Positions 1 through 32,507 of a stretch of 32,507 nucleotides of DNA are shown in pieces. The DNA lies in the IMG/VR virus record IMGVR_UViG_3300044987_001487, positions 1 to 32,507 of that record, one strand, 5' to 3'. The DNA comes from a virus. The first letter of the stretch is position 1, and every line of letters begins with the position of its first letter. The notes under the pieces were generated by a model. It made no database searches. It saw nothing but the letters and a program-made list of their open reading frames with translations, and was not told the DNA's origin. The position numbers and the translations under genes are program-made.

Positions 1-508
1 TAGCTGGATCTGGTTTTTCATTTTTTGGCATCTCTGCACCCTCCTTATTATCTGTATGATATAGTGCTATGTTTTCACCAGTGTAAATGATAGCTTCTTC
101 ACTTGACTCTTCACCATGACTAATTATAGAGTCAATAAATGCGCCAGGATTTGCACCAGAAAGAACAAGACTTACTTCACGAATTGCTCCATGTAATACA
201 TTACTACCTTGTTGTTTGAGTTTGTTTGCGTAAATTGATAAGGCTGATACATCACCATGCTCAACAAGCTGTTTTGCTGTTTTTCCAGATTCGGTATCAT
301 TAAATACGCAATAGGCATAAACACCTTCATCTCTATTCTCAAGCATAGCATGTCCAAGAATATTGAGAGGGTCGTTGTGTTGGTGATTCCAGACAAGTGG
401 TACAACTTGTCCGTTATTATGCTTAAATGCATCTTTCAGGATAATACGACCATCTGAGCATTTAAGATTATTTCGGGTAGCCCAACCACTGAAATCAAAT
501 CTTTCCAT
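1..508 (-). CDS. Prohead (capsid maturation) protease, HK97 type, 3' end cut by window edge
   Basis: The open frame runs from an ATG at 508 off the left edge, with 169 codons visible. The RBS AAAAAGGAGG lies 9 nt upstream. The protein begins MERFDFSGWATRNNLK and shows features of the HK97/U35 prohead proteases: VPLVWNHQH (about residues 36-44, with a candidate catalytic His), LGHAMLE, VSALSIYAN (candidate catalytic Ser) and REVSLVLSGANPGAFI. The family cleaves scaffold and capsid N termini during head maturation. After about residue 125 the sequence turns acidic (GEESSEEA, EGAEMPKNEKPDP), which is consistent with a scaffold-like or capsid-delta extension, but the rest is outside the window. 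It follows portal by 18 nt, the normal order in this phage class. Confidence 0.88.
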   Translation of the reverse strand, partial: MERFDFSGWATRNNLKCSDGRIILKDAFKHNNGQVVPLVWNHQHNDPLNILGHAMLENRDEGVYAYCVFNDTESGKTAKQLVEHGDVSALSIYANKLKQQGSNVLHGAIREVSLVLSGANPGAFIDSIISHGEESSEEAIIYTGENIALYHTDNKEGAEMPKNEKPDPA

Positions 509-526
509 TTTGAATTTACCTCCTTT

Positions 527-1768
527 TTATGTATTAGTATCTTTAGTTTTATCATCAATTGAATTTGTTGGTAGTCCCTTAGATGGTTCACTTAGATTCT
601 TATTTCTAAGTTCATCTGCTTTCGGATCGTCTGCTGGTCTCATACCTATAACTTGTCTAATTTCATTTGAGGTCATTATCTCATTTCGAGTAAACTTATC
701 AGCAATCTCTGATATCTCATTAACTGGAACAAGTTTAAACGGATCTCTAAATATTGAAATTGATTGTCGTTGAGACCTTGCTGTTTTTGTTAAAAACTTT
801 CTCTTCATTTCATCAATTGCGGCTGAAAGAAGTGGTTCTATTGTTCTATTGTAATAGTTTAGCATTGTCTTCTCATCCGCAGATCCATCTAATATACTCT
901 GGGTAATACCAAGCTGGCTATATAGCATACTCGTTAAGTATTGAACCTGAGTCAATAGATTATTATCAATTGGACGATTTAACTGCGTAATACGTTCCGT
1001 ACCATCAGTATAAGCAATGCCATACTTAGAACCAGATAATTGATCTTCAATGTCTTGTCTTCGCTTATCCGCTTGTTGTTTTCTTTGTTCTGTTTTTATA
1101 ATATATGGTAATTGAATTATTAAGTCCAATTTACCAGAACTACTTTGTTCGTCGACAGCGTCTAAGAGATTTAACTTTCGAATAAGACGTTGCATTATTG
1201 AGTTTGGTTCATTGATGACTGCATAGAGGGGATTTTCTATAATGGCTATTGTACTTTTTTTTAGTAATATATCCTTTTTAACTCCAACTCTATCATCATA
1301 CACCTGAACTTTTACCTGTTGTGGATACCATTCTAAAATCTTACCAGTTCGCATAGATGTTATATCAAATGAACCAGTTATCTTTGGATCAAACGTAGTA
1401 TCAATTGGTACTATGGCTACGCATCCTTCATCCAACATCGACATTATAACATCGTGGATAAAACTTCTATTAGTTTGATCTATATTAGATTCTAAAGATA
1501 GACAAGTATTAAGTCCCGAATCAATGACCGAGATAAATCTATCATTTTGGTCTAGTCGGACGTGTTTTATACTCAATGCTGCGGCATCTAATGCTATCCT
1601 ATTATATACAGATGTTATAATAGATCGTTCATTTCCTCTTGTTAGTCGTGGTCGATCAGGGCGATATGAGTATCCTCTACCGACATCATTATACGCATCA
1701 GTTGGATCTCTATTTAAGAATGCATTCCAGGCATGTTTTAGCCTAGAAGTTATGTTAATATTATCCAT
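527..1768 (-). CDS. Portal protein, HK97-like
   Basis: This 413-residue protein is the size of HK97-type portals, which form the dodecameric DNA channel at one head vertex. Supporting segments are an N-terminal SRLKHAWNAFL, then TRGNERSIITSVYNRIALDAA near residue 45 and a long helical region near residues 190-310. LLTQVQYLTSMLYSQLGI and NYYNRTIEPLLSAAIDEM are typical of the portal stem and wing. The C terminus is polar (NTNT-like tail). RBS AGGGGTGATG precedes an AATTCAAAATGGA start context shared with neighbouring genes. The gene lies directly upstream of the protease and downstream of terminase and structural genes, the expected morphogenesis order. Confidence 0.9.
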   Translation of the reverse strand: MDNINITSRLKHAWNAFLNRDPTDAYNDVGRGYSYRPDRPRLTRGNERSIITSVYNRIALDAAALSIKHVRLDQNDRFISVIDSGLNTCLSLESNIDQTNRSFIHDVIMSMLDEGCVAIVPIDTTFDPKITGSFDITSMRTGKILEWYPQQVKVQVYDDRVGVKKDILLKKSTIAIIENPLYAVINEPNSIMQRLIRKLNLLDAVDEQSSSGKLDLIIQLPYIIKTEQRKQQADKRRQDIEDQLSGSKYGIAYTDGTERITQLNRPIDNNLLTQVQYLTSMLYSQLGITQSILDGSADEKTMLNYYNRTIEPLLSAAIDEMKRKFLTKTARSQRQSISIFRDPFKLVPVNEISEIADKFTRNEIMTSNEIRQVIGMRPADDPKADELRNKNLSEPSKGLPTNSIDDKTKDTNT

Positions 1769-1799
1769 TTTGAATTCATCACCCCTAAATCAATATAGA

Positions 1800-2786
1800 T
1801 CAATAGACGCTACCAAGAGAAATCCTTCTCCAGTTCTTTCCGGTTGTTGTGTTGGTATCAATGCAGTGATATAAGTAGGAATCATCAATCATAAATTGAT
1901 TTTCACTTCCAACAGTACCATCAACACCACCACTTAGAGTTGTAGCTCCAGCAGCAAATGCACCATTAACCATTGTCTCACCAATCTGTATTGCATTTCC
2001 AACTACGCCAGCAACATCAGCTGTTAAATCTACGGTATTACCAACACCATCTGCTGCTCCAACTCCCTGTGTATCATCAGCAGTTATTGCGGCAACTAAC
2101 GCAGTAACAGCATTTGCGGCGGAACAATCAGCACCAGAACCTAAAGTCGCAGCCGAAAAGACATTAGTTAATGCTGTAAATGTTTCGACAGTTCCTATTG
2201 CGTTTCCGGAAGTTCCACCAATAAGTGCAGTAATTACACAATCGTCAGACGCAAACTCACCAGCGCTCACTAGCATGTTTGGTTCATTAAATTCATCAGT
2301 TCCATTTATAGCTGCTACAATTGCCGCTTGAGCAGATGCCAAGTCGGTACCTATGGATATTTCACCATCTGCGGTATCAGTGTTATTTGGAACAAACGTA
2401 TAAACTTTTCCACCAATAGTCATTGTGTTACCACTCGTTGGTTGAGTATCGACTGTCAAGGTATTGGATGCTTTGGTTACATGCGATGTAATATCCACCC
2501 CAATATTTGTTTCAGCGGTTTTTGTTTGGTCGTCGTCAGCTAGAAATTCGTATACATTACTTCCAGATATTGCTGGATTGTTAATTGTTACTTTTTCTCC
2601 ATCTTTAACAACCCCCGAGATAGTTAGTACTTTACTAGCGTTAACCGCATTTACAGGTGTTCCTTTACTAGCAATACCATTTAAGGTGCTTATGATTGTT
2701 TGAATTTTTGTTCCAAACATCATTGCTTTAGTATTATTGTTAATACTATTAATTTGTTGGATTTGTTCTGATGATACATTATTCAT
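1800..2786 (-). CDS. Beta-rich virion structural protein (putative head fibre/decoration protein)
   Basis: The protein has 328 residues counted from the ATG with RBS AAAGGGTGG. A GTG four codons upstream overlaps that RBS and is less likely. It is low in charge and rich in Ala, Gly, Thr and Val. It contains related segments: GNTMTIGGKVYTFVPNNTD followed by a GGTSGNAIGTVETFT block, and then a second GVVGNAIQIGETMVNGAF block ending in GGVDGT. The C-terminal part (ENQFMIDDSYLYHCI and KNWRRISLGS) resembles the end domains of phage head-fibre and tail-associated proteins. No enzyme motif is visible. The position between the tagged head-module proteins and portal supports a virion part, but which surface it decorates is unknown. 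Confidence 0.6.
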   Translation of the reverse strand: MNNVSSEQIQQINSINNNTKAMMFGTKIQTIISTLNGIASKGTPVNAVNASKVLTISGVVKDGEKVTINNPAISGSNVYEFLADDDQTKTAETNIGVDITSHVTKASNTLTVDTQPTSGNTMTIGGKVYTFVPNNTDTADGEISIGTDLASAQAAIVAAINGTDEFNEPNMLVSAGEFASDDCVITALIGGTSGNAIGTVETFTALTNVFSAATLGSGADCSAANAVTALVAAITADDTQGVGAADGVGNTVDLTADVAGVVGNAIQIGETMVNGAFAAGATTLSGGVDGTVGSENQFMIDDSYLYHCIDTNTTTGKNWRRISLGSVY

Positions 2787-2830
2787 TTTGTATGCCACCC
2801 TTTCTTTTTATAATATTCCATTTTGAATTT

Positions 2831-3913
2831 TTATAAGTTCATTTTATCTAATAAATAATCCACGGCAACATTACCAACACCCACAATTTCTTTAACTGAT
2901 TCGTCGTGGGTTTTTCCCTCATCCATTTTAGAACTAACTCTTGAAATTTGGGATGTAGATAATCTGTGAGTTTGCCAATCGCTCGCTAAATCTTTTAGAG
3001 TATAATTTTTATTCAAATCAAACTTGTCTTTCTCCAACTGTCGAGCATGTTGAGATGCTCTCTTTATTAGATCCGGAGATAGTTTCTCAGATCCAATACG
3101 TCCAGGCATTGTTAAGTCTCTAATTACCTTTTTTACAATGGTTCTTCGGTATGCATTGTATACTTCGGATGCTGACAATTCTCTAACTTTAACACGCCCA
3201 ATAGATTGTGCTGTATTAAACATTATAATAGGGGCTTGAGCTTTAAATGTGGACAATCGAATATCATTCTCATCTGGAATTGCATCGTATCCCTTTTTCG
3301 ATAATGTGTCGTAGTACTTTTCTATGACATGACCGTGTGGAGAGTGAGTCCCCACCGATAAAGCATCATTGAATTTTTCATAGGCATCTGTTAATTGACG
3401 CTTGTCTTTTAAATCAAATCCAGATTTTTCTTTTCGTCCATACCGCGATACCTCATGATCGTTTATAAGATTCATGACACCAGCTTTATCATCATTATAT
3501 AGTTTAGAAAACTCTTTAAGTCTGGTTTCTTTTGATGGTATTCTTATATCTTTTTTAGCAACCATGGATAATTCTTTTAATGATACGTCACCCGTCTCCT
3601 TCAATAAACTCTGAACTCTCATCCTTCCTAAAACACCCTTATATAAATCTTTATCGGCTGTTTTATATGAAGTATAAACTCCTTTTGTGTATCCGGAATT
3701 GGATGAAGTGACAATACGTTGAAAAGTAGTTCCTTTGTTTAATACGATATCTTCTTTATTCTTGTCGCGGGAATTGGTTTTGTATCCGAGTTGTTTTAGA
3801 CTCCTACGAACCCCCCAACGCATTCCCTTTACCCCAAAATGTAATAGATAGTACCCCTCAATAGAGTCATCTTCATCGGAGTGTACAAGTATGTATTCTT
3901 TTGGGTATTCCAT
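2831..3913 (-). CDS. Head-module protein with HFGVKGMRWG motif; possible ADP-ribosyltransferase-like fold
   Basis: This is a 360-residue basic protein. Residues 25-34 carry the H-F-G-V-K-G-M-R-W-G motif shared with the products of 3957-4778 and 6564-6995. It continues with KGTTFQRI (R66), GVYTSYKTADKDLYKGV (80-94), and later GYDAIPDEND followed by APIIMFN near residues 228-253. An Arg near a first strand, a Y-T-S-Y segment and a late GYDAI...P-I-I-M-F block are a layout I associate with ADP-ribosyltransferase-fold domains fused to phage head proteins, but no clear catalytic E-x-E is visible. That reading is inference only. It lies between terminase and portal, so a minor or internal head protein is likely. 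Confidence 0.45.
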   Translation of the reverse strand: MEYPKEYILVHSDEDDSIEGYYLLHFGVKGMRWGVRRSLKQLGYKTNSRDKNKEDIVLNKGTTFQRIVTSSNSGYTKGVYTSYKTADKDLYKGVLGRMRVQSLLKETGDVSLKELSMVAKKDIRIPSKETRLKEFSKLYNDDKAGVMNLINDHEVSRYGRKEKSGFDLKDKRQLTDAYEKFNDALSVGTHSPHGHVIEKYYDTLSKKGYDAIPDENDIRLSTFKAQAPIIMFNTAQSIGRVKVRELSASEVYNAYRRTIVKKVIRDLTMPGRIGSEKLSPDLIKRASQHARQLEKDKFDLNKNYTLKDLASDWQTHRLSTSQISRVSSKMDEGKTHDESVKEIVGVGNVAVDYLLDKMNL

Positions 3914-3956
3914 TTTGAATTATTCACCACCTTTATAATCGGATTACCATCCATTT

Positions 3957-4778
3957 CTATTTTTTAACTCGAAGGTATAAATCTCCAATTGATCCATCAT
4001 TATCGGTTACCCATTCGAGCGTGCTCTTTTTGGGCGGCTTTAATTCATTGACTCTTTTATTAAGTTGTTCAGCAATTTTACGATTAACTTTGGCACCATA
4101 TTCCTTAGATGATCCCGCTTTCTCCCAGTCAATGTTTTTGTAAATGTCTCGGATATTCTCATCTTTGATTTGTTCGAGAAAAATGTTGTTCTCGTTCTTT
4201 TTAGCCCATTTAGAATCTTTTTTCTCAGCCACTTTTGCGTCTACGCGATCGTTAACATCTTTTAATTCTTTTGTAGTTTGGTAAGCATACATCCTTCGAG
4301 CTTGAGTCCCTATTTTTTCTTCTCTAATTGATTCGTTTGCCGCTTTACTTGTTAATATTGGATGTAGTGTCGAATTCTTTGTTTGTCTGCCTAATTCTTT
4401 AAATCTTTCAGAAATGGGATGGCTAACATCCTTTATGTCTTTATTTTTTTTAGCAGTCTTTTCTTCTGCTATTTGCATGTATCTACTAGCATTATTTTTA
4501 GCTTGTTTTTCCATAAACTTACCAAATTTTGCTAAAGGCGAATTCATATATGGATCTCCATATTTTTCTACCCTTTTTGAATATGTGCTTTTTGTTGTTT
4601 TGTATTTTTGTCTAAAATCGTTATCTGACATTTTATTAAAATCGTTTTTTACTTTTTTAGTAACAGAACTGTCACTAGGCGTAATTTTAAGGTGTGTTGC
4701 GGTTCTACGACCCCATTTCATACCAAGAACTCCATAGTGACAAATTTCATTTGATTGTAAATGATTATACGTCCACAT
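3957..4778 (-). CDS. Basic helical head-module protein with HYGVLGMKWGRR motif
   Basis: This 273-residue, Lys-rich, mainly helical protein carries H14-Y-G-V-L-G-M-K-W-G-R-R near the N terminus. The segment NKMSDNDFRQKYKTTKSTY follows at about residue 48. No enzymatic motif is seen. RBS GGGGGAGG fixes the ATG at 4778. The gene sits between the large terminase and the second tagged protein (2831-3913). High basicity, predicted helices and the position suggest a scaffold-like, DNA-associated or packaged internal head protein. The function is unknown; the motif is the best clue to its family. Confidence 0.55.
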   Translation of the reverse strand: MWTYNHLQSNEICHYGVLGMKWGRRTATHLKITPSDSSVTKKVKNDFNKMSDNDFRQKYKTTKSTYSKRVEKYGDPYMNSPLAKFGKFMEKQAKNNASRYMQIAEEKTAKKNKDIKDVSHPISERFKELGRQTKNSTLHPILTSKAANESIREEKIGTQARRMYAYQTTKELKDVNDRVDAKVAEKKDSKWAKKNENNIFLEQIKDENIRDIYKNIDWEKAGSSKEYGAKVNRKIAEQLNKRVNELKPPKKSTLEWVTDNDGSIGDLYLRVKK

Positions 4779-4803
4779 CTTTTATATTACCTCCCCCTTT
4801 TTT

Positions 4804-6549
4804 TTATTCAAATGCATCTTTGTTTAATTTATATGCTATATAAGCATCCATCATAGCAGCAACTGAGTCTATTTTTTGATCTGCTCTCTTTTTGAGTAGT
4901 TTTCGATTCCCATTTGTATCCTGAAGAGTAATACAATTACCCATTGCAAACGTCATTAAATCTTCATCAAATAATAACATTCTCTCTTCTGATAGTTTCT
5001 TTAATTCACCTAAAGGAACAGATTCTGTTTTTGCTCCTTGAATTACCTTCTCTACTCCAAACGGTCCGTTTTCAGAAGTCCATCTATCGACAAATTCTTT
5101 AGCATTATATGGGTCAAATCCAAAACATCGAACATCATATCCGCACTCATTGATGTGATTGTCTAAATCTTCATAGACTTGCATCATATCAAGAACGGTT
5201 CCCTCTAAAACTATTAAACTACCCTCATTCATAAATTGATCGTACTTTATTCTCATGGCAGCTGGTAATTTCATAAGAGTTAGTGATGATATATAGTTCC
5301 GAGTCTTAACGCCAAAACATCCATTTGATAGTGGAAAGAGAAATGTAAACGCACAGAAGTCATCACCTTGCGAAAGGTCTCCACCCAATGAACATGGCAT
5401 TTGCCAGAACGTACGTTTTTTATGTGGAAGTGTTTCCTCATAAGTAAAGTAATATGTATAACCTTCCATGGGAATTCCAAAACGCTTAGCCAAGATATCG
5501 TTTCTTGCAGCCGGCGCTTTCTCTGCTCTTTCGACATCAAGTTGATATGTTTCATAACTAACAGTTTTTCCTAAATTAGGATTTGCTTTTAGCCACATCT
5601 CTGGATCTGCAACCTCGTCGATCGAATCTAGTTTATACCACCAAATAGAAACATGGGGATTAATGTAATCACCTTTTAGTATGTCTGATAATTCCATTTT
5701 GATTGTATCGCCGCTACCATTACGGACTGTACCTTCCGAACTAGTTGCAACAATTAGATAGTCATCAACTTTAGATGCTCCTTGTTCTATTGCTCCTATA
5801 ACATCTTCCCTTATGTCGCCAGACAGCCATTCGTCGACAGTAGCAATTTTAACTCTTAATCCCTGGAGTTTGTGTATGGACATTGGTCTAATCTCTAGAA
5901 TAGAACCAGTAAGAAAATTTTCAATACCCTTTTTTGTTGCTACTAATTTCATTCGATTAGCTTTTGAACCAGTTGTGTTTTGTAATGATCCTTCAGTTAG
6001 AAATTTGAATAGGGGTCCTTTTGATCTCGTGATTGCTGTTCTGATAGGGGACATTACTTCTTCCGCTTGTTTCATTGTTGGTGCGGTAGTAATTTGATGG
6101 GTGGTGGTTGTGTCAACATTTTCAAAGTATGATTGAATGCATGAATCATATAAAGACTTGGCGGCACCTCTTCCAACAACTAGATATTGTTTATTTATCA
6201 ATCGTTTCTTTACTGATTTTTTAATGTATTGTCCTCCATGTCCATCGGGATTTGGTCGGTATACGCTTCGTTCAACAAAATAATACCATCCAAATACTTG
6301 TTCTCCCCATAGTTTAAAACTATCTAGTAGGTATAAATCAGAGCCATCAGTTAGTGTTAATTCTTCCTCGCAATAACGTATCCATCCTTCAACCGCTCCC
6401 TCATCGTAATATATTCCTGGATTAGCAATTAAATCGTCTATTCGATTCATCTCCATAGAGATTTCTTTACATACGGGTATCTCTCCTCGAATTACTGCAT
6501 CGCGAAATACACCATAGTATTTTGGTACGGCAGTGTTTGATAGAGCCAT
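4804..6549 (-). CDS. terL: Terminase large subunit (packaging ATPase/nuclease)
   Basis: This 581-residue protein has the two domains of HK97-type large terminases, which pump DNA into the prohead and cut concatemers. ATPase: VVGRGAAKS (Walker A-like, K131), TVDEW (Walker B, D239-E240) and VATSSEG (coupling motif). Nuclease: GGDLSQGDD (D391), FGFDPYNAKEFVDRW near residue 475, and KIDSVAAMMDAY (D561) for metal binding. The Walker A is a degenerate form, as is common for terminases. RBS CAGGAG fixes the ATG at 6549. An HYG-motif protein precedes it, and the small terminase lies four genes upstream. Confidence 0.95.
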   Translation of the reverse strand: MALSNTAVPKYYGVFRDAVIRGEIPVCKEISMEMNRIDDLIANPGIYYDEGAVEGWIRYCEEELTLTDGSDLYLLDSFKLWGEQVFGWYYFVERSVYRPNPDGHGGQYIKKSVKKRLINKQYLVVGRGAAKSLYDSCIQSYFENVDTTTTHQITTAPTMKQAEEVMSPIRTAITRSKGPLFKFLTEGSLQNTTGSKANRMKLVATKKGIENFLTGSILEIRPMSIHKLQGLRVKIATVDEWLSGDIREDVIGAIEQGASKVDDYLIVATSSEGTVRNGSGDTIKMELSDILKGDYINPHVSIWWYKLDSIDEVADPEMWLKANPNLGKTVSYETYQLDVERAEKAPAARNDILAKRFGIPMEGYTYYFTYEETLPHKKRTFWQMPCSLGGDLSQGDDFCAFTFLFPLSNGCFGVKTRNYISSLTLMKLPAAMRIKYDQFMNEGSLIVLEGTVLDMMQVYEDLDNHINECGYDVRCFGFDPYNAKEFVDRWTSENGPFGVEKVIQGAKTESVPLGELKKLSEERMLLFDEDLMTFAMGNCITLQDTNGNRKLLKKRADQKIDSVAAMMDAYIAYKLNKDAFE

Positions 6550-6563
6550 AATTATTTCTCCTG

Positions 6564-6995
6564 TTACGATTTTAATTGTTTGATCACTAATGCCATACCC
6601 AATGCGGTACTTCCAATAGCTAATACGCTACCGGCAATATCTAATGTTTGATCGATGTATTCTTTCCCTTTGGTAACTGATTTATCCGAGTATGACGCAT
6701 ATGATTGTTCGAGGCTAAATCGTTCTATATGTTTCCTAATCTCATCATTAGACATTGTGCTTAAATCAACTCTATTTTTGGTGTTTCTAAATTTAGATAG
6801 ACTCTGATTAATATTTTTTACTTCGGTTGTTACGGACTTTGCAGAATCAACGTATGCTTTCTTTTTAGATAATGATTCTTTTGTTTCTGGTTGACGATCC
6901 TTTTTTTTAGTTGACCCAGAAGAATCATTACTAGCTCGACGGCGTCCCCATTTCATTCCGAGGATACCATAGTGTTTTAATTCATTAGTATTCAT
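6564..6995 (-). CDS. Small head-module protein with HYGILGMKWGRRR motif and C-terminal membrane segment
   Basis: The start is placed at the ATG at 6995 (MNTNELKHYG) because TAGGAGG lies 8 nt upstream; an alternative upstream start in the same frame lacks this. The 143-residue protein has the tag motif at residues 8-18, then a Lys/Ser-rich linker. Next comes STMSNDEIRKHIERFSLEQSY, a helical segment seen in related Firmicutes phage proteins with this motif. One hydrophobic segment follows (about 114-137, DIAGSVLAIGSTALGMALVI). It sits between the connector and large terminase genes. A small internal or membrane-interacting head protein is plausible, but there is no function I can assign. Confidence 0.55.
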   Translation of the reverse strand: MNTNELKHYGILGMKWGRRRASNDSSGSTKKKDRQPETKESLSKKKAYVDSAKSVTTEVKNINQSLSKFRNTKNRVDLSTMSNDEIRKHIERFSLEQSYASYSDKSVTKGKEYIDQTLDIAGSVLAIGSTALGMALVIKQLKS

Positions 6996-7006
6996 TATAA
7001 TTCCTC

Positions 7007-7351
7007 CTAACTTGTAAGTATTGACTCGGCGTCTTGTTGTAGTCGCCATTCAAGCTCACTGATTCGTTCTTTAAAAGCTTCTACAATCACAGAACTAGAT
7101 GGTGGATCAAATATTAGACGAACCTTTAGGTAAACATATGTTTGTATATTACCTAATAACGACTCTTCTTCCGTGAAATCATCCCACATATCTGTTTTAT
7201 CGGTGATAGAAAAACCAGTCGTTGGGCCGACTCCAATCTGTCTTAACATGCTCAACGCTGAATTTATATGTATTGTAATGTCTGGATCAAAGTGTACATC
7301 TTCTTCATTAATTCCTAATAATTTCTTAATATCAGTTAATATGCTACTCAT
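7007..7351 (-). CDS. Head-tail connector (HK97 gp6-like adaptor)
   Basis: This 114-residue helical protein has the pattern of gp6-like connectors, which form a ring below the portal. ILTDIKKLLGI is followed by an acidic stretch, then ITIHINSALSMLRQIGVGP, WDDF, a helix with YVYLKVRLIFDPP, and VEAFKERISELEWRLQQDAE at the C terminus. RBS AGAGGAG lies close to the ATG. It is placed upstream of the large terminase, whereas connectors in many HK97-like genomes follow the capsid gene, so the gene order is unusual but the sequence match is good. Confidence 0.75.
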   Translation of the reverse strand: MSSILTDIKKLLGINEEDVHFDPDITIHINSALSMLRQIGVGPTTGFSITDKTDMWDDFTEEESLLGNIQTYVYLKVRLIFDPPSSSVIVEAFKERISELEWRLQQDAESILTS

Positions 7352-7369
7352 TATAATTCTCCTCTACTA

Positions 7370-7579
7370 TTAAATCGTTAGGTACTTTTTAATACAAAAC
7401 CCTTCAAGACCAGATACACTACAAATCTTATAATATTCGTCCGTTGATTCGTCTTCTATAATTACAACTTCTGTAAAACGATCGAGAGTAAATATTATTG
7501 TCGCGTCGGGTTTGGGCTCCTCACGAATATTGAGTGATAGGCAATTATTAACCATGCCGATTTTAATATTATCTTCCAT
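7370..7579 (-). CDS. Small bacterial SH3-like domain protein
   Basis: This 69-residue protein consists of one SH3b-like domain: LSLNIREEPKPDATIIFTL, a short variable loop, VVIIEDE, EYYKICSVSG, then EGFCIKKYL. This matches the repeating pattern of bacterial SH3 domains (LNVRSGPS..., V..., W.KV...G..GWV...YL). Such domains usually bind peptidoglycan or protein ligands. RBS GAAGGAG precedes the ATG at 7579. There is no signal peptide. Its place in the packaging module, between HNH and connector, suggests a virion or assembly role, but this is not established. Confidence 0.6.
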   Translation of the reverse strand: MEDNIKIGMVNNCLSLNIREEPKPDATIIFTLDRFTEVVIIEDESTDEYYKICSVSGLEGFCIKKYLTI

Positions 7580-7594
7580 TTTGTTTACTCTCCT

Positions 7595-8011
7595 TCATGT
7601 ATGTCGCCACGGACAAGTGTCGTTTTTCTTTCGTTCGATTGGTGTTCTTGATAACAGATTTTTATCGCCATATGTTATAGCATTATGTGTACAATGTGTA
7701 GTAGAAATTAAGAATTCAGGATTCAATAGAAAATCACTATTACTTTCTATGTCTTTTATTGAAATGGGATTCATATGATGTATTAAAATTCTTTCATAAA
7801 TTTCATAACCATCTACACCAAGATCACAACCATTATCTCGTAATATTACTGTATTCCTAACTATCTTCCATTCTTGTGATTTGTAAAATTTTTGATTAAT
7901 AAATCTGTCAAACCCAAATGTTTCTTCTCCAACGGCTCCATTTAATTTTAAATATTGGAAGCGTTCCTCAAAAGTCAATAGTCTAGATAATTCCTTGTAT
8001 GTTCTAATCAT
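7595..8011 (-). CDS. HNH endonuclease associated with terminase
   Basis: The chosen ATG at 8011 gives 138 residues. GAGGTGATT lies 8 nt upstream and the start overlaps the small-terminase stop by 8 nt; an earlier in-frame start would overlap further. The HNH fold is visible: KSQEWKIVRNTVILRDNG, then ILIHHMNPI (H78-H79), LLNPEFLISTTHCTHNAITYG (N98, H106, H109-N110). HNH proteins encoded next to terminases are known to be required for cos cleavage in several phages, which supports a cos-type mechanism here. There is no C4 zinc pair around the core. Confidence 0.8.
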   Translation of the reverse strand: MIRTYKELSRLLTFEERFQYLKLNGAVGEETFGFDRFINQKFYKSQEWKIVRNTVILRDNGCDLGVDGYEIYERILIHHMNPISIKDIESNSDFLLNPEFLISTTHCTHNAITYGDKNLLSRTPIERKKNDTCPWRHT

Positions 8012-8342
8012 CTTCGGAATCACCTCGTCCACTATAACTTCGCATTGCATTAATTGCATTGGAATAAAGTTCTTCCATTACTTGGGATGATTGTAGCGCT
8101 TTGGTTTTAGCATCCATCAAGTCTTTCTGTTTCTCAAGAATCTCTAATTCTTTTCGTTCTCTTGTTGACCCCAGCTTTAAATAATGAGTTATGACCTGAG
8201 AAGAAGCAGTACCTTCTAATAACTGTCTCTCGGCAAGGTCCACAGCCAAGGATATTAATTGATTTTCCCTAGCCTCAGGAGTTAAAGCTGGTCTCCTCTT
8301 TTGTATTGTCTCAGAAGAGTTTACAGCTCTAGCGTTTCTCAC
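8004..8342 (-). CDS. Putative terminase small subunit
   Basis: This 112-residue protein starts at GTG 8342, with GAGGAGG 9 nt upstream. It is helical: RRPALTPEARENQLISLAVDLAERQLLEGTASSQ, then VITHYLKLGSTRERKELEILEKQK and a C-terminal AMRSYSG followed by acidic residues. This pattern is familiar from the first gene of Firmicutes phage packaging modules. I take it as the DNA-recognising small terminase from its size and its position just after a non-coding structured segment and before HNH and the large terminase. A classical HTH is not obvious, so the function is inferred from context. Confidence 0.6.
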   Translation of the reverse strand: MRNARAVNSSETIQKRRPALTPEARENQLISLAVDLAERQLLEGTASSQVITHYLKLGSTRERKELEILEKQKDLMDAKTKALQSSQVMEELYSNAINAMRSYSGRGDSEDD

Positions 8343-8421
8343 CCTTTCCGACCTCCTCTCGATTAGATGTATAGTAGTTTTCTTATGAACATTATGTGTT
8401 ATTATAGACTTTTAGTATGGT

Positions 8422-8532
8422 TTACACATAACACTTAAACGAACTCGCATGGTTATATGATTCTTTAGTTGAAAGGAGATAAAGAATAAAGAAGGAAGTA
8501 CCCATACGAGCTCCTTTAAAGGCTATGTGTAA
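8422..8532. repeat. Imperfect inverted repeat with 31-nt arms
   Basis: Arms 8422-8452 and 8502-8532 pair over 31 aligned positions with six mismatches. The outer 9 bp (TTACACATA / TATGTGTAA) are exact, and there is a second strong block (ACTCGCATGG against CCATACGAGCT). The 49-nt loop is purine-rich on the plus strand and includes GAAAGGAG. In RNA from the minus strand this would be a long stem-loop just ahead of the small terminase gene; in DNA it could be a terminase recognition site. No open frame with a usual start follows the GAAAGGAG. Confidence 0.6.
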
Positions 8533-8547
8533 GTAAAAAGGTTTACA

Positions 8548-8625
8548 AAAATATACCCCCGGAGAATTTTTAGAGACCGCCGCGATGACATAGGGGGTGT
8601 ACCTTTTGACGACCCCCCCCTATAC
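8548..8625. other. GC-rich patch, candidate cos cleavage site
   Basis: This patch contains ACCCCCGG (8553-8560), ACCGCCGCG, TAGGGGGTGT (8591-8600) and a run of eight C (8613-8620), in a genome segment that is otherwise strongly AT-rich. AAAAGGT/ACCCCC on the left mirrors GGGGGTGTACCTTTT on the right. Position before the small terminase and HNH genes fits a cos site. The cut positions cannot be read from sequence alone. Confidence 0.35.
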
Positions 8626-8660
8626 CAATTGTATACTAATATGAGGTAGATTTGATCTTT

Positions 8661-8966
8661 TTATTCAATTATTGTTTCTTTTTGTTCAGGTATTGTTTCT
8701 TTTTGTTCAGGTATTGTTTCTTCGTTCTCTTTTATATATACTTTTTTGTATATGTTTAAGAAATCATACTTAATAATTTCATCAATTGCTCGTTCAATTT
8801 CTTCTAGATTTTCATCTTCGGTAAATTGATTGGATGTTCTAGCAATTCGACCTAAGTATGCACTAGAGTTATAACCTTTTTCTACATCAAACAAAAACCA
8901 AAGAGAAAACTCTCTAAATGGGTTATAAGGATTATCAAACGTTGTAATCATACACGCATTATTCAT
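8661..8966 (-). CDS. Small acidic phage protein with C-terminal heptad tandem repeat
   Basis: This 101-residue protein has no function I recognise. The N-terminal part (MNNACMITTFDNPYNPF, SLWFLFDVEKGYNSSAYLGRIARTS, IERAIDEIIKYDFL) resembles a short family that I recall next to this kind of RNAP-like gene. The tail is a direct repeat of seven residues (PEQKETI) encoded by a 21-nt tandem repeat at about 8664-8710. The start codon overlaps the stop of the RNAP-like gene (TAATG), so the two are translationally coupled. A GGGGG RBS lies inside the upstream gene's end. Confidence 0.65.
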   Translation of the reverse strand: MNNACMITTFDNPYNPFREFSLWFLFDVEKGYNSSAYLGRIARTSNQFTEDENLEEIERAIDEIIKYDFLNIYKKVYIKENEETIPEQKETIPEQKETIIE

Positions 8967-11710
8967 TAGATAGTTTCCCCCTTTCCATTTAGATATCTAG
9001 AGATTGTTGATGTTGATACGCCAAGTGCTTTTGCAATGTCAGAAGTAGCATGACCAGAAGCATTCATTGCTGCCGCTTTGTTTAGTTTAGCAGTACTTAA
9101 CATAGTTGTTGCACGTGGAGTAGCTCTTTGTCTAAGAATGTCCATATCAGCATTGTTTATAATTTGATTAAGCCTATTCTCACTAATGGCACCAGCTTGT
9201 ATGGCTTCCCATTCTTTATCGGTCACTTTAATTTGTGTTTTTTTAGCACCTATAGCAAGTCTTGCTGCGGTTAGATGTTGTTGTTTTACTTTCTTAATTT
9301 CGCTTGATGTCATGTCAGGATTCTCTTGTTTCTTTGCTTTTACAACGGCATTAGCTAAGATTTGAGCTTTCCTTTCTTTCGGTGCATTTAGTTCAGCAAT
9401 GCGAAGTTGAGCTTCTAACGATTTAACCTCTTCTTTGTATACTTCTTTAGCTCCTGATGAGTATGCTATCTTTCCAGTATAAACCATCTCTTTTCTAGAT
9501 TGATTAGCCAAAGCTTTCATCTTGTTAGCGAAGTTTGCGTATGCTTCCTCCTGGGGGGTACCAGATGATAGGTCCATGGCATCCTTAGCCTCCGCCATCT
9601 TAGTACTCTTCTGAGTTCGTATTTGTATTTTTCCATCTTTACCAATAAACTCTTGACGTACTGAAGTCCAAAGTAAAGTTCCCTCTGGTAGGTTTGGATC
9701 ATACCAATCTTTCCCTACTTGATTTATTTTAGGACTTCCTCTTCTTTTAAGTACCGGTGTCTCAGATTTAGATTTAGATATTAGAGTAGCAGATCCCTCA
9801 TGATACCTTCCATTTATATCGACACTTCCTTGATAATACTTTTTTAAAGCTGCTATACCATTGTCTTCTTCACTCTTCTTGTAATTCAATTTATGTTTGG
9901 CTGCGTCAATAACAACCATACTATGTTTAACTGCTCTAGCCAGTTCATCATTGTTGGCTCCCTTTAAAGTCATATCAGTAATTAGATTAGATATTTTACC
10001 CATCTCTAATTGAGTATTATCGACCTCTTTACCTTTTTTACTTATGTGTTTCATCAGGGTGACGGTACTTTCATCATAAGATCCTGGTCCATACTTGTCT
10101 TTTGCATTAAATCCTTCAAGACCTCTTAATGATGGTGTAGATTTAATTTTAACTCTATCATTAACTGGTATGGTCATTACTGTATCCCCATCGAAATCTG
10201 CGCCAGATAATCTCTCGGCGATTTTACTATTTATACCAACAGCGTCTGATGGTGAATTACCTAGGACCCTTTTAGAATCAGCATGTTTATTATTAACCGT
10301 TAATATGGGAATTTCAAACGTACCACCATGAGGATATCTAATAAGTGCTATTTTCTCCCCATTGTTATAGTTAGGAGCGTATACCTCATTATCTTTTAAT
10401 GATGGTACTGGTAATATTACATGATATTTCTGTCTTGGTAATGCGGCAGCCTGTAGATGTACTGCGGCAGCATCACAATCATCTGAGAAAGATCGTAATA
10501 ATGCTTTCTTTATCGTCGGATTATTAAGGGAGTTTATCTCGTCGAACTCTGCTTGTTTATCCGTTATAGCTAGGTTAAGTTGTTTATTTATTAGATGCAT
10601 GTTTTGTTTAGAAAGAAATTGAGCTGGAAGCGAATTACTCCACTCTTGCCAGTCACCTTCTTCTCTAGCTTTATTAACTAAACCTAATTGTTTATTACCA
10701 TCTTTATCAGTATAATAATTTTGTCCACCCGCTTTGATTAAGGATCCAAATGGATTATCCGGATCATCTTTTATATTTTTCAGAACATCGCCCATTGGAG
10801 TCCCACTTTTTTTATTCGTGTTAAATAATACATCTACTCCGTCTGGAAGGTTATCCGAATATACGGCCATGCCTTTTATATATTTTTTATCATCAACCAT
10901 GATTCGAACCTGAGCATAATGTGAATTTCCTAAAGATAAATCATCAACACCTCTTCTAATCTCGACAACTCCATCTTTATGAATTCCACCTTCTTCAGCA
11001 TATCTAATCTTAATACGACTGGAATCTAAACTCTTAGGATATGTAAATCTATCAAAGGTCGCACCGTCATCGTGAGAGGTGTAATCATTTATATAATTAA
11101 TATTCTTATAGTCATATATTGCCTTGTGTTCGGTTCCTGGAGGACAAAGAAATTTACCATTAGTTTGTTTTCCCGGACCAGTAGGAATTCCTCCACCATA
11201 TTCTAAATACCCTTGAGTCTTTAAAATTTCTATTGCTTGTTTCATTTTTTCTGGAGATATTTTTAATTCTCTTTCAATTCCTCTACCGACATCAATTATA
11301 CCCTTTTCATCAACCTGTTGTTTTAAGAAATCAGCAGTTTTCTGAGCCATGTTCATACGCTTTGCAGCATTCTCATTAAGTAGAGATCTGATTGATGAAT
11401 CGTTTGAATATCCCATTTCGGTAGCAATGGCTTTTAGACTATATCCTTTTTCCTTAAGTTGTAAAATTCTATTACGTTCAGATGTCCTTCTTTCGGCATT
11501 AGCTAAGGATCTTTGTGTTCTATATTCTGTTGTGGTCATGTTTAGGGATTTTGCTATTTCTGTATCGCCAAGACCTTGTTTCTTAAGACCATCAACACGA
11601 CTAAGAAAATCACCACTATGTTGATGTGGATCCTCACCAGAACCTTTAGGATATCGACCAGAAGTTGCAGTACCTATGTGCATTAAAATTTCTTCAGCGA
11701 TAGGATTCAT
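8966..11710 (-). CDS. RNA-polymerase-like protein (DFDGD active site) with terminal HTH segments
   Basis: This 914-residue protein carries GADFDGDTVMTIP with D505, D507 and D509, the Mg-binding signature of the double-psi beta-barrel catalytic subunit of multisubunit RNA polymerases and of single-chain relatives such as SPbeta YonO. Upstream IALIRYPHGGTFEIPILTV mirrors the RAPTLHR...P region of beta prime, and downstream AVKHSMVVIDAAKHKLNYKK offers conserved-looking lysines. The N-terminal part has H11-I-G and SGRYPKGSG (17-25), two HTH-like segments (about 38-70 and 80-113) and a winged-helix-like part (125-175). A last HTH (ASGHATSDIAKALGVSTSTI) lies near the C terminus. This suggests a polymerase with its own promoter recognition. 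RBS TTGGAGGAG precedes the ATG. Polymerase activity is inferred from the motif, not proven. Confidence 0.7.
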   Translation of the reverse strand: MNPIAEEILMHIGTATSGRYPKGSGEDPHQHSGDFLSRVDGLKKQGLGDTEIAKSLNMTTTEYRTQRSLANAERRTSERNRILQLKEKGYSLKAIATEMGYSNDSSIRSLLNENAAKRMNMAQKTADFLKQQVDEKGIIDVGRGIERELKISPEKMKQAIEILKTQGYLEYGGGIPTGPGKQTNGKFLCPPGTEHKAIYDYKNINYINDYTSHDDGATFDRFTYPKSLDSSRIKIRYAEEGGIHKDGVVEIRRGVDDLSLGNSHYAQVRIMVDDKKYIKGMAVYSDNLPDGVDVLFNTNKKSGTPMGDVLKNIKDDPDNPFGSLIKAGGQNYYTDKDGNKQLGLVNKAREEGDWQEWSNSLPAQFLSKQNMHLINKQLNLAITDKQAEFDEINSLNNPTIKKALLRSFSDDCDAAAVHLQAAALPRQKYHVILPVPSLKDNEVYAPNYNNGEKIALIRYPHGGTFEIPILTVNNKHADSKRVLGNSPSDAVGINSKIAERLSGADFDGDTVMTIPVNDRVKIKSTPSLRGLEGFNAKDKYGPGSYDESTVTLMKHISKKGKEVDNTQLEMGKISNLITDMTLKGANNDELARAVKHSMVVIDAAKHKLNYKKSEEDNGIAALKKYYQGSVDINGRYHEGSATLISKSKSETPVLKRRGSPKINQVGKDWYDPNLPEGTLLWTSVRQEFIGKDGKIQIRTQKSTKMAEAKDAMDLSSGTPQEEAYANFANKMKALANQSRKEMVYTGKIAYSSGAKEVYKEEVKSLEAQLRIAELNAPKERKAQILANAVVKAKKQENPDMTSSEIKKVKQQHLTAARLAIGAKKTQIKVTDKEWEAIQAGAISENRLNQIINNADMDILRQRATPRATTMLSTAKLNKAAAMNASGHATSDIAKALGVSTSTISRYLNGKGETI

Positions 11711-11712
11711 AA

Positions 11713-12270
11713 TTAATTCTCCTCCAATTTAATTTTATTAATTATCTTATCAAAGGTTATGATCTTATCCATTATGGGGTTAATTTCCTCAAATGTTGGT
11801 TTTGCACATAATACTTCATCTGATTGATATAGTCGTAATTCAATTTCTATATCTACTGGTTTGACTTTATACTCTAGACAGAAAAGAGCAGTATATATTT
11901 CGAGTTGCTCCATATGAGCTGGAGTGACTCCTGATTTATAGTCATGAATTCTCAGACATCCATTTCTAAAAGAAATAGCATCTGCTGTTCCAAAACAATT
12001 ATCCGAATAGAAAAGAACTTGTTCTGGCTTCATTTTAAAACCAATAGAGTCGTTTACATATAAATTTAAAGTTTTATGTGACTTTGGTAATTTTTGTCCG
12101 AGTCTTATACATTGGGCTGCAAATTCGTGTAGTTCAGTTCCTTTTTGAATTGCTAGGAATTTAGAATATACATCTGCAACTTTTTCTTCACTATAGTTAA
12201 TCCAATGATATTTACTTGCTCCCAAAAAAGCATGCAGTCCCTCAAAAGTTGAATGTTTGTTGAAGATCAT
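11713..12270 (-). CDS. PD-(D/E)XK nuclease, RecB/Cas4-like
   Basis: This 185-residue protein has the nuclease core: KGTELHEFAAQC (H48), FGTADAIS (D97), then LRIHDYKSG (D110 and K112), with HMEQLEIYTALF (Q122) as motif IV. This order is typical of RecB-family/Cas4-like exonucleases that process DNA ends. RBS AAGGAGG lies 8 nt before the ATG at 12270. The gene overlaps the VRR-NUC gene by 29 nt. No Cys cluster for an iron-sulphur site is seen. A role in recombination or concatemer processing is likely, but the substrate is unknown. Confidence 0.75.
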   Translation of the reverse strand: MIFNKHSTFEGLHAFLGASKYHWINYSEEKVADVYSKFLAIQKGTELHEFAAQCIRLGQKLPKSHKTLNLYVNDSIGFKMKPEQVLFYSDNCFGTADAISFRNGCLRIHDYKSGVTPAHMEQLEIYTALFCLEYKVKPVDIEIELRLYQSDEVLCAKPTFEEINPIMDKIITFDKIINKIKLEEN

Positions 12271-12526
12271 TTAGTACGGCCTCCTTATTCTCTGGATATA
12301 TAAATCTTGAAAAAGACATCTTATCCATCACATCAACATAATGATCCTGATTAGGACGATGACTTGAACTTGCTGATTTTTTACCTTCTAATGAAGCCCA
12401 TTTATTTTTATAAAGAATTATCAAATCTGGAGCACCTTGAAAATCATTATTATGTACGACCATACACCCAGGAAATAATTCTCGTATTTCTTTTATTAGT
12501 TTTGTTTTAAACTTATTTTCTAACAT
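12242..12526 (-). CDS. VRR-NUC domain nuclease
   Basis: This 94-residue protein is the size of stand-alone phage VRR-NUC domains, which belong to the PD-(D/E)XK superfamily. Motifs: E13, QGAPDLIIL (G31, P33, D34), then ASLEGKKS (E47-x-K49) and NQDHYVDVM (Q60). RBS GAAAGGAG precedes the ATG at 12526. It is the first gene after promoter-like motif 12589-12613 and starts a tight operon: VRR-NUC, RecB-like nuclease, RNAP-like protein, small acidic protein. These domains often cut Holliday junctions or flap DNA; this one's substrate is not known. Confidence 0.8.
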   Translation of the reverse strand: MLENKFKTKLIKEIRELFPGCMVVHNNDFQGAPDLIILYKNKWASLEGKKSASSSHRPNQDHYVDVMDKMSFSRFIYPENKEAVLNDLQQTFNF

Positions 12527-12587
12527 ACTACACTCCTTTCTAAGCTATAACAAAATCAGAAGAGAATGGGAGTTTTATCCTTTCTCT

Positions 12588-12809
12588 TCATAACAGGGAA
12601 TGTTTTTTTCGCGCGCCATAGTTTTTAATTCTATATTTACAATCAACACATTCATATTGTAAATATTGAGTATCCGTATCACCACCAACTAATCCGTGAC
12701 AACATCCCATACTTGCTTCGCCTTTATATTCCATCTCCGAATAACATCCATCTTGCGACCATCCCTTACAAACATTTTTAATAAATTTTTTAATATTTTT
12801 AAACATCAT
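12588..12809 (-). CDS. Small Cys-rich (putative zinc-binding) protein
   Basis: The start is taken at the first of two adjacent ATGs (12809/12806) after GAGAGG; the open frame upstream runs through the repeat region and is not credible. The 73-residue protein is basic at the N terminus (FKNIKKFIKNVCKG) and has Cys pairs DGC, MGCCHG and YECVDCKYRIKNYG, a plausible zinc-ribbon-like arrangement. Its last residues are encoded by promoter motif copy 9. No function is recognised. Confidence 0.55.
   Translation of the reverse strand: MMFKNIKKFIKNVCKGWSQDGCYSEMEYKGEASMGCCHGLVGGDTDTQYLQYECVDCKYRIKNYGARKKHSLL
12589..12613 (-). promoter_or_regulatory. Promoter-like motif copy 9, ahead of the nuclease/RNAP-like operon
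   Basis: Read on the minus strand: CGCGAAA, AAA, ACA, TTCCC, TGTTATG. It matches the other eight copies without gaps, with one change in the TATTAT hexamer. It lies 63 nt before the VRR-NUC start and overlaps the last codons and stop of the Cys-rich gene. The leader then runs to the GAAAGGAG of 12526. Confidence 0.7.
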
Positions 12810-12864
12810 CAACAACCTCTCATAACTATATTTTTGTGTAAATTTTACTGGAAATTTCTGTAAA

Positions 12865-13154
12865 ACCCACTTGCCCACTTTTTTTCGCTTATTATATATA
12901 TTATATATATTTTTTCTCACATTAAATAAGAGAAAAAAGTGGGAAAGTGGGCACAAAACCCGCAAACCCGCACGAACACTGCGTTTGACCGCGCCCACTT
13001 TTGTTTTTAAAAGTGGGCAGAAAGTGGGCAAGTGGGCAAAAAAGTGGGCAAAAAAGAGAAGAAAATGCACTTTTTATGTCCGTACACCCTCTCCAAAAAT
13101 CTCACGCCCAAATAAAAGTGGGCAAAAGCCCAGTTTTCAAAATAAAAGTGGGCA
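12865..13154. repeat. AAAGTGGGCA iteron cluster with AT-rich tract; candidate replication origin
   Basis: Exact AAAGTGGGCA on the plus strand lies at 12944, 13010, 13021, 13041, 13115 and 13145, and on the minus strand at 12872-12881. One-base variants lie at 12936, 13029 and (minus) 12992-13001, plus a weaker copy near 12865 on the minus strand. A pure A/T tract (about 12888-12916) sits beside the first copies. Iterons in both orientations next to an AT-rich tract, in a gene-free stretch near the replication genes, are a classical origin layout. The segment 12810-13213 holds no gene I can support. Confidence 0.6.
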
Positions 13155-13213
13155 GAAATTTTACCCATTTTCAAACCTTGTATGTACGTATTTTGTTAAT
13201 ATTTTTCATTTTA

Positions 13214-13831
13214 TTAACTCATAATATCATCAAATACGACCGGAATTAGTTTTTTAAACATACTCAACATGGGTATTGTTATCTCTCTCATTTGTGGATG
13301 TGCTCCTATTGCTGTCCTTAATTTAAAGAAATGACGCCATTCTCTCAAATTCATCGTAACTACAATTTCGGTTTTGAGACTGGTTGGTAATACTGACCGA
13401 GCCATTTGAGGCGTTGATCCAGACTCTAACATTGCAAAATAACATTTCTCAGCTACTGTACAAGAATCATGCCAGTAGTAATATTGTTGTGAACTTAAAC
13501 CAAAGGGTGTAATTACGGTTATCTCATTATTAAATCTGTCATGACTATAATTACAATATCTAGTACTTTCCTGAGCATAAGAAGCAACCCTATGTCTAAC
13601 GAGTTCATGACTTACTCCTCGATCACAAATAATTTTTACTGTTATATTATAATGTTCTATCATAGCTTCGTGACCACATTCTATTAATTTTTTTACAAAT
13701 TGTACGGACGAATCATCGGTTATCTTATCGTATGATTTATAACAAGTACGCCCAACAAATTCTATAGTTTTTAAAACTTCTATACCATCAACATTTGATA
13801 GTATTTCAAAACTCGGTTCTATTATTTTCAT
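13214..13831 (-). CDS. thyX: Flavin-dependent thymidylate synthase
   Basis: This 205-residue protein carries the ThyX signature RHRx7SxR exactly (R79-H80-R81, then S89 and R91, in RHRVASYAQESTR). It converts dUMP to dTMP with methylenetetrahydrofolate, FAD and NADPH in the cytoplasm. Other family features are EHYNITVKI before the motif, LPTSLKTEIVVTMNLREWRHFFKLR and a C-terminal HPQMREI. The RBS is modest (AAAGGAA, 10 nt from ATG). A palindrome and a nine-codon open frame lie in its leader. It supplies thymidine nucleotides for phage DNA synthesis. Confidence 0.95.
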   Translation of the reverse strand: MKIIEPSFEILSNVDGIEVLKTIEFVGRTCYKSYDKITDDSSVQFVKKLIECGHEAMIEHYNITVKIICDRGVSHELVRHRVASYAQESTRYCNYSHDRFNNEITVITPFGLSSQQYYYWHDSCTVAEKCYFAMLESGSTPQMARSVLPTSLKTEIVVTMNLREWRHFFKLRTAIGAHPQMREITIPMLSMFKKLIPVVFDDIMS

Positions 13832-13851
13832 ATTAAAAGTATTCCTTTACA

Positions 13852-13865
13852 GTATTAATTAATAC
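13852..13865. promoter_or_regulatory. Perfect 14-bp palindrome ahead of thyX, candidate operator
   Basis: GTATTAATTAATAC is self-complementary and lies 21 nt upstream of the thyX ATG. AT-rich palindromes of this length can be repressor sites, but the base composition also makes chance palindromes more likely. No matching second copy was seen in the window. Confidence 0.3.
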
Positions 13866-13884
13866 ACGTTTTAAATCTAAACAT
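13855..13884 (-). other. Possible nine-codon leader open frame ahead of thyX
   Basis: GGAGGTGTGGCG lies immediately before ATG (13884), which opens MFRFKTCIN and stops inside the palindrome. It has a stronger RBS than thyX itself, so ribosomes should load here. It could be a leader peptide or the remnant of a gene start. Nothing else supports a product. Confidence 0.3.
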
Positions 13885-13900
13885 CGCCACACCTCCAAAA

Positions 13901-15139
13901 TTAAATTTTTCTAGCCCATCTTTCGTCGTATTCCTCTCTAGATATCTCTACCCAACGAGGCGTACCTTTAGATTCTTTAAAGAACTTATTAATTTCTATT
14001 TTTTCATCTACAAGGTCTTCCGTTGGCTTCATAATATAAAGAATACCCATCGTGTCAAAGTCTCCATTTTTTCTATCGGTCAAACATTCTTCACAATATA
14101 CTTTAATGGGTTTACCGGGCATATAAGGCATAGTAATAGGAAACATCTCATTTATAATATTACCAATAAATCCATTATGATATGTACTTTTAGTGTGGGC
14201 ATCAACACAATAATAACTATCAACATCTCTGTATTTGACCGTTCCGTCCGCATAAACATATTTAAATAGAGAACCCATTCTTCTACATTGATAGCTAACT
14301 TCTTCGCCTCTCAATCCGCTTCTGTCTAAAATATCACTCCATACATCTTCAGTATCATCTATTGGAGTTAATGGCTTATCCTCAATTAATCGAACTAATA
14401 TATTCTTAGTAAGACCAATACTAAATCCACTATGACCATCTTTGGTGAGACTATTAAACGCCCTTAAAGCACTTTCATAGCACGCACAACCATAATCCCA
14501 CTTTTTACCAGTAGGATCACCATTACCAGCCCTCTCACTCTTACAAGCTATCTTAATTTCTCTCTCTGCCCAAGACAACATATTACTTTTTTTTCGAAAA
14601 ATAACGAAGAGTTTAAAGAAATCAATAGTGCCTTTTATAACACCTTTAATAAAATCAAATATGTTGTGTAGCCCTCTCCTAACCTTGTGATGTGTAATAG
14701 TCTCGATGGATTCTGGGTCGTAACATATTTTATGTTCGCAGTTTGGTGCTTCTTCTGGAATGTTTCCTTCATAAAGTATACCCCATAACGACATAATTCT
14801 AGTTACATCCTCTTCGGTATGTCCATCCCATTCAGGAGCAACATCTAACTCATGACATTTAAATAAATCCCAATATTTATTTTCGTAATGATAAGTGTAA
14901 GTTCCTTCTGGGGTATCAATTCCAACTATAAACCAACCCCCACCAAAACACTCCTCACCTTCAGAATGCTTGTGGGATTTCCAAGCCAAGTCTTTAAAGG
15001 TGTTACACAAAGTAGCAAACAAAATACATCTCTGATAATATAAACTATCAAATGTGTGATATCCATCACTGACCTTTCCAATATCACCGATCTCCTCCAA
15101 TGAAATTCCATACTTAAGACACATTTCTTTAATATCCAT
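13901..15139 (-). CDS. Phage protein of unknown function
   Basis: The start is set at ATG 15139 (MDIKEMCLKYG), which has GAAAGGGG 9 nt upstream; an in-frame codon six positions earlier overlaps that RBS. The protein has 412 residues. The N-terminal part (VSDGYHTFDSLYYQRCILFA, ECFGGGWFIVGIDTPEGTYTYHYENKYWDLF, WDGHTEEDV) matches a domain I recall from many Firmicutes phages, with no known role. The second half is Cys-containing (YGCACYESA, SYQCRRMGSLF, YCEECLTDRKNGDFD) and looks like a separate domain. A short basic hydrophobic segment near residues 160-180 joins them. No catalytic motif is recognised. Confidence 0.7.
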   Translation of the reverse strand: MDIKEMCLKYGISLEEIGDIGKVSDGYHTFDSLYYQRCILFATLCNTFKDLAWKSHKHSEGEECFGGGWFIVGIDTPEGTYTYHYENKYWDLFKCHELDVAPEWDGHTEEDVTRIMSLWGILYEGNIPEEAPNCEHKICYDPESIETITHHKVRRGLHNIFDFIKGVIKGTIDFFKLFVIFRKKSNMLSWAEREIKIACKSERAGNGDPTGKKWDYGCACYESALRAFNSLTKDGHSGFSIGLTKNILVRLIEDKPLTPIDDTEDVWSDILDRSGLRGEEVSYQCRRMGSLFKYVYADGTVKYRDVDSYYCVDAHTKSTYHNGFIGNIINEMFPITMPYMPGKPIKVYCEECLTDRKNGDFDTMGILYIMKPTEDLVDEKIEINKFFKESKGTPRWVEISREEYDERWARKI

Positions 15140-15196
15140 AATATTTTCCCCTTTCAATTTTTATTTATTTTTTTAAACTAATATAATTTCGAATTA

Positions 15197-15619
15197 TTAC
15201 TTAAATTTAAACTTACAACCGCTCTGTTCGGGGTCTACTAATGGCGCTCCTACTTTATGTAGGGCTTTTCTTAACCCGCATTGTTTCCAATTTCTATTAC
15301 AACTTTCGCAAGTCTGCAATGCCGCAGCAACAATATAATCAATATCTTTAACTTCTACCATGATTCCTTTTTTTATTTTAATATCGTCATATGAACAAAC
15401 CACATTTGCTGTTTTTCCAATCTGAATTAATTCACCTAATAAATCGTTTGTCATGCGACTAGCCAAACCATCGAGAGTCATTAACATCATATTTGCAGCT
15501 ATTGTTATTGTTTCTCTTTCGTCCTTATTAAAGTCTAAAGAACTACTCTCCATCAACTTTAAAAGTGCATTAAAGGTTATAAAATCATCCTTTTGATTTC
15601 TGGTCAATAGATTGATCAT
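15197..15619 (-). CDS. Small helical protein with C-terminal Cys cluster (DUF5651-like)
   Basis: This 140-residue protein has an N-terminal helical half (FNALLKLMESSS, ITIAANMMLMTLDGLA). Its C-terminal part has a Cys arrangement likely to bind zinc (AALQTCESCNRNWKQCGLRKAL, then SGCKFKF). The pattern resembles the phage family I know as DUF5651. The RBS is weak (GAGAGCGAG). It is encoded between the HAD-like protein and the large unknown protein. No function is known to me. Confidence 0.6.
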   Translation of the reverse strand: MINLLTRNQKDDFITFNALLKLMESSSLDFNKDERETITIAANMMLMTLDGLASRMTNDLLGELIQIGKTANVVCSYDDIKIKKGIMVEVKDIDYIVAAALQTCESCNRNWKQCGLRKALHKVGAPLVDPEQSGCKFKFK

Positions 15620-15672
15620 TTGTATTCTCGCTCTCTCTATTATTTTGACATCTATTTTATCCTCCTATATTA

Positions 15673-16263
15673 CTAATATTTATATGGTAATTGAAAGCGA
15701 GTAGAACTCCTATCATCAATATATTCGTGTGCAAATATCTTTCTTGAGTCCGATCCAAATGCTTTTATTACTTCTGGTGCGTTAACGTTAATTGCATCAA
15801 AGACGAGTCCGCGTTCCTCACACCAAAGAACAGCATCAGTTAATAGAGATTTTTCCCGGCAAGTCCATAATATAAGACTAACATTACCATCTTGCCTCTT
15901 TTTTTTCAAATAATTTATTAGATTGTAGTTTGGAAGACCAATTCCAGGCCAATCGTTTTCGCATAATGTACCATCAAAATCAACGGCGATGACCTCGCAA
16001 TCAATGTTTATAGGCGCTGTTTTTTCTGATTCTTGACATAATCCAAACTCCTTAGTAATTAGTTTAATAATATACTCATCAAACGATAGTGATAAATCGG
16101 CTTTAACCAACTCACAATCCGATATGTTTATAGAGTAAGAATGATGCTCCCCATTTATAGATCCTGATACTCTTATAATTCTCTTGACTGGATAACACGA
16201 CTCATCAAAAGTATATTTAACTTGTAGATCATGCTCATTACAAAAATTGATAAATGACTCCAT
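15673..16263 (-). CDS. HAD-like phosphatase with extra N-terminal domain
   Basis: This 196-residue protein has a HAD core in its C-terminal half: VIAVDFDGTL (D95 and D97, nucleophile and acid/base), LILWTCREKSLL (Thr of motif II) and a late HEYIDDRS (acidic motif IV). The first 85 residues form a separate small beta-rich domain. Phage HAD proteins are often nucleotide or polynucleotide phosphatases, so a nucleotide-metabolism role fits the ThyX neighbourhood, but the substrate is unknown. RBS GAAAGGAG sits before the ATG at 16263. Confidence 0.75.
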   Translation of the reverse strand: MESFINFCNEHDLQVKYTFDESCYPVKRIIRVSGSINGEHHSYSINISDCELVKADLSLSFDEYIIKLITKEFGLCQESEKTAPINIDCEVIAVDFDGTLCENDWPGIGLPNYNLINYLKKKRQDGNVSLILWTCREKSLLTDAVLWCEERGLVFDAINVNAPEVIKAFGSDSRKIFAHEYIDDRSSTRFQLPYKY

Positions 16264-16287
16264 AATTTTCTCCTTTCAAATGTGTAA

Positions 16288-16443
16288 CTATTTTTTCTCA
16301 AAATTAACCGGTTTATGTGAATAACTATTCACTGGCGTACTAAGACATTCGTGACAGGGATCATCGGCTTCAGCCGTTGCTTCGTACTTACACTGCTTAC
16401 AATAAATGTCAAAATATACTATCTTTTCAGAATTAACATCCAT
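16288..16443 (-). CDS. 51-residue zinc-ribbon protein
   Basis: This gene is found by direct translation. ATG 16443 follows GGGAG by 8 nt and directly abuts the TGA of the upstream gene. The protein has two CxxC pairs (C15/C18 and C30/C33: YCKQCKYEA and PCHECL), spaced as in minimal zinc ribbons, followed by a polar tail (VNSYSHKPVNFEKK). Such mini-ribbons often act as DNA, RNA or protein adaptors. The function is unknown. Confidence 0.7.
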   Translation of the reverse strand: MDVNSEKIVYFDIYCKQCKYEATAEADDPCHECLSTPVNSYSHKPVNFEKK

Positions 16444-16860
16444 TCATGTTTCTCCCTTCTTACTAGTTTTAATATCACGTCCCACTCCAAAAATAATGTT
16501 TTTAGGTATTAAATCGTTTCGTATTATAAATTCTTTACGATTACTACTATTTATTATACCAATCTTACAATTATCTATATAGAATATTACACCAGATGTC
16601 CTTCTTTTTATATCTTTAAAGTAAAATTTTTGACCAATAGATAGAGTATTCCAAACTTCTTGAACTATAGCTTGTCTTTTCTTATTTTTAGTTATCTTAA
16701 TAGTTAAAGCATCTTGTTTTGTTTTGGTACGATATATTCCAGAATAGAGAGTTGCGGGTTTTAAAACAATCTCCTCAGCAATATCTGGTATTTTTTTTCC
16801 TTTATCTTTTTGCATTATAGCATATTCAATATGATCATCTGTTACTATTTTTACAGGCAT
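16444..16860 (-). CDS. Small basic protein with N-terminal HTH-like segment
   Basis: This 138-residue protein is rich in Lys and Ile. IEYAIMQKDKGKKIPDIAEE and the following KPATLYSGIYR look like a helix-turn-helix (about residues 11-43). The rest is beta-rich (KFYFKDIKRRTSGVIFYI, CKIGIINSSNRKEFIIRND). RBS AAAGGAG precedes the ATG. It lies between the SF2 helicase and the zinc-ribbon gene. A DNA-binding role in replication or regulation is plausible but not shown. Confidence 0.5.
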   Translation of the reverse strand: MPVKIVTDDHIEYAIMQKDKGKKIPDIAEEIVLKPATLYSGIYRTKTKQDALTIKITKNKKRQAIVQEVWNTLSIGQKFYFKDIKRRTSGVIFYIDNCKIGIINSSNRKEFIIRNDLIPKNIIFGVGRDIKTSKKGET

Positions 16861-16884
16861 AGTATATCTCCTTTAAATTAATTT

Positions 16885-18108
16885 TTACCATTTTACGTAA
16901 ACATTTTCATTAAAACTTCGTTTATCTTTAAGCGCTTGACTGATTGCCAAATCAATTCCTGATCGAGATTTTAGATGGTAGTAATATAAATCGGTGTAAG
17001 GGGTATTGAGTCTATCGATCCTACCAGCAGATTGCACCATAACCTTGTACGAATAATTTTGTGAATAAAATACGATGGTATCCGTCTCAATACAATTCCA
17101 ACCCTCAGCCCCAGCAGTATATTGTACCAAATATACCCACTTATCACTATCTGGTATTAACTCATGCTTATGACCATTCCATTCGGCAATTTTTACATCC
17201 AATTCATAACCAAGGTTTCTGAGAATGTGTAATTCGTAATCGAAATTGTAAAACACAATTACCTTTGGATGTTTCTCGCAGATTTCAAGAATTGCTACTT
17301 GTCTAGTTTCGTCGGTATTTACTATTTTACGCCAAACATAACAAAGCCCAGCAGCATTAATAATGGGTTCGTTCTTAAATGGATCCCAGCGATGTCTAGA
17401 AGCATCCTTATATTTTTCAATACTATATTTTACATAAATGTTCTCGTGGTGAGAAACGGTCTCACGAGTGAAATCCATATTTATAAGAATTGAACCTCTA
17501 AGTCTAAGTAACTTACCAGTTCCTATAAATCGATCAATCTTTGGAAATTTACAAAGTCTATTGTATACGGCATGTTCTTGTAGGAATTCAGTTCTATTTT
17601 TATAAAAACCATTTGCTACAAAAACTGGAATATAGTCTTGCCAAGTATCTCCTGGAGTTGCCGATAATAAAATCCACTTGTTTTTTCTAGCAATATTTAA
17701 AAATGCTTTTACCCATGTCCCAGACCCTATTACTCGCTGCTCATCAAATATAAAGAACGCACCATGAACTTTAGAATACTTTTTAATATTATTCCACGAG
17801 TCGATTATAACATTGTTCTTATATAGATTAAATTTAGGGTCTGGAGAAAGGAGAAATGGAATTAATTCCTTCTCCCATTCCAAAGTGTCTCGTTTTCTAG
17901 CGGTTGTAATAATATAAAGATCTCTAGGTGGATCGCCCATAGGAATATACTCATGACCTATTAACGATTGTGGATCACCATCTTCCTGAAGATAATAATA
18001 AGAGATAGCGGTTCTTGATTTTCCGGAACCAACGCCACCACAAAGAATACACCCATTCTTCATCTGACCGATAGCTTTTTGTTGATAGTCTCGTAAATTT
18101 ATTGACAT
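16885..18108 (-). CDS. SF2 (SNF2/DEAD-like) helicase
   Basis: This 407-residue protein has the SF2 motifs in order: Q-like LRDYQQKAI, motif I GGVGSGKS (K30), motif Ia IITTARKR, motif II IFDEQR (D122-E123), motif III LLSATP (149-152), a second domain with VIVFYNFDYEL, motif V QYTAGAEGWNC and motif VI QSAGRIDR. DEQR replaces the usual DEAH/DEAD. Phage helicases of this type remodel DNA forks or displace proteins. It starts 3 nt after the DUF5662-like gene. The RBS is weak, so coupling to the upstream gene is likely. Confidence 0.85.
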   Translation of the reverse strand: MSINLRDYQQKAIGQMKNGCILCGGVGSGKSRTAISYYYLQEDGDPQSLIGHEYIPMGDPPRDLYIITTARKRDTLEWEKELIPFLLSPDPKFNLYKNNVIIDSWNNIKKYSKVHGAFFIFDEQRVIGSGTWVKAFLNIARKNKWILLSATPGDTWQDYIPVFVANGFYKNRTEFLQEHAVYNRLCKFPKIDRFIGTGKLLRLRGSILINMDFTRETVSHHENIYVKYSIEKYKDASRHRWDPFKNEPIINAAGLCYVWRKIVNTDETRQVAILEICEKHPKVIVFYNFDYELHILRNLGYELDVKIAEWNGHKHELIPDSDKWVYLVQYTAGAEGWNCIETDTIVFYSQNYSYKVMVQSAGRIDRLNTPYTDLYYYHLKSRSGIDLAISQALKDKRSFNENVYVKW

Positions 18109-18110
18109 TT

Positions 18111-18746
18111 TTAATCAACTACTTTCTCTGAGGTAAACTGATATAAATATAAAGGCGGTTGATATGCACATCCCTCTATCATGTCAAGAACATAATTATC
18201 AATAACTCGTTCTACTTTTAGCCAGTTTGAGAATAGATCATCTTCTGAAGCGACATGGTTCATTAATAAGTTTATAAAATCCTGAGTACTTTTATGGATG
18301 TACATTCCTGGTAAAATATGATCTTTATAATATTGTTTAAGTACATCTATTGACCATGGATCTAATTGATTATTATATGCTTTTCCAGCCCCGACCCAAT
18401 CACAAATCATCTCTATAACATATTGTGGGGGTATCTTTATTAGTATTATTTTTCCATTCTGAAAATCAGTCCAGTATTCCCAATGGTGCTTGTTTCTTCC
18501 TTTATGGTGTTGCCATGCTTCTGAATATCCCTTTATACTTTTTTCAACACCTATTGGTGACCCAGAACCTTTAAAATATTTTACCCCACTAAAAAATTCA
18601 ATTGGAGAAAATTTACTAATGTCGTGTACTAGACCCTGCCAAATAAGACCACATCTAAAGCAGGCACATGTAACATACCATTTGTGCTTGATTATTTTAC
18701 TAAAATGCATGATAAAACTAAATATAAACGATTTTTTTGTATTCAT
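18111..18746 (-). CDS. DUF5662-like protein
   Basis: The start is ATG 18746 with GAAAGGAG 6 nt upstream; an in-frame TTG five codons earlier overlaps the RBS. The 211-residue protein has LVHDISKFSPIEFFSGVKYF followed by WQHHKGRNKHHWEYW, the His/Asp-rich pattern of the family I know as DUF5662, common in Firmicutes phages. The H-D-x-S-K and H-H-K-x-R-N-K-H-H elements suggest metal binding as in HD-like hydrolases, which is inference. It lies within the replication operon between an ssDNA-binding candidate and the SF2 helicase. Confidence 0.65.
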   Translation of the reverse strand: MNTKKSFIFSFIMHFSKIIKHKWYVTCACFRCGLIWQGLVHDISKFSPIEFFSGVKYFKGSGSPIGVEKSIKGYSEAWQHHKGRNKHHWEYWTDFQNGKIILIKIPPQYVIEMICDWVGAGKAYNNQLDPWSIDVLKQYYKDHILPGMYIHKSTQDFINLLMNHVASEDDLFSNWLKVERVIDNYVLDMIEGCAYQPPLYLYQFTSEKVVD

Positions 18747-18769
18747 TTGATCTCCTTTCAAATATAGAA

Positions 18770-18797
18770 GAGCGTCAGTAATTGATAACCAACGCCC
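18770..18797 (-). terminator. Hairpin between ssDNA-binding candidate and DUF5662-like gene
   Basis: On the minus strand GGGCGTTGGT and ACTGACGCTC pair over 10 bp (three G-U) around an 8-nt loop. They are followed by TTCTATATTT, a poor U-tract. It may be a partial terminator or an mRNA-stability element inside the operon rather than a full stop. Confidence 0.4.
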
Positions 18798-18813
18798 TTA
18801 CATTTTCACAATA

Positions 18814-19290
18814 CTATTCCTCTGGTGCTTCTTCCTCAGCAAACCGCTGTTCAAATCTATTAACATTTTGAGTGATACACATACCTATTAAATATGCGGA
18901 TATGCCCGTCTTTCCGTTCACATCGTAATTAAATGGATTGATGTCAATATCGACCTTCAACATATCAACGTCGTCTAGAATACTGAGTGATTCCTCATCC
19001 AATCTATTCATGTTTCTACCGGTCTTTAAATATATTGTTGGGTTTAATCTTGAGCGCTCCTTGTCAAATCTAATTTTGACTGGGAGATAATATAAAGGAT
19101 TGTCGCCTTCTTCTCTTGGAGCTCTAATTTTGACGTTCCACCCATCGGCAGCCATTTTCTGTGCTATATCTGGGTCATCAATTACTACTGAGAAGTTTCT
19201 ATCACCTTCTCTATTATATTTACTTGCCACACCTGAAAAGTTTTTGTGAATGAGTCTTACGTTATCCATTTGTAAAATGTCTTTTACCAT
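18814..19290 (-). CDS. Putative single-stranded DNA-binding protein
   Basis: This 158-residue protein has alternating strands (FSGVASKYNREGDRNFSVVID, WNVKIRAPREEGDNPLYYLPVKIRF, NPTIYLKTGRN, VDMLKVDIDINPF). It ends in an acidic tail (RFAEEEAPEE), which is a common trait of ssDNA-binding proteins. It is encoded just downstream of the helicase-primase-polymerase fusion. The OB-fold identity is inferred from the strand pattern, tail and context; no canonical SSB signature is visible. RBS AGAGG. Confidence 0.5.
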   Translation of the reverse strand: MVKDILQMDNVRLIHKNFSGVASKYNREGDRNFSVVIDDPDIAQKMAADGWNVKIRAPREEGDNPLYYLPVKIRFDKERSRLNPTIYLKTGRNMNRLDEESLSILDDVDMLKVDIDINPFNYDVNGKTGISAYLIGMCITQNVNRFEQRFAEEEAPEE

Positions 19291-19328
19291 TGTTTTTAAC
19301 CTCTTTTCTTTATTTTTAAATTTGTTTT

Positions 19329-22300
19329 TTAAAATGGGAATATACCATTATTGTCAATGTCATAAGAATCTTCAGATGTAAACCATTCAACGTCACCATG
19401 CTGATTTAAAGCTTTTACAGCGTCATTCACCATATGATCGTAATATGTTCTATCCACATCTGTTTCTTTACCTAATTCCTTGACCATTTCAGATTCAAGC
19501 CACCGATATCCTTTTGATCCCGTAGCCGCTGCATAACTTTTTTCTCCTGTTTTGGTATTGGTTGTTTCTCTAAGGAGAATTCCACCACCACAACCTGGTT
19601 TTACCGGACAAAATCGACCGACCTTTCCTACAAATTTGTAATTATGACCTTGTTGTATTTGCTCATCAAGCCCATCTGCACTCATTGGAGGATCTTTCTT
19701 AGCAAGACGATCTCGTGTCTTTTCTAGTTCAGACACATCGGGAAGACTTTCGTTCATATCCAAATATAAAGAACTAGTTACAGATTTTGTCTCACACACA
19801 TCCTCAAATTCTATAGATTCTCCACTAAACAACTTCTTAAATACATAAGGAACTGCAAATTGAGTACCTGTAGCTGTCCATTCACCAGAATGTTTCTTGT
19901 TATCCCCCGGACAATATCCGTATAATGATTCGCATTTTTCTTTTGAAGCATACTTAGCAATATATACGGCATCATTAACTAAACACATTTTATCGTACGT
20001 AGCCTCGTGTTCGAAGTCGTATCCATATTGTTTACCATAATCCATGACAAACTGAATAATTTTAGGATCTGCATCTGGAATCTTAATAGAATCTGTCTTA
20101 ATGTGTGCTACGATATAACCTCTCGCCTTTACTTCATGTTTGAGATTTATCATAAATAATGCTCCACGCTTTGCAACTATGTTGTCTTTGTTTCGAGAAT
20201 CGTTAAATGCGTTTTCAAAACTTGCAGATGTAAGACCGTATACTGAATTTATAGCCGTTTTTAATGCGTTAGCTAAATCTTTAGATGTCATCTCACCATC
20301 AACAACCTTCTGAATATATTTGTTAAGTTTACCGTTTAGCATATTTTTTACTTTATCCCATTTTTCATGTTTTACTGCTATTCTTGCATCAACTATTTCT
20401 TTAAATTTAGCAGTATACACCGGACCAAACAACTCCTCAGCAATAACACTACTTGGATGCATTGATACAACGTCTAATAAAGCCACGTTTCCATGCATTC
20501 CGGGAACAGAATGTACATAACCACCCTCACCAACGTTTTCACCTCGATATGTTGATTTACCATTTTCATATTTATAACTAGGAAACACTGGTCGACCATG
20601 GTCATCGAATAACGAATATTCATCTCCAAAATTATCAAACACCCAATTATCTTCAGTTATTACAATTTTATTAACTTTATCTGGAATTAATCCCATGTTT
20701 CTGTAATTAAACTGACTTTGTGGTTTTTTGTTATCTCCAAAGATGATTTTAGTTGTGAGTGTATTAGTTGTGTCATTTACTGTAAGCCCAGCAATATCTG
20801 CTAATATTTGTCTTGCAGTCCAGTCACCGGTCAAGTAATCAAATACTGCTTCAGTTGCAATAACGTCATTGTCACAATATTCTGCAACCTTTGTCCATAA
20901 TTCTTTAGATACGGGCTGATCCCAAGGGAGACCTAATTCTTGATGGCGAAGTCCTAGTTCAATTTCAAACTTTTTTAGACCTTTCTTATTACCAGCAGAT
21001 GCAAAATCATAGACGTCCGTATACGATATGTTATATGCTTCGCCAAAGAATCCATTTGAACTCCCAGAAACGATTTTCTGAGATAATTCGTATAGCTGTT
21101 CATTAGAATATCCTATCATGCGGGCATACAATATATGATTATCATATCGTCTACAATTAAATCCAATTAATTTGAATTTTAGAAGCTCCTCAATTTCTGA
21201 TGGTTTTGGGTTGATCATTCTTACAACCGGTTTGTCTATACCCTTAATTTTCCAACAACAAATAAATAGATTTTGAAATATTTCAATATCGTAGAACACC
21301 AACACTGCCTCTTTGTTTTCTATATTAATAGATTGGTCGTCTGATTTAAACTTCATCTTACTTACAAATTTGAGACAATAATCGGCCTGATGTGAACTAC
21401 TAGCAGCAAAGGCTATTACAGCATTTCGCATATCAGTGACATCGTAATGTATTCCTTGGTTATAAGCATCTTCTAATATCTTATATATAAAATCGATGCT
21501 AGGTTTTGTTGCTGGGTGAATTTCTTTATTAAGATTTCTCTTAATAATAGTTCTTATTCTTTTTTCAGTATTAATCGATTCAAAATTTACCATTTTCTTT
21601 TCTCCTTTCAACGGTAAACCAGAACTAATGGTGGCTATTGGTACGTCGTTACACTTTGATAATTTCCTTCTTAATGAACTTTTACCAACAAACACCTTAA
21701 TCTCAATATAATCATCAAATACACAACTTAATTCGGTTGGGTCACCAGTATAAATATAATGAAGATGTATACCGTTTCCGCTCTTACTAAGTTCTGCATA
21801 GGTTAGAGGCCACTTACTTGCCTCTTCTATATTTCGCTCAAGTGATTTATTACCATTATCATCTTGAATATCAAAATCGATGACAATATGATTAAGTGGT
21901 GGTTTAACATAATGAATTTTAGAAGTATCCAACTGAGATAAAATTGTTTTTGTATTATCCCACTTCTCAGAAGGAATTTCTTTTGATGAGGCATATTGTG
22001 CTGGACAATCCGCACACGCCTTATCGAATATAGATTTAGTATTCTTAAAAGTAATTAATGATGGTTTTATAATTTCTTCTTTTTTTATGAATGTAGGATC
22101 TTCAAACTTATCAGTCCTAAATCCACTGTAATAACTACGAAACCTTGAACCATCATCAGAATTAAAACGTTCCTTATATTCCCGAAAGTAGTTTTTAAGT
22201 TCTTCTTTAAAGATTCTTTGAGAGAACGGAAACGTTACCTTAGCCTCATCACAATACGTTTTGTACATCTCCCAAGCAGCTTTCATCGTTGTGCCGTCTT

Positions 22301-23399
22301 CCGTCTTAAATACATAGTAAGAATCAATGACGAAATTATAAAAGTCATTAGAAGCACCAAGCATTGTAAGTGGAACATAATCGTCGTATTTACTCGGGTT
22401 TTTTAAATATAATTCTTGACAATGATACGCTATGGCACCAAGCTCAAAAATAACCCGCTTTACGATAGTTTTATACTCGGCTGTATCCAACTTATTACCA
22501 GATGGAGAAACGTCTATTAATCTCCTAATAAGACCCGACTTAGCATCGGTTATCTTTACTGGTTTATTGGTACCCATAAATAGAAAGCATTTAAATTGGT
22601 TTGCGTAGGTCGACTTAAATTTCTCATTAACTGTCATAAGCTCGTGAGAAACCAAACTATTTAATCTAGTATTATCCTCAATTTTTGACAAATCACCATC
22701 GTGTTGAATAGCTACGAGAGGATTACTCTTGAACGCTTCCAAAGCAAACGAATTACTAGAAGAACCAAGAGCTTTTGCATCAAATACTGAGTAATACCCT
22801 TCAAATAAATGCTGGATGATATTTAACACGGTAGATTTACCAGTTCCAGCAGCACCATAAAGAACCATAAATTTTTGTAATTTCTTTGATTCGCCAGATA
22901 CAATAGAACCAATCGCCCATTCAATTTTATGACGCTCTTCCTCAGTGTACAGAATAGACATCAATTTATCATAAGCCGACATGTCACCAGGTTCAAGTGG
23001 ATACGTAAGTTTTTTACTGGCATAATCCTTTTTGTTTGTGTTGGTGTTGCTAAATATGAGTTTATCATCCAGCATGTGAAAGGAATCTCTCATCTGTTTT
23101 TGACAATATTTATGCCAAGCATCAATCATCCCAGACCCAGCATCCCACATATGCAAAATCTTAATATCTGAATCGTATTTATGACGATTTTCCTCTGCAA
23201 ATTTTTCGAGTTCCCTATCAATTAATTGTAGGGCGTCTTGTTCGTCCGTAGACCATAAACCTCGTTCCTCGATCCAAATAGCATAGAAGTCGCCACCACG
23301 AATCATAAGATCGGAGCTTTTTTTAATGATGAACTTCGGGTAGATTTCTATTACACCACGCTTTGAACTACGTGTTGAAACTACTAAAAAGTCTATCAT
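19329..23399 (-). CDS. SF3 helicase - archaeo-eukaryotic primase - family B DNA polymerase fusion
   Basis: One 1356-residue open frame with three replication enzymes. SF3 helicase: Walker A GAAGTGKST (182-190), Walker B-like VAIQHDGD (D234, D236), GTNKP (N278) and IRR near 291. Primase (AEP): IDFD (D508, D510), SGNGIHLHY (S540-H545), then YIEIKVF. Polymerase: exonuclease motifs YDIE (D704, E706), YDN (D753) and YCDND (Y841, D845); palm motif A LDVVSMHPS (D976), motif B KTAINSVYG (K1047-G1055) and motif C KTDS (D1103). Motif C has Lys where family B usually has Asp (DTDS). RBS GAGGAG precedes the ATG at 23399. An internal RBS and ATG give a possible polymerase-only product from residue 603. 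It probably carries the main fork activities in one chain. Confidence 0.9.
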   Translation of the reverse strand: MIDFLVVSTRSSKRGVIEIYPKFIIKKSSDLMIRGGDFYAIWIEERGLWSTDEQDALQLIDRELEKFAEENRHKYDSDIKILHMWDAGSGMIDAWHKYCQKQMRDSFHMLDDKLIFSNTNTNKKDYASKKLTYPLEPGDMSAYDKLMSILYTEEERHKIEWAIGSIVSGESKKLQKFMVLYGAAGTGKSTVLNIIQHLFEGYYSVFDAKALGSSSNSFALEAFKSNPLVAIQHDGDLSKIEDNTRLNSLVSHELMTVNEKFKSTYANQFKCFLFMGTNKPVKITDAKSGLIRRLIDVSPSGNKLDTAEYKTIVKRVIFELGAIAYHCQELYLKNPSKYDDYVPLTMLGASNDFYNFVIDSYYVFKTEDGTTMKAAWEMYKTYCDEAKVTFPFSQRIFKEELKNYFREYKERFNSDDGSRFRSYYSGFRTDKFEDPTFIKKEEIIKPSLITFKNTKSIFDKACADCPAQYASSKEIPSEKWDNTKTILSQLDTSKIHYVKPPLNHIVIDFDIQDDNGNKSLERNIEEASKWPLTYAELSKSGNGIHLHYIYTGDPTELSCVFDDYIEIKVFVGKSSLRRKLSKCNDVPIATISSGLPLKGEKKMVNFESINTEKRIRTIIKRNLNKEIHPATKPSIDFIYKILEDAYNQGIHYDVTDMRNAVIAFAASSSHQADYCLKFVSKMKFKSDDQSINIENKEAVLVFYDIEIFQNLFICCWKIKGIDKPVVRMINPKPSEIEELLKFKLIGFNCRRYDNHILYARMIGYSNEQLYELSQKIVSGSSNGFFGEAYNISYTDVYDFASAGNKKGLKKFEIELGLRHQELGLPWDQPVSKELWTKVAEYCDNDVIATEAVFDYLTGDWTARQILADIAGLTVNDTTNTLTTKIIFGDNKKPQSQFNYRNMGLIPDKVNKIVITEDNWVFDNFGDEYSLFDDHGRPVFPSYKYENGKSTYRGENVGEGGYVHSVPGMHGNVALLDVVSMHPSSVIAEELFGPVYTAKFKEIVDARIAVKHEKWDKVKNMLNGKLNKYIQKVVDGEMTSKDLANALKTAINSVYGLTSASFENAFNDSRNKDNIVAKRGALFMINLKHEVKARGYIVAHIKTDSIKIPDADPKIIQFVMDYGKQYGYDFEHEATYDKMCLVNDAVYIAKYASKEKCESLYGYCPGDNKKHSGEWTATGTQFAVPYVFKKLFSGESIEFEDVCETKSVTSSLYLDMNESLPDVSELEKTRDRLAKKDPPMSADGLDEQIQQGHNYKFVGKVGRFCPVKPGCGGGILLRETTNTKTGEKSYAAATGSKGYRWLESEMVKELGKETDVDRTYYDHMVNDAVKALNQHGDVEWFTSEDSYDIDNNGIFPF
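21593..21609 (-). promoter_or_regulatory. Internal RBS and start codon inside the replication fusion gene
   Basis: GAAAGGAG (21602-21609) lies 8 nt before an in-frame ATG (21593, M603), the same quality of initiation signal as the phage's separate genes. Initiation here would give a 754-residue polymerase with its exonuclease and without helicase and primase motifs. The amino acids it encodes in the long frame (LKGEKKM) are ordinary, so chance from an AG-rich Lys/Gly stretch cannot be excluded. Confidence 0.5.
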
Positions 23400-23405
23400 T
23401 ATTTA

Positions 23406-23519
23406 TTAATCTCCTCTCATGTGTTTAAGCTTCTTGATTTCGTTTATTACATAAATTAACAAAAACAAAGAAGACAGTAACCCCATAATAGATAAGATTA
23501 TAATCATCGTATCTTTCAT
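23406..23519 (-). CDS. 37-residue single-span membrane peptide
   Basis: Direct translation gives MKDTM, a hydrophobic stretch (about 5-25, IIILSIMGLLSSLFLLIYVI), then a basic tail NEIKKLKHMRGD. AAAGGGG lies 9 nt before the ATG at 23519. The stop is 6 nt before the fusion-gene ATG, and the fusion RBS lies inside its last codons, so the two are coupled. The function is unknown. Confidence 0.6.
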   Translation of the reverse strand: MKDTMIIILSIMGLLSSLFLLIYVINEIKKLKHMRGD

Positions 23520-23543
23520 ATACATATATCCCCTTTACATTAT

Positions 23544-24098
23544 TTATTTTGCTAAGACTTCACTTAGATACCAACACATCTGATACCATATTTCCGTTTC
23601 TCGCAAATCATTTCTTCTTTTCGTTACTGTAAACAATCCACCTTCACCATCTGGTTTGTATTGTCGATTTAAAAACTTAAATATAATGTCGTCAACCTTA
23701 TAAATATCAAATCGAGAATCATCCATTGACTCTAATCCGAGATTCATAATCATACCCCAAAACCACTGTCCAGTTCGATTTCCTATTGTCGGATCGTCCA
23801 TAATATGTTCCTCACAACGAAACGAAAGAGCAACCATCATCTCTAGAACACTACATGGTCGATGGTCAAGCCATGCATTAATAAGGTCGCTTGTATACCG
23901 ATTCTCGTACCCAAAACGATATCTGAGCTCTATTCCATCGGCAGCTCTATTACCATCCATCTCCATACTATAGAAAAAATTTATAGTATGCAAATGAATT
24001 AAAAGTTTCCTATAAAAGTATCTCCCAAATTGTTTATTATTGCATACGAGTTGATACATCCACTCAAAATAATGGTTATTTAACTCGCGTTTAATCAT
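23544..24098 (-). CDS. Conserved-looking phage protein of unknown function
   Basis: This 184-residue protein is helical with many aromatic residues. Its elements (MDGNRAADGIELRYRF, LDHRPCSVLEMMVALSFRCEEHIM, GQWFWGMIMNLGLESM, then RRNDLRETEIWYQMCWYLSEV) match a family I recall from gut Firmicutes phages, without a role. No metal site or catalytic motif is clear. RBS GAGGTGATAA. It lies between the membrane-anchored acidic protein and the replication fusion. Confidence 0.65.
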   Translation of the reverse strand: MIKRELNNHYFEWMYQLVCNNKQFGRYFYRKLLIHLHTINFFYSMEMDGNRAADGIELRYRFGYENRYTSDLINAWLDHRPCSVLEMMVALSFRCEEHIMDDPTIGNRTGQWFWGMIMNLGLESMDDSRFDIYKVDDIIFKFLNRQYKPDGEGGLFTVTKRRNDLRETEIWYQMCWYLSEVLAK

Positions 24099-24114
24099 TA
24101 TTTATTATCACCTC

Positions 24115-24834
24115 TCAAATTTGATGTGGTTTTTTTCTAATCACATCCGAATATTTTCTATGATCTAATAAAATTTCATAGTCACATTTTAATCGATCAT
24201 TTCTAACAAAAATAGAATCGTCCTCATAGTCTCCAAAACGAGAAAGAGAATCACACCCAACAATATCATCAACATCGTCAATTAATTCATCATCGTCGTA
24301 TGTTAACACCTTGTCTGAAAAATAGTTAAGACCTATTTGTTCATAATCGTCAAATTCACCAAATTCATCTGGTGATATTACATACGGTCTTTCTCCGGGT
24401 TTTAAGACTGGTGGTATTTGATGAACATCACGAATAGTATAATCGTTTTCCTCGTCTTGTTCATCCTCATCCTCCGCATCACTCTCATCATATTCTGGTT
24501 CCTGACTTACAGTACTAGGATTTATCTTTGTATAATCAGTATATCCAGATTTTTGAATTATAGAAGCATATTTTGTTATTTCTGGCTTTTCTTTTGCTTG
24601 TTTTGCCACGTTTTTTAAGGATGTATTTATTATATCTTCTAAACCTGATATCATATCCCCAACACAACCCGATGTATTAGGTAATTGTCTCTTAGAAAAT
24701 ACCTCTTTAACTGAGTTAATCTCTTCCTGAGCAATCTGCTCATATTTTGTTTTTACTACTTTATATGTCGCTAACGCCCCAACAGCAGCGCCAACAACAA
24801 ATATAGTAACGTACTTAAACGTATTAGTATTCAT
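24115..24834 (-). CDS. Membrane-anchored acidic protein
   Basis: ATG 24834 is chosen for its RBS GAGGAG; an in-frame codon seven positions upstream lies before that RBS. The 239-residue protein has one N-terminal membrane segment (about 7-25, YVTIFVVGAAVGALATYKVV) like YtxH-type anchors. A helical part follows, then a strongly acidic stretch (about 112-128) and a C-terminal domain (YVISPDEFGEFDDYE, DDDELIDDVDDIVGCDSL, VRNDRLKCDYEILLDHRKYSDV). That C-terminal pattern resembles a family known from Firmicutes phages without assigned function. The orientation suggests a soluble domain inside the cell. Confidence 0.6.
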   Translation of the reverse strand: MNTNTFKYVTIFVVGAAVGALATYKVVKTKYEQIAQEEINSVKEVFSKRQLPNTSGCVGDMISGLEDIINTSLKNVAKQAKEKPEITKYASIIQKSGYTDYTKINPSTVSQEPEYDESDAEDEDEQDEENDYTIRDVHQIPPVLKPGERPYVISPDEFGEFDDYEQIGLNYFSDKVLTYDDDELIDDVDDIVGCDSLSRFGDYEDDSIFVRNDRLKCDYEILLDHRKYSDVIRKKPHQI

Positions 24835-24851
24835 TATTACAAATTCTCCTC

Positions 24852-25418
24852 TCAATAATAACTTGAAAAATAATGATTTTCAACTTGAAACATTGGGGTG
24901 CCATATACACTATATCGTCCAGCCATAAAAAATACAACATCGTGATTAGTACGGAAATTTAATTCCTCCCTTACCAAATTACAAATATCTTCTCGTACTT
25001 CACATCGATCAACTCTACCATTCCACATTGATGAAAATTGGTGAGGTTGATATATGACACCTTTAACCGTGTCTGGAAAATGCTTAGAATCAACGCGATT
25101 TAATATAGTATCTATTACTAGTCTTTTTCCTTTCTCGCATTCACCCTCAGCTTCAGCCATTGTTACTAGAGCTATAAGTTTAATATCTGCATCAGACATT
25201 ATACATTTATTTTCCTCAATTCTAACTACTCGTTCTATACTTCTAGAGGGAACGTGTTCTCGTGGTCTGGACTTCATCAAATCTATAGTAGTATTTTCTG
25301 GAACTGTAACCACCAATTGTGATGGTTTTGGTTTTTCATAAATGGTTCCCATACTATTACCAGTTAGCGCAAACATTAGCACTAACATGAGAGTAAATAG
25401 TCTTGTTAATTTATACAC
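24852..25418 (-). CDS. SleB-type cell wall hydrolase, secreted
   Basis: This 188-residue protein starts at GTG 25418 after GAGGAGGG. It has a signal peptide (about 1-23, basic then hydrophobic), a linker, and a SleB/Hydrolase_2-like domain: IALVTMAEAEGECEKGKR (candidate catalytic E89), LVIDTILNRVDSKHFPDTV, GVIYQPHQFSSMWNG and a C-terminal FFMAGRYSVYGTPMFQVENHYFS. The family are peptidoglycan lytic enzymes. Encoded at the start of the replication module and not next to a holin, it may act on the wall early or be a lysis or superinfection-control factor. That role is open. Confidence 0.8.
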   Translation of the reverse strand: MYKLTRLFTLMLVLMFALTGNSMGTIYEKPKPSQLVVTVPENTTIDLMKSRPREHVPSRSIERVVRIEENKCIMSDADIKLIALVTMAEAEGECEKGKRLVIDTILNRVDSKHFPDTVKGVIYQPHQFSSMWNGRVDRCEVREDICNLVREELNFRTNHDVVFFMAGRYSVYGTPMFQVENHYFSSYY

Positions 25419-25436
25419 TTATAACCCTCCTCAAAC

Positions 25437-25474
25437 ATAAAAAAATAACCCCTTTCTAATTATTCAAAAAGGGG
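25437..25474 (-). terminator. Rho-independent terminator
   Basis: On the minus strand CCCCTTT (from 25474) and AAAGGGG (to 25449) form a 7-bp stem with a 12-nt loop, followed by TTATTTTTTT. It lies between the stop of 25489-26448 and the SleB-like gene, so the early-gene unit ends here and the SleB/replication unit needs its own initiation or read-through. Confidence 0.85.
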
Positions 25475-25488
25475 CATCTAGATAGGTC

Positions 25489-26448
25489 TTATTTTTGATT
25501 AATAAAAACGTTTTTGTTTCTATGATTTAAGATATCACCATCAACATTAAAATCTAAAAGAATTACACGTTCGTATCCATTTACAAAATCGCGTACTTTT
25601 TCTTTTTGAGTCTCATAGATTCCAAAATCAACAAAGTTATCACCAATAGGATTCTTCGGATCATATATCCAACCAACGGATTGTCCTGCTTTTGTTCTCG
25701 GTATATCTAACATATCATATACCTCATTTAAGAACAAATGACCCTTAGTAATGAGTAAATCGTTTGCATATCGCTGATTGGACCGGAGAAACATTAAATT
25801 ATATTCGGAATCTTTTTCCCAATAAGAACTGCTCTCATCAAAGAAGCGCGCATATTCGCTATATTGGTTAATTTCTCCAGCAACTTTAATTGTTTCTGTA
25901 ACGGTGGTTTCAGTTCCATCTTCATTAACGATTGTTTTTTCAAATTGTTTAGCTTTTATATTGTGCTTTAATTCATGATCTATTTCTGCGCCAAATCGCT
26001 CAACAACCCGATTTCTATATTCTTTAAACCCTCTATCGATAGTAGCATAGGCAGCAGCGAGAGCTACATTACGTTTTCTAAGAATGTTATTGGATGCTAA
26101 AATACTTGTTATTGATAATGCTCCTAATAAAACGGATGGTGCATAGAGTGATACCAACTTAAAACTGGTTTGAATATAAATAATAGCTTTATCTTTCTTT
26201 GCGTCTTCGGGAGTGTATTCCTCAGTTAATGTAGTATCAAGAAGACAATCATCAATATGATTAAGTTCTTTCTTAGATTTTTCAAGAATAGTATTTATTT
26301 TGGTAGTTGCCTTGCAAGCAATAACGGCACTTGTTACAACCCCGACAACTCCAGCTACAATGAGTATTTCTGGACTGTGTTTTTTCACACCAAATCCCAC
26401 ACGGTTAAATGTTCCGCTTATTTTACTTAAAATTTCACTTTTGATCAT
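25489..26448 (-). CDS. Two-span membrane protein, DUF6353-like paralogue 1
   Basis: This 319-residue protein has HSPEILIVAGVVGVVTSAVIACKATTKI (membrane segment 1), a helical part, YAPSVLLGALSITSILASNNILRKRNVALAAAYATIDRGFKEYRNRV (segment 2 and a conserved block), then FDESSSYWEKD and NLMFLRSNQRYANDLL. LNEVYDMLDIPRTKAGQSVGW and FVDFGIYETQ follow. The same order of blocks occurs in 28003-28782 and 29400-30176. It resembles the Firmicutes phage family I know as DUF6353. A membrane-bound early protein is likely. The ATG overlaps the end of the previous gene. Confidence 0.65.
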   Translation of the reverse strand: MIKSEILSKISGTFNRVGFGVKKHSPEILIVAGVVGVVTSAVIACKATTKINTILEKSKKELNHIDDCLLDTTLTEEYTPEDAKKDKAIIYIQTSFKLVSLYAPSVLLGALSITSILASNNILRKRNVALAAAYATIDRGFKEYRNRVVERFGAEIDHELKHNIKAKQFEKTIVNEDGTETTVTETIKVAGEINQYSEYARFFDESSSYWEKDSEYNLMFLRSNQRYANDLLITKGHLFLNEVYDMLDIPRTKAGQSVGWIYDPKNPIGDNFVDFGIYETQKEKVRDFVNGYERVILLDFNVDGDILNHRNKNVFINQK

Positions 26449-26785
26449 AATATATTGTCTCCTTTTCGTTATTCTCTAAACTAATATTTTCTTCTTCCAC
26501 TATAGCTCGAAGTAGAAGTAAATAATTAATACTATCGGTTATTTTTTCATTCCACATAGCCGTCGAAAATGATGCTTCGCTACTACACATATCATAAACA
26601 GATACTGTGTGTTTAGACATCATACCAGCAAGAGCTCTTCTTGGCGTACATCCCTGTAGCTCCGCAGCAACTTTAAAATTATGAAGGCGATCAGTGGTTG
26701 CATACTCAACCGCCTTAGATATTAATGTATCGGTGCATCTTTTAATTTGTTCATTTAGAACGTCGTTAAATTCTTTTACTTTCAT
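26435..26785 (-). CDS. Small helical phage protein
   Basis: This 116-residue, all-helical protein has IKRCTDTLISKAVEYATTDRLHNF, ALAGMMSKHTVSVYDMC and WNEKITDSINYLLLLRAIVEE. The EKITD...NYLLLL pattern recalls small phage proteins I associate with DUF1599/nucleotide-modification and MazG-like helical folds, but I cannot assign a reaction. RBS AGGGAGGA. It overlaps the start of the first DUF6353-like gene by 14 nt. Confidence 0.5.
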   Translation of the reverse strand: MKVKEFNDVLNEQIKRCTDTLISKAVEYATTDRLHNFKVAAELQGCTPRRALAGMMSKHTVSVYDMCSSEASFSTAMWNEKITDSINYLLLLRAIVEEENISLENNEKETIYYDQK

Positions 26786-26798
26786 ATTTAAATCCTCC

Positions 26799-27404
26799 CT
26801 AATCTAATGGTAATGCTCTTGGTAACTTTAATAAATATCCACCTCTGGTCGGAACGACTTGTGCACTACGCAGATTAGTCCAACCATACTTATTATTTGT
26901 ATAATTATCAGACCTAATGTCGACTAGGTCATATAAATCAGCAACACTTACTAGTTTATATACCGATATTAACTCTTCCATTCTGGTGAGTACATCTTCT
27001 GCCTCACCGCGACTATTTAAAATAACATCGTCATAATTATATCCAGTACGTACTGATGAGGCGGTATATCCTGTCCTATCATTTTTTTTATCGTCGTAAT
27101 AGTTTCTATACGATATTCTGGATGCAGTAGTGTTTTTATTTGAACGACTACCTTCTCCAGGATAAAGAAAAGCATCAACCGTATCTGATAATGCTTTCTT
27201 TATTAACGGAACAACAATGTCAAACCAGACATATGATTTAATACTAGGAACATCATCGGGTAAAAACACACTTACTATTTTTTGAAAATCACCCTTTTTT
27301 TTAGTTTTAGCTGTTCCGGTTATAACTTTTTCAACTTTTTTTGTAACGGGCTCAACCTTTGGTGGTTCTTTTGATCTATGAGAATTTGGTTGGTAATTAT
27401 CCAT
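26799..27404 (-). CDS. Basic phage protein of unknown function
   Basis: This 201-residue protein has a Lys/Pro-rich start (NYQPNSHRSKEPPKVEP, KVEKVITGTAKTKKK), an amphipathic helix (IKSYVWFDIVVPLIKKALSDTV) and a Ser/Tyr/Arg-rich linker. Its C-terminal domain (SRGEAEDVLTRMEELISVYKLVSVADLYDLV, NNKYGWTNLRSAQV, GYLLKLPRALP) fits a family I recall from several Firmicutes phages, of unknown role. It shares one base with the upstream gene's stop (TAATG-type junction). Confidence 0.6.
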   Translation of the reverse strand: MDNYQPNSHRSKEPPKVEPVTKKVEKVITGTAKTKKKGDFQKIVSVFLPDDVPSIKSYVWFDIVVPLIKKALSDTVDAFLYPGEGSRSNKNTTASRISYRNYYDDKKNDRTGYTASSVRTGYNYDDVILNSRGEAEDVLTRMEELISVYKLVSVADLYDLVDIRSDNYTNNKYGWTNLRSAQVVPTRGGYLLKLPRALPLD

Positions 27405-27610
27405 TATAGTTCTCCTTCTTTTTGAATTAAGATAATTTTTCCTGGTAATATTATCTTTGTAGTTTTAGTCTTTTTATTGGCAACTTTAAATTGATAGGAA
27501 AGATTACTTCTTGCGCGGTCTTCGGACATAGCACATGTGGATGATTGCCAACGACTAGTTATTATTTTATCAAATTCCTTAACTGGTCCATCATAAATAT
27601 ATTGATTCAT
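27404..27610 (-). CDS. Short basic early protein
   Basis: This 68-residue protein (MNQYIYDGPVKEFDKIITSRW, SEDRARSNLSYQFKVANKK, IILPGKIILIQKE) has no known motif. RBS GAGGAGGAG is very strong. It lies just downstream of the hairpin terminator at 27637-27676, yet no promoter-like motif is seen between them, so it may depend on read-through or an undetected promoter. Confidence 0.55.
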   Translation of the reverse strand: MNQYIYDGPVKEFDKIITSRWQSSTCAMSEDRARSNLSYQFKVANKKTKTTKIILPGKIILIQKEGEL

Positions 27611-27636
27611 CCTAATTCTCTCCTCCTCGGCAAAAC

Positions 27637-27676
27637 AAAAAGAGAAGACGCCGTGTTATAAGCATCATCTCTTTTT
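27637..27676. terminator. Strong hairpin, probably bidirectional terminator
   Basis: AAAAAGAGA (27637-27645) and TCTCTTTTT (27668-27676) pair over 9 bp. An inner GAxGC/GCxTC pairing extends the stem. The A/T tracts act as a U-tract in either direction. It separates the 83-residue membrane protein gene from the 68-residue gene. Confidence 0.75.
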
Positions 27677-27692
27677 AGAATATTTTTCTTGA

Positions 27693-27944
27693 TTAGTTTT
27701 CATCTTCGGATTCGTATCCAACGTAGCCTTGATTTGTTGTTTCTTCAATAATACTATCATCTACATTCCTTCTGGATTTAATCTTTGCAATTATTGGTTT
27801 TACCACATATCGGTAAGTTATTAAACCTACTCCTATCGTTGCAATTCCTATAATACCAATTTTTAATCCATTATTTGGTTTTACCGACCTCATAATATTA
27901 TTTGTCTCTTCTACAACATCAACCATTTTTTCTAATTCATCCAT
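27693..27944 (-). CDS. Small membrane protein
   Basis: This 83-residue protein has an N-terminal helix (EKMVDVVEETNNIMRSV), one membrane segment (about 26-47, LKIGIIGIATIGVGLITYRYVV), basic residues (AKIKSRRN), then an acidic tail ending YESEDEN. RBS GAAAGGAG and promoter-like copy 8 precede it. The function is unknown; it fits the run of small membrane proteins in this region. Confidence 0.6.
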   Translation of the reverse strand: MDELEKMVDVVEETNNIMRSVKPNNGLKIGIIGIATIGVGLITYRYVVKPIIAKIKSRRNVDDSIIEETTNQGYVGYESEDEN

Positions 27945-27975
27945 AATTTTAAACTCCTTTCAAAAGTTTATTCTT

Positions 27976-28000
27976 CATAATATGATTTGTAATTTTCGCG
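27976..28000 (-). promoter_or_regulatory. Promoter-like motif copy 8
   Basis: Minus strand: CGCGAAA, ATT, ACA, AATCA, TATTATG, followed by AAG. It lies 32 nt before the ATG of the 83-residue membrane protein and starts 3 nt after the stop codon of the interrupted DUF6353-like gene. Confidence 0.75.
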
Positions 28001-28002
28001 CG

Positions 28003-28782
28003 TCACCTATGCATATAATCATATCTAGGCGCAACTATATAATCTATCACAAGACAGGGCGTTCCATCATTTGCTAAATGTGAACTAAACTGTAATTTTA
28101 AATAACCATCGTTCACATACCAACCAAGATCATCGCCAATCGTAATTCTATTAAGTCCAATTAGATCATAAAATTCGTTGAGTGATACATATGTGTCTGA
28201 TAACATTTGTCTATTAAGTTCATTTTCTGCCTTTTTTATGACCTCTCTGTCCGATTTAAAATAGCGACCAGACATAGCATCATAACATAATGTATTACCT
28301 CGATCGGTAATAATAATTTCGCGATTTGATACTGGATCACGATTTATTTTACTTTTCGCAACCGCATCTCTTACTTCTTGTTCTTTCTTTTCACCTATAG
28401 TTTCAATTACTTTTTCCTGATAATTTCTAAGTGCTGATTCAGAAAGAGTATAAGCCGTTGCTATAGCAGCGTTTCGTCAAACGTTCGCTGAACTGCCCCC
28501 GACTAAGCATAATATGGACATACTTCCTACTATAGCTGACGGAATATAACATTTCCAAGCTACTTTAACAACTTCCACCGGTTCGAGATTAAATATCGGA
28601 CTATTAGTATTTTCATTTCGTCTGTAAATCTCCCTATCAATTAAATCGACGGCTTTTGGTGTCGCTCTGACAGCCATTATGGTGGTGGTGATCATGCCGG
28701 CAATACCGATACCAGTAAGTATCTCGGGACTATGTTTATAAATTGCTTTTTGTATATCACCTATAATTCTTGACATATTCAT
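28003..28782 (-). pseudogene. DUF6353-like paralogue 2, interrupted by in-frame TGA
   Basis: One reading frame runs from ATG 28782 to 28003 with a single TGA at 28477-28479. The first part (101 residues: HSPEILTGIGIAGMITTTIMAVRATPKAVDLIDREIYRRN, then VEVVKVAWKCYIPSAIVGS) ends ...SSANV. The frame continues RNAAIATAYTLSESALRNYQEKVIETIG and ends YIVAPRYDYMHR. Paralogues read through this site (NNILRKRNVALAAAYAT, SNILNRRNQAHLVSAYAL), so the TGA replaces a residue, most simply Arg (CGA to TGA). Nearest in sequence to 29400-30176, including near-identical stretches at DNA level. TGA is followed by C, a leaky context, so either a recent pseudogene or read-through is possible. Confidence 0.75.
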
Positions 28783-28811
28783 TTGTTTTGTTCCCCTTTC
28801 TAAAATGTAAA

Positions 28812-29144
28812 TTAATTTGCTGCTAAAAAATAATCGTATATATTTACAGCAGTATCCTTTGCAGTTGAAAATATTATATTAACGTCCGGATTCTTTGACT
28901 TACAAGAATAATAATCCATATCGTTAATAAAACTTTCAATAATTTCCATACTTGTTCTTTGTTGTCGACCTGTTAAATGAGGAGGTAGTTGTAATGATTC
29001 ATTCATTAAGCGAATTAAAAGTTCTTCTGCCGCCCATCTTGAATAGCTACGAATCTCAAACATACCCCTTGGTAAATATAACCGCGGTTCTGACAATTCA
29101 TCGTAAATATATGATTGAATTAAAGCAATTGTCCTATCATACAT
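28812..29144 (-). CDS. Small helical early protein
   Basis: This 110-residue helical protein (TIALIQSYIYDELSEPRLYLP, EIRSYSRWAAEELLIRLMNESL, SMEIIESFINDMDYYS, TAKDTAVNIYDYFLAAN) has no recognised domain. RBS AAGGGAG. It precedes the interrupted DUF6353-like gene in the same unit. No promoter-like motif is seen directly upstream; the hairpin after 29197-29346 lies there instead. Confidence 0.55.
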   Translation of the reverse strand: MYDRTIALIQSYIYDELSEPRLYLPRGMFEIRSYSRWAAEELLIRLMNESLQLPPHLTGRQQRTSMEIIESFINDMDYYSCKSKNPDVNIIFSTAKDTAVNIYDYFLAAN

Positions 29145-29170
29145 TTAATTATCTCCCTTCCGTAAAGCGA

Positions 29171-29193
29171 AAAGAAAAGAGCCCTTGTTAGGG
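29171..29193 (-). terminator. Weak terminator after the 49-residue gene
   Basis: Minus strand CCCT-AACA-AGGG stem followed by CTCTTTTCTTTT. The stem is only 4 bp, but the tail and the AACAAGGG loop-side sequence match the other cassette terminators of this region. It is probably partial. Confidence 0.45.
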
Positions 29194-29196
29194 ACC

Positions 29197-29346
29197 CTAT
29201 TCTTTTATTTTAGTAAGTGCTTCTGCAACTTTCTTTTCAATTGCAGCATTTAGTTTTTTTTCAGCTATAATATTGTTTACTACGGTTGCCCCGAGTCCAA
29301 CAACGGTCGCTCCTAAACCAATTGCTTTAATAATTTTATCAGTCAT
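29197..29346 (-). CDS. 49-residue membrane peptide
   Basis: Direct translation from ATG 29346 (RBS GGGGG) gives MTDKIIKAIG, a hydrophobic segment (about 8-26, AIGLGATVVGLGATVVNNII), then a charged helix (EKKLNAAIEKKVAEALTKIKE). It lies directly downstream of promoter-like copy 7, only 16 nt from its last base. The function is unknown. Confidence 0.65.
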   Translation of the reverse strand: MTDKIIKAIGLGATVVGLGATVVNNIIAEKKLNAAIEKKVAEALTKIKE

Positions 29347-29361
29347 AAATACACCCCCTTT

Positions 29362-29386
29362 CATAATATACTCTGTAAATTTCGCG
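29362..29386 (-). promoter_or_regulatory. Promoter-like motif copy 7
   Basis: Minus strand: CGCGAAA, TTT, ACA, GAGTA, TATTATG, then AAAGGGGG. In this copy the RBS of the 49-residue gene begins right after the motif, so the transcript leader must be very short. Confidence 0.75.
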
Positions 29387-29399
29387 CGTTTTTTTTATT

Positions 29400-30176
29400 T
29401 TAGAAATCTAGTGGTTCTGGATCACACATAGATGATATAATGTAACATTCCATACCATCTTCCATTGTTGTATGTCTATTGTCAAAATCAAGCCATACAA
29501 ACCCCGAGGATATCATTTCGTTAATATCCCATCCAATATTATCACATCCAATAATTTTAGACAACCCCAAAAACTCAAAAAATTCATTCAAACTAACACT
29601 ACAACGTAAGGCTAAATTTCGATTTATATGATATTGAGCATTCAAAACAGACGCCATGGTTGTTGAAAAATACCTTAACCCAAAACTATCATAAAACAAT
29701 ATTTTTTCACCTGATTGGTCTAAATTTGACTCATATATATAGCACCCATCCGCAGACACATATGATGCTTTTGCCATTTCAACCTTAATTTTAGAATCGG
29801 CATCATCACCAAAAGCAGAACACGCTGCCTCTCTGTAATTTTTATACGCCTGATCCAATAGTGCATATGCACTTACTAAGTGTGCTTGATTTCTCCGGTT
29901 CAATATGTTAGAACCAAATATACAACCAATAGTAGCTACACCAATGGCTGCTGACGGAATATAACATTGCCAAGCTACTTTAACCATATCCATTGGTCTG
30001 AGATTAGCTATCGGTTTGTCAATATCTTCATTCCGTCTGTAAATTTCTCGATCAATTAATCTTATAGCTTTTGGTGTTGCTTTAACTGCCATTACAGCCG
30101 TCGCTACAACACCTATAACGGATATACTAGACAATATCGTTGGCGTCCAACGTTTTAAAAATATCTTACCTTTCAT
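29400..30176 (-). CDS. Two-span membrane protein, DUF6353-like paralogue 3
   Basis: This is the intact 258-residue relative of 28003-28782: WTPTILSSISVIGVVATAVMAVKATPKAIRLIDREIYRRNED (membrane segment 1 and conserved block), VKVAWQCYIPSAAIGVATIGCIFGSNILNRRN (segment 2), SAYALLDQAYKNYREA, a variable middle, then SLNEFFEFLGLSKIIGCDNIGWDIN and a C-terminal VWLDFDNRHTTMEDGMECYII. RBS GAAAGGAG. It follows 30190-30405 by 13 nt as an operon partner. DUF6353-like by pattern; the function is unknown. Confidence 0.65.
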   Translation of the reverse strand: MKGKIFLKRWTPTILSSISVIGVVATAVMAVKATPKAIRLIDREIYRRNEDIDKPIANLRPMDMVKVAWQCYIPSAAIGVATIGCIFGSNILNRRNQAHLVSAYALLDQAYKNYREAACSAFGDDADSKIKVEMAKASYVSADGCYIYESNLDQSGEKILFYDSFGLRYFSTTMASVLNAQYHINRNLALRCSVSLNEFFEFLGLSKIIGCDNIGWDINEMISSGFVWLDFDNRHTTMEDGMECYIISSMCDPEPLDF

Positions 30177-30189
30177 ACTCTTTCTCCTT

Positions 30190-30405
30190 TCAACAATCGA
30201 GGTCTAAAGTATCCAGATGCGCCGCTGGAAATACTCTTTGTAACCAAGATATAACCTCTGGTTCTTTTGGGTCTAAACATAATTCGTGACTCTCTTCGGT
30301 ATGACCATTAAATATGACCACAAATAAAAGACCAGTAATAAGCTCTCGAGTACACTTAACATACCCTCCATATTGATCATTAATCATAATTGTAACGTTT
30401 GCCAT
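30190..30405 (-). CDS. Small early protein
   Basis: This 71-residue protein (MANVTIMINDQYGGYVKCTRELITGLLFVVIFNGH, then ELCLDPKEPEVISWLQRVF and an acidic C terminus) has no recognised motif. RBS GAAAGGAG. It lies downstream of the tRNA-like RNA and its T-rich tail, in the unit headed by promoter-like copy 6. Confidence 0.55.
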   Translation of the reverse strand: MANVTIMINDQYGGYVKCTRELITGLLFVVIFNGHTEESHELCLDPKEPEVISWLQRVFPAAHLDTLDLDC

Positions 30406-30447
30406 AATTTATCTCCTTTCAAAAGATAAGTAAAAAAAAAATAAAAG

Positions 30448-30523
30448 AAAAACAGTGTGGGCATTGAACCCCACGACCTCGGAATTTCACCGCGCTCTAA
30501 CCAGTCTGAGCTAATCTGTTTTT
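30448..30523 (-). ncRNA. 76-nt tRNA-like RNA, not a standard tRNA
   Basis: Minus strand, immediately after TATTATG of promoter-like copy 6. The ends AAAAACAG and CTGTTTTT pair over 8 bp as an acceptor-like stem. A D-arm like GCTC...GGTTA...GAGC, an AGGTC variable region and a T-arm GTGGG/CCCAC around a TTCAA-containing loop follow. Deviations: the anticodon arm is short (CGG/CCG 3 bp, loop TGAAATT), the T loop has an extra base, the acceptor has an extra nucleotide before the D-arm, and no CCA is encoded. A Phe-like GAA can be read only by shifting the loop. A T-run follows, so a discrete RNA is likely. It is a decayed tRNA or a tRNA-like regulatory RNA. Confidence 0.6.
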
Positions 30524-30548
30524 CATAATATACATTGTATTTTTCGCG
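30524..30548 (-). promoter_or_regulatory. Promoter-like motif copy 6
   Basis: Minus strand: CGCGAAA, AAT, ACA, ATGTA, TATTATG. The next bases are the 5' strand of the tRNA-like RNA, so an initiation point 6-7 nt after the TATTAT hexamer would put the RNA 5' end at or next to that structure. Confidence 0.75.
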
Positions 30549-30550
30549 CA

Positions 30551-30578
30551 AAAAGAAAAGAGCCCTTGTTTGGGACTC
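30551..30578 (-). terminator. Cassette terminator
   Basis: Minus strand GAGTCCC and GGGCTC pair with a one-base bulge around AAACAA, followed by TTTTCTTTTT, which abuts promoter-like copy 6. It ends the unit of 30577-30843, whose stop codon lies at its edge. Confidence 0.65.
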
Positions 30579-30843
30579 AAGTTCTTTCAAAATATAAATC
30601 TTGTTTTCCACCAGGTCTAGCTGTGACAGATATTTTACCATATACGTTTATTAACTCTTTTACAATTCGTTTATATTCATTATTGGTAGCATCGAAGACT
30701 ACAAACCACGTAGTCGGTTGATTTGCCCATCCACAATTTCCAACATGTTTAATATTGAAACTGGTGTGAGCATTAATCACCGATAATGCGGTTGTAACAT
30801 CCTTCTCATTCATAATAAATTCTCTTCTTGTTTTAAATAACAT
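30577..30843 (-). CDS. Small early protein
   Basis: The ATG at 30843 follows GAAAGGGG by 8 nt and is preferred; a second ATG at residue 11 has a weaker GAAGAGAA. The 88-residue alpha/beta-looking protein (MNEKDVTTALSVINAHTSFN, GNCGWANQPTTWFVVFDATNNEYKRIVKELINVYGKISV, then TARPGGKQDLYF) has no recognised family. It has its own promoter-like motif (copy 5) and terminator. Confidence 0.6.
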   Translation of the reverse strand: MLFKTRREFIMNEKDVTTALSVINAHTSFNIKHVGNCGWANQPTTWFVVFDATNNEYKRIVKELINVYGKISVTARPGGKQDLYFERT

Positions 30844-30877
30844 AATATAATCCCCTTTCACATTTTTGATTTGGTTT

Positions 30878-30902
30878 CATAATATGCTATGTTTTTTTCG
30901 CG
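30878..30902 (-). promoter_or_regulatory. Promoter-like motif copy 5
   Basis: Minus strand: CGCGAAA, AAA, ACA, TAGCA, TATTATG, then AAAC. It lies 35 nt before the ATG of 30577-30843. Confidence 0.75.
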
Positions 30903-30904
30903 CA

Positions 30905-30929
30905 AAAAGAAAAGAGCCCTTGTTAGAGC
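30905..30929 (-). terminator. Cassette terminator
   Basis: In minus-strand RNA GCUCU-AACA-AGGGC forms a 5-bp stem (one G-U), followed by UCUUUUCUUUUU, abutting promoter-like copy 5. It is the weaker stem of the set, but the tail is good. Confidence 0.5.
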
Positions 30930-30930
30930 C

Positions 30931-31113
30931 CTACTCCTTATCAATTCTAAGGGTCATATGTTCAGCCTTGAACTTTATCACTATTTTATCTTTGGTTCCT
31001 CCTAAAGCGTCAGTTTGTGCAATCGGTACTTCAAATTCCATATCACAATTTCTCGCCTCATAAAGTATACCTCTTTTGATTATAGCTGATATAAGCATGT
31101 CCGTAACTTTCAT
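30931..31113 (-). CDS. Small early protein
   Basis: This 60-residue protein (MKVTDMLISAIIKRGILYEARNC, EFEVPIAQ, DKIVIKFKAEHMTLRIDKE) has alternating strands in the second half. No family is recognised. RBS AAAAGGAG. Promoter-like copy 4 lies 29 nt upstream, with an AATTCAAAA stretch in the leader. Confidence 0.55.
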   Translation of the reverse strand: MKVTDMLISAIIKRGILYEARNCDMEFEVPIAQTDALGGTKDKIVIKFKAEHMTLRIDKE

Positions 31114-31141
31114 AATAATCTCTCCTTTTTGAATTTATTTT

Positions 31142-31166
31142 CATAATAGGAGCTGTAAATTTCGCG
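31142..31166 (-). promoter_or_regulatory. Promoter-like motif copy 4
   Basis: Minus strand: CGCGAAA, TTT, ACA, GCTCC, TATTATG, then AAAA. It directly follows the tail of a terminator (TTTCTTTTCCA). Confidence 0.75.
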
Positions 31167-31169
31167 TGG

Positions 31170-31193
31170 AAAAGAAAGAGTCCTTGTTAGAAC
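31170..31193 (-). terminator. Cassette terminator
   Basis: Minus strand GTTCT-AACA-AGGAC stem (5 bp) and CTCTTTCTTTT tail. Compared with the copy at 30905-30929, a C-G pair is replaced by T-A, a compensatory change that supports the stem. Confidence 0.55.
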
Positions 31194-31402
31194 CCTAATC
31201 TTTTCGTTATTTTTTCTAGTTTGGTCATAATTCTTTTCTTGTTCATCATATCCATTCTTCCTATTTCTTCGGCACGCCACATCATTTCATTAATATATGC
31301 TCTCCTAACATCTGCACAATCAGTTGTTTTGAGACGCTCGCTTAATTCATTAATACGTTCCCTATGAAAAGTAATATGGTTCATAATTTCTTTGTAAGTC
31401 AT
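31187..31402 (-). CDS. Small helical early protein
   Basis: ATG 31402 is placed 7 nt from GGGAG; an adjacent ATG (31405) is equally in frame. The longer open frame upstream runs through the promoter motif and terminator and is rejected. The 71-residue protein is charged and helical (MNHITFHRERINELSERL, VRRAYINEMMWRAEEIGRM, MNKKRIMTKLEKITKRL), a likely coiled coil. Its stop lies within the terminator hairpin. The function is unknown. Confidence 0.55.
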   Translation of the reverse strand: MTYKEIMNHITFHRERINELSERLKTTDCADVRRAYINEMMWRAEEIGRMDMMNKKRIMTKLEKITKRLGF

Positions 31403-31417
31403 CATAACACTCCCTTT

Positions 31418-31442
31418 CATAATAAGCCTTGTATATTTCGCG
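31418..31442 (-). promoter_or_regulatory. Promoter-like motif copy 3
   Basis: Minus strand: CGCGAAA, TAT, ACA, AGGCT, TATTATG, followed at once by the AAAGGGAG ribosome binding site of 31187-31402. Confidence 0.75.
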
Positions 31443-31452
31443 TGGAAAAGTG

Positions 31453-31479
31453 AAGAGTCCATGTTTAATACAGACTCTT
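31453..31479 (-). terminator. Cassette terminator
   Basis: Minus strand AAGAGTC and GACTCTT pair over 7 bp around TGTATTAAACATG, then CACTTTTCC. It lies between the stop of 31500-32015 and promoter-like copy 3. The T-tail is interrupted, so efficiency is uncertain. Confidence 0.6.
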
Positions 31480-31499
31480 TCTTTGAACTCCATAATTTA

Positions 31500-32015
31500 T
31501 TATTTTGTTGGTTTAAATCGGTTAAATAATCCTTTAAATGTTGTTGAGGTATAAGTTCCTGTTTCTTCAAACTTAAATCCTCTCCTCATCCATGATGCAT
31601 AGAATATCAACGGCAATCCGATTCCTATAATTTCTATTCCCAATTTAAGATATCGATCCCAAACATCAGCTTTCATTTGATCTCTTTTGAGTTGTTCTTC
31701 ACGATCGCAAGCTTCTAAATCGGCGGCAGTCTGTCCTTCTTTAAGATCCAATTCTCGAGTTTTAAGAACTTCCTCGTTTGTTAATTGTTTCTCCTTGAGT
31801 TCATATTCGCTTCGATTTTTATTCGCCTCCATAATCCTTCTATCGTACTTCTCATCGTAGTCTAATTCGCATTTGGTTTCTTCGATTCTCAATTTGTACA
31901 GTTTCGTTAAATCGTCTATTGCTCTTGATTTTTCTTCACTTCCTAGTTGAAGAGTAGATAAGTCTTGTATTTCGTTCTTAATTTCCTCATTCAACAAACT
32001 TTTGATCTCATTCAT
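31500..32015 (-). CDS. Coiled-coil protein with C-terminal membrane segment
   Basis: This 171-residue protein has a long charged helix (about 1-118, KSLLNEEIKNEIQDL, EKSRAIDDLTKLYKLRIEE, ELKEKQLTNEEVLKTRELDLKE) likely to be a coiled coil. One membrane segment follows (about 124-142, LGIEIIGIGLPLIFYASW) and then a short basic tail. This tail-anchored layout suggests the coiled coil is in the cytoplasm. RBS GAAAGGGG. It has promoter-like copy 2 upstream. The function is unknown. Confidence 0.65.
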   Translation of the reverse strand: MNEIKSLLNEEIKNEIQDLSTLQLGSEEKSRAIDDLTKLYKLRIEETKCELDYDEKYDRRIMEANKNRSEYELKEKQLTNEEVLKTRELDLKEGQTAADLEACDREEQLKRDQMKADVWDRYLKLGIEIIGIGLPLIFYASWMRRGFKFEETGTYTSTTFKGLFNRFKPTK

Positions 32016-32050
32016 AATTTAAATCCCCTTTCAATAATTTTCATTAGTTT

Positions 32051-32075
32051 CATAAAAGAACTTGTTATATTTGCG
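32051..32075 (-). promoter_or_regulatory. Promoter-like motif copy 2 (most diverged)
   Basis: Minus strand: CGCAAAT, ATA, ACA, AGTTC, TTTTATG. Same length and spacing as the others but with changes in both conserved blocks, so it may be weaker. It lies 35 nt before the ATG of 31500-32015. Confidence 0.6.
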
Positions 32076-32079
32076 CAAA

Positions 32080-32101
32080 AAAAAGAAAGAGCCAAAGCTC
32101 T
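32080..32101 (-). terminator. Cassette terminator
   Basis: Minus strand AGAGC-TTTG-GCTCT stem (5 bp) followed by TTCTTTTTTTT. It lies after the stop of 32110-32427 and abuts promoter-like copy 2. Confidence 0.7.
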
Positions 32102-32109
32102 CTCTTAAC

Positions 32110-32427
32110 TCACGCGTCAGTAACAACATTATCACTTAACAATACTAGAGTATAGGCCTCTGAATTAGGACCTTCTCTAAATATTGCAAATGATTCGTTG
32201 TTATTAACATTTAAATCAAGAACTTCTTTGACTTTCTCTAAATTAATAAAACTGTTATTCGGTTTCCAATAGATTGTAGTCATTCCATCCGGTACAGTGA
32301 AACCTTTCTTTTTAGATATTATTTGTTGTGCGATTGATCCTATAACACCCCCGCCAACAATAATTAATCCTCCTACGATAAGTTCTTTTTTGTACTTTTT
32401 ACAGAAATTTTTAACTTCTTTAATCAT
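32110..32427 (-). CDS. Small membrane-anchored protein
   Basis: ATG 32427 is chosen for its GAAAGGGG; a longer start at 32460 would use the ATG within the promoter motif. The 105-residue protein has a basic N terminus (IKEVKNFCKKYKKE), one membrane segment (about 16-33, LIVGGLIIVGGGVIGSIAQQII), then a soluble part (KKGFTVPDGMTTIYWKPNNSFI, ESFAIFREGPNSEAYTLVLLSDN). No family is recognised. Confidence 0.6.
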   Translation of the reverse strand: MIKEVKNFCKKYKKELIVGGLIIVGGGVIGSIAQQIISKKKGFTVPDGMTTIYWKPNNSFINLEKVKEVLDLNVNNNESFAIFREGPNSEAYTLVLLSDNVVTDA

Positions 32428-32457
32428 ATTATAATCCCCTTTCAAAATTTTATTTTT

Positions 32458-32482
32458 CATAATATAGTCTGTTATTTTCGCG
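32458..32482 (-). promoter_or_regulatory. Promoter-like motif copy 1, at right edge
   Basis: Minus strand: CGCGAAA, ATA, ACA, GACTA, TATTATG, then AAAA. It lies 30 nt before the chosen ATG of 32110-32427. The remaining bases to 32507 are A/T-rich and hold no visible gene. Confidence 0.75.
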
Positions 32483-32507
32483 TAATATAATTTTTAGTAT
32501 TAATTTT

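Follow-up and report, generated by a model that had tools for sequence, protein, structure and literature searches.

Proteins that combine an SF3 helicase with a winged helix form a class of replication initiators binding iterons beside A/T-rich DNA. Phage P4 replicates autonomously by means of a P4-type initiator helicase acting on its cognate ori; this protein, alpha, contains a primase domain and no polymerase, and its iteron word differs from that of the element described below. According to PMC7581432, the iterons of SaPI origins are recognised by the C-terminal domain of Rep and, in Cch2 of SCCmec, a protein related to SaPI5 Rep, the C-terminal domain binds direct repeats in vitro, while unwinding needs AAGTG; the Cch2 repeat, TACCACTTAAT, is AAGTGGT when read on the opposite strand. 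The origins of E. coli PICIs always contain an A/T-rich region with a set of iterons on each side (PMC6092414, where P4 alpha and ori are also mentioned). Phage-encoded resistance (PER) has been described for streptococcal and lactococcal phages, e.g. with the 302-bp ori region of Sfi21 (PMC6356513).

The element studied here lies in a virus record of 32,507 bases, from a phage of a gut bacterium, which was analysed over its whole length and is called the window in the following. All likely genes are on the minus strand, in the order helicase-polymerase, SF2 helicase, a protein with WDGH and Tad3 matches, ThyX, the repeat region, a small ORF, endonuclease, exonuclease, RNAP, and terminase with portal (table 1). 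The locus resembles the SaPI and PICI systems in having short iterons and an SF3/D5-type helicase, with a predicted winged helix where those systems have a C-terminal dsDNA-binding domain, and also in the two iteron sets placed around an A/T-rich region (12866-12953 in the window, and likewise in relatives), but it belongs to a tailed phage, whose complete-looking relatives are 50-75 kb long, and its helicase has a family B polymerase, not a primase, as fusion partner. Furthermore, the SaPI and Cch2 origins are found directly downstream of the helicase gene, whereas here the element is about 6.3 kb downstream, with other genes between. P4 offers the likeness of a P4-type initiator helicase with a cognate ori site, but alpha has its primase N-terminal to the helicase, while the phage protein shows no primase family match there and has the polymerase on the C-terminal side. 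Cch2 is likewise a D5-family helicase, and its AAGTG (AAGTGGT) repeats are nearly the same word as the AAGTGGGC of the window; however, in the available part of PMC7581432 the Cch2 iterons number only three, each of 5 nt, within the 23 bp that immediately follow cch2, and no paired iterons around an A/T core are described.

Table 1. Genes and repeat-region features of the window, with coordinates, strand and remarks.
Feature	Coordinates	Strand	Remarks
Helicase-polymerase, 1,356 aa, proposed reader/initiator	19329..23399	-	SF3 (P4/D5-type) helicase fused to family B DNA polymerase
Winged helix after SF3 domain, proposed iteron-binding domain	22119..22295	-	Residues 369-427, recognition helix 394-404; AlphaFold model
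SF2-type helicase gene, replication module	16885..18108	-	Upstream of element in relatives
Protein with WDGH and Tad3 matches	13901..15157	-	
ThyX	13214..13831	-	
Two outlying iterons	13115..13154	+	13115-13124, 13145-13154
Dense distal iterons	12992..13050	+	Inverted near-copy 12992-13001 (-); direct copies 13010, 13021, 13029, 13041
Short AACCC..GCGGGTTTGCGGG-type block, between core and distal iterons	12955..12982	-	Kept in many relatives
Iteron pair, opposite side of core	12936..12953	+	AAAGTGGGAAAGTGGGCA
A/T-rich core, 56 bp, candidate DNA-unwinding element	12881..12936	-	GYGATAAAAA-type motif and TATATA block kept in relatives
Iteron pair, one side of A/T core	12866..12881	-	CCCACTTGCCCACTTT on + strand
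Small ORF	12588..12806	-	
VRR-Nuc-type endonuclease	12242..12526	-	First gene of operon 8966..12526 downstream of element
Cas4-like exonuclease	11713..12270	-	Same operon as VRR-Nuc-type endonuclease
YonO-like RNAP	8966..11710	-	Same operon as Cas4-like exonuclease

The word AAGTGGGC occurs nine times within 282 bp (12873-13153) and nowhere else in the window, and this multiplicity compares with a maximum for any 8-mer of five in 2,000 Markov shuffles of the repeat region and, per 400 bp, of three in the rest of the window. Its longer form, AAAGTGGGCA, is found in seven exact copies (starting at 12872 on the minus strand and at 12944, 13010, 13021, 13041, 13115 and 13145 on the plus strand), which together with three copies bearing one mismatch are all confined to 12872-13154; shuffles of the whole window contained on average 1.9 such copies (at most one mismatch) and never reached ten. 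Along the gene strand, outlying iterons are followed by a dense cluster with an inverted copy, by an AACCC..GGGTTTGCGGG-type block and, then, by two iteron pairs that enclose 56 bp of A/T-rich sequence, the second pair being inverted. The spacing within the pairs is 8 bp, and the tract between the two inverted pairs (12886-12935) is 86% A/T. The region as a whole is a non-coding gap between the small ORF, starting at 12806, and an ORF ending at 13214, the open frames running through it being artefacts of the repeats. The description of the repeats given by the sequence-only reading, namely an iteron cluster in both orientations beside an A/T tract, in a gene-free stretch where any open frame is repetitive, is confirmed. 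The GC skew that it had suggested as a check gives no support to an origin, since the sign is unchanged at the element and the step seen on the gene strand, from about 0.155 upstream to 0.10 downstream, is opposite to that of a simple bidirectional origin.

Other features of the surroundings were noticed. A recurring motif, GTCCGTAC/GTACGGAC or TTCGGACGA, stands amid the iterons of many relatives (e.g. L013, L042 and L301) and at about 13079-13085 of the window, and a second conserved non-coding block, GCGAAAAAAACATGCCCTTTTATGAAGAGAG-like, precedes the endonuclease gene (12575-12620, minus strand) and is present in many relatives, such as FP_oengus (L371:19085-19130), L037, L077 and L286; it is possibly a leader RNA or regulatory site. 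The WDGH-domain protein matches Tad3, an inhibitor of type I Thoeris, and may be an anti-defence gene beside ThyX.

Conservation was assessed in relatives fetched from viral contigs by protein homology to the RNAP and the exonuclease only, of which 69 distinct loci with enough upstream DNA were left after removal of near-identical ones, with RNAPs about 57-69% identical to that of the window. At least three AAGTGGGC per 400 bp were found in the 5 kb before the exonuclease in 55 of the 69, while seven control 8-mers held to the same clustering upstream of the exonuclease gave none. These are the unbiased figures, the alignments A1 and A2 having been selected by exact iterons, so that their iteron columns are invariant for that reason. 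A core model (R1), built from sequence only, matched 29 of 30 phage records picked mainly for length, in essentially one place each, the extra matches being neighbouring or opposite-strand matches of the same palindromic site plus a weak one; such a single place counts against a dispersed operator, which would recur elsewhere. The spacing also varies little, the outer iterons being 64-65 bp apart across the core in 53 of 61 sequences, which corresponds to 56-57 bp between the inner ones. The Arthrobacter phages Caterpillar and Nightmare, whose hosts belong to another phylum, carry AAGTGGGC and TGGCCA (the element of Caterpillar being at about 52.26-52.60 kb), and the Faecalibacterium phage FP_oengus has TGGCCA and CCCACTT at the element; FP_oengus was the sole convincing match when the whole core was compared by BLAST with named phages, and nothing convincing was found among plasmids. 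Loss of the repeats in close relatives, which the sequence-only reading had named as counting against an origin, is thus not what is seen: they are preserved in the same position across widely diverged sequences, an actinobacterial phage among them, and the proposal of a candidate origin gains support. No description of the element was found in the openly accessible papers searched, and the matches listed in a text search for the sequence words look unrelated. In an unrelated phage with a Head-tail_con protein (L173:6800-7400), a similar word (GGCCCACTT/AAGTGGGCC) is repeated 16-20 times immediately next to a Prim-Pol/PriCT_2/AAA_25 primase-helicase gene.

Most of the loci in which the AAGTGGGC cluster is missing have another repeat, related or different, at the same place and with a similar core: AAGTGGCCA in L131, TTTGGCCA in L138 and L110, AAGTGTCCA in L071, ACTGGTACA in L083, TTTGGTACA in L146 and TTACACACA in L142, the loci L084, L139, L076 and L127 being less clear. 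The word is AAGTGGACA in L537, from a set fetched by the polymerase, TTTGCCAG in Siphovirus contig89 and ATCTGCCAAA in Gordonia phage Petito, while in ReqiPepy6, SheRa and 1706 the iterons at that place are different or not clearly recognisable. Wherever the word has changed, all copies of the element are altered together, including the direct, unpaired ones, as is general for initiator-iteron pairs. Such a concerted change at constant place and layout points to a phage-encoded, coevolving reader and, since the same word is found in phages of Clostridia and Arthrobacter while phages of similar origin have different words, the reader would be carried by the phage rather than supplied by the host.

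The sequence-only reading had seen no initiator with an iteron-binding domain; that statement no longer stands, as the helicase-polymerase is a candidate, with a D5/SaPI-type SF3 domain and a predicted winged helix. The protein matches phrog_4210 (E 0), DUF5906 and, at residues 164-390, TIGR01613 (primase_Cterm; E 5e-15, below its curated cut-off), and gp072 of ReqiPepy6 is likewise annotated as an SF3-type helicase with a family B polymerase. No primase family match was found N-terminal of the SF3 domain, which starts near residue 110-164 and is followed by the polymerase. In an AlphaFold model covering residues 1-450, built from 31 aligned homologues (with a mean pLDDT of 77 and a pTM of 0.64), the SF3 domain is followed by the winged helix. 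Among solved structures, the model is best matched by the SaPI5 primase-helicase (Z 18.9, with an rmsd of 7.5 for 369 residues), the match covering the winged helix; next come poxvirus D5/E5, AsfvPrimPol, NrS-1, papilloma E1 and AAV Rep; the sequence profile also matches SaPI5 (7ola, E 9e-5) over residues 166-423, winged helix included. The winged helix of the helicase-polymerase is proposed as the iteron-binding domain.

Coevolution of winged helix and word looked promising in a first comparison, in which L454, with the word ACTGGTACA, showed an unusually diverged SF3 part (ratio 0.95 versus 1.05-1.23 in others), but the pattern is broken by L548, L451, L455 and Caterpillar. The residues do not sort by word: both QKR and the usual SQR are found among phages with AAGTGGCCA, while PRH goes with AAGTGGGCA in Caterpillar. 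MraZ was also considered as the reader and rejected: no match was found in 4 of 10 element-bearing genomes and a sub-threshold one in G001 (these MAGs may be incomplete), and the repeats of the MraZ box (AAAGTGG) are spaced by about 10 bp, as opposed to the 8-bp pairs found here.

Taken together, the layout, the word and the class of protein fit a rep-ori module, and the element is probably the replication origin of the phage, of the SaPI/PICI/P4 type, with the SF3 helicase-polymerase as reader of the iterons. Copies of this protein would bind, by the winged helix that follows the helicase domain, to the AAGTGGGC iterons flanking the A/T core, form rings and melt the core; they would then be loaded as replicative helicase, with extension by the family B polymerase of the same protein, so that replication would start at the element.

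Of the other explanations, the one that fares best, though still unlikely, is that the core is a sigma-A promoter of the endonuclease-exonuclease-RNAP operon and the iterons are operators of a phage regulator, replication starting elsewhere. The best promoter-like match of the region does fall in the core (12920-12891, minus strand), at least 9 of 12 consensus positions being matched in 53% of 62 cores on the gene strand versus 29% of shuffles and 18% on the antisense strand, and in relatives the element is upstream of the same operon, genes of which are near it in 111-120 of 150 distinct clusters. On the other hand, it lies anywhere between about 0.7 and 4.3 kb from the exonuclease, with other genes intervening, it is essentially single in each genome, nine or more sites flanking the core exceed the needs of an operator, and at least two copies in bacterial chromosomes point away from any gene start. 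Promoters inside origins are common, so that origin and promoter may both hold, and the core of the proposed origin may also act as a promoter.

The chromosomal copies deserve separate consideration. When bacterial genomes were scanned for the double iteron, 79 stretches were obtained, part of which are expected by chance; those with clusters of at least four are almost all from Clostridia, and many are prophages of this phage family. Other copies lie between host genes, such as pcrA and PGA_cap (L271), spoIIE (L334), lysS (L282), methionine gamma-lyase (L332), formate-THF ligase (L299) and polA (L306). Solo copies between housekeeping genes were noticed in these six loci, in L311 and L333, and in genomes G001-G006, several being at contig ends, as is usual for multi-copy repeats; in L391:36-140, L325 and L332 both arms have iterons with AAGTGGTC, which comes close to the AAGTGGT of Cch2, in place of AAGTGGGC. 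Counted with the core model, the copies number six in G001, four in G003, two in G002 and three in each of G004, G005 and G006. The genes on an 18.7-kb stretch around a copy on contig 33 of G002 are mostly of host type, and those tested include none for phage replication or structure. In these draft genomes, the RNAP was not found in G001-G004 and G006, and of the six, G001 and G005 yielded a full helicase-polymerase, whereas G002, G003, G004 and G006 did not. Pairs of copies often share the element only (e.g. L394 and L395, 96% identical over 95 bp); those on contig 269 of G001 and contig 62 of G006 have 1.2 kb of flank in common, so that the site looks orthologous.

It might be argued that the element is a non-autonomous, MITE- or REP-like mobile repeat of Clostridia captured by a phage ancestor, its function in the phage being incidental, since genomes without the RNAP gene contain two to six intergenic copies and the similarity between copies often stops near the element edges. 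This is very unlikely in view of the single place kept across the phage family, actinobacterial phages included, and of the concerted word changes, as a passive insert would be lost; moreover, when 60 genomes around G006 were searched, nine had a match, several of them already in the set, and 51 were without a copy. The solo copies might instead be remnants or, as an improbable conjecture, decoys titrating or misdirecting the initiator of infecting phages, a natural chromosomal form of PER, the pressure of which would then drive the change of the iteron word in the phages. PER offers a possible parallel in that a non-coding phage origin fragment acts outside the phage, but its action is described as copy-number dependent.

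That the region encodes a structured RNA, with the inverted repeats as stems, is hard to believe: many GCCCACTT...AAGTGGGC pairs can form hairpins, and in a variant from chromosomes both arms show GACCACTT...AAGTGGTC, but RNAalifold found compensatory change in none of eight pairs (a result weakened by the choice of alignments by exact iterons), unpaired direct copies change along with paired ones, and Rfam has no match in the window. The YonO-like RNAP, the gene of which adjoins the element, has an HTH region towards either end, HTH_38 at 77-102 and one of resolvase type at about 880-910, both strongly conserved in relatives. A transcript of T7 RNAP primes replication at the T7 origin; that the YonO-like RNAP similarly reads the origin or promoter through its two HTH regions and primes replication is equally far-fetched, since both are nearly unchanged where the word has changed (L131, L083, L071 and L076), which argues against a reader of the variable part, although the RNAP could still read the constant core.

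The proposed origin, together with the helicase-polymerase, provides a candidate origin and a candidate initiator for a large and little-studied family of tailed phages, characterized by a YonO-like RNAP and a helicase-polymerase fusion, which includes the Faecalibacterium phage FP_oengus and phages of Arthrobacter and Gordonia. The natural word changes on a constant core are a ready-made test of how an initiator changes its DNA specificity, and the chromosomal copies raise the question of whether hosts keep phage origins as a defence.
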